Shown here: piece by piece, positions 1-40,978 of the stretch
Numbering within the stretch: position 1 is the first letter of the stretch
Layout: each line of letters begins with the position of its first letter
IMG/VR virus record: IMGVR_UViG_3300036760_000086
Coordinates: 1 to 40,978 of that record
Strand: one strand, 5' to 3'
DNA: 40,978 nucleotides
From: a virus
Made by a program: the position numbers and the translations under genes
Notes under the pieces: model-generated
The model's input: the letters and a program-made list of their open reading frames with translations, nothing else
Database searches by the model: none
Told to the model about the DNA's origin: nothing

Positions 1-103
1 CCTCTTACAGCAATGGTTGCAGGGCAAACAACTCACTGACCCCAAGTATCAGACACTCTTTAACTATCTAAACGTATATACCACTACCCTTGCTCCTATT
101 CTT
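1..103. repeat. Terminal direct repeat / circular overlap (left copy)
   Basis: Bases 1-103 match 40876-40978 except at position 75 (T here, A at the right end) and 84 (C here, A at the right end). An open reading frame passes through the join in frame, so the two ends are the same locus of a circular or circularly permuted molecule. The two differences change codons (Val/Glu and Thr/Asn), so they are read-end errors or population variants rather than an exact k-mer overlap. Confidence 0.93.
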
Positions 104-316
104 GGTGTTGGTGGCGACCCTACAAACCTTAAAACACAGATAGCGGCTAGCTTCATTAACGCGGCCGCAAGTGGTCAAAGCATTACACAAGTGCTGGACG
201 CTATGAGCAAACTTGCAACAAATAAGATAGGAGACCTTCAATCTGGTGCTACAGGTGGTGGTACTTCAGTGCCTAACACTACAGGTGCAGGCTCGGGCGG
301 TTTGTATAGTTGGTAA
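2..316 (+). CDS. Virion protein, C-terminal part (continues from 39827)
   Basis: This is the 3' end of the gene that starts at 39827 and crosses the contig join; the frame is open from base 2 and ends at TAA 314-316. The whole product would be about 454 residues. The tail is rich in Gly, Ser, Thr and Ala and ends in a flexible Gly-rich stretch. It lies immediately before the virion transglycosylase (4 bp gap), which fits an internal or ejection-type particle protein. No domain is recognised, so the role is inferred from context and composition. Confidence 0.85.
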   Translation, partial: LLQQWLQGKQLTDPKYQTLFNYLNVYTTTLAPILGVGGDPTNLKTQIAASFINAAASGQSITQVLDAMSKLATNKIGDLQSGATGGGTSVPNTTGAGSGGLYSW

Positions 317-319
317 TTT

Positions 320-2131
320 ATGCCTCAAGAAACCCTAGACCCACAAGCCGTAAATATGGCAAAAGCTATCCGCCAAACGGAAAGTGGTGGCAACTTTACT
401 GCGACTGGTAAAAGTGGTGAGTATGGTGCCTACCAATACACCGAACCCACATGGCAAAAAGACTCTGCGGCAGTTGGGGTTAATGTTCCTCTAAAGTCTG
501 CTACCCCTGAACAGCAAAATGAGGTAGCTTATAAGACGATTAAGGGTCTAAAAGACAAAGGCTATAATCCCGGACAAATCGCCTCTATTTGGAACTCTGG
601 GAAGCCAGATGCGTACCTTGACCCCACCTATACAGGCACAAATAAATATGGTGCCAAGTACGATGTGGCGGCTTATGCGCATAGCGTAGCAAACGCCTAT
701 CAGGCCATTAAAAATGGTGGTTCTGCTGGTATAGACCCAAATAATCCTTCAAGTACCGCAAACCCACAGGCCACAGGCTCACAAGGTGGTGGTCTAAGCG
801 TACTTCCAAATCTAGGTGGTATTGGGGGTGAACTTTCTAAAAACATTACTGGACGCTTTAATGACCTAAGCACTGCGGCCACTACTGCAAACCAAGGCGG
901 TGTGGGCCACGTGGCATCAGGTATATTACAAGCTGGTGGTGCCATAGCTGGTGGCGTTGGCGACGTTGTCAACGCAGGATTACAGCTTATACCGGGTGTT
1001 CAAGCAGGTGAACAGCTCCTAGGTAAAGGCATAGGTAAACTTGCAAGCACCGACACAGGACAAAAGGTTCTGGGCGCTTACAACGACTTTGCACAAACAC
1101 ACCCTGAATTGGCTAAAGATATTGGCGCAGGTATCAACGTTTTGGCGGCAATTCCACTTCTTCGTGGCCTTGGAATAGCTAAATCAGCAATAGCTGATGT
1201 AGGGGTAAATGCCCTTAGAGGTAAACTGACCACAGCCGCAGGTACCGAGATACGAAATGCTCTTACAACCAAAACAGCAGTTAATTCCCTTACAGCCGCA
1301 GAGAAACGGGGCCTTAACCCAGTGGGATTACTTACATCTGATGCAAAACTATTGCCAGACGTAGTTGATAGTGGTGGTGGCAGGTTTGTTTATAGCTCCA
1401 CCAATCCAGCAAAGACTCTTGCAGAATCTTTGGCTACAGATGAAACACAACTACAAGACATGCTGGGTCAAGCTGTAAAGAAAAATATCGGTGTTGACCT
1501 TAATACGGTGCGTCAGCAACTAGTGCAAGACATGATTCGTGAGTTCCCGGTATCCGCCCGTGGGGGTCAAGCTATAAAGGCTGTCAATGAGTTTATAGAC
1601 AATGTGCTCCCTACCACAAAGGGACGGATGGTTATTGATGTTAATGAACTAAACAAACTAAAACGTGATATTGGTGGTGGGGTGAATTGGAATAACCTCG
1701 GTACCCAGAGTGGTGAGATTAAATCAGCAATGTACCGCTCCCTTATGACGCAGGTTGAGAAATATGCTTCTAAGGCTGGTGTTCAAGGAGTTAAAAACCT
1801 TAACAAGACTATGGGACAGAAGATTGAGGCAATGAAAATACTCAAGTCCATTGATGGTAAAGCTCTTAAAGTCAAAGGTGGTTTGGGCAAAGAAATAGCC
1901 ACTGATGTGGCTGGAGTGGCAGGTGAGACTGCTGGCAATATGCTTGGTATACCATTTGCAGGCACTTTAGCGTCACGCGGCCTTGCAGGGTCTATTGCTC
2001 GTCGTGCCCCCAAATCTGCCATTCGATCCCTAGTTCGCGCATCCAATTCCAAAGGCACATTGCAGAAAGGGCTAATAAAGCTAGGAACAGGATTGGCTGG
2101 TTCGCGTACAACGCAAACACAGCCCCAGTAA
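320..2131 (+). CDS. Virion-associated lytic transglycosylase / ejection-type protein
   Basis: A 603-residue protein whose first 130 residues look like a lytic transglycosylase (SLT/lysozyme fold). TESGGNF holds the probable catalytic Glu21, followed by GEYGAYQYTEPTW (33-45), the usual second motif. This enzyme cuts peptidoglycan glycan strands. The remaining ~450 residues are Ala/Gly-rich and helical-looking with hydrophobic stretches, as in internal proteins of T7-like or P22-like phages that form a channel through the envelope during DNA ejection. It sits directly after the 454-residue virion protein and is the last gene of the rightward late block; a convergent leftward gene follows. The enzymatic domain is fairly clear; the ejection role is inference. 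Confidence 0.8.
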   Translation: MPQETLDPQAVNMAKAIRQTESGGNFTATGKSGEYGAYQYTEPTWQKDSAAVGVNVPLKSATPEQQNEVAYKTIKGLKDKGYNPGQIASIWNSGKPDAYLDPTYTGTNKYGAKYDVAAYAHSVANAYQAIKNGGSAGIDPNNPSSTANPQATGSQGGGLSVLPNLGGIGGELSKNITGRFNDLSTAATTANQGGVGHVASGILQAGGAIAGGVGDVVNAGLQLIPGVQAGEQLLGKGIGKLASTDTGQKVLGAYNDFAQTHPELAKDIGAGINVLAAIPLLRGLGIAKSAIADVGVNALRGKLTTAAGTEIRNALTTKTAVNSLTAAEKRGLNPVGLLTSDAKLLPDVVDSGGGRFVYSSTNPAKTLAESLATDETQLQDMLGQAVKKNIGVDLNTVRQQLVQDMIREFPVSARGGQAIKAVNEFIDNVLPTTKGRMVIDVNELNKLKRDIGGGVNWNNLGTQSGEIKSAMYRSLMTQVEKYASKAGVQGVKNLNKTMGQKIEAMKILKSIDGKALKVKGGLGKEIATDVAGVAGETAGNMLGIPFAGTLASRGLAGSIARRAPKSAIRSLVRASNSKGTLQKGLIKLGTGLAGSRTTQTQPQ

Positions 2132-2148
2132 GTAGTACTATTCCCATA

Positions 2149-2307
2149 TTATAATCCTTTGCTATTCAAGCAAAGTTGATAAAGCGTATTATATTGGCTG
2201 AATTGTGCAGAACTTGCCTCGTGGGCACACTCCATTTTCTGTTGAGGTATCCAAAAAAACCAGTAATAAAGTACTGAAACCAGAATTGTCAGGAGTATCC
2301 ACTTCAT
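2149..2307 (-). CDS. Small membrane protein, 52 aa
   Basis: This short leftward gene (ATG 2305-2307, stop 2149-2151) starts three bases after the stop of the 106-residue gene. The N-terminus (MKWILLTILVSVLYYWFFW) is one clear membrane segment, followed by a hydrophilic, Gln/Cys-containing segment likely outside the membrane. The N-in, single-span topology near the lysis genes would suit a small spanin-like or lysis accessory protein, but no family is recognised. It is convergent with the transglycosylase gene. Confidence 0.6.
   Translation of the reverse strand: MKWILLTILVSVLYYWFFWIPQQKMECAHEASSAQFSQYNTLYQLCLNSKGL
2157..2175. terminator. Hairpin between convergent genes
   Basis: CTTTGC and GCAAAG pair around a 7-nt loop at the junction of the rightward late block and the leftward small genes. 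No long U tract follows on either strand, so it is at best a weak intrinsic terminator. Confidence 0.3.
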
Positions 2308-2310
2308 AAT

Positions 2311-2631
2311 TTATTTAGCAGGGCACCAAATCATCTTTTGACCATTGGTATACGTATTGTCTCCAGTTGATTTAACGCTCCATTTGCAGTCCTTTTCATC
2401 TATAACATAGAAGGTAGTAGCACCCTTAAATACATCGTGTCCATCAAGACTTTTGCCGACAATAGGGTCTTTGATCTCTTTTTTGATGTTAGCCATATCC
2501 TTAATAGTAGCACTTTGCACAACCACTTGGGGGTGTTGCATAAGGATAACCTCCACGTTTTTAACCGTTGCAGGGTCAACGTTAAAAGCCAATAAAAGGC
2601 TTAACACGGCCATAATCTGTGCAATCGTCAT
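2311..2631 (-). CDS. Hypothetical protein with N-terminal hydrophobic segment, 106 aa
   Basis: The first ~16 residues (MTIAQIMAVLSLLLAF) are hydrophobic and could be a signal anchor or a packed helix; the rest is soluble, with two Cys residues (in KDCKW and IWCPAK) that could form a disulfide if exported. No family is recognised. It is transcribed leftward from the divergent promoter shared with the lysin gene: a -35-like TTGCGC, a 17-bp spacer and TAGGAT end only 10 bases before the ATG, giving a very short leader and no Shine-Dalgarno site. It heads a two-gene unit with the 52-residue membrane protein. Confidence 0.65.
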   Translation of the reverse strand: MTIAQIMAVLSLLLAFNVDPATVKNVEVILMQHPQVVVQSATIKDMANIKKEIKDPIVGKSLDGHDVFKGATTFYVIDEKDCKWSVKSTGDNTYTNGQKMIWCPAK

Positions 2632-2641
2632 AGGTACCTAG

Positions 2642-2704
2642 ATCCTAGCATATCCCCATAAAAAGCGCAACGTTGTGCATTTTATGTAGAAGAGGTGTTA
2701 CAAT
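2642..2704. promoter_or_regulatory. Divergent promoter region with palindromic operator
   Basis: The palindrome AGCGCAACGTTGTGCA (2664-2679) is the third copy of the 16-bp operator also present at 9099 and 9150 (14 of 16 matches to the perfect one). Leftward, TTGCGC (2665-2670) and TAGGAT (2642-2647) are separated by 17 bp. Rightward, TACAAT (2699-2704) lies exactly 6 nt before the ATG at 2711, which would make that mRNA leaderless; the TTGTGC inside the operator is 20 bp away, too far for an ideal -35. A repressor bound here could control both directions. Confidence 0.55.
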
Positions 2705-2710
2705 AGGGAT

Positions 2711-3727
2711 ATGCAACCCCACGGATTTACCGATTTAGGTGGTCGTGAAAAAACTATAGATAACCGTGACATTCCTCTTGGTGCAGTAGCTATTGGGGCA
2801 CCCAAAACCTATACTTTTGCACCTACATTTACGAACTTCGGTGCCTTCCATTCTGACGTTGAATACCAAGGACAACAGCCTGCTTGTGGTGCACATTCTG
2901 GTACAAAGCACATGGGTATCCAAGATGATACACGGTATACACCCCGTTTTACGTGGACAAATATAAAAACCTTTGACGGCAACCCACTAGAGGCTGGTAC
3001 TGACTTACGCTCTATCTTTAAGTCTTTAACTAAGACGGGTGCAGTTGATTTTGACCTTTTAGGCAATGATATAACTGGAACACTTCAAGCCTACGCGCAT
3101 CCAACTATTACCCCAGAAATGACTGCCAATGCGGCAACCCACAAAGCACCGGGTTATGGCTTTGCTACTGACTTTACCTTAAATGGATTAAAGCAATATA
3201 TATACGACCATGGAAGCATCGTTCTACTTTTTAGGGTGGGCAACGAAATGTGGACAGCCCCTAACGGTACCCCTAGTTGGGCCGAGAAAGACATACTACC
3301 CCTACGCCCACCAGCAACCGTAGTCAGTGGACATTTTGTGGTGTGCCACAGCTACGATGACCAATATATCTACTTTATAAACAGCTTTAGCAAGGATTGG
3401 GGCCGAGTGGGCCATGGATACTTCGGGGAAGACTACCTACAGTACGTCAACGATGCTGGTGCCCTTATAGACCTAATGTTCTCAAAAGACTTGCACTTCG
3501 GTATGACAGACCCAGAAGTCAAGCAACTACAACAGATTTTGAACAAAGACCCACGCACCCAAATAGCATCTTCTGGTAATGGGTCACCCAGCAATGAGAC
3601 TACCTACTTTGGTACCTTAACCCAAAACGCTGTCATCAAGTTCCAAACCCTGTATTCTATCAAGCCGAATGTGGGCTATGTAGGGCCTTTAACCCGAGCT
3701 GTGCTTAACGCACTTGCGGGGGTCTAA
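2711..3727 (+). CDS. Papain-like (C1) cysteine peptidase with peptidoglycan-binding domain, probable endolysin
   Basis: A 338-residue, two-domain protein. Residues ~20-250 carry the papain-family signature: oxyanion Gln53 or Gln55 with nucleophile Cys59 (QQPACGAHSG), His208 in SGHFVVCHSYDD, and Asn224 in NSFSKDWG, corresponding to the Cys-His-Asn triad. Residues ~265-336 match PG_binding_1: paired helices with KQLQQIL, TTYFGTLTQNAVIKFQ and VGPLTRAVLNAL. No signal peptide is seen, so release would need a holin; a holin-like gene follows. Papain-fold enzymes usually cut peptides, so it would cleave stem peptides or cross-bridges, or host proteins during entry or exit. Domain calls are strong, the lysis role is inferred. 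The ATG lies 6 nt after a TACAAT box. Confidence 0.82.
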   Translation: MQPHGFTDLGGREKTIDNRDIPLGAVAIGAPKTYTFAPTFTNFGAFHSDVEYQGQQPACGAHSGTKHMGIQDDTRYTPRFTWTNIKTFDGNPLEAGTDLRSIFKSLTKTGAVDFDLLGNDITGTLQAYAHPTITPEMTANAATHKAPGYGFATDFTLNGLKQYIYDHGSIVLLFRVGNEMWTAPNGTPSWAEKDILPLRPPATVVSGHFVVCHSYDDQYIYFINSFSKDWGRVGHGYFGEDYLQYVNDAGALIDLMFSKDLHFGMTDPEVKQLQQILNKDPRTQIASSGNGSPSNETTYFGTLTQNAVIKFQTLYSIKPNVGYVGPLTRAVLNALAGV

Positions 3728-3771
3728 AACATGCGATAATGGAGGTGTTCGCTTAATCTTAATTTAATTTT

Positions 3772-4035
3772 ATGTTTACACTTAGTTGGGGAGATGTTTG
3801 GCGAGGATTTGTAATGGCACTTTGTGCACCAGTGGCAGTAGCCATCTTCGGGGTACTAGGGGCAGTTATCAACGCACCGGGCTTTGACGCATTTAGCGTT
3901 GACTGGGGCCTTGTATTCCACAACCTCACGAACACCTTCATAGTTGCGTCTTATGGCGCAGGGGCTGGGTATATACTTAAAAACCTACTGACTGACAAGA
4001 ACCAGAACTTCCTCGGTATTCCTACACGGACTTAA
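3772..4035 (+). CDS. Holin-like small membrane protein, 87 aa
   Basis: Two hydrophobic segments are visible, about residues 11-32 (GFVMALCAPVAVAIFGVLGA) and 50-68 (FHNLTNTFIVASYGAGAGYI), followed by a charged C-terminal tail (KNLLTDKNQN). Size, topology and position 44 bp after the papain-like lysin fit a class II holin, which would make holes in the inner membrane at lysis. No named family is recognised, and a second, better holin match exists at 35682. The upstream TAATTT box ends 6 nt before the ATG, as at other genes of this phage; an extended -10-like TGCGATAAT is also present at 3732-3740. Confidence 0.6.
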   Translation: MFTLSWGDVWRGFVMALCAPVAVAIFGVLGAVINAPGFDAFSVDWGLVFHNLTNTFIVASYGAGAGYILKNLLTDKNQNFLGIPTRT

Positions 4036-4037
4036 AC

Positions 4038-4051
4038 GTTACACGTGTAAC
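4038..4051. repeat. Perfect 14-bp palindrome GTTACACGTGTAAC
   Basis: This self-complementary site lies just after the holin-like gene and two bases before a tiny rightward reading frame. It differs in sequence from the ACAACGTTGT operator family. It may be a protein-binding site or a short RNA hairpin; only one copy was noticed. Confidence 0.45.
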
Positions 4052-4053
4052 CT

Positions 4054-4137
4054 ATGACAATTAAAAAGTGCATGGCTATTGCCGTTCTAACGGCTCTGGC
4101 AACGACTCTACTTGTTTTACCTCTGATAACCCACTGA
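4054..4137 (+). CDS. Possible 27-aa single-span membrane peptide
   Basis: ATG 4054-4056 opens a frame for a peptide with a Lys-Lys start and an uninterrupted hydrophobic stretch (MAIAVLTALATTLLVLPLI), ending at TGA 4135-4137. It follows the holin-like gene in the same direction and resembles small antiholin or signal-anchor peptides. It overlaps the 3' end of the opposing gene at 4076-4255, and such short frames arise by chance, so support is limited. Confidence 0.33.
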   Translation: MTIKKCMAIAVLTALATTLLVLPLITH

Positions 4138-4255
4138 GATAAGGTACGGACTTAGGAGCCTCTTTCTGCATATAAAAACAAGTTGGGTCTATAGCACCCA
4201 CATGACAAGTGCATTGTGGCACGGTTGGCACCGTGTTCTTTATACGTTCACGCAT
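4076..4255 (-). CDS. Small Cys-containing hypothetical protein, 59 aa
   Basis: The start at 4255 is chosen because AGAAAGGAA stands directly before that ATG, and a -10-like TATACT at 4289-4294 makes the upstream ATG (4279) unlikely to carry a leader. The product has CTCH and a third Cys (CFYM) that could bind metal or form disulfides, and a Pro/Glu-rich tail. No family is recognised. It lies beyond the terminator that closes the leftward operon, so it probably has its own weak promoter. Confidence 0.45.
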   Translation of the reverse strand: MRERIKNTVPTVPQCTCHVGAIDPTCFYMQKEAPKSVPYLSGLSEVKQVESLPEPLERQ

Positions 4256-4296
4256 TTCCTTTCTGGATACGGGACGCACGTTACCCCTAGTATAAC

Positions 4297-4320
4297 AAAA
4301 AGCCCCCTAGTGTGGGGGCT
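4297..4320 (-). terminator. Intrinsic terminator of the leftward operon
   Basis: AGCCCCC (4301-4307) pairs with GGGGGCT (4314-4320), and the leftward transcript then reads a run of five U residues (4297-4301). A second stem, CTGACGC/GCGTCAG (4327-4349), overlaps the stop codon of the secreted-protein gene just upstream. Together they form a convincing end for leftward transcription. Confidence 0.75.
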
Positions 4321-4345
4321 AGTTTACTGACGCGGGAGGAATGCG

Positions 4346-4753
4346 TCAGAGGGCGGTGCCAGTAACGTATGGCGTATCGGGATCGAATGCGTCAGGACCA
4401 ATGAGACCGTACAGCGTAAGCGTCTTATCGCCATTGGTGATGACGAATTCAACAGCGTAGGTGTCGCCAATCACCTTGTCGTTGAAGCGTTCAAGGACTC
4501 TGGTGATCTTCGTAGTCTTGTTGGGTGAGGTGATAACGTGTCCACAGAGGCCCTCGGCCTTTTTCTTGAGGAACTCAGTGTAGCCGTCACCATCGTGTGC
4601 CTTAGAGTAGGCCACGATTTCACGCATATCCGCCTCGGTAGCACAGGCGGAGGTATCGAAGTTCATCGGTTGCCCAATGAGTATCTTATCTTGGGCTACG
4701 GCCCCAGACGCCATGAGAAGGCATCCGAGGAAGGCTAGTGCCGTTGATTTCAT
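4346..4753 (-). CDS. Secreted hypothetical protein with Sec signal peptide, 135 aa
   Basis: The start at 4753 follows a strong purine-rich site, GAGGAGAAGGAGC, unlike nearly every other gene here. Residues 1-20 are a classical signal peptide (MKSTALAFLGCLLMASGAVA) with an AVA-QD cleavage site. The mature part has two Cys residues (SACATEADM, EGLCGHV), consistent with one disulfide, and a beta-rich C-terminal half. No family is recognised. Codons end in C or G far more often than in neighbouring genes. Strong SD, export signal and codon use suggest a recently acquired moron from an SD-using bacterium, perhaps acting at the host surface. It is the last gene before the leftward terminator. Confidence 0.7.
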   Translation of the reverse strand: MKSTALAFLGCLLMASGAVAQDKILIGQPMNFDTSACATEADMREIVAYSKAHDGDGYTEFLKKKAEGLCGHVITSPNKTTKITRVLERFNDKVIGDTYAVEFVITNGDKTLTLYGLIGPDAFDPDTPYVTGTAL

Positions 4754-4898
4754 GCTCCTTCTCCTCAACATCGGCGTCAGCGTAGAGGCGGTAGTGTTCG
4801 CCACAACAAAACCGCTTGTTGCCTATATGCCAGTGGCTTTGCTTGGGGTTTACTACCCCACAAGGAGGCCACGAGCAATACATTCCTTCCCTGTTCAT
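4686..4898 (-). CDS. Small zinc-finger-like protein, 70 aa
   Basis: The Cys/His spacing in YCSWPPCGVV...HWHIGNKRFCCGEHY suggests one metal-binding knuckle in residues 6-35, followed by an acidic segment. AGGGAGTGAAAT precedes the ATG. The gene overlaps the start of the secreted-protein gene by 68 bases in another frame, so the two may be translationally coupled. No function can be named. Confidence 0.5.
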   Translation of the reverse strand: MNREGMYCSWPPCGVVNPKQSHWHIGNKRFCCGEHYRLYADADVEEKEHEINGTSLPRMPSHGVWGRSPR

Positions 4899-4998
4899 AT
4901 TTCACTCCCTAGAGAACGTCTATAAAAAAGTATACCCCTTCTTTAATCGTTACCATCGGTTCTCCACTTACTACCTTTTGTGATATTGCCGTCCTTAG

Positions 4999-5012
4999 CC
5001 CCCTTCGGGGGG
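4999..5012. terminator. Very stable C5-UUCG-G5 hairpin
   Basis: Five C and five G residues flank a UUCG tetraloop when read on the + strand. The leftward strand, on which the neighbouring genes lie, has no U tract after it, so it may be a weak terminator or an RNA-processing or stability element between genes. Confidence 0.35.
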
Positions 5013-5020
5013 TGGTCTTT

Positions 5021-5046
5021 TGTGTCGCACAAGACCCATTTTGCGA
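5021..5046. repeat. Intercistronic hairpin repeat, copy 1 (TGTGTCGCACAA)
   Basis: The 12-mer TGTGTCGCACAA here is repeated exactly at 5788-5799. On the leftward transcript it forms a stem with GTCGCA pairing to TGCGAC, just after the stop codon of the 243-residue gene. Copy 2 sits in the same relation to the stop codon of the SSB-like gene. Confidence 0.5.
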
Positions 5047-5049
5047 CGC

Positions 5050-5781
5050 TTATTGAGCTTCGATACGGTCACGCCAACTCTCATAGAACGAGCACTTGGC
5101 AAACTCTGGCTGCAAAGTGGGTCGGTGCTTAAAGACGTATCGAGACACAATCATTGCGGAATGGGACAGGTTGATGTCCGAGTGCTCGGGCACAGGTTCG
5201 CCCGTTCTGCCGTTCACCCAACCGACCTGATTTTTTATCAAGGCAAGGAAATCATCGTCGGGGTATTTGTCGAGTATCTCCGCTTGCGCTTTCTCAACCT
5301 CGGCACGCACAATGCCTAGATTTGCCTCGGGGAAGTTGGCTGCTGTTATCCAATAGTGGTTTGACTGTAGCCCCATCATCTCCAACATGACTGGCAGTGT
5401 GTTGCAGATACGGTTGACCTCTTCCTGCACGAGCTTGTTGAGTTTCTCCTGAAATGCCTGCCCCTCATCACCGTACCGAGTGCTCCAAGCGTTGTGAAAA
5501 TAGGTCTTGGTGGCACTCGTAATAAGTGCCTCGCCTTGGTAGGTGTGCCCCATGTTTCCTGACACCCGAACGGCGATTGGTAGAAGCGCCTTCTTCTTAT
5601 CGCTGTAGTATTTCTCGCCAATATATTGCAGGTCGGCATGAGCACGACCAATCATCCAGTCTACATCTCGCTCCATGAACTTTTTGAAGTTCTCTTCTTT
5701 GCGAGCATCCTCTTTTACCTGTGCCTCTTCTGCTTCGATTTTCCGAAGCTGCTCCTGCAACTCTTCCTTGGTTTCGTTCAT
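5050..5781 (-). CDS. Hypothetical protein with N-terminal coiled coil, 243 aa
   Basis: Residues 1-38 are highly charged and heptad-like (KEELQEQLRKIEAEEAQVKE), followed by a mixed alpha/beta region with motifs such as DVDWMIGRAHADLQYIG and GNMGHTYQGEALI. No known family is recognised. It is bracketed by two copies of a 12-bp hairpin repeat (5021 and 5788) and lies just downstream of the SSB-like gene in the leftward operon. A DNA-metabolism or host-takeover role would fit the operon, but nothing in the sequence shows it. Confidence 0.7.
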   Translation of the reverse strand: MNETKEELQEQLRKIEAEEAQVKEDARKEENFKKFMERDVDWMIGRAHADLQYIGEKYYSDKKKALLPIAVRVSGNMGHTYQGEALITSATKTYFHNAWSTRYGDEGQAFQEKLNKLVQEEVNRICNTLPVMLEMMGLQSNHYWITAANFPEANLGIVRAEVEKAQAEILDKYPDDDFLALIKNQVGWVNGRTGEPVPEHSDINLSHSAMIVSRYVFKHRPTLQPEFAKCSFYESWRDRIEAQ

Positions 5782-5787
5782 AAGTTA

Positions 5788-5812
5788 TGTGTCGCACAAT
5801 CTATATTGTCGG
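5788..5812. repeat. Intercistronic hairpin repeat, copy 2 (TGTGTCGCACAA)
   Basis: Second exact copy of the 12-mer, placed between the stop of the SSB-like gene and the start of the 243-residue gene. On the leftward transcript GTC..ACAAT pairs with ATTGT..GAC around a short loop. It is 7 bases before the downstream ATG, so it could affect translation as well as RNA stability. Confidence 0.5.
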
Positions 5813-5820
5813 ACTCTTAG

Positions 5821-6396
5821 TTAGAAAGGAATGTCTGCTGGGTCAATATCTTCCTCGGGGTAGTCAGGTGCTGGCGCGTCAGTCTGTTTAGGCTCTTCCG
5901 TCTTTCCCTGTGAAACTTGCTTGCCACCCTTAATGCGCTCCACTATTTGGTCAGGGCTTGGCTTCTCTTTAAGCTCTGCAAGTATCTCGGGGCTTAGGGT
6001 TGTCTTTTTAGGGCTGGGGTTAAGAGTGTAGACCACCTCCTTGGTACCAGCGTTTTTAGCATTGAGGGTAAAGGCGTGGAGGAATGGTATCGAAAAGTCC
6101 CACTCAGGGTCTTGCTGTACGCCACGTATCAGCTTGACTATGACGTACGGTAGCTTGGCCTCTTTAATAAGACCGTCCTGCAACACCCACCCCACACCGC
6201 GTATTTTTACCTTTTTAGGGTCATCACCTTCGACTGCGGCGCGGTATTTACCGCCCTCATATACTTGGGGTAATGGTGCTAAATGCGATAGGAGAACAAA
6301 TTGCTGGGCACCCTCAACAATGTTGAAGTAGCCCTTAGCTCGCTCCTTTTTTTGCTTTTCATCTTGCTTATCTACCCAATCGAAGTTATCCGACAT
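5821..6396 (-). CDS. Probable single-stranded DNA-binding protein
   Basis: This 191-residue protein ends in an acidic, Pro-rich linker and the tip YPEEDIDPADIPF, closely resembling the DDDIPF tail with which bacterial and phage SSBs recruit repair and replication enzymes. Residues ~20-130 are beta-rich with aromatic residues (YFNIVEGAQQFVLL, GVGWVLQDGLI, WDFSIPFLHAF) that could form an OB fold, although I cannot assign it to a family from sequence alone. It shares an operon with a RecB/Cas4-like nuclease and a ParB-like protein, consistent with DNA metabolism. The C-terminal evidence is direct, the fold is inferred. Confidence 0.6.
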   Translation of the reverse strand: MSDNFDWVDKQDEKQKKERAKGYFNIVEGAQQFVLLSHLAPLPQVYEGGKYRAAVEGDDPKKVKIRGVGWVLQDGLIKEAKLPYVIVKLIRGVQQDPEWDFSIPFLHAFTLNAKNAGTKEVVYTLNPSPKKTTLSPEILAELKEKPSPDQIVERIKGGKQVSQGKTEEPKQTDAPAPDYPEEDIDPADIPF

Positions 6397-6410
6397 ATAG
6401 GTTAATTCTA

Positions 6411-6569
6411 CTAGTTGTTACCGAATAATGCACCCAAGACCGCTAGACCGAAGCACACACCCAAGATAATCACATACAAACGCCAGAACCCAGCCCAGTA
6501 TAGACCAATGATGGTGATATCAGGCTTTTCTGCTAAAAGGTCTTTGAACTTCGGATTAAAAGATGACAT
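6411..6569 (-). CDS. Small membrane protein, 52 aa
   Basis: ATG 6567-6569 to stop 6411-6413. The first ~17 residues are charged (MSSFNPKFKDLLAEKPD), followed by one or two closely spaced membrane segments (ITIIGLYWAGFWRLYVIILG and GVCFGLAVLGALFG). It lies between the SSB-like and nuclease genes. It is one of three 52-residue membrane proteins in the leftward genes. No family recognised. Confidence 0.6.
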   Translation of the reverse strand: MSSFNPKFKDLLAEKPDITIIGLYWAGFWRLYVIILGVCFGLAVLGALFGNN

Positions 6570-6590
6570 AAAAACAATGTTTAGTGAACT

Positions 6591-7262
6591 TTATAATGGT
6601 AGCCCTAGGGTTATATTTATGCCCATTGAGCTCAATTTGTCTGCAATCCCTTTGTCGTCTAGTTTCATCCACTCAAAGTAGGGATTATAATCTTCCTTTT
6701 CGTGCCACTTCTCACGTGCTACAAACACTGGTACTTGGCCTGTTGCCACCTGTGCTTCATATTCGTCAATGATTTTATCTACGTTACCAGTTACCTCCTC
6801 CTCAAAACATAGCACCCGGTAGTCATCGCTTGCCACATAGGCTATGGCGAACTTGTCATACCCAAGGGCCTTAGCATAGAGCTCGCCCTGTAGCTTGTGC
6901 CCAAGGCTTGGCCCTTCCTTTGCTTTGTACTTGAAGGCCATGTTGGTAGTGCTCTTTATCTCAATAGGGTACTCAAGCACCATATCTGCGATACCAGCCA
7001 CGCCACGGTAGGAGCACGCCTCTTGGTACCTTTTAGGCTCAACCCACTGGACAATGCGTTGTTCAACATCATTTCCACGTGCAAACTTGCGAAGGGTAAA
7101 CTCATCAACTGGCCTCTGTGGCACTTTGTAGTAGTGCAACATTTGCCACTGTAGGGGCCAACCTAGCCGGCTAGCACTAAGACGGCCTGACGGCTCTTTG
7201 TCTATAGCGTTTGCCAACACCTTTTTGTCTATAAGCTCTTGTATGGCTGGGTTTACTTTCAT
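6591..7262 (-). CDS. PD-(D/E)XK nuclease, Cas4/RecB-like
   Basis: The 223-residue sequence carries the core of the PD-(D/E)XK fold: Glu67 in GNDVEQRI (motif I helix), Asp93 in GIADMVLEY, Glu101-Ile-Lys103 in YPIEIKST and the following helix motif Gln125-xxx-Tyr129 (KLQGELYAKALGY). This matches the RecB-family exonucleases, including Cas4-type proteins, although the four Cys residues of the Cas4 iron-sulfur cluster are not present. Such enzymes resect double-stranded DNA ends for recombination; here it would partner with the SSB-like protein and RecA. The catalytic residues are visible, the precise substrate is inferred. Confidence 0.8.
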   Translation of the reverse strand: MKVNPAIQELIDKKVLANAIDKEPSGRLSASRLGWPLQWQMLHYYKVPQRPVDEFTLRKFARGNDVEQRIVQWVEPKRYQEACSYRGVAGIADMVLEYPIEIKSTTNMAFKYKAKEGPSLGHKLQGELYAKALGYDKFAIAYVASDDYRVLCFEEEVTGNVDKIIDEYEAQVATGQVPVFVAREKWHEKEDYNPYFEWMKLDDKGIADKLSSMGINITLGLPL

Positions 7263-7264
7263 TT

Positions 7265-7423
7265 TTAGTGTGGTGTCCGAACAACTATGATTATAACGTT
7301 TAGAAGCACAAGGAAGAAGTCAAACAACGCAATGTTTTGCTCATCTTCCCTTAGAGCGTGTAACCCGGCGAAGAGACACCAACCTGCGGCAAATGCGTTA
7401 AACAGTGTCAGTAGGTCGTACAT
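7265..7423 (-). CDS. Small two-span membrane protein, 52 aa
   Basis: ATG 7421-7423 to stop 7265-7267, two bases before the nuclease ATG. Two hydrophobic segments (LLTLFNAFAAGWCLFAGL and FDFFLVLLNVIIIVV) are joined by an acidic loop (HALREDEQN). It is translationally adjacent to both the nuclease and the ParB-like gene. No family recognised; a membrane-associated takeover or superinfection-exclusion role is possible but unproven. Confidence 0.6.
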   Translation of the reverse strand: MYDLLTLFNAFAAGWCLFAGLHALREDEQNIALFDFFLVLLNVIIIVVRTPH

Positions 7424-7428
7424 AAGGT

Positions 7429-8307
7429 TTATACAGTCTCAAGTACCTTTTTGATGAGTTTCTGGCATTCCTCAAGAGTTAGGACTTGTGCTGGAGTTAG
7501 TTTGATGTCAAGCAACTTCAAGTAATTGCGTCCATGTGAATTGACGTATTGCGCGTTGTTCATCATGTTACGAAGGTGATAAGCACCCTTAGCCTTTGAT
7601 TCTTTGTACAACTCAACAGTACCCATTTTTGAGCTCAAGAACTTCTCAATCATCTTTGGGTTCCTTGAAAATGAATCCTTAATCTTTATGACGTCACCCT
7701 TTTTACGTATATCTCCAGATGAAATAAGGTCAGTGATACGGTTCTCCAACTGCTTCTCTTGCTGACGGGTGAACTTTTCCTCAAGTTCCCCCTGTGTTTT
7801 AGTTATAGCAACCGACTTAACCGAGTTCATCACCAAAGCATAGTCAATCGGTATCTCATTTCTGGTGAAGTTCTCCTTATCTACTAGTGCCGCAAAGGCG
7901 GCGTATCGTCGTGCCGTATGTTCGCTTATACTAAGCAACTTCATTGCTTGCTGTAAGGACATCCCCATTTCATCGGCTATTTTTATAATAGCATTGGCCT
8001 TTTCAATAGGTGTCCAACTTTCATGTTGCTCCTGAATGTTGAACTGAATAATAAGGCGGTCAATCCCTTTCTGGGCTTTTTCTATAACCACAGGCACTTC
8101 AGTCAACTTTAATTCTTGTGCGGCACGGAATCTGCGCTCCCCATCAGTCAAAAGGTATTTACCAGATCCTAAATCCTCCACAGTTAGAGGACTACGGATA
8201 CCATGCTTCTTTATAGATTCTTTTAGAGAGAACATCTTATCTGCCGCGAAGTACTTTCTCGGCTGGTTTTCATCAGGTACTATCTTGCCTATCGGTACAG
8301 TAGTCAT
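7429..8307 (-). CDS. ParB/Srx-fold protein (ParB-like)
   Basis: Residues 1-80 form the ParB N-terminal domain: PDENQPRK at 11-18 (Box I) and TDGERRFRAA at 54-63 (Box II, the GERRxRA CTP-binding signature). A helix-turn-helix region follows (MSLQQAMKLLSISEHTARRYAAF, about 114-136), then a basic, coiled C-terminal half. ParB proteins are CTP-dependent DNA clamps that load at parS sites. No ParA ATPase was found in the window, so a role in plasmid-like partition is uncertain; phage ParB-like proteins may instead act in regulation or DNA handling. It is in the leftward operon between small membrane proteins. Confidence 0.8.
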   Translation of the reverse strand: MTTVPIGKIVPDENQPRKYFAADKMFSLKESIKKHGIRSPLTVEDLGSGKYLLTDGERRFRAAQELKLTEVPVVIEKAQKGIDRLIIQFNIQEQHESWTPIEKANAIIKIADEMGMSLQQAMKLLSISEHTARRYAAFAALVDKENFTRNEIPIDYALVMNSVKSVAITKTQGELEEKFTRQQEKQLENRITDLISSGDIRKKGDVIKIKDSFSRNPKMIEKFLSSKMGTVELYKESKAKGAYHLRNMMNNAQYVNSHGRNYLKLLDIKLTPAQVLTLEECQKLIKKVLETV

Positions 8308-8316
8308 AGTGCTTTG

Positions 8317-8592
8317 TTAATCTTTTTTAATTTGTATCGGACTTACTATTGAAACACCCCCGGCCATTACGTGCACCTTGTTTAGAAGGTTAATAGATTC
8401 CTCCCAACCCTTCAATGCCTTATCAGTAGAGGCAATACTATCTTTAAGCAACTTTTGCTGTGGCTTGTAAAAGAAGTGGTCAAAGGTGAACCAACATGAT
8501 AACCAACCCACTTGCACACATACTAATGCTCCTAGAACCATCAAAGTTATTGTCATAAATCGCTTTCTTGAATCGGACTGATAATGCTCCAT
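8317..8592 (-). CDS. Membrane protein with one span and coiled cytoplasmic/periplasmic tail, 91 aa
   Basis: A charged N-terminus (MEHYQSDSRKRF) is followed by a hydrophobic stretch at about residues 13-37 (MTITLMVLGALVCVQVGWLS then CWFTF) and a hydrophilic helical tail (KLLKDSIASTDKALKGWEES). It overlaps the preceding gene by 40 bases in another frame, so the two are probably translated together. Rz-type spanins have a similar layout, but the gene lies far from the lysin. No family recognised. Confidence 0.6.
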   Translation of the reverse strand: MEHYQSDSRKRFMTITLMVLGALVCVQVGWLSCWFTFDHFFYKPQQKLLKDSIASTDKALKGWEESINLLNKVHVMAGGVSIVSPIQIKKD

Positions 8593-8765
8593 GTGCTTAC
8601 AGGTAAGTTCCTAATCTCCTCATTCATTGCTCGGCCTACGTCTGGGAACTTATCCAATACGTCTGCAATGATGTCTTTTACTGTTGGCAGGTTTCCTTCG
8701 GCAATAGCCTGTTCAAAGTTCTCACGTGCGGCTTCCAACCACTTGTCATTTTCTATATGGGACAT
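8553..8765 (-). CDS. Small acidic helical protein, 70 aa
   Basis: An amphipathic, mostly helical sequence (WLEAARENFEQAIAEGN, TVKDIIADVLDKFPDVG) without membrane segments or Cys. It is preceded by a structured leader (8782-8827) and begins the confidently called leftward gene string. No function can be assigned. Confidence 0.55.
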   Translation of the reverse strand: MSHIENDKWLEAARENFEQAIAEGNLPTVKDIIADVLDKFPDVGRAMNEEIRNLPVSTWSIISPIQESDL

Positions 8766-8781
8766 GGTGCTTTTTTGTTAT

Positions 8782-8827
8782 CCCTAAACCCCGCCGCCGT
8801 AGTGAACCACGGCGAGGAAGTTTAGGG
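8782..8827 (-). promoter_or_regulatory. Two-stem RNA structure before the leftward gene at 8765
   Basis: CCCTAAAC (8782-8789) pairs perfectly with GTTTAGGG (8820-8827), and inside it CGCCGT (8795-8800) pairs with ACGGCG (8809-8814) around an 8-nt loop. There is no U tract after it, so it is more likely a leader structure or processing site than a terminator. It ends about 17 bases before the ATG of the 70-residue gene. Confidence 0.5.
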
Positions 8828-9037
8828 CACTACTGTTAATTCGTACCCAAGGAAACTTTCGTTCCCTCTAAAAGGCCAACTGAGGAGTACCCGCGTAAAG
8901 GGTTTATACAAGTGCTGGGAGGGAGATAGGTGATTTTGTATCCAGCGTAAGTGGTACCACTTAGGACACGCGTCATAGTCCAACAAAGTACGGTGTTGGC
9001 CCCGTTCACCCTCAACGTCTTCTCCCCCTCCAAACAC
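8822..9037 (-). CDS. Uncertain GTG-start reading frame, 71 aa
   Basis: A leftward frame opens at GTG 9035-9037, directly after an in-frame stop, and ends inside the hairpin at 8822. Its composition is protein-like (PKWYHLRW, LSWPFRGNESFLGYEL), but a second overlapping frame on the same strand is also open, no clear ribosome site is visible and the start is not ATG. If it is not coding, 8828-9098 is an untranslated leader and promoter region. Confidence 0.25.
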   Translation of the reverse strand: MFGGGEDVEGERGQHRTLLDYDACPKWYHLRWIQNHLSPSQHLYKPFTRVLLSWPFRGNESFLGYELTVVP

Positions 9038-9098
9038 TCATATAAAAGAACCTAAACCCAACTATCCCTGTTTTCCCTCTACAAACTACTCTACCAAA

Positions 9099-9114
9099 TG
9101 CACAACGTTGTGCA
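9099..9114. promoter_or_regulatory. Operator, perfect 16-bp palindrome
   Basis: TGCACAACGTTGTGCA is exactly self-complementary. Its right half supplies the TTGTGC -35 element (9108-9113) of a rightward promoter with TACAAT 16 bp downstream (9130-9135), so a bound dimeric repressor would block it. It also lies upstream of the leftward genes, where no clear -10 was found. Confidence 0.65.
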
Positions 9115-9149
9115 AGGTGGATAACATACTACAATATAAAAGGTGGAAA

Positions 9150-9187
9150 TGTACAACGTTGTGCATTTATTGGCTATAGGGTATAGT
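9150..9187 (+). promoter_or_regulatory. Promoter of the recombination operon with second operator copy
   Basis: TGTACAACGTTGTGCA (9150-9165) differs from the perfect operator at one base. Its right half is the -35 TTGTGC (9159-9164); after a 17-bp spacer comes TATAGT (9182-9187), 10 nt before the ATG at 9198. This is the best-formed sigma-70-type promoter in the window and its position inside an operator implies repression by the same factor as at 2664 and 9099. Confidence 0.65.
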
Positions 9188-9197
9188 ACATGTACTT

Positions 9198-9332
9198 ATG
9201 CTGAACGCGAGTGAGATGGGCAAAAAGGGCATTAAGGTAGTGAATGCAATGTTGACAAAAGATATGCGTTCTGCAAATGCCAAAAAAGGATGGGCACTTC
9301 GTAAAGCCAAACTTTCACGGGGAAAGAAATAA
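9198..9332 (+). CDS. Small basic protein, 44 aa, first gene of recombination operon
   Basis: ATG 9198-9200 to TAA 9330-9332, one base before the recA start. The product is Lys/Arg-rich, especially at the end (KKGWALRKAKLSRGKK), as in small nucleic-acid-binding proteins. A leader of only a few bases is predicted from the TATAGT box. No family recognised; the tight spacing to recA supports it being real. Confidence 0.55.
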   Translation: MLNASEMGKKGIKVVNAMLTKDMRSANAKKGWALRKAKLSRGKK

Positions 9333-9333
9333 T

Positions 9334-10233
9334 ATGTCTATCATCCCTTTTGCCGATAGCATTGAGGAAATACGGGTAATACCTACAGGGCTTTTTATTG
9401 ACAAACTATCGGGCATTGGTGGTATCCCTAGGGGGGCAATAACCGAAATCTTCGGTGATGAGGGTATTGGCAAAACTAGTGCATGTCTACAACTAGTTGC
9501 AAACGCGCAAAAACAAGGTCTACGGTGTTTGTGGGCAGATGTTGAGTATTCCTTCATCCCCGGCTATGCAAAGATACTAGGGGTAGATAACAGCAAGCTA
9601 GGCCTCATCCGTGAGGAGTTTGCAGAGGCTACCTTGGAGAAGTTGGAGGAGGCCGTCAAAAGTGGTGAGTGGGACTTAATAGTTTTAGACAGTGTAGGTG
9701 GTATTTTGCCACGCGCAGAAGCAGAAAAGGGTGTAGACGGTAAAACGATTGGTGGGCAAGCAGGTTTAATGGCTCGTTTTTGCCGCAAGATAGTGCCGGC
9801 TCTCTCAATCAACGGTGCCGCACTCATTGTTATAAACCATAGCTTTATAGACATCATGTCAGGCAAGCTCCTCACTTCGGGAGGTAGGAAGTTGGCCTAT
9901 CACAAATCACTCTCCATACGTTTTAAGTTGAAGCAAGGTGTCACCCTAAAGACAGGAGACCGTAAGGTGGGCAAAGTTATAGTGGGTGAAGTACGTAAAA
10001 ACAAACTAGCCGCCACTGAGGGATTAGAACTTGATGGGCAACTCATCTTTGGCACTGGATTTAGTGCCGGGGCCGACTTGCTAAATGACGCATTAGACAA
10101 AGGTGTGGTTGCCAAAAAAGGGAACACATATTATCTTGGCACCGAAAAGCTGGGTATAGGCTTGAGCCGTGTTCGTAAGATGGTCGAGGATGATGCAGTA
10201 CTAGCCGAAAAGATTAAATTCGCACTACAATGA
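9334..10233 (+). CDS. recA: RecA-family recombinase
   Basis: A 299-residue protein with the RecA core ATPase: Walker A GDEGIGKT (41-48), the RecA catalytic-Glu equivalent Glu71 in ADVEYSF, Walker B LIVLDS (115-120), the L2-side INHS segment and GGRKLAYHKSLSIRFK, which corresponds to the RecA strand after loop L2. It would form filaments on single-stranded DNA and catalyse strand exchange. The ATG at 9334 is preferred over an upstream in-frame ATG (9277) because it follows GGGGAAAGAAATA and the stop of the small upstream gene. It overlaps the next gene by an ATGA. It is smaller than bacterial RecA because the C-terminal domain is reduced. Confidence 0.88.
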   Translation: MSIIPFADSIEEIRVIPTGLFIDKLSGIGGIPRGAITEIFGDEGIGKTSACLQLVANAQKQGLRCLWADVEYSFIPGYAKILGVDNSKLGLIREEFAEATLEKLEEAVKSGEWDLIVLDSVGGILPRAEAEKGVDGKTIGGQAGLMARFCRKIVPALSINGAALIVINHSFIDIMSGKLLTSGGRKLAYHKSLSIRFKLKQGVTLKTGDRKVGKVIVGEVRKNKLAATEGLELDGQLIFGTGFSAGADLLNDALDKGVVAKKGNTYYLGTEKLGIGLSRVRKMVEDDAVLAEKIKFALQ

Positions 10234-10472
10234 CAAAGAAACAAACGTGTCCAAAATGTGGAAAGGAACTTGTGGGCCTTGAGTATACCCACGACAGCAA
10301 GTTCCACTACGATGGCGTTAGCGAATTGATGTGCCCCACAGGCCACTACCGTATTGGCCGATGGTGTGGTCGTACTTTGACAGACCACGAAAGGGAACCT
10401 AAAGATTGCATGGTGCCCTTTGCTCATCCAATGGAGATGATTATTGAACAAGGTTCGGGAGATACTTTATGA
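10230..10472 (+). CDS. Zinc-ribbon-like small protein, 80 aa
   Basis: CPKCGKEL near the N-terminus and later LMCPTGHYRIGRWC provide four Cys in a ribbon-like arrangement, with additional His residues in the second half. It overlaps recA and the following gene through ATGA junctions, so it is translated as part of the operon. A nucleic-acid-binding or adaptor role is plausible; no named family. Confidence 0.6.
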   Translation: MTKKQTCPKCGKELVGLEYTHDSKFHYDGVSELMCPTGHYRIGRWCGRTLTDHEREPKDCMVPFAHPMEMIIEQGSGDTL

Positions 10473-10645
10473 AATGCCAAAACCCCACTTGTAGTAACGA
10501 ATTACCTGTTAAAAAAGGGTGGGCTTCAATGACTAAGAGCTATTGTAGTGTTCCTTGCTACCGGGCTTCAAAGACTTTTAAGGAAATGGGGAAGCATGAA
10601 GGACTTGCTAAAGGTAGAGATATAAATATAGGAAAAGGAAAATGA
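10469..10645 (+). CDS. Cys-rich mini-protein, 58 aa
   Basis: The pattern CQNPTCSNE and CSVPCYRASK (two CxxxC pairs) predicts one zinc site, followed by a basic tail rich in Gly and Lys. Both ends share ATGA overlaps with neighbours. It resembles short zinc-ribbon proteins common in phages; function unknown. Confidence 0.6.
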   Translation: MKCQNPTCSNELPVKKGWASMTKSYCSVPCYRASKTFKEMGKHEGLAKGRDINIGKGK

Positions 10646-11034
10646 AAGAAGAACTAGAACCAACCGATATAGATATTTCTAAAGTGACTGGCAACCAAAA
10701 GTGGAGGATTACTTGGCAGGGCAAGGAACTATTCAATATGGAGAAGTCCCCAAAGTTGAGTGGTTCTAAGCGTATTGCCTTTACTATGGAGGAGTTAATC
10801 AACCGTGATGGAAAGAAGTGCCGCAAATGCGGACGTGAGGAGTGGCTCACCATAGAGCATATTGTCCCTGTACACTTCATGCGCGACATGGGTATTCCTG
10901 ATTATGAAACCTACGATGACAAAGAAAATCTTCAGATACTCTGTAAGATGTGCAATACCTTTAAGGGGGGTAGGTTTGATTTTAGTGACCCACGAACAAA
11001 ACAGGTCTTGCTACGTCTTCTTGAAAAGATATGA
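10642..11034 (+). CDS. HNH endonuclease
   Basis: A 130-residue HNH nuclease: CRKC (60-63), the His-containing core IEHIVPVH (71-78), Asn96 in ENLQILCKMCN and a second CxxC (101-104) complete the zinc-stabilised beta-beta-alpha-metal fold. The first 55 residues have no clear domain. It is embedded in the recombination operon by ATGA overlaps on both sides, so it may be a resident recombination nuclease or a domesticated homing nuclease. No duplicated flanks like those around the groES insertion were noticed. Confidence 0.82.
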   Translation: MKEELEPTDIDISKVTGNQKWRITWQGKELFNMEKSPKLSGSKRIAFTMEELINRDGKKCRKCGREEWLTIEHIVPVHFMRDMGIPDYETYDDKENLQILCKMCNTFKGGRFDFSDPRTKQVLLRLLEKI

Positions 11035-11186
11035 GGCGTAAGTCCGAAAAGATACCTGAGGAGTGGGTTAAGTGCCCCAAATGTGATAGATTTTATGGCT
11101 TTATACGGTGCAGAATCACAAAAGGTGGCAAGTCTCAATGTTTGACTTGTGCCGTTGAAGAAAGCAAAACCCCCACGGGAGCGTAG
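11031..11186 (+). CDS. Zinc-ribbon mini-protein, 51 aa
   Basis: CPKCDRFY and CLTCAVEE form a two-CxxC ribbon with a basic segment between them (RCRITKGGK). It starts in an ATGA overlap with the HNH gene and its stop codon lies inside the hairpin at 11169-11195. It is the last gene of the rightward recombination operon. Confidence 0.6.
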   Translation: MRRKSEKIPEEWVKCPKCDRFYGFIRCRITKGGKSQCLTCAVEESKTPTGA

Positions 11187-11195
11187 CGTGGGGGT
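11169..11195 (-). terminator. Hairpin terminator for leftward transcripts
   Basis: ACCCCCACG pairs with CGTGGGGGT over 9 bp around a 9-nt loop. Reading leftward, four U residues (and then GCUUUC) follow, so it can end the transcript of the two small leftward genes at 11235-11538. Reading rightward the stem overlaps the stop codon of the preceding gene and has no U tract. Confidence 0.55.
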
Positions 11196-11205
11196 ATGCT
11201 ATTAT

Positions 11206-11266
11206 AAGTAAGCGGGAAGCAACCAAACCAGCATCTAGGCGGTGACGACCGCCTTTTTGCTTACTT
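11206..11266 (+). terminator. Intrinsic terminator of the recombination operon inside an 8-bp inverted repeat
   Basis: GGCGGT and ACCGCC (11238-11253) with a GACG loop are followed by five U residues (11254-11258). AAGTAAGC at 11206-11213 and its complement GCTTACTT at 11259-11266 bracket the whole element and could close a longer stem. It also overlaps the end of the leftward 44-residue gene. Confidence 0.7.
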
Positions 11267-11369
11267 GTTCTAACAACCTTGCGAGAGTAATCCTATCCTG
11301 ACGAGTTTCTGCTTGTTCGTATTGCTTGCGAATCTCTACGGCCTTACGCGCTTTTTCTAATGGTGTCAT
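11235..11369 (-). CDS. Small charged helical protein, 44 aa
   Basis: ATG 11367-11369 opens inside the 3' end of the upstream HTH-like gene (26-base overlap), which is the usual arrangement for coupled translation. The sequence is helical and charged (LEKARKAVEIRKQYEQAETR, then ITLARLLEQVSKK). No family recognised. Confidence 0.45.
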   Translation of the reverse strand: MTPLEKARKAVEIRKQYEQAETRQDRITLARLLEQVSKKAVVTA

Positions 11370-11538
11370 GAATTTTTCCACCTCCATTAGCGGTTAATTC
11401 CAAGACCTTGCGCCATATATGGCGGGTCTGGTCTACAGTTAAACCAAGACCCTTTCCAAACTCTCTAGTAGAGCCTACAGTTTCCCCAAGCCTTTTAACG
11501 CATAGCTTCGCAAACACTATTTCATTATCCATTGTCAA
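11344..11538 (-). CDS. Small putative helix-turn-helix protein, 64 aa
   Basis: Residues ~20-50 (GSTREFGKGLGLTVDQTRHI then WRKVLEL) have the spacing of a helix-turn-helix: short helix, Gly-containing turn and a recognition-like helix starting at TVDQTRHI. It is the only small, leftward, DNA-binding-looking gene near the regulatory region, so it is a candidate for the repressor acting at the palindromic operators, though nothing proves it. It forms a two-gene unit with the 44-residue gene. Confidence 0.5.
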   Translation of the reverse strand: MTMDNEIVFAKLCVKRLGETVGSTREFGKGLGLTVDQTRHIWRKVLELTANGGGKIHDTIRKSA

Positions 11539-11662
11539 TGTACGCTCCCCAGTGCGACTAAATCACTGGCCTACATCAATTCTACCATGTGGCAATTTAC
11601 AATCACTGAAAAACGTGTTATTTGCATTATGGTTAAGCCACCGAAGATACAGAATCAAGAAA

Positions 11663-12028
11663 TTAGATGGCATTTTCACTGCGTAACAAAGCCACGCTCT
11701 TGACAAAGTTGTGGTGTAATTTAACAGACAGGGAACCATTTGTGGTGTAATTTTTTCCAACTTGCTTGCCGGCAAACAAATGTGCTACCTTATCAGTCCT
11801 TGGGAAACTAGCGTAAATGCTTGGAGGCGTAGAGGGGTGGCGCAAGCCGCCCTTTTGCGTGTTAAAATAGAGTTGTTCACAGGCCGCACAGTGCAAATAA
11901 GGTACTTGGTTCGCACCCAACCATACCGCCGACAATGCTGTGCAAGTGCGTAATGAACTATAAAAGGCATAACCAAGGTAATCGCGCCCACCGTAGACGT
12001 AATAACTTGTCTGGGTATTGGACGCCAA
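11663..12028 (-). CDS. Uncertain TTG-start reading frame, 121 aa
   Basis: A long leftward frame fills most of the non-coding region, and contains a possible zinc pair (HCAACEQLYF). However, it has no internal Met, needs a TTG start without a ribosome site, and crosses the terminator-like hairpin at 11835. It is listed because it is the longest frame here; chance openness is quite possible. Confidence 0.22.
   Translation of the reverse strand: MASNTQTSYYVYGGRDYLGYAFYSSLRTCTALSAVWLGANQVPYLHCAACEQLYFNTQKGGLRHPSTPPSIYASFPRTDKVAHLFAGKQVGKNYTTNGSLSVKLHHNFVKSVALLRSENAI
11835..11856 (+). terminator. Rightward intrinsic terminator with GCAA tetraloop
   Basis: GGGTGGC and GCCGCCC pair over seven positions (one G-U) around a GNRA-type GCAA loop, followed by four U residues. 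With no coding gene upstream on this strand, it may end a short non-coding transcript arising in 11540-11830. Confidence 0.5.
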
Positions 12029-12071
12029 AATGGGCGCGTTTCAAGTTTCGCAAGGAAAGTGGATAACTTTA

Positions 12072-12102
12072 TTGCTCGTTTTTTGATAAACTAGGGTATA
12101 AT
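12072..12102 (+). promoter_or_regulatory. Probable promoter of the replication operon
   Basis: A perfect TATAAT (12097-12102) stands before the structured leader, with a -35-like TTGCTC at 12072-12077 (19-bp spacer). A second candidate, TTGTGC (12123-12128) with a 17-bp spacer and TATAAT (12146-12151), lies within the leader itself. A DnaA-box-like GTGGATAA at 12059-12066 is immediately upstream. Confidence 0.55.
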
Positions 12103-12108
12103 GATTTG

Positions 12109-12226
12109 CGTACAGGCTTTGCTTGTGCCGTCGGTGCAAATCCCCTATAATACTGAGCGTAAGAATCGCTTCGTGGGGTGAGGAGGGAGTTTACACGAAC
12201 TCCTCCTCCGACGAGGCGGTTTTTTT
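12109..12226 (+). ncRNA. Structured leader with terminator-like end before the replication gene
   Basis: GCCGTCGG (12127-12134) can pair with CCGAC-GA-GGC (12208-12217), closing a junction that contains CCCC/GGGG (12142-12145 with 12175-12178), a small GAGCG/CGCTT hairpin and a strong 11-bp stem GAGGAG..GTT/AAC..CTC (12180-12191 with 12198-12208). Seven U residues (12220-12226) follow and touch the ATG at 12227. This resembles an attenuator or riboswitch expression platform that ends transcription just before the gene, but it matches no class I recognise. Confidence 0.55.
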
Positions 12227-12889
12227 ATGCGATACTCACTAATCCACCACGATGTAAGGGAAAAATTCGGTTTAACCGTAGGTGATTATTTGGTATGTGA
12301 TTCTATACACCAGCTTTCATACGGTGCTCCCACTAACAGACCTAACACCCAAATAGCTAAGTTTCTTGGTGTTGATGAGGGTACAGTGCGCCATGCCAAG
12401 GTCAAGTTGCTTAAATTAGGTCTAGTAATGAAGGTAGGCGATGGTTTTTCAACCACGCCCTTATGGTCTGAAGCTGTTACTTTCGCTCGGAATAATTCCG
12501 AACTTATCTCGGAAAAAAACCGCCCTTCTATAATGAATATAGATAAGAAGGCGATTGCAGAGCCAATCGCTTCTTCCTCTCGGAATGTTCGTGTTGTTAA
12601 GGTAGACAAAGACGGTAAAGAGAAACCCCCCCCAGTGAAACGAGACCCCACCGCGTGGAACTTACGACAACGCCTCTACAAGCGTTTAGAGGAGGATACT
12701 GGTAAATACCCCACACCCCACACTGGCGACTACGTACGGCTTCGTTTAGCACTTTCAGGGGGCTTAACAGAACAGGACTGCATTACCTTATTTGAGGATG
12801 CATTATCAAACAGCAAGAAAAAGATTAGAACAGTTCGTCAGGCTTTTACTGCACATGAAATTGATTCTTACCGACAAGATTACCTATGA
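12227..12889 (+). CDS. Winged-helix replication initiator-like protein
   Basis: Residues 1-75 form a winged helix-turn-helix (GDYLVCDSIHQLSYG, NTQIAKFLGVDEGTVRHAKV, LLKLGLVMK), as in phage O-type and DnaD-like replication proteins. A basic, low-complexity linker (~95-140) leads to a C-terminal helical domain (SGGLTEQDCITLFEDALSN) that may bind the helicase. It overlaps the helicase gene by an ATGA and lies directly behind a structured leader. Origin recognition and helicase loading are inferred from the architecture and operon. Confidence 0.65.
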   Translation: MRYSLIHHDVREKFGLTVGDYLVCDSIHQLSYGAPTNRPNTQIAKFLGVDEGTVRHAKVKLLKLGLVMKVGDGFSTTPLWSEAVTFARNNSELISEKNRPSIMNIDKKAIAEPIASSSRNVRVVKVDKDGKEKPPPVKRDPTAWNLRQRLYKRLEEDTGKYPTPHTGDYVRLRLALSGGLTEQDCITLFEDALSNSKKKIRTVRQAFTAHEIDSYRQDYL

Positions 12890-13737
12890 AAAGGCTGACC
12901 CCAGAAGAACTACGAAAGCGTGAGGAGAGGTTAGCCATCTACGAAGGCGAAGACCGCATGGCCTCTACGGAGGACGTTAAGGCGGCCACAGCCAGCACCG
13001 AGGGTGCCGCACAGCAAACAGGTGTGGGGGCAATAGACAGGTTGCTTAACGGTGTAGAACCCGGAGAATTGATTATTGTTAGCGGCCCTACAGGTGAAGG
13101 AAAGACAACCCTGCTAATGAGCATTACCCAAAACATGGCAAGTGGTGGAAGCGAAGCGGCATGGTTTACCCTTGAAGTAACCCCCCAAGCATTTTTGCGA
13201 AAGATTGAAAAGTCAGCTGGCCACCTACCTCACTTTTTTATGCCAATGAGGAACACCGACAACCAACTTGACTGGCTTGAGGAGCGAATTATTGAGGCAA
13301 AGGTAAAGTTCAATATACAAACGGTGTTTATTGACCACATACACCAGATTTTTAGCTTACATCGCATGTCAAACCCCAATATATCGCTTGAATTAGGCGA
13401 TATGGTGGGTCGTATTAAGCAAATGGCTATAGACCACCACCTCACCATTTTCCTCATTGCCCACACGCGCGACAACGCGGAGAAAACCAACGCAGAACCA
13501 CGTAAGGAGGACATACGCGACAGTGGTCTTATAAGCCGTCTGGCCGACGCCATTATACTAGTGTGGCGCGTTAAGAATGGGGACGATGAGAAAAAGACAC
13601 GGAGGCCCGACAACCTAGAGGAGCATGACACAAAGGCAAAGGTGCGTGTAGTAAAGAACCGAAGGGAAGGCAAACTAGGAACGTTTTTTATGAACCACGA
13701 AAATGGATACCTTAAAGAAATTGACCACCTTGTATAA
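12886..13737 (+). CDS. DnaB-like replicative helicase (ATPase core only)
   Basis: A 283-residue SF4 helicase core: Walker A GPTGEGKTT (67-75), the DnaB-type catalytic Glu97 in WFTLEV, Walker B TVFID (146-150), and sensor region IFLIAHTRDNAE with an Arg-rich C-terminal segment (VKNRREGKLG) that fits the arginine-finger end. The N-terminal primase-interaction domain of full DnaB (~170 residues) is missing; only ~40 residues precede the core. It would unwind DNA at the phage fork. No polymerase or primase is visible, so the host probably supplies these. Confidence 0.82.
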   Translation: MKRLTPEELRKREERLAIYEGEDRMASTEDVKAATASTEGAAQQTGVGAIDRLLNGVEPGELIIVSGPTGEGKTTLLMSITQNMASGGSEAAWFTLEVTPQAFLRKIEKSAGHLPHFFMPMRNTDNQLDWLEERIIEAKVKFNIQTVFIDHIHQIFSLHRMSNPNISLELGDMVGRIKQMAIDHHLTIFLIAHTRDNAEKTNAEPRKEDIRDSGLISRLADAIILVWRVKNGDDEKKTRRPDNLEEHDTKAKVRVVKNRREGKLGTFFMNHENGYLKEIDHLV

Positions 13738-14179
13738 CCCCAACATTTTGTTTTTGGAGTTAGGACCAGAAACAATAAGCAAAAGCATTGAGCTTGAGGC
13801 CTTTACCCTTGATGAGATAACAAAGGCACACGAAGACTACGCCGCCTTTTTAGACGAGTTGGTAAGGGAATGGACACCAGAAAAGACAAAAGAGTTTGTG
13901 CTTGCCTATTACCGACACAAATGCGAGACGTGCCTCAAAAAGATAAGTGAGCTTGAAATTACCAACCACGACGCACGTCGCAATGGTGTTAGCTACAAAG
14001 ACCGTCAATCTTTCACTGTGAAAATAAACGCTGGCCGCCAAGTATTTGCAGAAAGCAAACAAAAAGGAGTGTACTACAGCAAGCGTAAAGTGAGCGCAAC
14101 TGACTTTATAACACCGGGGGACGTCAAGTTGATTATGGAGTGGGGGTATGAAAAATGGCTTAAATACAGGCTTATTTAG
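13703..14179 (+). CDS. Hypothetical protein, 158 aa
   Basis: The gene overlaps the helicase end by 35 bases. The product is mostly helical, with CETCLKKISELE in the middle (single CxxC) and a basic C-terminal half (YYSKRKVSATDFITPGDVKL). It could be a helicase-associated or DNA-binding accessory protein, but no family is recognised. Confidence 0.65.
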   Translation: MDTLKKLTTLYNPNILFLELGPETISKSIELEAFTLDEITKAHEDYAAFLDELVREWTPEKTKEFVLAYYRHKCETCLKKISELEITNHDARRNGVSYKDRQSFTVKINAGRQVFAESKQKGVYYSKRKVSATDFITPGDVKLIMEWGYEKWLKYRLI

Positions 14180-14194
14180 CTATCCACAACAACT

Positions 14195-14443
14195 ATGGAC
14201 ATTTCACTGGTGAAAGTATATGATAAGAGCATGGAAACGGATGGCATGAGCGACAAGGCTATATTTAATAGGGAGTTGGTAAAGAGCACCCGTGGCGCAA
14301 TGCTTAGGGGTGAGATTACTCTTGCCGAAGCACGTACAAGATTACAGCCAGTTATTGACGAAATGAACAAACGCGCAAAGGAAATTGCCAAGGAATTTGG
14401 TATGCCCTACAAGCCAATAAAGTTTACAAGCCTAATGAGATAA
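14195..14443 (+). CDS. Small helical protein, 82 aa
   Basis: The sequence has a long charged helix (GEITLAEARTRLQPVIDEMN then KRAKEIAKEFG) and no Cys or membrane segment. It sits between the 158-residue gene and a zinc mini-protein in the rightward operon. Nothing indicates its function. Confidence 0.6.
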   Translation: MDISLVKVYDKSMETDGMSDKAIFNRELVKSTRGAMLRGEITLAEARTRLQPVIDEMNKRAKEIAKEFGMPYKPIKFTSLMR

Positions 14444-14445
14444 CC

Positions 14446-14577
14446 ATGGATGAACTGAGGGCGGGAGACAAGTGCCTAGTGTGTGGAAAAGAGGTGACGG
14501 GGGTGTGCTACGTTCACGGAGACTTTTGCAAACACTGTAATGGCGACTGGTGCCCCGGTTGCAAAGCGGCTATATGA
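14446..14577 (+). CDS. Zinc-binding mini-protein, 43 aa
   Basis: Six Cys residues in pairs (CLVCGKE, FCKHC, WCPGCK) plus His give a treble-clef or double-ribbon arrangement in only 43 residues. It starts two bases after the previous stop and its own stop overlaps the next ATG in an ATGA. Probably a metal-binding adaptor or nucleic-acid binder. Confidence 0.58.
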   Translation: MDELRAGDKCLVCGKEVTGVCYVHGDFCKHCNGDWCPGCKAAI

Positions 14578-14822
14578 AGACCTTCACGATTGTCAAGTTG
14601 TACAACAACACAATACCTCTACGGGGTAGCATTGTTCGGATTGGGATTGAAAATGACGGACTGGAAATTGTGTGCAATGAAAAAGAGTGGATTTTGACAG
14701 CAGAAGCACTTGCTAAACCACTGCGCTCCATTTCAGTTAAAGGGCCACGAGAAGGGACTACAGAAAAACTTTACTACTACACGTTACCCAAACCACCAGA
14801 TAAACAGCAAAAACTTCTATGA
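14574..14822 (+). CDS. Small beta-rich hypothetical protein, 82 aa
   Basis: Start at 14574 is chosen because it forms an ATGA overlap with the preceding stop. The sequence is beta-rich (FTIVKLYNNTIPLRGSIVRI) and basic at the end. It overlaps the methyltransferase gene start by ATGA. No family recognised. Confidence 0.58.
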   Translation: MKTFTIVKLYNNTIPLRGSIVRIGIENDGLEIVCNEKEWILTAEALAKPLRSISVKGPREGTTEKLYYYTLPKPPDKQQKLL

Positions 14823-15691
14823 GTGACACACCAGAAGAACTGAATAATGCCGGCAACCTTGACAACATAAGTGAGGACATTGACCTATTTGGACAACCCC
14901 ACGCTCGATTAAGTGTGATGGACAGGATTGGTTTTGCACCTATAAGCATTTGGAAGCCCGACTGGACACTGACAAAGAAATTGAAAGAATGGGTAGGGGA
15001 CGCAGGCCAGACGCGCGAACTACAAGGAAACAAAATGGCGTTGCTTGGTAGCAAATATACTACTAGCATTTTTAACCCCCACTTGGCACAGATGATTTTG
15101 TCGGCCTATGTGCCCAACAAAATGCGTATTTATGATGGCTTTGCTGGGGGTGGTACACGTGGCTTCGTAGCAAGCGCAATGGGCCACGAGTATGTGGGGG
15201 TGGAAATACGTCAAGAGGAAGTTGACCGCCTTAAAGACAGGCAGGTGGAGCTGGGGATTAGTTTTGGTATTGAATGCGCGGACAGCCAGTTTTACCCCAT
15301 AGAGCCAGAGAGCTTTGACTTTAGCTACACGTGCCCACCGTATTACGACCTTGAGGTGTACAGCCCAATAATTGGCGACATGTCCAACGTAGAAACGTAT
15401 GACGAGTTCTTGCCAATGTTGGCGAACAGTATGTCAGTAACTTATACAGGCTTAAAACCCGGCTCCTTATTTATAATGGTAGTGGGGAACTTCAGGGACA
15501 AAAAAAGTAACCTACGCCACTTTAATGGCGACGTGGTGAAACTGGGACAAAGCCTAGGGTTTGTGTTGCACGATGAGCTTATCTTCTGGGGTGCTAGCGA
15601 CGTGGCATACCAGCGCAGTGGGCAGTTTGTAGCTAACAGACGTTCAGTTCGAGTACATGAGTACATCATTCTTTTTAAGAAACCACAATGA
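14819..15691 (+). CDS. DNA methyltransferase, amino (N4-C or N6-A) type
   Basis: A 290-residue class I methyltransferase. The SAM-binding motif I is IYDGFAGGGTRG (104-115) and the catalytic motif IV is TCPPYYD (171-177), of the (D/S/T)PPY kind seen in enzymes that methylate exocyclic amino groups of adenine or cytosine. Motif order I then IV fits the alpha/gamma arrangement. The N-terminal 100 residues could hold part of target recognition. No restriction enzyme is adjacent, so it probably protects phage DNA or marks it for phage proteins. It overlaps the next gene by an ATGA. Confidence 0.82.
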   Translation: MSDTPEELNNAGNLDNISEDIDLFGQPHARLSVMDRIGFAPISIWKPDWTLTKKLKEWVGDAGQTRELQGNKMALLGSKYTTSIFNPHLAQMILSAYVPNKMRIYDGFAGGGTRGFVASAMGHEYVGVEIRQEEVDRLKDRQVELGISFGIECADSQFYPIEPESFDFSYTCPPYYDLEVYSPIIGDMSNVETYDEFLPMLANSMSVTYTGLKPGSLFIMVVGNFRDKKSNLRHFNGDVVKLGQSLGFVLHDELIFWGASDVAYQRSGQFVANRRSVRVHEYIILFKKPQ

Positions 15692-16131
15692 ACCCAGCCA
15701 ACTTTCTTAGGGACACAATAGACTTGGTGAAGCAGATTGAAACCCGCTTCCTTGAGTTGGCCGCACGTTTGTACAACATTAAAGATAAAGAGATGTGGAA
15801 GAGCAGTTACGAAAGCTACCAAGAGTTTTTGGACACCGCGAAGATTAACCCCGGCCACGCAAGTATTTTAGCCAGTATTCACAAGGCGTATGTGGTGGAG
15901 GGTAAAATGACAGTTGAAAAGCTGGCAGGCATTGGGTACAGTAATTTGTATGAGGCCCTCCCTCTACTGGAAAAAGAAAGCGTTTCTAAAGTTGTTGAAA
16001 AGGCTCGACTACTTACGCGGTCGGAGATAAAAGACGAAGTTAGAGACGAGAAGCATGGGGCACACACCCACAAGCCGGGGACAGCGCGGTGGGCTAGTTG
16101 CGAGACGTGTGGAAAGCTATTTCAGGTATGA
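15688..16131 (+). CDS. Hypothetical protein with C-terminal CxxC, 147 aa
   Basis: An all-helical N-terminal region (~1-110; FLRDTIDLVKQIETRFLELA, SYQEFLDTAKINPGHASIL) is followed by a His-rich linker and SCETCGKLFQV, half a zinc site. The helical part somewhat resembles DNA-binding or partition-type helices, but I cannot name a family. It lies between the two methyltransferase genes with ATGA overlaps at both ends, which suggests a shared role, perhaps specificity. Confidence 0.62.
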   Translation: MNPANFLRDTIDLVKQIETRFLELAARLYNIKDKEMWKSSYESYQEFLDTAKINPGHASILASIHKAYVVEGKMTVEKLAGIGYSNLYEALPLLEKESVSKVVEKARLLTRSEIKDEVRDEKHGAHTHKPGTARWASCETCGKLFQV

Positions 16132-16775
16132 AGATACTTAACCTCTATGCAGGCATAGGGGGAAACCGTAAGTTGTGGGGCAGTGAGCACCAAATAACGG
16201 CGGTTGAGTACAAGCCTGCTATTGCCGCAATTTATAAAGACCACTTCCCCAACGACACGGTGATAGTGGGGGACGCGCACCAATACTTACTTGAGCATTA
16301 CGGTGAGTTTGACTTTATTTGGAGTAGCCCACCGTGCCCAACGCACACCACCATAAACAAGGCGAACGTTATATCGCCCTACAAAGACAACACTAAGCAA
16401 ATTGCCAATGGGGGTGCTATAAAGCCACGCTACCCAGACATGGCGTTGTACCAAGAAATCATATTCCTAACCCACTTCTTTAAGGGGAAGTTCTGCGTAG
16501 AGAACGTAAAAGCCTACTACGAGCCTTTAATACCACCAGTAGAAATTGGAGGCCACTGGTTTTGGGTTAACTTCATGGTGTCTAGTTTGCCCAGTGGGGG
16601 CAGGGCACATGACGCACCAATAGAGGCGCAACAAGAAAGAAAAGGGTTTGACCTAACAAAATACAAAGGAGTTGATAAGCGGTTGTTGTTGCGTAACTGT
16701 GTGGAACCAGAGGTTGGGCGGCATATACTAAAGTATGTCGAAAATCCTATTATCACCCAAAGAGGAATGTTTTAA
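16128..16775 (+). CDS. Short C5-cytosine DNA methyltransferase-like protein
   Basis: The ATG at 16128 (ATGA overlap) gives a 215-residue product. Motif I is LNLYAGIGG (4-12), motif IV is SSPPC with catalytic Cys70, and motif VI is CVENV (123-127); RNCVEPEVGRHIL (189-201) resembles motif X. The target-recognition region between motifs VIII and IX is very short and the QxRxR motif VIII is not obvious, so the protein is smaller than typical Dcm-type enzymes. It may be a minimal enzyme or one needing a partner such as the 147-residue neighbour. Confidence 0.78.
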   Translation: MKILNLYAGIGGNRKLWGSEHQITAVEYKPAIAAIYKDHFPNDTVIVGDAHQYLLEHYGEFDFIWSSPPCPTHTTINKANVISPYKDNTKQIANGGAIKPRYPDMALYQEIIFLTHFFKGKFCVENVKAYYEPLIPPVEIGGHWFWVNFMVSSLPSGGRAHDAPIEAQQERKGFDLTKYKGVDKRLLLRNCVEPEVGRHILKYVENPIITQRGMF

Positions 16776-17224
16776 TGAAACGAGCACCATTTAAGCGACG
16801 CAAAAAAGGGGAGATAACTAAGTTAAAAGAGGAGCTATGGGGACTGTGCCGCCAAATAAGTGCACGCACCCAACCACACCAGTGCTATACGTGTGGCACC
16901 AGTCTACGGTGGGGCAGTAGCGTCATGCAGTTGGGGCACTTTATAGCACGCTCCTTTGCTTCCCAAGAGCTAGTATTTGACCTTAAAAACCTACGCTGGC
17001 AGTGCCGCATTTGTAACCAGTTTAGGAACGGTGAGTGGCCCACCTTTGAAGCAAATCTTATACGCGACCATGGACAAGCCTATGTTGACGAGCTAAAGGA
17101 GCGCAACCGCATTACGAGGGGAACCACATACCCAAAAGACTGGTATCTGGCTAAAATCGCAGAATACACTGCGTTACTATCCACACTTCAAGGTGGACAA
17201 ACAGGGGAAAACCCCCATACTTAG
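16775..17224 (+). CDS. ninG: NinG/Rap-like recombination nuclease
   Basis: The 149-residue sequence follows the lambda NinG pattern: basic N-terminus, CYTCG (38-42 region), MQLGHFIARS, then DLKNLRWQCRICN with the second zinc pair and an Asn, and FRNGEWPTFEANLI. Lambda NinG (Rap) is a structure-specific endonuclease that cuts recombination intermediates. Together with RecA and the RecB-like nuclease it completes a phage recombination set. It overlaps the preceding stop by one base. Confidence 0.78.
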   Translation: MKRAPFKRRKKGEITKLKEELWGLCRQISARTQPHQCYTCGTSLRWGSSVMQLGHFIARSFASQELVFDLKNLRWQCRICNQFRNGEWPTFEANLIRDHGQAYVDELKERNRITRGTTYPKDWYLAKIAEYTALLSTLQGGQTGENPHT

Positions 17225-17230
17225 GGAACA

Positions 17231-17527
17231 ATGCCGATTGAATCGTACCTCGCCTCAATGATACTTCCTATTGTTTCTAAACCTGATGTGGTACGGATAA
17301 CCCCAACAACGGATGAAATGGGTGTACTTCTTTCCATTGACGTAGACAAGGATGATATGGGTGTGGTTATAGGCAAAGCTGGTGAAACTGCAAAGGCTAT
17401 ACGCCACATGGTACGTATTGCTGGCGTTAGGCAAAACGCACGTGTTAGCGTTAAAATAAATGAACCTGACGGAGGCCCACCACGTTACAGACGTAGTGAT
17501 GCAAGCGACAGGGATTTAATAATTTAA
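17231..17527 (+). CDS. KH-domain RNA-binding protein, KhpA-like
   Basis: Residues 28-78 form one type II KH domain: GVLLSIDVDKDDMGVVIGK, the GXXG nucleic-acid loop GKAG (48-51), then ETAKAIRHMVRIAGV and a final strand RVSVKI. This is close to bacterial KhpA (YlqC), a small RNA chaperone that affects translation and cell division. Host-type KhpA in phage is unusual; the particular sequence style (DEMGVLL...DDMG..IGK.G.TAKAIR) is one I associate with Patescibacteria genomes. It probably binds phage or host RNA. An acidic/basic tail follows the domain. Confidence 0.82.
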   Translation: MPIESYLASMILPIVSKPDVVRITPTTDEMGVLLSIDVDKDDMGVVIGKAGETAKAIRHMVRIAGVRQNARVSVKINEPDGGPPRYRRSDASDRDLII

Positions 17528-17538
17528 TCTGTGAAAAT

Positions 17539-17769
17539 ATGGATGAACCAGTCAAGACAGAACAGACACCAGACGCTCAAGTAGAGTTTGCTGAAAAGCA
17601 GAAGCTATTCCTTAAGGAATATGGTGAACTTGTCGCAAAGCATAAAATAGATTATGCTACATACCCAGTATGGATACCTGATGGTCAAGGTGGTTTTAAG
17701 TGCATAGTGCAAAATACCCCTATAGACATCACTAACCAACCACGCAAATCACCCTTCGTGGCGTCTTAA
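17539..17769 (+). CDS. Hypothetical protein, 76 aa
   Basis: A soluble sequence with an acidic N-terminal helix (VEFAEKQKLFLKEYGELVAK) and a short beta-rich end. It follows the KH gene by 11 bp and precedes another small gene by 2 bp. No motif is recognisable. Confidence 0.58.
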   Translation: MDEPVKTEQTPDAQVEFAEKQKLFLKEYGELVAKHKIDYATYPVWIPDGQGGFKCIVQNTPIDITNQPRKSPFVAS

Positions 17770-17771
17770 CT

Positions 17772-18011
17772 ATGTGGACAATACTGCGCCGATTGAAAAG
17801 GTTGTGGGAACTAAGTAAAGATTTGACAGTTGGGCCAAATGAATGGCCTACAGATGAAGAGGTTGATAAAGCTATAAACGAAGCCTTAAAAGACGACTCA
17901 CCCAAACCAAAACGACTAGCAACCATTGTAGATGTAGCACCAATAGACCCATTTCCAGCCGAAGAACCCCAAGATGACACTACCGAAAAGAAAACCACCA
18001 ATAACGTTTGA
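17772..18011 (+). CDS. Hypothetical acidic protein, 79 aa
   Basis: A basic amphipathic N-terminus (MWTILRRLKRLWELSK) is followed by an acidic, Pro-rich, probably disordered tail. The N-terminus could attach to membranes or bind RNA. The next gene begins within its 3' end in another frame. Confidence 0.55.
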   Translation: MWTILRRLKRLWELSKDLTVGPNEWPTDEEVDKAINEALKDDSPKPKRLATIVDVAPIDPFPAEEPQDDTTEKKTTNNV

Positions 18012-18120
18012 GCAAGCGCAAGGCTTTAACCGTGCAGAGCGCAGACGTCTGTCAAAGATAAATGGCGTGAAGATACCGGGTACCACCAAACCCTTTATAA
18101 AGTCTAAGAAAACCAAATGA
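17974..18120 (+). CDS. Very basic small protein, 48 aa
   Basis: ATG 17974-17976 to TGA 18118-18120. The product is rich in Lys and Arg (FNRAERRRLSKINGVKIPG, KSKKTK) and lies between an overlapping upstream gene and groES, with which it shares an ATGA. A nucleic-acid-binding role is likely but undefined. Confidence 0.55.
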   Translation: MTLPKRKPPITFEQAQGFNRAERRRLSKINGVKIPGTTKPFIKSKKTK

Positions 18121-18371
18121 TTAAGCCAGTTAATGGACACTTGTTGATAGAACCCCTAAAACATGACGCCTTTATTGCGTCTGAACGTGATACCTACCAA
18201 GAGATTGGTGTAGTAATTGAGGTTGCAGTTGAATTCCCAGAGCAATTTACAGTTAAAAAGGGGGACAAGGTGTATTTCGATAGCTGGCTTGCGGCTAAAT
18301 ACCCTAAAAATGACACTGAGTTTTACTGGCTCGTAAAGTGGGAGGACGTGCGGGCCGTCGAGAAAGTATAG
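18117..18371 (+). CDS. groES: GroES-like co-chaperonin
   Basis: An 84-residue GroES-family protein: MIKPVNGHLLIEPL corresponds to the first barrel strand, residues 14-30 to the GroEL-contacting mobile loop (DAFIASE in place of GIVL), then IGVVIEV, KKGDKVYFD and a C-terminal strand VKWEDVRAVEKV. It is shorter than E. coli GroES (97), mainly in the roof loop. It would cap the phage GroEL made from 19116. The last codons are duplicated downstream: DVRAVEK recurs at the end of the inserted nuclease gene, so the present 3' end appears to have been supplied by the insertion. It starts in an ATGA overlap. Confidence 0.82.
   Translation: MIKPVNGHLLIEPLKHDAFIASERDTYQEIGVVIEVAVEFPEQFTVKKGDKVYFDSWLAAKYPKNDTEFYWLVKWEDVRAVEKV
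18345..18365 (+). repeat. Recoded groES tail, copy 1 (DVRAVEK)
   Basis: These seven codons are the last part of the present groES. They encode the same residues as 18773-18793, but six of the seven codons differ, always only at the third base (GAC/GAT, GTG/GTA, CGG/CGC, GCC/GCT, GTC/GTT, GAG/GAA). The two copies flank the nuclease gene. Confidence 0.85.
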
Positions 18372-18373
18372 CT

Positions 18374-18802
18374 ATGGTGATGAAAGGACAAAAAAGAAAT
18401 ACCCCGTGGATGTTTGGAGATAAAAATCCTGCTAAACGAAAAGAGGTGAGAGAGAAGATAAAGAAAAAGGCAACAGGCAGAGTATTTACAAAAACGGCAC
18501 GGAGCAACGTAGCAAGGGGACATTGGAAGGGAGGTAGAGCTGAAACAGAAAGGCGCATTGAAATAAAAAAAGCAGGAAGGGTGAGGCCAGATAAATGCGA
18601 AATATGTCTTGCGCCAACATCAAGCCTAAAGAAGAGATTACATTTTGACCATGACCACCAGTCAGGAAAGTTTAGAGGGTGGATTTGCGAATCATGTAAC
18701 TTTGCTTTAGGGCACGCAAAGGATAACGTAGAAGTACTAGCCAAAATGATTATTTACTTAAATAACAACAAAGATGTACGCGCTGTTGAAAAAACTGGCT
18801 AA
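18374..18802 (+). CDS. Endonuclease VII/HNH homing-type nuclease inserted behind groES
   Basis: A 142-residue protein. Residues 10-37 (WMFGDKNPAKRKEVREKI) look like a NUMOD3 DNA-binding element, common in homing nucleases. Residues 75-130 are a recombination-endonuclease-VII-type HNH domain: CEIC, HFDHDH (90-95), RGWICESCN (101-109), LG and a terminal helix. The last nine residues, DVRAVEKTG, do not belong to the nuclease; they reproduce the GroES C-terminus and look like the displaced original groES end, now read in frame. The gene starts 2 bp after the groES stop. It is almost certainly a mobile, free-standing homing gene that targets the groES 3' end. Confidence 0.83.
   Translation: MVMKGQKRNTPWMFGDKNPAKRKEVREKIKKKATGRVFTKTARSNVARGHWKGGRAETERRIEIKKAGRVRPDKCEICLAPTSSLKKRLHFDHDHQSGKFRGWICESCNFALGHAKDNVEVLAKMIIYLNNNKDVRAVEKTG
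18773..18793 (+). repeat. Displaced original groES tail, copy 2
   Basis: This copy continues with ACT GGC TAA (Thr-Gly-stop) and overlaps the TTG start of the next small gene at 18786, which is how an intact groES would have joined its neighbour. It is therefore the likely ancestral end, pushed downstream by the nuclease insertion. Confidence 0.75.
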
Positions 18803-18911
18803 TCTCTTTCGACGCACTAGCGCATGTTGTGGTGCTGCGAGAGAATTTGTCTTTGGTTGGGACTATAGGCGAGATGATGTCGTGTGCACTAACTGTGGAC
18901 AACTATGCTAA
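18786..18911 (+). CDS. Zinc mini-protein with TTG start, 41 aa
   Basis: From TTG 18786-18788 the frame encodes a Lys/Arg-rich start and two Cys pairs (SACCGAA and CTNCGQLC), ending at TAA 18909-18911. The start lies inside the displaced groES tail, and the next gene begins at its last codons (ATGCTAA), giving the overlapping style of this operon. The non-ATG start lowers confidence. Confidence 0.45.
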   Translation: MKKLANLFRRTSACCGAAREFVFGWDYRRDDVVCTNCGQLC

Positions 18912-19129
18912 GTAGGCGATATCAGAACAGTGAGTGCAAGAACAATTACCTACATGACTTTAGATTCATTAGCCAGACACCCAAGGGATTCGTAGAACGG
19001 TGTACAAGGTGTGGAAAACAGATTTTATTCCCAGCAGACATACCCAATCACGTGTACCTCAGTTACCACATCCGCAGTGCATTACAAGCAAATGACCCAT
19101 TATTTAAGAGAGAATATGCGAAACGATAA
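18905..19129 (+). CDS. Small CxxC protein, 74 aa
   Basis: A basic protein with one strong pair CTRCGKQ and a further Cys near the start (SECKNN), plus His residues that could complete a zinc site. It overlaps groEL by 14 bases in a different frame. Function unknown. Confidence 0.55.
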   Translation: MLSRRYQNSECKNNYLHDFRFISQTPKGFVERCTRCGKQILFPADIPNHVYLSYHIRSALQANDPLFKREYAKR

Positions 19130-20711
19130 TTTACACACAGAGAACGTTCGTGAGAAGCTATTAGCTGGTATCAAAAAAGTATCCAACGCAGTTGGTGGCA
19201 CTATGGGCACAGGGGGTAGCAACGCCATTATTGAGGCTATAGAAAGCCCCGGACACTTAATGACCAATGACGGTTACAGCATTGCCAATAGCATTATGCT
19301 GTCTGACCCTATCGAGGAGATGGGCCGCAAGATACTTTTGGAGAGTATAAACAGAGCCAACAAAGCCTCAGGTGATGGCTCAAGCACTACCGCAGTACTT
19401 ACAGCGGCCATTATTGAGGAGGGCATGTTGCACTTGAAAGAGACTAACCCAATGGATATAAAGCGCAGTTTGGAGGCGTGTATACCAACCATTGAAGCTA
19501 GTATCGTAGAGCAAAAGGTTGACATTGGCGTTGAGGAGGTAGATAAGGTAGCTACTATAAGCTCCGAAGACCCAGACATTGGTAGGTTGATAGGCGATAT
19601 CTATAAAGAAATTGGCAAAGATGGCATTATCTATTGGGATATAAGCAAGACGGTTAAGGACACCTACACCATTGGCACTGGCATTACAGTTGAGGGTGCA
19701 GGCTACATTAGCCCTTATATGTGTGACGCCACCGAGGCAGGGCAGAACACTAACCAAGTACGTATAAAGAACGCAAGCATTTTAATTGTTAAGCAAAAGA
19801 TAACCAGTGCGGCAGACTTCAACGCTATTGGTGCAAGCCTGTTTGCCAAGGATGTTAAAGACCTTGTGGTCTTTTGTGAGGAGTATGACCCCCTTATAGT
19901 GCCTGACCTTGTGAAAACGCGCATGGTGCGTGGTTTTAGGTTCATCTTGGTGAAGATGCCAATCATCTGGAGAGACCATTGGTACGCTGATTTAGCCCTT
20001 GCTAGTGGTGCTAAGGTTATTGACCCATCCGTAGGCATACCACTTAAAGACCTAAACGAAAGCCACTTAGGCAAGGTAGGCAACATAGTGATAACCAAAG
20101 ACGACACCTTTGTTGACGGCATTGCTGACGTAAGTGCACACATTATGGCCTTAGAGGCAGATGGTGACGAAAATAGCCTTATACGTGCGGCACGTCTAAA
20201 GACAAAGACTGCACGTTACTTCGTAGGAGCCCAGAGCGACAGTGCACTAAGCTACCGCCGGCTTAAGGTTGAGGACGCTATAAGCGCAAGTTGGCAAGCA
20301 CTGCATGGCGGTATTGTGGCTGGTGGGGGAGTGGCGTTGTGCAATTCGTCTAGAAAACTCCCAGATACTACAGGAGGAAAGATACTTCTAAACGCCTTAA
20401 AAGCTCCTGCAAAACAAATATGCACTAATGCTGGGGTACTAGTAAGTGAGGGGATAATACCCCTAGTGGAAGTGCAAGAGGTTGGGGCAAAGATGCTTTA
20501 TCCTATAAGGGATAATCTTGGCTTTGACACCAGAACCAAAAAGGGTGTAGATATGTTTGACGCAGGCATTGTAGACCCAGCCAACGTAGTGCTCAACGCA
20601 GTAAAGAACGCAATAAGCGTTGCGGCTACAGTATTAACAGCCCAGACAGTAGTAACTCTTCCACGCGAAGAAGTTTCGCAGGGAAACTCCTATGCGCCCA
20701 ACATCAGGTAA
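19116..20711 (+). CDS. groEL: GroEL-like group I chaperonin
   Basis: A 531-residue chaperonin subunit. The ATP site GDGSSTT (86-92) matches GroEL GDGTTT, with the Asp kept; VEDA and VAGGGVAL (~402-407) match the second equatorial region, and AGIVDPANVVLNAVKNAISV matches the C-terminal equatorial helix. GAGYISPY corresponds to GYLSPYF in the apical region. Differences from E. coli GroEL are TMGTGGSN for TLGPKGRN, an altered APGFGDRR segment (MPIIWRDHWYAD) and no GGM-repeat tail. The ATG at 19116 follows AAGAGAGA. It should assemble with the phage GroES to fold phage proteins; independent of, or mixed with, host subunits is unknown. Confidence 0.9.
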   Translation: MRNDNLHTENVREKLLAGIKKVSNAVGGTMGTGGSNAIIEAIESPGHLMTNDGYSIANSIMLSDPIEEMGRKILLESINRANKASGDGSSTTAVLTAAIIEEGMLHLKETNPMDIKRSLEACIPTIEASIVEQKVDIGVEEVDKVATISSEDPDIGRLIGDIYKEIGKDGIIYWDISKTVKDTYTIGTGITVEGAGYISPYMCDATEAGQNTNQVRIKNASILIVKQKITSAADFNAIGASLFAKDVKDLVVFCEEYDPLIVPDLVKTRMVRGFRFILVKMPIIWRDHWYADLALASGAKVIDPSVGIPLKDLNESHLGKVGNIVITKDDTFVDGIADVSAHIMALEADGDENSLIRAARLKTKTARYFVGAQSDSALSYRRLKVEDAISASWQALHGGIVAGGGVALCNSSRKLPDTTGGKILLNALKAPAKQICTNAGVLVSEGIIPLVEVQEVGAKMLYPIRDNLGFDTRTKKGVDMFDAGIVDPANVVLNAVKNAISVAATVLTAQTVVTLPREEVSQGNSYAPNIR

Positions 20712-20868
20712 GCCACAATGCCATGGCAAGAACAAATACAGCCGCAATGAAGCGGAGCGCACAAAGGCTTTAGTTGGCAAGGCACGTGACAAATCAGTTA
20801 GAATATACGAATGTGACCTATGTCATTGGTGGCACCTTACAAGCCATAAAGGAACAAAATGGCACTAA
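20692..20868 (+). CDS. Basic zinc-finger-like protein, 58 aa
   Basis: ATG 20692-20694 lies within the end of groEL. CHGKNKYSRN, then CDLCHWWHLTSHKG, give a Cys2-His2-like cluster in a Lys/Arg-rich sequence, a common form of phage DNA- or RNA-binding protein. It overlaps the next gene by 10 bases. Confidence 0.58.
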   Translation: MRPTSGKPQCHGKNKYSRNEAERTKALVGKARDKSVRIYECDLCHWWHLTSHKGTKWH

Positions 20869-21026
20869 ACCTCTACAAGAGATGCCCATTCTGCAAGACC
20901 AAACGTCTATTTTGGACTGTGCACCAACGCACCATAGACGTGAAGCCTATAAACCGAAAGGCTAAAAGCCAAGATGCCATGTGCAACCAATGCTATACTA
21001 AGTTGATTAACAAACTACCATTTTAA
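20859..21026 (+). CDS. Zinc-ribbon mini-protein, 55 aa
   Basis: CPFCKTKR and CNQCYTKL form a classical two-CxxC ribbon around a basic middle. It is the last gene before the packaging module, 4 bp before the next ATG. Function unknown. Confidence 0.58.
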   Translation: MALNLYKRCPFCKTKRLFWTVHQRTIDVKPINRKAKSQDAMCNQCYTKLINKLPF

Positions 21027-21030
21027 CTAT

Positions 21031-21261
21031 ATGCCAGAGGAACAGAAGGATATCACTAGTGAAACTGCACCAGAGTTGGTAGAAGAAATAAACACTTACG
21101 ACCCAACCCAAAACCCCAATGTAATTTCCCTTATAAAGCAAGACGATGGAAACTACATTGGCTATATGAACAAAGGAGGCAAGGTAGTGACCGCCAGACA
21201 AGCTGACCCTCACACCGTGCTAGAATTGCTTATAACCCACGATGGCACCCAAACTGACTAA
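21031..21261 (+). CDS. Hypothetical protein, 76 aa
   Basis: An acidic N-terminal half and a beta-rich second half (NVISLIKQDDGNYIGYMNKG). It overlaps the start of the small terminase gene by 20 bases, so it is probably co-translated with it. No motif identifies it. Confidence 0.58.
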   Translation: MPEEQKDITSETAPELVEEINTYDPTQNPNVISLIKQDDGNYIGYMNKGGKVVTARQADPHTVLELLITHDGTQTD

Positions 21262-21829
21262 AAAGCAAAAGGTATTTGTCGCGGAGTACCTAGAGACAGG
21301 CAATGGCACTAAAGCCGCCCTAGAGGCTTATGATATAGGTACTAAACATGGGACAGATGACCCAGAGAAGGTAGCGGCAGTAATGGCAACCCAGAACTTA
21401 GCTAAACTTAATGTAGTAGAAGCGATAAGGAATGGTAGTAAGGATGAGATGTTAGAGAAAGCACACAATAGTTTGTTAGATGCAGTGAGATTAGACTATT
21501 TTTTGTTTCCCGGCACCATGGATGACAAGGAGATAGATAACCACCTGACAGCCCAAGGCCTCACAGTTATTAACATACGCCCAACCATGAAGGGTAAGAT
21601 GGCCTTCTTTAGTTTGCCTGATGGTGCCTCACGTTCAAAAGGTTTGGAACTAGCCTATAAGATAAAAGGTTCATTTGCGGCGGAGAAGCACATCAACGTC
21701 AATGTTGAGGTCGAAGCAAACCCCGAAATAAAAGAGTTAACTCAAAAGTTAAATGACGTATACCGAGGAACAAGTGGCAGTGGCAATGGAGGGACTACCA
21801 GCCCTGTGGGTACTGAAGCATCAGATTAA
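21242..21829 (+). CDS. terS: Terminase small subunit
   Basis: The N-terminus (LTKKQKVFVAEYLETGNGTK then AALEAYDIG) is the helix-turn-helix typical of Terminase_2-type small subunits, which recognise the packaging site and stimulate the large subunit. The central region is helical and forms the likely oligomer, and the C-terminus is a flexible Gly/Thr/Ser tail. Position directly before terL, with a 77-base overlap in another frame, supports the call. Confidence 0.8.
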   Translation: MAPKLTKKQKVFVAEYLETGNGTKAALEAYDIGTKHGTDDPEKVAAVMATQNLAKLNVVEAIRNGSKDEMLEKAHNSLLDAVRLDYFLFPGTMDDKEIDNHLTAQGLTVINIRPTMKGKMAFFSLPDGASRSKGLELAYKIKGSFAAEKHINVNVEVEANPEIKELTQKLNDVYRGTSGSGNGGTTSPVGTEASD

Positions 21830-23423
21830 GAACGAAGCCGGCTTCCCCATAGAGTTTGAAAAGCACAAATACTTGTGGGATATATACAATGACCTATCCC
21901 CACTCCAAGTCCTCCTAAAGCCACCTCAGATTGGTGCAACAGTGATGAACACCCTAAAGTCTTTGTGGGTTGCTAAAAAGCTCCGTAAACAAATCATCTA
22001 TACGTTGCCCACCCAAGGTGATGTTCAAGATATGGTGAGTGGTAGCATTAACCGCATCATTGCCCAGAACCCCATACTAATGAGTTGGGTTAAAGACCAC
22101 GACACAGTAGAGCAAAAGAGTGTAGGCGATAGCATTATCTTCTACCGTGGCACCTTTACAAGCAAGCAAGCTATGATGGTTCCTTCGGCCCTTAACATAC
22201 ACGACGAGGTGGACGCTAGTGACCCAGACGTTATAACCCAATATGAGACACGCCTCCAAGCCCAAGAGGACGGTGGTAGCCGGTGGTACTTTAGCCACCC
22301 AAGCCTAGCTGGACATGGTGTAGACGTTTACTGGGAGCAAAGCGACAAAAAGGAATGGCACATCACTTGTCCTCATTGCAAAGTAGTACAAGTGCTAACA
22401 TGGCCTGACAACATAGACGCTAAGCGTAGGTGCTACATCTGTTCAACGTGCAAAGATGAACTACCAACTAGTGTGAGGATAAATGGATATTGGAAGGCAA
22501 CAGCAGTGGGCCTCTTCAGTGGGTACCACATAAGCCAACTAATGCTCTACAACAAACCTGCTTCGGTAATCATTGACGCCTTTAACGACCCCTTGAAGGA
22601 CAAACAATACTTCTACAACTACGTGTTGGGTTTACCCTATGTCTCAAGTGATGACCGTATTGAGCCAAGTGTAGTACTACGCAACTGCATTGACGTCATC
22701 AACGACCAAGAGGGTAGAACTGTTATAGGTGCTGATACAGGCCATGGCATACACTACGTTTTAATGAATAAGCAAGGGGTATACTTCTACGACCACGCTA
22801 AGGAGATAACCGCTAGTAAGACACCTTACGATGTTATCAAGGGTTACCTCAAACGCTTTGATAGGAGCATTGCTGTATTTGACCAAGGTGGCGACCTTAT
22901 CGGAGTACGACAACTAGCCCAAGAGTTCCCCGGCAGAGTGTTCCTTTGCTTCTACAACAAAGACCGAAAGACCTTTGAGCTTGTTGAATGGGGTACCGAC
23001 GATGACTATTGGAAGGTGCGGGTAGACCGCAACCGCATGATGACACTAGTGGTAGAACAACTGCGTGATATTGGCCGCATTCGCCTCAATGGTACTAAGG
23101 AAGAATGGCGTGAGTTCGCTAACCATTTTGGCAATCTTTATAGGGAGAAGGTTGTGGTTAAAGAGCAAAAGGGCAAGGACGACCGTAGCTTGTATGGTGC
23201 TGAATACGTCTGGAAGCGCAATGGCCCTGACCACTACGCCCATGCTTTGCTTTATGCCATGGTTGGTCTACAACGTGCAGGTGGAGGTGAACCTGCAAAG
23301 ATAGTTGGAGACAATGTGATGGCCGGCATACCCAAAGGCCAGATGGTTACTCCCTCAAAGGAAGCAAGCATTGTAGGTGGTATCAGTGCTGGGGAGTTCT
23401 CCAGTGAAAACCGAATATGGTAG
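21753..23423 (+). CDS. terL: Terminase large subunit, GpA-like
   Basis: A 556-residue packaging ATPase/nuclease of the lambda GpA type. The ATPase has a Walker A-like LLKPPQIGATVMN (54-66) and a Walker B NIHDEVD (148-154). A zinc-type insert (CPHC, then CSTC ~30 residues later) is present, as in GpA proteins. The C-terminal nuclease shows acidic motifs GADTGHG, FDQGGD and GPDHYAHALLY. It cuts concatemers and pumps DNA through the portal. The start is unclear: ATG 21753 overlaps terS by 77 bases, and ATG 21786 (Met12) is also possible. Confidence 0.88.
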   Translation: MTYTEEQVAVAMEGLPALWVLKHQIKNEAGFPIEFEKHKYLWDIYNDLSPLQVLLKPPQIGATVMNTLKSLWVAKKLRKQIIYTLPTQGDVQDMVSGSINRIIAQNPILMSWVKDHDTVEQKSVGDSIIFYRGTFTSKQAMMVPSALNIHDEVDASDPDVITQYETRLQAQEDGGSRWYFSHPSLAGHGVDVYWEQSDKKEWHITCPHCKVVQVLTWPDNIDAKRRCYICSTCKDELPTSVRINGYWKATAVGLFSGYHISQLMLYNKPASVIIDAFNDPLKDKQYFYNYVLGLPYVSSDDRIEPSVVLRNCIDVINDQEGRTVIGADTGHGIHYVLMNKQGVYFYDHAKEITASKTPYDVIKGYLKRFDRSIAVFDQGGDLIGVRQLAQEFPGRVFLCFYNKDRKTFELVEWGTDDDYWKVRVDRNRMMTLVVEQLRDIGRIRLNGTKEEWREFANHFGNLYREKVVVKEQKGKDDRSLYGAEYVWKRNGPDHYAHALLYAMVGLQRAGGGEPAKIVGDNVMAGIPKGQMVTPSKEASIVGGISAGEFSSENRIW

Positions 23424-23481
23424 TACAATGAAGCTATCCCGTTGCGTTATGCACTCCACAAAACCACAATCTAATTGTCTT

Positions 23482-23491
23482 TTAATATAAA
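23482..23491 (+). promoter_or_regulatory. AT-rich TTAATATAAA box before the portal gene
   Basis: TATAAA here ends 10 nt before the portal ATG. The same TAATATAAA string occurs 3 nt before the ATGs at 38669 and 39827. It may serve as a -10 element giving a very short leader. Confidence 0.4.
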
Positions 23492-23501
23492 CTAGCAATA
23501 T

Positions 23502-25409
23502 ATGGCAGACCCAATGGACCCGTTTGCGCTGAATATTCGAGGCGTAACCGACCTTGTAGAAAATCCTATAAACAAAGTGAAGACTGGTTCAGGTCAATCT
23601 CCTGAAGGTGCAATCTCTGAGCGTTACGACAGCCTCTCTTTGGACATGACAGACGAAGAATTGCTTAAACTCCGGGACGAGATGGAGAAACAGTATGCCC
23701 CTTATGAAAGCAAGATGCGCCCTATATGGGAGAAGAACCTTGAGAGTTACTTAGGTAAACGTGCAGATGGACAATGGCTCAATGCCGAAGGTACTATAGC
23801 CGCCAACCTACAGTTTGAGGCAGAGGAGACCTACCTTAGTGCCGCTTTAGCCAAGAACCCAGAGCCTGTAGTGTGGGCAGACAACACCCCAGAAGGTAAC
23901 GCTATCGCCAACAGTGTAAAGACGATGTTGCAGTTCCATAGCGACCAACTATGCCTACGCCGCAAGCTAGCAATGATGGTGCGCCAACACAGTGTCTATC
24001 ATCTTGGCGTCATTAAGTATGGTTGGAACGAGAAGATAAACGACGTAGCTATAGAGAACCGCCGCATACAGAACTTTGTATTTGATAAGGAAGGATACGT
24101 TGACGCCTATGGTGATTTTAATGGTGCCCTAGGTGAGCGCATTGAGGTAACAGCCGAGAAGCTCATTGAGATGTTCCCCTCTGATGAGGACTACATTTCC
24201 ATCACAGTTGATGGGTACCTAGGGACTAAAGTTATTTACACAGAGTGGTGGAACCACGACGACACATTTACCTTTTGCACCTACAAGGAACGTGTTTTAG
24301 ACAAGCATAAGAACCAATACTTTAAGTACGAGGAACCAATCCAAGACCCTATAACTGGGGAGGAAGCCAAAGACCCAATAAACGGTGAGCCAATGATGAC
24401 TAAGGCTCGTAACCACTTTGCTACGCCAAAGAAGCCCTACACCTTCCTAAGCGTCTTTAGCTTGCAGGAACAGCCCCACGACATAACTGGACTCATTGAG
24501 CAGAACATCGCCAACCAGCAGATAATCACCAAGAGCACTGACCAAATAGACTTCAACGTAAGCACTAGCAACAATGGCTACGCTTACAGTGAGGACAACT
24601 TCAATCAAGAGACTGCCAAGCAAGCGTCTACCGCAAGGCGTAAAGGCAACCCAATCCTTATTCCCTCTGGTGGCCCTATAGACAAGGCCATAATGCCATT
24701 GCCAGCTATACCTCTTTCGGATAGCTTCTTTAAGCACCTTGAGATAACTAAGAATGACCTACGCAATAGTTGGGGCATACAGGGTATTGCTTCACAACAA
24801 CCAGACGAAGACCAGACAGCACGTGGGATGATACTCAACCAGAGCCACGACACGACACGAATTGGTGGTGGTATCGGCGACGCTATTGAGCAAGTGGCAG
24901 ACAACGCCTTTAACTGGCTCACCCAACTCTACTACGTCTTTTATGACGAGAAGCACTTCGCGGCCATCATGGGCAATGCTAAGGCAGTGGAGTACGTCAC
25001 TCTAAGCAATCAGGACATGGACCGCCAGCTCATTGTGAGCGTGGCACCAGATAGCCTGAAGCCAAAGGATGAGGTTACCCAGATGAACTTGGCGCAGGAC
25101 TTGTTTGTTAAAGGTGCAATAGGGCCTAAGACATTGCTTAAAATGCTTGACTTCCCTAACCCAGATGAAGCGGCCGCAGACGGTGTGCTATATAAAATGG
25201 ACCCAGCAAGCTACTTCCGTATTAACTTCCCAGAAGAATTTGCCCGTATGCAAGGTGCACAACAGCAAGGTATGGCTGAGGCGGCTGGTGCTGTGCCGGT
25301 GGGCGCAGGCCAACCACCTGAGATATCAAATGGTGAACCACCTAGCCCCGCAGGTTTAGCTACAGAGCCAGCAAGCGCGGCGTTGGCACAAGTACCCCTA
25401 CCTCAATAG
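23502..25409 (+). CDS. Portal protein
   Basis: A 635-residue protein following terL by 78 bp, the normal place for the portal. The central region alternates acidic beta strands and helices (AKNPEPVVWADNTPEG, HSVYHLGVIKYGWNEK) and the late helical part (PDEDQTARGMILNQSHDTTR) resembles the portal wing/stem of podovirus portals. The C-terminus is Ala/Gln/Pro-rich, as in portal barrel or tail regions. It would form the dodecameric DNA gate at one capsid vertex. Family assignment is from size, order and general features. Confidence 0.82.
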   Translation: MADPMDPFALNIRGVTDLVENPINKVKTGSGQSPEGAISERYDSLSLDMTDEELLKLRDEMEKQYAPYESKMRPIWEKNLESYLGKRADGQWLNAEGTIAANLQFEAEETYLSAALAKNPEPVVWADNTPEGNAIANSVKTMLQFHSDQLCLRRKLAMMVRQHSVYHLGVIKYGWNEKINDVAIENRRIQNFVFDKEGYVDAYGDFNGALGERIEVTAEKLIEMFPSDEDYISITVDGYLGTKVIYTEWWNHDDTFTFCTYKERVLDKHKNQYFKYEEPIQDPITGEEAKDPINGEPMMTKARNHFATPKKPYTFLSVFSLQEQPHDITGLIEQNIANQQIITKSTDQIDFNVSTSNNGYAYSEDNFNQETAKQASTARRKGNPILIPSGGPIDKAIMPLPAIPLSDSFFKHLEITKNDLRNSWGIQGIASQQPDEDQTARGMILNQSHDTTRIGGGIGDAIEQVADNAFNWLTQLYYVFYDEKHFAAIMGNAKAVEYVTLSNQDMDRQLIVSVAPDSLKPKDEVTQMNLAQDLFVKGAIGPKTLLKMLDFPNPDEAAADGVLYKMDPASYFRINFPEEFARMQGAQQQGMAEAAGAVPVGAGQPPEISNGEPPSPAGLATEPASAALAQVPLPQ

Positions 25410-25427
25410 TTATCAACAGGTGGATAA
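25410..25427. promoter_or_regulatory. Adjacent inverted DnaA-box-like sequences
   Basis: TTATCAACA is followed directly by GGTGGATAA, the reverse of TTATCCACC; each is one mismatch from the TTATCCACA box. The pair lies between the portal gene and the next small gene. It could bind host DnaA, or be accidental. Confidence 0.3.
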
Positions 25428-25468
25428 GATAGTGGACAACTACAAAGTAACTTATACTAAAAGCAATT

Positions 25469-25666
25469 ATGGACAAGATACACAAGGTAATGCACGAGTT
25501 TAAAGAAGGGGAGCTCCACTCTGGGTCTAAGCATGGCCCTGAAGTAAAGAACCGAAAGCAAGCTATTGCCATTGCGATGAGCGAAGCACGAAAGAACCAT
25601 GGTATAGCAAAGCACAACGCACTCCGTAAGCGTCTTTCGACGGTGAAAGGTTATGGTGAAAAATAA
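25469..25666 (+). CDS. Small basic protein resembling DUF6496-type phage proteins, 65 aa
   Basis: The core MHEFKEGELHSGSKHGP...NRKQAIAIAMSEA is a pattern found in many phage and bacterial small proteins (DUF6496), of unknown function. A TATACT box ends 10 nt before the ATG. It lies between the portal and scaffold genes. Confidence 0.65.
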   Translation: MDKIHKVMHEFKEGELHSGSKHGPEVKNRKQAIAIAMSEARKNHGIAKHNALRKRLSTVKGYGEK

Positions 25667-25667
25667 T

Positions 25668-25898
25668 ATGCACAAGATACACGCCAATCAAAACAGTCAG
25701 AAGTCAGTAACCGCAAAGGATAAGGCCCTACGTGGAAGGACTGCTGAGATAAAAATGCGTAAGGTACATTCGTCAACCGAATATTGTGCTCATTGTGGTG
25801 AGAAGATTTCACGCTCTGAGCGTCATGAAAGTGGCCATCGAGAGTTTGACCACGTTGACGTACCGGGGCCTTCAACTGGTGTCAAAATAGTAAGATAA
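25668..25898 (+). CDS. Zinc-ribbon-like protein, 76 aa
   Basis: CAHCGEKISRSERHESGHREF gives a CxxC and nearby His residues, followed by an acidic end (FDHVDVP). The ATG at 25668 is preferred over 25653, which lies within the previous gene. Basic N-terminus; function unknown. Confidence 0.52.
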   Translation: MHKIHANQNSQKSVTAKDKALRGRTAEIKMRKVHSSTEYCAHCGEKISRSERHESGHREFDHVDVPGPSTGVKIVR

Positions 25899-25899
25899 T

Positions 25900-26082
25900 A
25901 TGTCACACCCAAATCCACAACACGAGCGCACCAACGAATACCCCGAAGACAAAGTAAGTCATTATGCAAAACGTGCAAAGAATGGTGGGCCACTGCATAA
26001 TGTAGCTAATAGGTTATCTTCAAAGGCAAAAGCCCTCAACAAGAGGATGGATGCCCTAGGAGGTAGATTCAGGAAAAAGTAG
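25900..26082 (+). CDS. Small basic protein, 60 aa
   Basis: A soluble, charged sequence (VSHYAKRAKNGGPLHNVANR) with a basic end. It follows the previous stop by one base and is the last gene before the terminator at 26167. No family recognised. Confidence 0.52.
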   Translation: MSHPNPQHERTNEYPEDKVSHYAKRAKNGGPLHNVANRLSSKAKALNKRMDALGGRFRKK

Positions 26083-26112
26083 TACGTTGACAACATTAAG
26101 CACTACATTCTC

Positions 26113-26158
26113 GGAGGCTTTAATGCCTCTACCAAGTTTGGTAGTGCTTTCTTGGTAG
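26113..26158 (+). ncRNA. Structured intergenic RNA with alternative pairing
   Basis: GGAGGC/GCCTCT (26113-26130) forms one hairpin. CTACCAAG (26129-26136) can pair with TGGTAG in 26139-26144, or perfectly over 8 bp with CTTGGTAG at 26151-26158. The two choices exclude each other. It stands just before the strong terminator, so it may be a 3' processing signal or part of a read-through control. Confidence 0.4.
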
Positions 26159-26166
26159 ATGCTTTT

Positions 26167-26188
26167 AAGCCCCCGAAAGGGGGTTTTT
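26167..26188 (+). terminator. Strong intrinsic terminator, end of packaging operon
   Basis: CCCCC-GAAA-GGGGG (26170-26183) is followed by five U residues; A67/A68 can extend the stem into the U tract. It separates the replication/packaging operon from the capsid genes. Confidence 0.88.
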
Positions 26189-26229
26189 GCATGTAAAGTT
26201 GGCAACCAACTAGCTTGAATTATTAAAGT

Positions 26230-26260
26230 CCTAGAAATAGGCACTAACGCCTGAAAAGGC
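26230..26260 (+). promoter_or_regulatory. Tandem GAAA-tetraloop hairpins before the scaffold gene
   Basis: CCTA-GAAA-TAGG (26230-26241) and GCCT-GAAA-AGGC (26249-26260) end exactly 9 nt before the ATG at 26270. GTTGG-CAA-CCAAC (26198-26210) lies further upstream. The gene at 30221 has a GCCTT/AAGGC hairpin at the same 9-nt distance and shares the string AAAGGCCA, so this is probably a conserved late-gene leader signal. Confidence 0.6.
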
Positions 26261-26269
26261 CACAACACT

Positions 26270-27046
26270 ATGTCAGCACAAGAGGAGTTCCTTAAAGATA
26301 CAGAAGGTAAGAAAGAAGTAGATATTCTTGACCAGCCCTTGGTTGAAGACGAAGACTTTGAGAAAAGTAAAGTTGAGACCAAGGAGGACGACAAGGGTAC
26401 CGACGATGAGGATGGAGAGGATGCCACAACCGATGGCAAACCTAAGAACCGAAGGGAGCGCAGGCTTATGGCAAAACTTCAATCGGAACGAGAATCCTCA
26501 ATGTTCCTTGCCGGCAAGCTCGAAGCACGCACTGAGGCCGCTAAAGCGGTAACAGAGGAGTCCGACTACATCAAGTCCCTTGAAAAGATTTGGGGTACCG
26601 AAACTCCCGAGGCTCAGATAGCCACCGACCTTCTTAAAAAGGCAGTGGTAGGAGCACGAGATGATGCTGAACAACGCGCGTTCGCACGCTTACAAGAGCT
26701 ACAGCGCACGGAGGCACAGGAAGAGCGACAGGCTGATACCGAACTCGATAACATGATTGATGACATCGAGGATACGTACAGCGTTTCGCTTACGGAGCCA
26801 CAGGAAAAGGCTTACTTCCAACTACTTGTCAAAATGTCTCCTAAAGATAAAGAGGGCCGCGTATCAGAATATGCTGACCCACACGCTGTCTGGGAGGTCT
26901 TTCAAGAGAAGCTCCAGTCCAAAAAACCCGACACGCGAGCGAAGGATCTGTCTAGCCGTTCAATGGTCCACAGTGGTAGTGCCAAAGACAACAAGGGTGC
27001 CACTGATGCTCACGAAAAATTCCTCAAAGAGAACGGCATAATTTAG
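26270..27046 (+). CDS. Probable scaffolding protein
   Basis: A 258-residue, very acidic and helical protein (VEDEDFEKSKVETKEDDKG, EEERQADTELDNMIDDIEDT region) immediately before the capsid gene, as scaffolds usually are. The C-terminus is basic/polar (HEKFLKENGII). It would organise procapsid assembly and leave before DNA fills the head. Family membership is inferred from composition and position. Its leader carries tandem hairpins. Confidence 0.72.
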   Translation: MSAQEEFLKDTEGKKEVDILDQPLVEDEDFEKSKVETKEDDKGTDDEDGEDATTDGKPKNRRERRLMAKLQSERESSMFLAGKLEARTEAAKAVTEESDYIKSLEKIWGTETPEAQIATDLLKKAVVGARDDAEQRAFARLQELQRTEAQEERQADTELDNMIDDIEDTYSVSLTEPQEKAYFQLLVKMSPKDKEGRVSEYADPHAVWEVFQEKLQSKKPDTRAKDLSSRSMVHSGSAKDNKGATDAHEKFLKENGII

Positions 27047-27074
27047 CCATTAGCTTTAATTGTAAATTACTAGT

Positions 27075-28106
27075 ATGCCTCCGAATGTAACAGTCTCAAC
27101 CACAACGAACCAATACTTGGCTCCGTTCTGGGTAGACCAAGTTCTTCGCGACAACTACTTCTTTGGTCGCATAATGCAGAAGACCAAGAAGTGGAATGGT
27201 TCGCAGATGCTCTTCCCGATTAAATATCAGAAGGGCATTGCGTCAGTAGCCTTTAATGGTTACGACCTCCTACCGATCACACAACATCCAGTATCGGTCA
27301 ACATGACCTTCTTCCCTACCTTCATCGCAACCAACGTTTCATTGGCTGGCTCTGACCTCTCGGTCAACAGCACACCTATGCAGACGCTCAAGTTGATGTC
27401 GGTAACGATGGAAAGCCGTGCACAAGATGCGGCTGACGACGTTGGTAACTTCCTCCAAGGTGATGGCTCATCCTTTGGTGGCAAGGCACCGAACGGCCTC
27501 GCAAACACAATAGACAACGGTACAGTAGCACCAACGTATGGTGGGCTTTCACGCTCAACGTACACTGGCCTCAACGCAACTGTAACTGCATCGGGTGGCA
27601 CTATTTCGTTGGTGAAAGTACGTACTCTCTGGAATTCCATCTCTGATGGCCCAGTGATTCCTGACTTCATCATCACGGACTACACCACTTGGGGCTACTT
27701 CGAACAGCTTCAAACTCCCTACCAGCGCAACAACCAAGACTTCAGCCCTGCTGGACGTACGGTTGCACAGACCTCTGGTTACTCAGAGCAACGCTGGGAT
27801 GGCATGATAATCAGCCGCGACAAGAAAATCACGACTGGTTACTTCTACATGCTCAACCTTGAGGACACACTCTTCTGGTACGCACTTAAATGGTGGGAAG
27901 GAGATCGTGTTTCGCCAAAAGCGAAAGACATTGAGGGTAACGTGTACGAAGACAAGATCTACGCACCGGGCGATGCGTTCACTTGGACTGGCATGATCCG
28001 CGCTTACAACCAAGGTACGGTCAACGGATTTATGATCCTTGGCGGCCAGCTCATTTGCTTGGCACCGTTCCGTAACGGTGTACTCACTGGTATCGCAGGC
28101 GTTTAA
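27075..28106 (+). CDS. Major capsid protein
   Basis: A 343-residue beta-rich protein without long coiled coils, located after the scaffold and in the position of the coat gene. Features such as FGRIMQKTKKWNGSQMLFPI, a long middle domain with many Thr and Gly, and RAQDAADDVGNFLQGDG are typical of HK97-fold phage coats. It would form the icosahedral shell. A TAAATT box ends exactly 6 nt before the ATG. No decoration gene is proven, but two possible ones follow. Confidence 0.8.
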   Translation: MPPNVTVSTTTNQYLAPFWVDQVLRDNYFFGRIMQKTKKWNGSQMLFPIKYQKGIASVAFNGYDLLPITQHPVSVNMTFFPTFIATNVSLAGSDLSVNSTPMQTLKLMSVTMESRAQDAADDVGNFLQGDGSSFGGKAPNGLANTIDNGTVAPTYGGLSRSTYTGLNATVTASGGTISLVKVRTLWNSISDGPVIPDFIITDYTTWGYFEQLQTPYQRNNQDFSPAGRTVAQTSGYSEQRWDGMIISRDKKITTGYFYMLNLEDTLFWYALKWWEGDRVSPKAKDIEGNVYEDKIYAPGDAFTWTGMIRAYNQGTVNGFMILGGQLICLAPFRNGVLTGIAGV

Positions 28107-28130
28107 TTATTAGCTAATTGTAAAATTGTT

Positions 28131-29126
28131 ATGCAACTAGCTAATAGCGTTTACCCAGAGTTTCGCAACGGACAGATGAAATGGCTTGCCTCCGATGTGC
28201 TCAACGCTGGCCCCTACGCACAAATTGGCAACGTTTGGTACGTTGACGCTGTCAATGGCTCAGACACTGCAAACAACGGTGCGGCGTGGAACAGTGCATT
28301 TAAGACGCTCTATGCGGCTCACAATGCGGCTACCACGAATAACTACGACGTCATTGTTGTAGCTCCGGCCGGTACAGGTTCAGGCACGGGGACTGATGAA
28401 AGCGTGTACGGTGCTTGGACTTTCTCCAAGAGCCTTATAACGGTCATTGGTTCCTCATCTCCTACTGCAATCTCACCACGCTCACGCATATTGTGGAACA
28501 CTGCTGGTCAATCTACTTCGTTAGCTCTTCTGACGATTTCAGGTGCTGGCAACAGCTTCTACAACATTCAGTTGGGTACCTTTGTTGACAACAACATCTT
28601 GGTTACCGTAACTGGAAACCGCAACTACTTCGGTAGTGTGCACTTCGCAGGCATTGGTGTAGATACAGCAGGTGATGACGTGGCGGCACGCTCGGTAGTC
28701 ATTTCTGGAGCAGGTGAAAACCGCTTCGTGGACTGCACTATTGGATTGGATACGGTGGCACGCTCAACCACTAACGCTTCTTTGGAGCTTACTGGTTCTT
28801 GCGACCGAAACCGCTTCGAAAACTGTCTGTTCCCAATGTTTGCCGACAATTCAGGTGCTCTGTTCGTCAAAGCGGTTACAGGCAACTGTTACCAGCGTTT
28901 TGTAGTCTTTGACGGGTGTATTTTCCTCAACGCAGTTGACGGAAGTGCAACCACCATCACCGCAGGTATCAGCAATGCTGGTACAGGCAACGGTACCCTC
29001 CTTATGAGGGATTGCTGGATGCACGGAGCTACTGACCTGTGTGGCACTTCGTATACGAACGTATACGTCACCAACCCGACAGTCAATACTGCGAACCAGA
29101 CGTTCCCAGTTATTGCCGCAACTTAG
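28131..29126 (+). CDS. Beta-helix (pectin-lyase-like) protein, probable capsid-associated or spike
   Basis: After a short N-terminal segment, WYVDAVNGSDTANNGAAWNS (about 36-55) is the typical start of right-handed parallel beta-helix domains, followed by repeating strands with Asn/Gly turns (ISGAGNSFYNI, ISGAGENRFVDC, LTGSCDRNRFENC) for ~230 residues. Such folds occur in phage tailspikes and in capsid decoration proteins. Its place directly behind the coat gene, rather than among the fibres, suggests a capsid exterior role. No catalytic residues can be named. Confidence 0.7.
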   Translation: MQLANSVYPEFRNGQMKWLASDVLNAGPYAQIGNVWYVDAVNGSDTANNGAAWNSAFKTLYAAHNAATTNNYDVIVVAPAGTGSGTGTDESVYGAWTFSKSLITVIGSSSPTAISPRSRILWNTAGQSTSLALLTISGAGNSFYNIQLGTFVDNNILVTVTGNRNYFGSVHFAGIGVDTAGDDVAARSVVISGAGENRFVDCTIGLDTVARSTTNASLELTGSCDRNRFENCLFPMFADNSGALFVKAVTGNCYQRFVVFDGCIFLNAVDGSATTITAGISNAGTGNGTLLMRDCWMHGATDLCGTSYTNVYVTNPTVNTANQTFPVIAAT

Positions 29127-29146
29127 TAGCTAATTCTTAGATTGTT

Positions 29147-29278
29147 ATGTCAGTAGACGAAAATGTAGTTGAGGGCGCAGAGCCAACGGTAGAGGTGCCA
29201 GCCGTAGAAGAGGCACCAGAAGTAAGTGAGACTCCGGCAGACGCTGTGGCGTCTCACAACGAGGTTGACCCAGCGTAG
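29147..29278 (+). CDS. Small acidic protein, 43 aa
   Basis: ATG 29147-29149 to TAG 29276-29278. Almost half of the residues are Glu, Asp, Val or Ala (EGAEPTVEVPAVEEAPEV), so it is probably disordered. The upstream TTGTT is shared with the previous gene. It may be a small head component or assembly factor. Confidence 0.5.
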   Translation: MSVDENVVEGAEPTVEVPAVEEAPEVSETPADAVASHNEVDPA

Positions 29279-29314
29279 TGCGATTAATCAAAGTAAGTAG
29301 AACATAAACAACTT

Positions 29315-30121
29315 ATGTCCCGAATAACACAAAAGGGAGCGACTGGACCACTTGCGCTACAAGCAAATGGTGCGTTCCAGACCTCTACGGACTTGTCACT
29401 TAACACCCTCGTTGGGGCTCGGTGGGATTTGTCCGATGGTCGTGAATTAGTTCTCGTTCAAAATGCCGGTACAGCACTTGCACCGGGCAAATGGATTGGT
29501 GGCCCTAACCTTATTGCGGCTCACCAAGCATGTGCTACTGCGGCCTTCCAAGCCTATAGCAACAACGGCAATGTTCCAGCTAAAGTCACAGTGACTTTGG
29601 GTTCTACGGCAGTTACCGCTAACCAATATGCAGGAGGTTACCTCGTTGTAGCCTCAGGCACTGGTGCTGGTCAGACGCTCAAGATTGCGTCACACCCGGC
29701 GGCGGCTCTTTCAACAAACGTGGTTATCACGCTTGAAGATTCCCCAAACACAGCACTTGTGGCGGCAAGCTCAACAGTAAACCTTCTTTTGAACCCTTAT
29801 GGTTCAAAGAATGGTACTGACTTCACCACTTTTGGTGTAGTACTTGGACTTCACACAGGCTTCACTGGTTCGATTGCAGGTGTCTCGCTCTACCCAATAG
29901 CGGCTTCAACAGCAACTGTTCCAAGCTATGGTTTCTTAGTTACTAAGGGACTCACAGCTTGCCTCAATGATGCTAATACAACTGCTGGTCTAGACCTCAT
30001 GCCTTCAACGAACACTGACGGTGCGCTCATGACGTATGCAGTAGCAACGGGTGCTCGTGTTGGTACGTCAACACAAGCAGGTACAACTACAGCTTACGGT
30101 GCAATCACTGTTCAGCTCTAG
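29315..30121 (+). CDS. Probable head decoration / virion structural protein, 268 aa
   Basis: A beta-rich sequence with many Thr, Ala, Gly and no Cys-pair patterns (VTVTLGSTAVTANQYAGGYL, LVLVQNAGTALAPGKW). Its place among head genes suggests a decoration or capsid-stabilising protein. No family is recognised by sequence alone. Confidence 0.55.
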   Translation: MSRITQKGATGPLALQANGAFQTSTDLSLNTLVGARWDLSDGRELVLVQNAGTALAPGKWIGGPNLIAAHQACATAAFQAYSNNGNVPAKVTVTLGSTAVTANQYAGGYLVVASGTGAGQTLKIASHPAAALSTNVVITLEDSPNTALVAASSTVNLLLNPYGSKNGTDFTTFGVVLGLHTGFTGSIAGVSLYPIAASTATVPSYGFLVTKGLTACLNDANTTAGLDLMPSTNTDGALMTYAVATGARVGTSTQAGTTTAYGAITVQL

Positions 30122-30131
30122 TGTTTCCACT

Positions 30132-30211
30132 CTGCACCTCGGCCTTGGTGGTGCAGGGATGGGCACATTAAGCCCAACGCTGATAAAGCGTTAATAGCCT
30201 TGAAGAAAGGC
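30132..30211 (+). promoter_or_regulatory. Four consecutive hairpins in the leader of the gene at 30221
   Basis: CTGCACC/GGTGCAG (30132-30156), TGGGC/GCCCA (30160-30176), AACGCT/AGCGTT (30176-30192) and GCCTT/AAGGC (30197-30211) lie in a row; the last ends 9 nt before the ATG at 30221. The same distance and the string AAAGGCCA occur before the scaffold gene at 26270. It may control translation or mark an RNA processing point. Confidence 0.6.
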
Positions 30212-30220
30212 CAAGTACTT

Positions 30221-30727
30221 ATGCAAGAAGACAAGAGTGTGATGCGTTATGAGTCTGTGCTTCCACCAGACTTTGACGGTACGTTTAAGTTCACAAACCC
30301 AAGCGACGAGGATTTTATCGGAGTATGGGGTTCGAAAGAATACCTGTTTCCATCGGAGACAACGTCACCGATGATAATGACAGAATATTCACCACTTGAG
30401 ATACAGCACATTCGCAAGAAGTTTGCCAAGGATTTAGCAGAACGCGAGTTCTACAAGTCAAAGTCTTATAAGATGATGTCAGGGCAAGAGGGTAAGCCGG
30501 GCAACCGCACAATGAATTCTATTCATCAGGCGGCAACCTACACCCTTACAGACCTTGAACCATACATTAAGGCTTGCCTCAAACCCCTAAAGGGTGGTGT
30601 GGTTACGGTAAAAGCAGTTGAAGGCTTCAAGATTGAAGACAAACTGTCTCGTAATGAGGAGGGCGAACTAAATAGTGAGGCAATCAGTGCCAAATCATCA
30701 CTCCGTAAGAAGGCTTTAGAAGCCTAA
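30221..30727 (+). CDS. Hypothetical late protein, 168 aa
   Basis: The ATG at 30221 is chosen; an upstream TTG (30200) lies inside the leader hairpin. The product starts acidic, then has a helical basic region (IQHIRKKFAKDLAEREFYKS) and a mixed C-terminal part. Its position among head genes and the repeated leader structure suggest a virion or assembly role. No family recognised. Confidence 0.6.
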   Translation: MQEDKSVMRYESVLPPDFDGTFKFTNPSDEDFIGVWGSKEYLFPSETTSPMIMTEYSPLEIQHIRKKFAKDLAEREFYKSKSYKMMSGQEGKPGNRTMNSIHQAATYTLTDLEPYIKACLKPLKGGVVTVKAVEGFKIEDKLSRNEEGELNSEAISAKSSLRKKALEA

Positions 30728-30736
30728 CCCACGACT

Positions 30737-31462
30737 ATGCGGCTATTACCTAAATCAGAGGTTTCTGTAGCTAAGGCCGCAGAGAAAAAGCGTGACATAG
30801 ACGAAGGATTGAAGTTGGCTCGTCGGATTGACAACTTGCGTGAGCTTACGGCTACCGAAGATGCCATCTTTCGAAAGTTTCGCAACGAAACTATTGCTAA
30901 AATCCATGAAGAAACGACCAAAGAGCAGAACAAGCTCGATACCCTTAAAGGGGAGGTTAAAGTCTACGAAAGACGCAAAGAAGAGGCCCAAAAACCTCTT
31001 GATGAGGAATGGATTAAGGTTGCAGAAGCCAAAAGTGAGCTTGACAGACGCCGAGAAGTTGCGAATGAAACAGAATCTCTGCTTGATAGTAGGGAAAGAG
31101 ATACAGGTGATACCCTTAAACGGGCCAATTCAACCCTTGCAAGGGCCAAAACCCGTGAAGGCATGGCTAACGATAGACTACAGGACGCGGACAGAACTCT
31201 TGTGGACGCCAAACTGGTTAATGAGAAAGCTCTACGCCTTAAAGAGAGGGTTGATGAGCATAGGCAAAAGGTAGACAAGGAACTTCTACACAGGGATGCT
31301 ATGGCCTCATCTAGGGAAAGGAGTGTTACAATAAGGGAAGAGGCGGCTACGGTAAGGGAGAAAAACAACCGAGATGAAACAATACGGTTGGCTGATATGA
31401 GGGCAACGCTGGAACGAGAGACACAACGACGCCTTAAAAAAAGCAATGTCAACAGCACCTAG
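30737..31462 (+). CDS. Long coiled-coil protein, 241 aa
   Basis: Almost the whole length is a heptad-rich, charged helix (EETTKEQNKLDTLKGEVKVY, KSELDRRREVANETESLLDS). Such proteins act as fibre shafts, assembly chaperones or internal proteins. It overlaps the first fibre gene by 17 bases, so a fibre-connected role is plausible but not proven. Confidence 0.65.
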   Translation: MRLLPKSEVSVAKAAEKKRDIDEGLKLARRIDNLRELTATEDAIFRKFRNETIAKIHEETTKEQNKLDTLKGEVKVYERRKEEAQKPLDEEWIKVAEAKSELDRRREVANETESLLDSRERDTGDTLKRANSTLARAKTREGMANDRLQDADRTLVDAKLVNEKALRLKERVDEHRQKVDKELLHRDAMASSRERSVTIREEAATVREKNNRDETIRLADMRATLERETQRRLKKSNVNST

Positions 31463-31883
31463 AGATCAAAACAACATACCAACGCTTTTAGCGGCCTCAT
31501 CTGCGGATGGGACTACGCCTACTACGGTTTGGGCAAACCCAAGCACACACAGACTTTTAGTTGATTTGGGGGTGGGCGTGACTGGCCCCGGTGCTAGCAC
31601 TGACAACGCTGTAGTACGTTGGGACGGGACGACAGGAGCCACGATACAAAACTCAGTAGTTACTATTGCTGACACTACGGGCATAATTGGTGTTGCAGGT
31701 AAGTCCTATACTTGGCCGGGTCAAACAGGGACATTTTCTACAGTTACGTCTGGTTCAGGGGTTCCAGCAACTACTCCCACCGCACTTGGGCAAATCTATG
31801 TAGATACTGCTGGCCCTGATATTTATATGTCTACAGGCACTTCATCAAGTGCAGACTGGTCTAAAATCTTCGACACACCTTAA
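31446..31883 (+). CDS. Fibre protein with RDQN anchor module, 145 aa
   Basis: Starts with the module APRDQNNIPTLLAASSADG...NPSTHRLLVDLG (residues ~4-42), shared with the next two genes. The remainder (DNAVVRWDGTTGATIQNSVV) is the Thr/Gly-rich type found in phage tail fibres and appendages, ending with a small beta region. Probable minor fibre or baseplate-attached adhesin. Confidence 0.65.
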   Translation: MSTAPRDQNNIPTLLAASSADGTTPTTVWANPSTHRLLVDLGVGVTGPGASTDNAVVRWDGTTGATIQNSVVTIADTTGIIGVAGKSYTWPGQTGTFSTVTSGSGVPATTPTALGQIYVDTAGPDIYMSTGTSSSADWSKIFDTP

Positions 31884-31884
31884 T

Positions 31885-32187
31885 ATGGCTGATGCATCAC
31901 GAGACCAAAACAATGTTCCCACACTCCTCGGGGCTTTGAGTACCGATGGTATCACTCCTACGAAAGTTGAGGTAAACCCAGCAAACCACGCGTTAAAGGT
32001 TGACGATGACGTAACTGGAACTGACCATGGAGTTCAAAATGCTGTCAGGGATTCAAACTACGTACCCGTGCTTTTGGGGGTAGCGTCAGCGACAATCACG
32101 GTTGGGGGTATTGATTATATTCAAGGCGTTACACCTGTCGAAGTGTATGCTGATAGTGACGGGAAGTTGTTAATTGACAGTAACTAA
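31885..32187 (+). CDS. Two-copy RDQN-module protein, 100 aa
   Basis: The product is made of two copies of the same module: ASRDQNNVPTLLGALSTDG...NPANHALKVDDD, then AVRDSNYVPVLLGVASATI...VYADSDGKLLIDSN. It contains little else, so it may be a structural adaptor or collar between fibres. The ATG at 31885 is one base after the previous stop. Confidence 0.65.
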   Translation: MADASRDQNNVPTLLGALSTDGITPTKVEVNPANHALKVDDDVTGTDHGVQNAVRDSNYVPVLLGVASATITVGGIDYIQGVTPVEVYADSDGKLLIDSN

Positions 32188-32191
32188 TTTT

Positions 32192-33607
32192 ATGGCACAA
32201 GCATCAAGAGACCAAAACTATGTAACAACCCTCCTTGGGGTTTCATCTACGGATGGCACAACTCCAATCACGGTTTATGCTGACCCAACTACCCACCGTC
32301 TCCTAGTAGATTCGGCAGGTGGTGGAGGTGGTAATCCCAGCTTACCTTTCAACTCAATTCAATTTAACAATGCAGGGGCTTTTGGTGGTTCAAGTACACT
32401 TTTGTTTGATGGCACGAATACCATCACTTTTGGGGCTGAGAACTCTCTAGCGATCATTCAAGGGCCATCAACAACTACAAACAACACCGCAGGAGGTGGT
32501 ATAGACATAAATGCGGCGGCAGGGCTTGGTAGTGGTACTGGCGGTGAAGTAGGATTATCGGGAGGTAATGGTGGTACTACAGGTGAGGGTGGCCCTATTT
32601 TTATAGGTGCAGGAGCAGGAGGCACCTCATCAAATGGAGGTGAAATTGATATTGACGCAGGTCAAGCAGGGACAGATGGAACTGGTGGAGCTTTAACTCT
32701 TACTTCAGGCGATGGAGCGGGAGATGGAGGAGCAGGACTCATCTCTATTTTGGGAGGTAATGGAAGTGGAATGGGCCTTGGTGGGAACATTTTAATCACA
32801 GCAGGTCCTTCTCCAACTACAACAGGAGGAATGGTCACAATTACTGCGGGGGGGCCTTTTGGAATGGCTACCACCGTTGATGGTGGTGATGTAAACATAA
32901 GTGGAGGTGCAGGTGGTAGCACATCAGGGAATGGAGGTGATTCAAAACTTGTTGGAGGTGATGCGGTCGCAGGAAATTCTAATGGTGGTTTTTCTGAACT
33001 TTTAGGTGGCGCAGGGTTTGGTTCTGGTAATGGAGGAGAAGTAAATATGAGCGGTGGTGACTCTGGTGCTACTGGCGTAGGAGGCCAAGCTGGTATTCAT
33101 GGTGGCAATGGCGTCACATCAGGTGACGGTGGCGTTGCGTCAGTTGTGGGTGGTGACGGAGGTGGTACTGCTGGCGATGGAGGCGATGTTCAGCTTACTG
33201 GTGGCAATTCTCAAGCTGGAAATGGTGGTGGTGGTCTTATTGAAATTCAAGGAGGTGCTGGGAACGGCACTGGTACACCCGGCGATATAAATATCTTTGC
33301 TGGAGCACCGGGTGCAACTTACAACGGACAAGGAGGTTCAATAGCCCTTGTGGCGGAGAATGCAACCTCTGGAAACAATAATGGTGGTGATGTTACGCTT
33401 TCTTTGGGTAAAAAAGCAGGAGCCGGCCGTACAGGCGTAGTGGCTCTTGTGAACAACGAGACAGGAGGAGCTCACATGAATCTTGATATTTCAAGTGTGG
33501 CAAGCACTGATAAAACAGCAACCTTCCAAAACGCTTCGGGGACTTTAGCCTACTTATCAGACATCACAGGTGGGAGTAGTAATGCTTTCGCTTGGTTTAT
33601 AAGCTAA
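32192..33607 (+). CDS. Glycine-rich solenoid adhesin with RDQN module, 471 aa
   Basis: N-terminal module ASRDQNYVTTLLGVSSTDG...DPTTHRLLVDSAGG (residues ~4-44), then from ~95 to ~410 a repeat of roughly GG-x-v-x-i-x-GG-x-G with turns of Gly, Thr and Asn (GGEVGLSGGNGG, GGEIDIDAGQAG, GGNILITAG, GGDVQLTGGNSQAG). Gly occurs at about every second or third position. This looks like a beta-solenoid or polyglycine-sandwich adhesin. The C-terminal ~60 residues (VALVNNETGGAHMNLDIS) are not repetitive and may be a tip or attachment part. Confidence 0.72.
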   Translation: MAQASRDQNYVTTLLGVSSTDGTTPITVYADPTTHRLLVDSAGGGGGNPSLPFNSIQFNNAGAFGGSSTLLFDGTNTITFGAENSLAIIQGPSTTTNNTAGGGIDINAAAGLGSGTGGEVGLSGGNGGTTGEGGPIFIGAGAGGTSSNGGEIDIDAGQAGTDGTGGALTLTSGDGAGDGGAGLISILGGNGSGMGLGGNILITAGPSPTTTGGMVTITAGGPFGMATTVDGGDVNISGGAGGSTSGNGGDSKLVGGDAVAGNSNGGFSELLGGAGFGSGNGGEVNMSGGDSGATGVGGQAGIHGGNGVTSGDGGVASVVGGDGGGTAGDGGDVQLTGGNSQAGNGGGGLIEIQGGAGNGTGTPGDINIFAGAPGATYNGQGGSIALVAENATSGNNNGGDVTLSLGKKAGAGRTGVVALVNNETGGAHMNLDISSVASTDKTATFQNASGTLAYLSDITGGSSNAFAWFIS

Positions 33608-33616
33608 AATAAGAAT

Positions 33617-34993
33617 ATGATACAGGTATTAAATGCAACAACAAAAAGTATAGAGGCAGTGATGTCTGGTGTGGCTGGTGCTACCGAACCAAGCTTCACT
33701 GCGGCATGGGCTGACGATACTGGTTCAGCATTTACAGAGGGTGCAACCGATGGGGCACTGAATGGCACAACACCTGTTACGTTGGTTGCGGCACCTGCGG
33801 CCGCCACTCGTAGGACGATAAAGAGCATTACCATTTGCAATATAGACAATGCACCTGTCACAATTACGGTTTCCTACAACGACAACGCAACCTTGCGTTC
33901 TATAGTGACTGTGACACTGGCAGTTGGTGATACTTGGACACTTGATGGGACTTACACAAGCACAGGGACATTCAAATCAACAACTGCAACGGTGAACGTC
34001 CCCGGAGGTTCAAACACTCAACTTCAATACAACAACAACAGTGCCTTCGGTGGCATCTCGGGTGCAACAACAAATGGTACAGTAGTAACCCTTACTTCAG
34101 GGCTTGCCACAACCGCATTTTCACCATCATCAACTGATGGTGCGGCCCTTGGTTCTACTGGCGCACAATTCGCAGACCTATTTTTGGCAGAAGGTGGAGT
34201 GATAAATTGGGACAATGGCGATGCCACCATTACCCAAACAAACAATGTAATAGCAGTTGCAGGTATCTCTGACCTGACAATTTCAGGGAATATAACCCCA
34301 GCCGCAAATGATGGTGGTGCCCTTGGGTCAGCGACAGTTTCGTGGTCAGACCTCTTCTTGGCCTCTGGTGCGCTCATCAACATTGCAAACGGTAACTGGG
34401 TTGCAACTCATACATCAGGCATTTTGACAATTACTACAGGAGAACTTCGTATCACTTCGGCGAACGTAGGCACCAACGCAGATTCAGTCCCAACGCTCTC
34501 TTCTACCTCTACTCTAACCAACAAGACGCTCACGGCCCCCACCCTAGGAGGGGCTACCAGCCTTGCAGATGGGGCAACGATAAAACTCATTGTCCCTACG
34601 GCCGATGGTACGGCCACTGGGCCTACAACTGCCGCTTTTGTGTCGGGCTATACCTCCTCAGCAATCGGTGACTTGGTGATTTTGGACTCTAGCGGTAAAT
34701 GGCAGAAAACCGACGCAAACACCGCTTCGATATATAACGGTATGCTCGGCGTTGCTCTCGCTGTTGCAGCAACTGACGCAGCACTCCTCGTGGCCCTTCC
34801 CGGCTCGATTGTGTATGCAACCGCCTTTCCTACGATGACGATAGGAGCGGCAATGTACATGTCTGAAACAGCAGGAGTTATCACCGCAACTGCACCTACA
34901 ACTACTGACTCGGCGACTCGCATCATCGGATATGCCGTACATGCAGACAAAATCTTCTTCAATCCTTCTAACGACTACATCACCCACACATAA
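33617..34993 (+). CDS. Tail fibre protein with internal repeat, 458 aa
   Basis: Residues 70-125 look like a beta-sandwich (ITICNIDNAPVTITVSYNDN). Further on a ~45-residue unit occurs twice: DGAALGSTGAQFADLFLAEG then GGVINWDNGD, and DGGALGSATVSWSDLFLASG then ALINIANGN, typical of fibre repeats. A C-terminal domain (DLVILDSSGKWQKTDAN) matches the common 'head' part of phage fibre proteins. It probably binds the cell surface. TAAAAT ends exactly 6 nt before the ATG. Confidence 0.68.
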   Translation: MIQVLNATTKSIEAVMSGVAGATEPSFTAAWADDTGSAFTEGATDGALNGTTPVTLVAAPAAATRRTIKSITICNIDNAPVTITVSYNDNATLRSIVTVTLAVGDTWTLDGTYTSTGTFKSTTATVNVPGGSNTQLQYNNNSAFGGISGATTNGTVVTLTSGLATTAFSPSSTDGAALGSTGAQFADLFLAEGGVINWDNGDATITQTNNVIAVAGISDLTISGNITPAANDGGALGSATVSWSDLFLASGALINIANGNWVATHTSGILTITTGELRITSANVGTNADSVPTLSSTSTLTNKTLTAPTLGGATSLADGATIKLIVPTADGTATGPTTAAFVSGYTSSAIGDLVILDSSGKWQKTDANTASIYNGMLGVALAVAATDAALLVALPGSIVYATAFPTMTIGAAMYMSETAGVITATAPTTTDSATRIIGYAVHADKIFFNPSNDYITHT

Positions 34994-34996
34994 ACC

Positions 34997-35677
34997 ATGG
35001 CGGTCACATTTGATTCATGGACAATAAATCAACCTGCGGCTAGTAGCTTTTCTGTTACTATCCCTTCACTTACGAATGGAGCTTGTGCGGGAACGATTGA
35101 TGGGACTAGTTCGGCTGTTACGGCTGCGACATTTGGTGGGGTGAGCGCAACTATTCTTGACACTGGAACTACCAATGGCTCAACACCTTCAGTTTCATTT
35201 ATCGTTGTTGGTGTGCCGTCTGGTTCACAAACAGTTTCCCTTACAGGAGGAGGAAACTATGCAGGAGTAACACTACTTACTTGGTATCTAAACGGAGTAG
35301 ACCAGACAACTCCTGTGAACGCATCTCACTACCAAGCGAGTAGTGAAACAAATAGCATGAATACCACCAACTCTTGTTGGATAATCGGCTCATCAAGAGA
35401 TGGCAACCCTGCCTCAAGTTCTCCTCTTTCTACTGCAAGAGGTACAGGGCAACCTTTAACCGCAGTGGATGCAAACGGAATGGTCTCACCCGCAACTCCT
35501 TTTTCAAATGTATGGACGGGGAGTTCTGGGTATAACTTTCTTGTTGCAATCAATCAGGTCTTAGTGGTGGGGCCGACAAACGTCAAGACATGGGATGCAG
35601 TCACGCAAAGTACAGGCATTAAAACATATAAGGGAGTTGCTCTTGCGAGTGTAAAAACCGTTGATGGACTATCTTAA
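34997..35677 (+). CDS. Beta-sandwich fibre/appendage protein, 226 aa
   Basis: A beta-rich sequence (WTINQPAASSFSVTIPSLTN, VPSGSQTVSLTGGGNYAGVT) with an Ig- or carbohydrate-binding-like appearance. The C-terminus ends in NVKTWDAVTQSTGIKTYKGV, a terminal pattern often seen in phage or surface adhesins. It starts 3 bp after the previous gene. Function inferred from position among the fibres. Confidence 0.6.
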   Translation: MAVTFDSWTINQPAASSFSVTIPSLTNGACAGTIDGTSSAVTAATFGGVSATILDTGTTNGSTPSVSFIVVGVPSGSQTVSLTGGGNYAGVTLLTWYLNGVDQTTPVNASHYQASSETNSMNTTNSCWIIGSSRDGNPASSSPLSTARGTGQPLTAVDANGMVSPATPFSNVWTGSSGYNFLVAINQVLVVGPTNVKTWDAVTQSTGIKTYKGVALASVKTVDGLS

Positions 35678-35681
35678 AACT

Positions 35682-35975
35682 ATGTTAGAAAAACTTCCAG
35701 TAGAACCAATCCAGTTCGTATATGGTGCAATCGCCGTGTGTGGTGGTGTTGCGCGATATCTAAGTGGTGTCAGTAAAGATGGCACACACTTTAATTTGGG
35801 AATGTTCTTCGCGTCTGCCTTTGTTTCAGGGTTCTCTGGGTGGATGTTCGCCACGATGGGGCTTACTTTAAATCTACCTGAAAGCATGGTGTTTATGATG
35901 GCAGGCACAGGAGGATTCTTTGGTGACCAAACGATGAAGTTTGTGATGGAATGGCTGTTAAGTAGGGTAAAATAA
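35682..35975 (+). CDS. LydA-like holin
   Basis: Three hydrophobic segments (FVYGAIAVCGGVARYLSG, FFASAFVSGFSGWMFATMGL, SMVFMMAGTGGFFGDQTMKF) with a short basic C-terminus match the phage LydA/holin superfamily. It would permeabilise the inner membrane at lysis. Upstream starts (TTG 35661, ATG 35664) are possible; ATG 35682 follows the previous stop by 4 bases. It lies among tail genes rather than next to the lysin. Confidence 0.7.
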   Translation: MLEKLPVEPIQFVYGAIAVCGGVARYLSGVSKDGTHFNLGMFFASAFVSGFSGWMFATMGLTLNLPESMVFMMAGTGGFFGDQTMKFVMEWLLSRVK

Positions 35976-35979
35976 ATAT

Positions 35980-38160
35980 ATGTCGTACAAATACGATAAA
36001 AATGGCCAAGATAATGACATTTTGGTCTACGGGTACGAAGCTGGGATAGCACCGAGCCCCCATAAGGGTATTGCCAATATCCAAAATGCCAACATTGCAA
36101 CTGAGGAGGGTGAGGTGATGGCAAGTTACGGTCGTGTGCAGAACTCAATGACTTCAACGTCTGCGACAGGCACCCTCACCTTTACGGACGCCACCCACGT
36201 TGGTCTATCTATAGCGGGGTCAAACAACAAGTTTAAGGGACAATGGATTACGGTATCAGGATCAACACACGGAGCAGAACTTGCCGATGGCACCTATTAT
36301 GTCAGTAACACATCGGCGGGAGGTTCGTTTCAGCTTGAAGCAACCTACAACGGCGCAATAATCACGGGATATACTTCGGGGCTCACCGCAACAATAAACC
36401 TCTTTAGAGTGATGGGCCGCGGCATAGCTTACGCCACTGAGTCATATTTTAGCTCTGGCGTCCAACGGTATAGATATTATATTTTAGACGATGCCGGCCT
36501 TGTGTGGATGTACGACACTTCAAACGATGTCTTCCCCAGTGATGATTTGCAGTACTGGGTATTACCAGACAACAGTGTTTCTTATTGGAGTACTGATACT
36601 AAACCATCAGGGCTGGCTATCTTAAATGGTTGGCTCATTGTAATGAGTGGCAACAAGTTCTGGGTGAAGCAAACGGTCAAACTAGGCTCTGGGTATGTGC
36701 AGATGACCAACGCTTACATGATGAGCCTTAAGACTACGTCAAACCCTCACTATGGTCTTACTGGACATCAGGGACGAATGTACTACACAGACGGTGACTA
36801 TGTCGGTGAGATTTTCCCCAACACCTCAATAGAGGTAAATGGGATACCAAACATTCAAAGCTACGCGTCTTATACTGCTGTAACAACAACTTGCACCATC
36901 ACAGACCTTATATCTGGGTCAGTTCCTAGCGATGGAGCTGTAAGTTCAACACACAGGGTACCTGTTGTGTTCTTTCCCTCTACAGGAGGTACAAAGCCTA
37001 CCAACGTTACTGTTGGGGTTGTCTACTACATTGCTTATTCTCTAGGTAATGAGAACTTCCAAGTATTTGCCGCCGCAAGTGGTGGTGCGGCTATAGACAT
37101 GTCAGGGGGTACAGGTACCCAGTATTTCAATACGTTTTACCCAGTAGGCACACACGCAGGGCCGGGTGGTGACCACACAACAATGGTCTTTTCACCTCAA
37201 CGTGTAAATCTTCCTGTGTTTGAAACCTCCAAGTTCCTTAATGAAATTGGCAATACAGTGCTTATAGGAACTAGGTCTAGTGTTATCTATCCTTGGAATC
37301 AGGTTGATGCAACCCCGTCGGGGATAATAAACCTCCCAGAGACAGATACGCAGTACATGCTTACAGTGAACCAGATGGCATACATCTTTGCTGGCTATAA
37401 AGGAAACATTTACATCACAGACGGGTCAACTGCTTCGTTGGTTCTAAAGATACCTGACTACTGCGCCGGCATTGCTGGAACACCTTCAAGCTATATTGAA
37501 CCGCGCTTTACTTGGGGTGGTGCGGGCTACGTTCGTGGGCGCGTTTACTTTAGCGTCCTAGACCAAACCTTACTTACACAATCATCCCTTCAAGATAAAG
37601 CTGGTAACTGTGGTGGTATTTGGAGTTTCTACCCAACACAAAACATTGCGATTGGGCAAGATACTGGGCTCGCACTAAGACTTGAAAACCAAAACAGTTA
37701 CGCAACCTACAATGGATATGCGACTCTTATAATTCCGTGGTTTGACCAGACGGCTGGCAAAGGCCCCCAGTACTTCTCATCGTGGCAATCAACCATTGTC
37801 GCCGCTTCTGCAACGTATGGTATTGATAAAACAAACACACAGCCAACAGGCCCGTATGTTCTTGAGATTGACTTAATCCCAGTTGGGACGATGCTTAATA
37901 AATACACCCCAAAGCAGATTGAATATAAGATGGCCTCTCCTTTAGCCTCAGGTGAAAGTGTCGCAATGAAATGGCGCAAGAACGCTACAGACAGCTTTAC
38001 TTCTGGAGGAACTGCAATAACCGAAGGAAATACGGCTCTATCGGGGTACTTCAACACCAACTTCCAAGGTGCTCAGTGGGTGCAACTACAGTTTACAGTT
38101 ACCGTTGGTACTGATTCTCAAACTACTTTCGGACGTCTTAACCAAATACGAATGAGATAA
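35980..38160 (+). CDS. Large tail hub / DNA-stabilisation-like protein, 726 aa
   Basis: The N-terminus (GIANIQNANIATEEGEVMAS then YGR) is the usual beginning of podovirus hub proteins related to T7 gp12 and P22 gp10, with repeated beta-propeller-like blades (YRYYILDDAGLVWMYDTSN, NQMAYIFAGYKGNIYITDGS). It would seal and extend the portal and hold DNA in. An insertion of beta-rich segments (~45-110) may be a surface domain. TAAAAT ends 6 nt before the ATG. Confidence 0.68.
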   Translation: MSYKYDKNGQDNDILVYGYEAGIAPSPHKGIANIQNANIATEEGEVMASYGRVQNSMTSTSATGTLTFTDATHVGLSIAGSNNKFKGQWITVSGSTHGAELADGTYYVSNTSAGGSFQLEATYNGAIITGYTSGLTATINLFRVMGRGIAYATESYFSSGVQRYRYYILDDAGLVWMYDTSNDVFPSDDLQYWVLPDNSVSYWSTDTKPSGLAILNGWLIVMSGNKFWVKQTVKLGSGYVQMTNAYMMSLKTTSNPHYGLTGHQGRMYYTDGDYVGEIFPNTSIEVNGIPNIQSYASYTAVTTTCTITDLISGSVPSDGAVSSTHRVPVVFFPSTGGTKPTNVTVGVVYYIAYSLGNENFQVFAAASGGAAIDMSGGTGTQYFNTFYPVGTHAGPGGDHTTMVFSPQRVNLPVFETSKFLNEIGNTVLIGTRSSVIYPWNQVDATPSGIINLPETDTQYMLTVNQMAYIFAGYKGNIYITDGSTASLVLKIPDYCAGIAGTPSSYIEPRFTWGGAGYVRGRVYFSVLDQTLLTQSSLQDKAGNCGGIWSFYPTQNIAIGQDTGLALRLENQNSYATYNGYATLIIPWFDQTAGKGPQYFSSWQSTIVAASATYGIDKTNTQPTGPYVLEIDLIPVGTMLNKYTPKQIEYKMASPLASGESVAMKWRKNATDSFTSGGTAITEGNTALSGYFNTNFQGAQWVQLQFTVTVGTDSQTTFGRLNQIRMR

Positions 38161-38161
38161 T

Positions 38162-38647
38162 ATGGCAATGACTGATGAACAAATAAAGAAGTTTGTGGTG
38201 GGCGAGATTGCCAAGGCCGATTCGGCTAACCGTTTTAGGCTTAACCCAACAAACCGACACATACACAACAACATAGATTGTCCATTTGTCTTTCTACCCT
38301 ATTCAATGTATGGAGGCATTGTGCCCTATGATGGCAACCTGACTGGGATACTTGAATCATCACTACCAAAAGGCTGGAGGGTAAACTATGACGGTGGCAC
38401 ACCCGGCTTTTATGAGGTGGTGCACAACCTTGGAAATGCCAACTACGTAGTAACTGCAACTGCAACTCAATCAACCAATCAGGTGGTGTCTGCGGTGGTT
38501 GAAACCTTCCAGAACTCCTTCTTTATAGGGTGGTTTGATACATCAAATGCCAATCAAGACACTAGTTGGAACTTTGTTTTGATGGCCTTTACTGGGAATT
38601 CAGCTACGTTCCCCACTTATACAACGAACCACATACCTAACATCTAA
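38162..38647 (+). CDS. Probable tail/fibre tip protein, 161 aa
   Basis: The sequence begins charged and helical (MAMTDEQIKKFVVGEIAKAD) and continues beta-rich with aromatics and an Asn/Thr-rich end, like small receptor-binding or knob domains. It lies one base after the hub gene. No family is recognised; context supports a tail part. Confidence 0.55.
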   Translation: MAMTDEQIKKFVVGEIAKADSANRFRLNPTNRHIHNNIDCPFVFLPYSMYGGIVPYDGNLTGILESSLPKGWRVNYDGGTPGFYEVVHNLGNANYVVTATATQSTNQVVSAVVETFQNSFFIGWFDTSNANQDTSWNFVLMAFTGNSATFPTYTTNHIPNI

Positions 38648-38668
38648 AATGTGCGTTAATATAAAGCC

Positions 38669-39814
38669 ATGAAATCCTTTACTCAACTAGTAGGTAGCAC
38701 AACAGCAGGAGCAAACCCCGGCTCTTTTGCAGACCTCACACAGAACAACTCGTCTGTGAACGTTGCCTTGGGTGGAGTTTTGTGTGATGACCAGCACCGC
38801 TACCTAATCCAGAAGTATTTCGACAACGAAAGAACGTATACCACAATTACTATTGGGGCAGAGGATTTAACGCTTACAGGAGCACTCATCTCAGGTGCAA
38901 CCTCAGCAACCCTAACCAGCTCTTGGACAGATATTACATGCCAACAGCTTGTGGTATTTAGCAACTCTGAACAACGCACAGTAATTTTCACTCAAGGTTC
39001 AACCAACATATTTTGGCAGACGGGGCTTACTAGCAGTGCAACTGTAGATATAAGCACAATAGGTGTTCAGGCATACCCCATTCCAGCCAACGTATCAAAG
39101 ATAAAAAATGACACTATCACTGTGGGCCAGTTGGTATATACCCCAGCACCCGTACAGTCAATCCAAGAGTGGACAATGCTTAACGCTTTGCCCTACACCT
39201 CGGACATCCCTGCTTACTTCTACATTTACCAGAACCAAGTGATGTTTTGGCCGATACCCTCAACCAGTGGAAATATAATCACCTTTAACTACAAGGCGCG
39301 TGTTCCGAACCTTTCATACGCCGATTATGCGACTGGGACTATAGCGGGAACAGTTGGATCAAACTCAATAACAGGTACCGCTACCTCATGGAATGCAACT
39401 GGTGGGTATGCTCTGAACACTGACCTTAGTTTTGCCAACCTCTACATAAAAGCAACACCTCCAAAAGGCGATGGTTTTTGGTACCCCATACAGCGTTTCA
39501 CCACCGATACTGCACTAACTCTTAACCTACCAGTTGCCTATGCGCCTAGCCTATCAGGGTCAAGCTATATTATTGGTCAGTTCCCTCTTTTGCAAGAAGA
39601 CTTCCACGACATGATTGTGTATGGTGCGTTGTTGGTGTACTTCGGGTCTATAAAAAAGGACACCGACCAATACAAGCTCTATGAGGCCCTTTATATGCAG
39701 AAGCTCAACTTGCTTGAGGCATACGCAGGAACCAAGAGTGTAAACGTTGACCTTGGTGCCCAACCTATACCCTCCAATCCCAACCTCTTCCTTTTTGCAC
39801 CACCTAATCCGTAA
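38669..39814 (+). CDS. Head-tail adaptor (T7 gp11 / P22 gp4-like), 381 aa
   Basis: The protein shows the adaptor pattern: an N-terminal helical part (DDQHRYLIQKYFDNERTY), a strand-rich middle with an inserted domain, then LPYTSDIPAYFYIYQNQVMF followed by WPIPS, the FYI...F-PIPS signature of podovirus tail adaptors, and a terminal helix (DFHDMIVYGALLVYFGSIKK). It would bridge portal and hub. TAATATAAA lies 3 nt before the ATG. Confidence 0.72.
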   Translation: MKSFTQLVGSTTAGANPGSFADLTQNNSSVNVALGGVLCDDQHRYLIQKYFDNERTYTTITIGAEDLTLTGALISGATSATLTSSWTDITCQQLVVFSNSEQRTVIFTQGSTNIFWQTGLTSSATVDISTIGVQAYPIPANVSKIKNDTITVGQLVYTPAPVQSIQEWTMLNALPYTSDIPAYFYIYQNQVMFWPIPSTSGNIITFNYKARVPNLSYADYATGTIAGTVGSNSITGTATSWNATGGYALNTDLSFANLYIKATPPKGDGFWYPIQRFTTDTALTLNLPVAYAPSLSGSSYIIGQFPLLQEDFHDMIVYGALLVYFGSIKKDTDQYKLYEALYMQKLNLLEAYAGTKSVNVDLGAQPIPSNPNLFLFAPPNP

Positions 39815-39826
39815 TAATATAAATAT

Positions 39827-40978
39827 ATGGCTCAAGCAATTACTAACACAGTACCAAAAAACTCCTACGCGGGATTGTTTACTCCTCCTAAGACAAATTA
39901 TGGAGGTTTGCTTACTTCTCCCTCTTTTAACATGGGAGGACAAACTACTCCAACTACCTCTTTCACGGCGAAACCTTTGTTCCCATCAACACAGACAACC
40001 TCATCGGTCATACAGCCACTTGCATCGGCCCCACAACCTGTAGCAAAACCTGCAACGGTAGCCCCAGTGGCGTCTGCACCAGTAAATACAACTCCAGTGC
40101 TTGGGGGGGCAAATAGTGGTGGCACCATCAACCCAAACTACAATTTACAGACTGCCGGCTCTGCTACTGGAAGTGCTACACCAACACGGGGCTTATTTTC
40201 AGACGTTCTAACCTCCTTGGCTGGATATGGTACTAAAAACACTGAACTTGCTACAAATGCACAGCAAATTGCGGCCGACTATGGCAAAAGCATTGCCGAG
40301 ACTGGTGGTCTTGGTGCACGAATGATTGCAGGGCAAAAGAGCACAGGTACAACCCCAGTGGCGTCAGGCAATGCCGCTATTACGGCACAAAGTACTGCGG
40401 CTGAACAACAAGCACTTGCGGCAGGTGAAAGTGCCGCTCTACAGGGTGTACAGACTGGTATCTCGGCTAACCAAGCTGGTGCTAGCGCACTAGGCACAGC
40501 CGCAGGGTACTCACAACCACAAGTTACTGCGTATGGACAAACGAGCTTTAACCCAGTTACTGGAGAATTTGCTGGTGGCGGTAGTTTGCCGGCAGACGTG
40601 ATGCAACAGTATGCACAAATGGCCGCAAGTGGTCAGTATTCGGCCATTCCTAGCTTCATAACCTCCAACCCAGTCCTCAATGCCCAGTTAAACACTGCGG
40701 CAAAGGCCCTGAATGCCAATTACAACCCAGTTCAGGCCGCAGGTGCCTCAACGGTACTTCAGGGCCTACCAGCGTTGACAAGCGCGAATACGGCCGCTGA
40801 GGGCATTAAGAACACCATTAACACTTACTTGTCGGCCAACCCAACCCTTAACGCAAGCGACCTTGCGGCTGGGAACCTCTTACAGCAATGGTTGCAGGGC
40901 AAACAACTCACTGACCCCAAGTATCAGACACTCTTTAACTATCTAAACGAATATACCAATACCCTTGCTCCTATTCTT
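39827..40978 (+). CDS. Ala/Gly-rich virion protein, N-terminal part (continues at 2)
   Basis: The frame is open to the right end and continues at base 2 after the join, for about 454 residues total. The first ~130 residues are Thr/Pro/Ala/Gly-rich and disordered-looking; then Ala-rich helices (AAEQQALAAGESAALQGVQT) follow. It precedes the transglycosylase-containing protein, so an ejection or internal protein (T7 gp15- or P22-type) is plausible. TAATATAAA lies 3 nt before the ATG. Confidence 0.7.
   Translation, partial: MAQAITNTVPKNSYAGLFTPPKTNYGGLLTSPSFNMGGQTTPTTSFTAKPLFPSTQTTSSVIQPLASAPQPVAKPATVAPVASAPVNTTPVLGGANSGGTINPNYNLQTAGSATGSATPTRGLFSDVLTSLAGYGTKNTELATNAQQIAADYGKSIAETGGLGARMIAGQKSTGTTPVASGNAAITAQSTAAEQQALAAGESAALQGVQTGISANQAGASALGTAAGYSQPQVTAYGQTSFNPVTGEFAGGGSLPADVMQQYAQMAASGQYSAIPSFITSNPVLNAQLNTAAKALNANYNPVQAAGASTVLQGLPALTSANTAAEGIKNTINTYLSANPTLNASDLAAGNLLQQWLQGKQLTDPKYQTLFNYLNEYTNTLAPIL
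40876..40978. repeat. Terminal direct repeat / circular overlap (right copy)
   Basis: Right-hand copy of the end repeat; identical to bases 1-103 except for two positions, where it carries A instead of T and A instead of C. It lies inside the virion-protein gene, so it is not a packaging-signal-like non-coding repeat. Confidence 0.93.

Follow-up and report, generated by a model that had tools for sequence, protein, structure and literature searches.

A diverged groES-groEL pair upstream of the packaging genes in an uncultivated phage lineage

Chaperonin genes of phages are described in several arrangements. T4 gp31 and RB49 CocO are co-chaperonins only. The chaperonins of the jumbo phages EL, OBP, and AR9 are GroEL relatives which, in the available text of two papers, are reported to work without a co-chaperonin (PMC9598537, PMC7185714), and the same portion of one of them states that some phages carry both GroES and GroEL (PMC7185714). 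The isolated podovirus Cellulophaga phage Calle_1 (73 kb) has an annotated Cpn10 and a GroEL one gene apart, with a 90-aa ORF in the middle, according to the accessible part of its description (PMC8776804). In two phages of 160-178 kb GroES stands directly before GroEL; it is annotated in Flavobacterium phage immuto and was recognised by eye in Bacteroides phage DAC16. The initial annotation of the DNA studied here had treated a complete pair in a phage as exceptional, a view that finds no support, since in isolated phages the two genes lie side by side or with a single gene between them.

The window, by which we mean the whole stretch of 40,978 nucleotides analysed, carries full-length groES and groEL close upstream of terminase, portal, and head genes, all in the same direction (Table 1). 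Its two ends share a 103-base overlap with 101 identities, and because of this overlap the phage genome is probably complete at ∼41 kb, in support of the size first proposed; the longest contigs seen in the lineage are 36-44 kb. ORFs similar to the KH-domain ORF occur upstream in L003, L004, L005, and L006, orfA-like ORFs precede groES in L003-L006 and L013-L015, and orfB-like ORFs stand before groES in relatives. Family searches with orfA, including PHROG and NCBIfam, and an NCBIfam search with orfB returned no family. The portal candidate matched no Pfam family. The genome had at first been called podovirus-like; no tail-tube or tape-measure family was matched among the structural ORFs scanned; one ORF (38669-39814) matched a generic tail-protein family at 8.3e-7 and another (29315-30121) a tail-assembly family weakly, at 0.021. 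Terminases in the phage collection were 24-28% identical at best among the 30 of 483 records listed, with no near isolate among these. The genome_contigs searched with the zinc-finger-like protein (ZnF) held no relatives among 88 stretches, and those searched with the terminase held three among 121, in binned genomes, at 39-42% identity, which is too distant for a host to be named from them.

Table 1. Positions of the chaperonin genes, neighbouring genes, and end overlap in the window.
Feature	Position	Strand	Remarks
End overlap, left copy	1..103		right copy 40876-40978, 101/103 identical
KH-domain RNA-binding protein (KhpA-like)	17231..17527	+	NCBIfam PRK00468 9.4e-15, below curated cut-off
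orfA, 76 aa	17539..17769	+	conserved upstream of groES; by eye, motif EYGELV..H
orfB, 79 aa	17772..18011	+	precedes groES; RRLKxLWxLS start, ATIVD-type motif (by eye)
groES (Cpn10), 84 aa	18117..18371	+	Pfam, PHROG, structure model
Inserted groES tail (DVRAVEKV stop)	18345..18371	+	codons gac gtg cgg gcc gtc gag
Putative homing endonuclease, endonuclease VII-type (DHDH, CX2C), 142 aa	18374..18802	+	PF02945, PHROG
Displaced groES tail (DVRAVEKTG stop), probably native	18773..18802	+	DVRAVEK peptide as at 18345-18371
Zinc-finger-like protein ZnF, 74 aa	18905..19129	+	conserved between groES and groEL
groEL (Cpn60), 531 aa	19116..20711	+	Pfam, PHROG, alignment, tree
Terminase small subunit	21242..21829	+	PF03592 4.2e-10
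Terminase large subunit (terL), lineage marker	21753..23423	+	PF05876 7.1e-17; phrog_675 4.4e-82; relatives
Portal protein (weak)	23502..25409	+	phrog_156 8.5e-5
Major head protein	27075..28106	+	phrog_9953 3.3e-31

The complete pair read initially, an 84-aa GroES with a 531-aa GroEL, is confirmed by Pfam, PHROG, and a GroES model, but two ORFs between them, encoding an endonuclease VII-like protein and ZnF, had been overlooked. By sequence the predicted GroES is very diverged. It scores 25.2 bits (1.7e-5) against Pfam Cpn10 (PF00166), over the curated cut-off of 21.1, and 6.6e-6 against the PHROG co-chaperonin GroES; NCBIfam GroES models gave 0.0023 or worse, far below their cut-offs, a sequence search of the phage collection gave no match at E 0.01, and a nine-row profile gave none in the PDB at 0.001. 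The AF2 model (mean pLDDT 85.9) is a predicted beta-barrel with a mobile loop, and its least certain block, residues 21 to 30 (pLDDT 64), is placed as for such a loop. In Foldseek searches of the PDB the model matched solved Cpn10s best (probability 1.00, best E 5.1e-4), with 1wnr_C as the best match (probability 1.00, TM 0.72) and T4 gp31 (1g31_A) at rank 16. Mobile loops compared by eye between groups with and without groEL followed no clear rule.

The groEL product appears from its sequence to belong to the Cpn60 family as a diverged protein outside the bacterial GroEL equivalog. It scores 113.9 bits (1.1e-32) against Cpn60_TCP1 (PF00118; curated cut-off 34.3), 9.7e-83 against the phage GroEL PHROG, and 268.8 bits against the NCBIfam equivalog TIGR02348, under the cut-off of 582.1. 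It aligns with E. coli GroEL at 149 identities in 513 residues (29%). The alignment agrees with the changes noted at the outset, namely TMGTGGSN for TLGPKGRN, MPIIWRD for the APGFGDRR stretch, and a C-terminus without the GGM tail. Loss of ATPase residues had been named as a possible objection; in the alignment the ATPase aspartates D52, D87, and D398 (E. coli numbering) are all kept, as they are in other family GroELs (55/55, 55/55, and 54/55, respectively). At L234, L237, and V264 of E. coli, apical positions for binding of substrate and GroES, the window has N, G, and K in the alignment, and binding may thus differ from E. coli, or this helix may be misaligned. dN/dS was 0.02-0.17 in 9 of 12 comparisons, the other three being saturated. 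groES and groEL are both intact, and in relatives they are conserved and evolve under purifying selection.

Relatives were gathered through their terminases (best 80 of 266 and best 80 of 331), and loci sharing >90% of terminase 5-mers were merged, which reduced 164 loci to 135. The trio of groES, ZnF, and groEL is held by 52 distinct related loci, and together with dN/dS of 0.02-0.17 this means that the pair is not a chance occurrence. In this terminase-ascertained sample, 42 distinct loci extend 5 kb or more upstream of terL, and 35 of them contain all three genes; as each locus was trimmed to 8 kb from terL, copies farther away would be missed, as in L066 (G005), where a trio in addition to the 35 lies elsewhere on the contig. 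groEL is present in 75 distinct loci and groES in 52 of these, while the remaining 23 start at most 167 bases from groEL or ZnF, where the contig is cut. The distance from the end of groEL to terL, profile to profile, has a median of 1,583 bases (n=50), and trio and terL share a strand in 51/52. Such counts depend on the profile chosen, as Pfam Cpn60 alone overlooks some members. Twenty contigs were picked by hand from 31, deliberately including eight of the nine without a Pfam Cpn60 match, so that 12/20 is not a frequency; three showed groES and ZnF without groEL and five no groE at all. In the ninth, G041 (L130), groEL was found with a purpose-built profile. Some sister contigs show ZnF alone. 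Contigs without groEL or groE had no end overlap and may be incomplete. The groES-ZnF-groEL trio is a trait of the lineage, but since some members show no groEL or no groE, it is not indispensable lineage-wide.

ZnF keeps C11, H17, C33, and C36 in all nine near relatives and both CxxC cysteines in 40/40 wider rows, which were chosen by hand; C11 (28/36) and H17 (34/36) vary in a wider set. Its AF2 model has a pLDDT of 88.5. PHROG and NCBIfam gave no matches, Pfam only matches below cut-off (best 0.0067 among nine members), and PDB sequences only weak ones (best 0.041). Foldseek against PDB and BFVD returned none at 0.001, the top BFVD rows having probability 0.99 and E of at least 0.027, and VIA-align gave Z of at most 2.5, although a weak or missing match is not proof of a new fold. 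We consider it rather likely that ZnF is a mere neighbour of the chaperonin genes, with orfB and ZnF an older pair of the packaging module around which groES and groEL were inserted. Several loci without groE have small membrane-helix ORFs at the position of orfB, before ZnF. In ZnF-only loci, where a broad GroES profile found none, the membrane-helix ORF directly before ZnF is orfB-like by eye, most clearly so in L151, L152, L156, L172, L178, and L140; an extra ORF intervenes before ZnF in L160, and the pattern differs in L154, L159, and L165. Against this reading, ZnF occurs in 59 of 61 loci with groES, and the trio stays together despite changes of order (44 ES-ZnF-EL, 6 EL-ES-ZnF, and 1 ZnF-EL-ES, with L099 left out for genes on the other strand and L162 scored ES-ZnF-EL though terL lies between ZnF and groEL). 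Among loci found with ZnF, groEL adjoins it in 29/29 and groES was detected in 27/29, a set ascertained by ZnF itself and including near-identical contigs. The idea that ZnF is an obligatory chaperonin part lost ground once searches centred on the terminase turned up loci with ZnF but no groE. ZnF, which accompanies groES almost everywhere, might be a third, undescribed viral chaperonin partner, e.g. an adaptor delivering virion proteins or linking folding to packaging, but we regard this as improbable.

The endonuclease ORF matches PF02945 (2.1e-19) and the PHROG endonuclease VII, both run from a start at 18338, and contains the CX2C-DHDH-R-CX2C-N motif of DHHRN type (CEIC..HFDHDHQSGKFRGWICESCNFALG). 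Its reading frame continues into the displaced tail of groES. Between the two tails each of the six codons for D-V-R-A-V-E is synonymously different, a difference with a chance probability of 0.07 taken alone. A phmmer search of the interval from groES to ZnF found no relative of the endonuclease in the remaining 51 trio loci (1/52, the window itself), and in L003-L006 groES joins ZnF directly. A self-splicing intron carrying the endonuclease was rejected, as across the whole window no Rfam family exceeded its gathering score. The gene is probably a homing element that brought a foreign groES C-terminus: it would have invaded groES with its own tail, leaving groES whole and the native tail displaced behind. 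In the available text of the sources, the Endo VII motif is described for homing endonucleases, among them F-CphI, which shares the catalytic motif type (PMC6083498), and an architecture with a foreign C-terminus, in the order inserted tail, endonuclease, and native tail, for fungal mitochondrial mobile ORFs (PMC3630166). Unlike these, the putative element of the window sits in a phage groES, where it would show the 'bring your own C-terminus' arrangement of fungal mitochondria.

The GroEL and terminase trees were quick searches with SH-aLRT support only. GroEL matches under 440 aa and 20 of 40 rows from two bin phyla were left out of the former, and loci with <3 kb upstream or <400 aa of terL out of the latter. 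A branch with 97.7% support splits 30 of 31 outside rows from the family; the free quick tree did not recover the family as a single clade, but a single family clade was not rejected (AU p 0.897). GroELs of the family form branches separate from the sampled bacterial and most other phage GroELs, which makes recent host capture or contamination of groES-groEL unlikely; the terminase neighbourhood common to relatives also speaks against it. Placement inside one host lineage, suggested beforehand as a check, was not found, as the window's GroEL falls outside the sampled bacterial ones. The lineage, one of uncultivated phages, holds its own ancient version of the chaperonin.

We think it probable that this is a private group I chaperonin which, next to the packaging and head genes, folds virion proteins. 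Catalytic residues, purifying selection, and retention in much of the lineage suggest that the pair is likely functional, as the initial annotation had supposed. A tailed phage of this lineage would make its own GroES lid and GroEL ring, GroEL hydrolysing ATP and GroES closing the chamber, and the pair would fold one or more virion proteins in late infection, with the major head protein as the first candidate substrate. Such a chaperonin would free the phage from fit to that of its host. The earlier proposal of a host lacking a suitable chaperonin found no support; Cpn60 is present in 40/41 and 34/39 genomes sampled from the phyla of two of the bins with terminase relatives, which are not known hosts of the window. 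In sister phages that show GroES but no GroEL, this protein would cap host GroEL like T4 gp31, and their contigs form a natural comparison between keeping an own chaperonin and borrowing the host's.

An auxiliary role in stress or host takeover, serving host metabolism or general folding with no dedicated virion substrate, is unlikely. Captured-type groEL genes occur in large phages, and the GroELs of phages immuto, DAC16, YC, TY18, and L016-L019 fall among bacterial GroELs in the tree, as expected of captured genes; the family, however, is a distinct GroEL lineage in contigs near 40 kb, with groE near the terminase and on its strand in 51 of 52 distinct terminase-found trio loci. It is very unlikely that GroEL or GroES is decayed or moonlighting, with GroEL as a scaffold or structural protein that forms no folding chamber: the changed P-loop (TMGTGG), the changed apical residues, and the missing GGM tail would suit it, but the catalytic aspartates are kept almost without exception, dN/dS is well under 1, and groES accompanies groEL in every distinct locus uncut at a contig edge (52/75; 23 cut). 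That the segment is contaminating or chimeric bacterial DNA is hardly credible: no supporting evidence was found, dozens of distinct contigs carry these genes next to related terminases, and the GroEL lies outside the bacterial sample. In this lineage with genomes near 40 kb, the predicted folding machine is a packaging-linked gene set retained over a long time, as opposed to a stray captured host gene.

Compared with E. coli GroEL/GroES (b4143/b4142), the window shares Cpn60 and Cpn10 profiles, the catalytic aspartates, and neighbouring genes with groES first, but its GroEL is only 29% identical, lacks the GGM tail, and lies on a separate branch, and a conserved gene stands between groES and groEL. 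The GroEL of Calle_1 is 29.2% identical to that of the window and on a long branch, and its middle ORF had no match to the ZnF profile. The immuto and DAC16 GroELs adjoin, in the tree, GroELs from the phylum to which an Ignavibacteriae bin belongs, their genomes are large against ∼41 kb, and the family GroES profile matched neither phage. EL, OBP, and AR9 are set apart by their published description, the window encoding GroES too, and to the co-chaperonin of T4 and RB49 it adds GroEL; the arrangement of those two phages is like that of the sister contigs which show groES but no groEL. Phage GroES and GroEL pairs are already known, e.g. in Calle_1, and the window is a variant of these.

The first and last 103 bases of the 40,978-base window are identical at 101 positions, so it is probably a whole genome, terminally redundant or circularly permuted. 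The initial annotation had recognized a complete GroES-GroEL pair, and family matches confirmed both positions and identities. By sequence GroES is highly diverged, which is why neither a search of the phage collection nor a 9-row profile run against PDB sequences gave a match; its structural model has a Cpn10 fold (residues 21-30 are the least certain block), with Thermus Cpn10 as the best match among solved structures. GroEL shares 149 of 513 aligned residues (29%) with its E. coli counterpart; as noted initially, the TLGPKG segment is changed (here to TMGTGG) and the GGM tail is missing. D52, D87 and D398 (E. coli alignment) are all retained, and occur in 55/55, 55/55 and 54/55 of the other GroELs of this uncultivated phage lineage (the family). 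Among four related loci, L003-L006, dN/dS for groES, groEL and a zinc-finger-like gene (ZnF) was 0.02-0.17 in the 9 of 12 comparisons with unsaturated synonymous sites.

Coordinates of features in the window and in related loci (L-numbers)
Feature	Locus	Coordinates	Remarks
Cas4-like nuclease (weak)	window	6591-7262	minus strand
ParB-like partition protein	window	7429-8307	minus strand
KhpA-like KH-domain protein	window	17231-17527	PRK00468, 9.4e-15, below cut-off
orfB, 79 aa	window	17772-18011	
groES	window	18117-18371	
Endonuclease VII-type ORF	window	18374-18802	PF02945, 2.1e-19
45-aa ORF	window	18774-18911	CC and CTNCGQLC motifs (by eye)
ZnF, 74 aa	window	18905-19129	
groEL	window	19116-20711	
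terL (terminase large subunit)	window	21753-23423	
Endonuclease relative	L312	970-1458	from the contig of L101, 41%
Endonuclease relative	L111	9196-9786	
Endonuclease relative	L118	12436-12933	
Endonuclease relative	L217	14184-14711	
HNH-like ORF (by eye)	L015	5483-5998	between ZnF and groEL
terL with long in-frame insert	L110	1512-4004	2,493-base match span; possibly intein
ORF resembling (by eye) an SPFH/prohibitin-type membrane protein	L007	4424-5212	upstream of groES

Two more genes, the endonuclease VII-type ORF and then ZnF, separate groES from groEL. DVRAVEKTG-stop closes the endonuclease ORF, and the groES tail directly upstream contains the same DVRAVEK. All six D-V-R-A-V-E codons differ synonymously between the two tails, for which the chance probability is about 0.07. 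Among the other family groES tails compared, the upstream tail is closest to that of L013, whose contig has 64% GC, and it contains CGG, rare in the window genome (0.06 of Arg codons); GC3 of the endonuclease ORF is low (0.36). In L003-L006 the groES and ZnF frames overlap directly, and none of 51 other groES-ZnF-groEL loci, among the best 80 of 266 and best 80 of 331 terL relatives, has an endonuclease relative between groES and ZnF. We read the ORF as a homing endonuclease that inserted with its own groES tail; what carries this reading is that the peptide occurs twice and that relatives have the site empty, not the codon figure. The native tail would then have been left displaced behind the endonuclease and in frame with it. 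Within the displaced tail starts the 45-aa ORF, which overlaps the ZnF start. Relatives of the endonuclease occur at other positions in contigs of other family members, and the HNH-like ORF of L015 indicates that endonuclease-like genes strike the cassette at more than one place.

GroEL-based scanning found 4 loci at first and 11 later; of these 11, 4 hold distant GroELs of bacterial type and lack a related terminase. A GroES-based scan gave 6. With ZnF, 29 loci were found, groEL adjoining ZnF in all 29 and groES being detected in 27. Since these scans start from the genes in question, the census was repeated from the terminase, and terL-based counts here and below refer to the best 80 of 266 and best 80 of 331 relatives, reduced from 164 to 135 loci by removal of near-duplicates. 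Of the 42 distinct loci that extend 5 kb or more upstream from terL, 35 hold the trio of groES, ZnF and groEL. L066 carries it elsewhere on its contig, L069 and L179 are truncated by the end of their contigs, L168 and L170 have groES and ZnF only, and L172 and L178 ZnF only. groES accompanies groEL in 52 of 75 distinct groEL loci, and the remaining 23 start at most 167 bases from groEL or ZnF. Twenty contigs of 26-44 kb were picked so as to include ones without Pfam Cpn60: 12 had the trio, three groES and ZnF (G031, G034, G035), three ZnF only (G026, G038, G039) and two none of the trio (G028, G036). None of ten tested, among them all eight without the full trio, had overlapping ends, so these may not be complete. 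In the 71-row terminase tree, all 35 rows of the window's half are groEL-positive and the other half is mixed; at least 7 changes of groEL state are needed, some of which contig edges may account for. The terL of L063/L065, from the contig of L014, likewise contains a long in-frame insert (open frame of 888 aa), possibly an intein.

In the ZnF protein C11, H17, C33 and C36 are invariant in 9/9 near relatives; over 36 wider rows C11 is found in 28 and H17 in 34, leaving the exact metal ligands uncertain. No match exceeded the cut-off in Pfam, PHROGs, NCBIfam or solved structures. In the terL-based set ZnF is present in 59 of 61 groES loci (exceptions L155 and L164), and the trio keeps together across three arrangements (44, 6 and 1 loci). 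Several groE-less loci retain ZnF directly after a small membrane-helix ORF, by eye like orfB, the gene preceding groES in the window, which speaks against ZnF being dedicated to the chaperonin. Most simply, orfB and ZnF would form an older pair within the packaging module, groES lying between them and groEL after ZnF. ORFs similar to the KH-domain ORF also lie upstream of groES in L003-L006.

In the terL-based set, the median distance from the end of groEL to terL is 1,583 bases, profile to profile (n=50), 51 of 52 trios run in the direction of terL, and in 36 of 52 the groES and ZnF profile matches lie no more than 60 bases apart. These short gaps and the frame overlaps in L003-L006 suggest one transcript with coupled translation. 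The chamber would be produced alongside the packaging and head proteins and may fold one or more of them; relatives with GroES alone might, like T4 gp31, work with the ring of the host.

The GroEL tree comprised 56 family sequences and 31 others, 30 of these being E. coli, 10 each from the phyla of an Ignavibacteriae bin and a Jorgensenbacteria bin, 4 from IMG/VR and 5 from phage records. A branch with 97.7% support parts the family from 30 of the 31 others; GroEL of the isolated phage Calle_1 lies on the family side, on a long branch, and those of phages immuto, DAC16, YC and TY18 are placed among bacterial GroELs. The family was not one clade in a free quick tree; constraining it to one gave a better likelihood and was not rejected (AU p 0.897). 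Judging by the tree, this virus lineage has probably had the window GroEL for a long time. Two short unannotated phage-collection records that match GroEL, OR848861 (3,360 bases) and PQ520251 (6,240 bases), are possibly host contamination.

Among the titles and abstract starts listed from an open-access library, none described a groES-zinc finger-groEL set in phages or a phage gene holding an endonuclease that has a foreign tail. Related cases are an HNH endonuclease hidden inside a phage methylase gene (PMC11855218) and T4-type endonucleases splitting host genes (PMC2988022), and the proposed arrangement of tail, endonuclease and displaced tail in the window groES is like that described for fungal mitochondrial genes (PMC3630166). 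Soil viral GroELs have been reported (PMC8390657), and GroES together with GroEL has already been recorded in phages, as stated in the introduction of PMC7185714, which cites Marine 2017. Both proteins are annotated in immuto and in Calle_1; PMC8776804 describes Calle as a 73-kb podovirus.

Follow-up and report, generated by a model that had tools for sequence, protein, structure and literature searches.

A free-standing Endo VII-type nuclease gene that probably invaded the end of a phage groES together with a substitute gene end

The arrangement of genes at the 3' end of groES in the window (the whole stretch of DNA that was analysed, a virus record of 40,978 bases) suggests, with a probability of about 0.8, that a free-standing homing nuclease gene invaded the last groES codons together with a substitute groES 3' end. 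The insertion, the presence of two tails and the identity of the native one are supported by sequence comparison; that groES is cut, that the break is repaired from one side and that the carrier is thereby protected from its own enzyme is what we infer from the arrangement. On the + strand the gene order is groES, the nuclease gene, a zinc-ribbon-like ORF, a small gene named here after its RRYQNS motif, and groEL, with the following features.

18117..18371, + strand: groES (co-chaperonin GroES/Cpn10), 84 aa, ending in the replacement tail (Pfam Cpn10 E=1.7e-5; PHROG 3188 E=6.6e-6; groEL downstream)
18345..18371, + strand: replacement groES tail, DVRAVEK-V-stop (direct reading)
18374..18802, + strand: free-standing Endo VII-type (DHHRN) nuclease gene, 142 aa (Pfam Endonuclease_7 E=1.8e-19; PHROG endonuclease VII E=7e-20)
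18578..18766, + strand: Endo VII catalytic domain, nuclease residues 69-131 (Pfam)
18773..18802, + strand: putative native groES tail remnant, DVRAVEK-TG-stop, read as the nuclease C-terminus (exceeds the C-terminus of the nearest family members; arrangement as in L037/L117)
18774..18911, + strand: zinc-ribbon-like ORF, 45 aa, overlapping the remnant (weak Pfam match, below cut-off)
18904..18915, + strand: TATGCTAAGTAG, apparent vestige of an older groES end (aligns with the last residues of groES in relatives, TATGCTGAGTAA, YAE-stop)
18905..19129, + strand: small conserved RRYQNS... gene, adjoining or overlapping the groES end in all relatives (comparison of relatives)
19119..20711, + strand: groEL (PHROG 5725 E=1.3e-82)

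Elsewhere in the window, an ORF at 16775-17224 resembles by eye a NinG/Rap-type recombination protein.

The two gene ends encode seven identical residues in different codons. Copy 1, the groES tail (18345-18371), reads GAC GTG CGG GCC GTC GAG AAA GTA TAG, and copy 2, the nuclease tail (18773-18802), reads GAT GTA CGC GCT GTT GAA AAA ACT GGC TAA, so that six of the seven shared codons differ, by their third positions alone; in copy 1 the third position is G or C in six of the seven. A preliminary description of this DNA had reported these synonymous third-base changes, the ends DVRAVEKV and DVRAVEKTG and a gap of two bases between the genes, and direct reading agrees with it on each point. The nuclease ATG at 18374 lies two bases past the groES stop, and the gene is probably translationally coupled to groES. 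Since copy 1 completes groES, it is the functional tail. Copy 2 does overlap the start of the next gene, as had also been claimed, but the start proposed there, TTG at 18786, gives way to an ATG at 18774 in the same frame, which probably begins the gene after the nuclease and would place copy 2 almost entirely within that reading frame.

A profile of the nuclease family matches Hpy99I (1.9e-13) and T4 Endo VII (0.0018). The DHHRN residues, as defined for this family (PMC6083498), are present as D92, H93, H95, R101 and N109 and are invariant in the family alignment, as are the four cysteines of two CxxC pairs (C75/C78/C105/C108), and the protein thus carries the complete DHHRN motif. Its closest relatives end at YLxxN or within a few residues of it (YLKNSRNP, YLLKNRG, YLKKNET), and because they stop before the position of DVRAVEKTG this peptide is an addition to the nuclease and not a family motif, just as the preliminary description had supposed for copy 2. 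Remoter family members have longer tails, some of them with a common QLxLxGI motif, and among the matches listed DVRAVEKTG occurs in no other member. A C-terminal motif common to unrelated nucleases, which had been named as an observation that would count against the insertion, was therefore not seen.

Comparison with other groES genes proved informative about the state of the site before insertion. Two IMG/VR searches gave 27 groES matches, about 14 distinct loci at no more than 68% identity, while groES searches of isolated phages and of bacterial and archaeal genomes gave no match. At all of the approximately 14 loci groES leads directly into the RRYQNS gene, with neither the nuclease nor the zinc ribbon between them, and the claim that a nuclease gene was inserted at the groES 3' end is thereby upheld. 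The groES tails of the relatives read DVRAVEYAE, NIRAVEYAE, DVRGVDYAEVSE and similar, and the window keeps TATGCTAAGTAG immediately 5' of the RRYQNS gene, matching TATGCTGAGTAA of the relatives. The preliminary expectation that groES lacking the nuclease should end in DVRAVEKTG is formally contradicted by these tails, but their DVRAVE core is conserved and the KTG can be traced to the zinc-ribbon insertion. The zinc-ribbon ORF is absent from all groES relatives and is accordingly regarded as a separate insertion; a search of 18 relative records, run without a positive control, did not find it either.

The simplest history to be drawn from these alignments would involve two insertions in the last groES codons, the zinc-ribbon ORF coming first and changing the gene end to DVRAVEKTG, and the nuclease coming second. 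The zinc-ribbon ORF occupies the place of the last groES codons of the relatives and overlaps TATGCTAAGTAG with its own end; it may be a scar left by a mobile element that came before. A near relative with the zinc-ribbon insertion alone was not found, nor was an empty copy of this exact groES site among near relatives in IMG/VR, and a pattern search showed DVRAVEKTG to be encoded nowhere else in that database. For this reason the designation of copy 2 as the native remnant draws on the C-terminus of the nuclease family and on a sister element for which empty alleles exist.

This sister element, an insertion in a different gene by a nuclease of the same family, was found in a scan of 80 nuclease loci for terminal peptides common to both sides of the nuclease, and its empty alleles by a search with the end of the upstream gene. 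L037, L038/L116 and L040/L115 have IASIKSINGLQ at the end of the upstream gene and NNGIKSINGLA at that of the nuclease; L037 and L116 are occupied alleles of the site, and L117 and L118 are alleles of it without a nuclease. Occupied and empty alleles agree codon for codon through seven codons of the upstream gene ending GGA TTA GCG. The occupied tail then reads ATT GCA AGT ATT AAA TCA ATT AAC GGT CTT CAA TAG, and the empty tail, at the same position, ATA GCG AGT ATT AAG AGT ATC AAT GGA TTA GAA TAA. The native codons are found instead at the end of the nuclease gene (GIKSINGLA-stop, AAA AGT ATC AAT GGA TTA GCA TAA), after which native downstream DNA follows. Eight of 10 shared codons are changed in the replacement tract, as against one of 13 in the native flanks (Fisher p = 7e-4). 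Because the flanks match the empty allele and the tract does not, the tail on the nuclease side is the native one, and the replacement arrived with the insertion. The tail peptide is itself a repeat within its gene; the empty alleles nonetheless fix the order of events. They bear out directly the general logic of the preliminary description, in which a substitute tail is supplied and the native one left on the side of the nuclease. The native remnants of L116 and L037 are one base apart (ATT AAA in L116, ATC AAA in L037), and the L116 base is that of the empty allele.

Presence and absence at a conserved site, as expected of a homing gene, are thus seen in both systems, the site being empty in all groES relatives and both occupied and empty in the sister alleles. 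The arrangement that marks a gene-end-replacing ORF, with a substitute end joined to the nuclease and the native end beyond, is complete in the sister element, and at groES both ends are present. The nuclease may act as a homing endonuclease, with putative cleavage of the uninserted allele, mobility and self-protection. The Endo VII-type enzyme would cut an uninterrupted groES immediately 5' of the DVRAVEK codons, and repair would copy the nuclease gene and the groES tail that precedes it from a diverged carrier, by way of homology on the left side. The right end of the nuclease gene would then be joined at the break, and the tail of the recipient would survive downstream, in frame as the C-terminus of the nuclease. 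GroES would remain whole without splicing. The carrier should escape self-cutting, since the native target is split, its left half now bordering a different tail and its right half the nuclease gene; the loss of the uninterrupted site, which the preliminary description had stressed, would still follow from this arrangement. One-sided homing would account for the survival of the native end, for its abrupt beginning and for its lying in or out of frame with the nuclease.

Further cases came from a second scan, which covered 80 of the 326 IMG/VR relatives of the nuclease. Two of them are 3' cases in a small cysteine-containing protein with a DDxIPF-type tail: in L130 DDEWIPF stands on both sides of the nuclease, and in L135 NEHTDVPF and EEHSDVPF flank it. 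In isolated phages and IMG/VR, homologues without the insertion end EDDNDIPF, DDDIPF or DEIPF directly before the next gene. In L130 and L135 the remnants follow the nuclease's own stop, so the fusion of remnant to nuclease in the window is incidental.

About eight of the 138 nuclease loci covered in all are putative 5' cases and mirror images of the above, in which a truncated gene start is followed by the nuclease and then by a complete gene with a different start. They lie in a gene with the motif LPxSxFAxPxxRKYP (L055/57/58, L078, L095, L166, L167, L171 and, antisense, L073) and in a KVMHEF gene (L079, L082), where the remnants are short. Here the copies diverge in amino acid sequence as well as in codons. 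L077 and L084 resemble them, with remnants too diverged to count. In L010/L073 (IMGVR_UViG_3300050821_006251; about 2200-2730 of L073) the antisense nuclease lies in the start of the LPxSxFAxPxxRKYP gene, between MAKLKSSTRNALAD and VAKPKASTRNALAN. Both genes are small and conserved, and both have been entered repeatedly near their start by Endo VII-type nucleases, as recurrent homing targets.

The codon differences between the two ends invite a further suggestion, made in part by the preliminary description, that the groES tail was recoded under selection for resistance to cleavage and is nature's equivalent of the engineered 'rescue' copy whose target resists cutting. At groES the changes leave the amino acids intact, the sister element behaves likewise and includes changes as large as AGT to TCA and TTA to CTT, and the four 3' cases mostly exceed expectation (6/7 vs 4.5, 6/7 vs 3.8, 4/6 vs 2.5, 3/7 vs 3.4). 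Against this, two tails drawn independently from the codon usage of this phage would show six or more differences in seven codons at the window locus with P = 0.20, 73 of 116 shared codons differ over the pooled cases where independent codon choice predicts 68.9 +/- 5.0, and the amino acids differ in the 5' cases. Replacement ends are therefore no more different than those of long-diverged or unrelated homologues, and a tail from a diverged relative suffices to explain them without selection. Special recoding of the tail was thus not confirmed and seems unlikely; most simply, the replacement tail would derive from the groES, or in the other cases the corresponding gene, of a diverged phage that had harboured the element earlier.

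Less probable again is that insertion duplicated the target site in tandem, over 21-30 bp, and that the groES copy then drifted synonymously whereas overlap with the next gene's start held the downstream copy unchanged. The overlap with the ORF beginning at ATG 18774 would indeed conserve copy 2. In the sister element, however, the tract is saturated with changes between near-identical flanks (8/10 vs 1/13), which means that the tract was already different when it was inserted, and drift after duplication does not fit the amino acid differences between copies in the 5' cases.

In favour of a chance C-terminal match in an ordinary nuclease gene lying downstream of groES, the repeat is short, at seven residues, and control ORFs do show tail matches of this strength. 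In a test of tails alone, shared terminal peptides flanking the nuclease scored at least 32, the level of the window case, in 6 of 138 nuclease loci (4.3%) and in 5 of 746 control ORFs (0.7%), an enrichment that is only moderate because the six include one element twice and a match, L158, that looks spurious; the L158 match was discarded, as it does not lie between recognisable genes. Few loci of this nuclease family show a duplicated 3' tail. Coincidence is nevertheless very improbable at groES, where the match is terminal on both sides, the nuclease is the sole member with this tail and the relatives have no gene at the site, and several independent cases occur within one nuclease family.

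Homing nucleases are typically housed in introns and inteins, and the remnant stands where a 3' exon would be, but the notion that DVRAVEKTG is the 3' exon or extein of such an element can be set aside almost completely: groES has a complete tail and stop of its own before the nuclease, neither protein needs splicing, the nuclease ORF starts two bases past that stop and so leaves no room for a 5' intron part, an Rfam search of 17500-19500 gave no match of any kind at E<=1, and so no intron RNA, and a Pfam scan found no protein-splicing domain.

Insertion together with a substitute gene end, the reading preferred here, has its nearest counterpart in the mobile ORFs of fungal mitochondria, found in atp6 of Allomyces macrogynus and in atp6, atp9, cox2 and nad3 of Glomus sp. 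(PMC3630166). These bring a foreign and largely synonymously different C-terminus in frame, by inserted stretches of 51 to 238 bases (table in PMC3630166), the native C-terminus lies downstream and the hybrid gene is expressed (PMC3630166). As at groES, a homing-type nuclease gene follows the substitute end and the native end lies downstream. The fungal ORFs encode LAGLIDADG or GIY-YIG enzymes in mitochondria, and the ends that they replace are much longer, whereas the phage enzyme is of Endo VII type, about eight codons are replaced and mirror-image 5' versions occur. The phage element thus appears to work like the fungal ORFs without being one of them, because the nuclease family differs.

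Among phage nucleases the closest is F-CphI of cyanophage S-PM2, a biochemically proven free-standing DHHRN (Endo VII) homing endonuclease that adjoins its target psbA (PMC6083498). The two share the Endo VII catalytic motif and the position of a free-standing phage gene beside its presumed target. F-CphI, however, owes its self-protection to a group I intron within its target ('collaborative homing'), whereas that of the groES element, which has no intron, would apparently stem from the replaced gene end. The free-standing T4-type Seg and Mob enzymes (PMC2988022) are likewise products of selfish genes that neighbour conserved phage genes and in many cases overlap the upstream gene or are coupled to it, but they are HNH or GIY-YIG enzymes (PMC2988022). 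The searched text of that review makes no mention of duplicated native gene ends (0 occurrences of 'duplicat'). No description of gene-end replacement in phages was found in the open-access literature searched, and a precedent may exist elsewhere.

These findings suggest that exchange of a gene end allows a nuclease gene to settle within the coding part of a conserved gene with no need of an intron or intein, a principle already documented in fungal mitochondria. The signature of a diverged end, a nuclease and a native end would allow homing sites to be read from metagenomes, and would predict the cut site of each nuclease to within a few bases. More tentatively, Endo VII-type homing elements might be widespread in phages as a class that brings along, or picks up during homing, a cut-resistant substitute 3' or 5' end of a conserved gene, a natural 'home and rescue' drive in which resistance is under selection, although we consider this doubtful in its full extent. 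The arrangement has a parallel in engineered gene drives with a recoded-rescue design, and its recurrence around related nucleases in other phage genes points to an apparent route by which such elements may enter conserved genes without killing their carrier.
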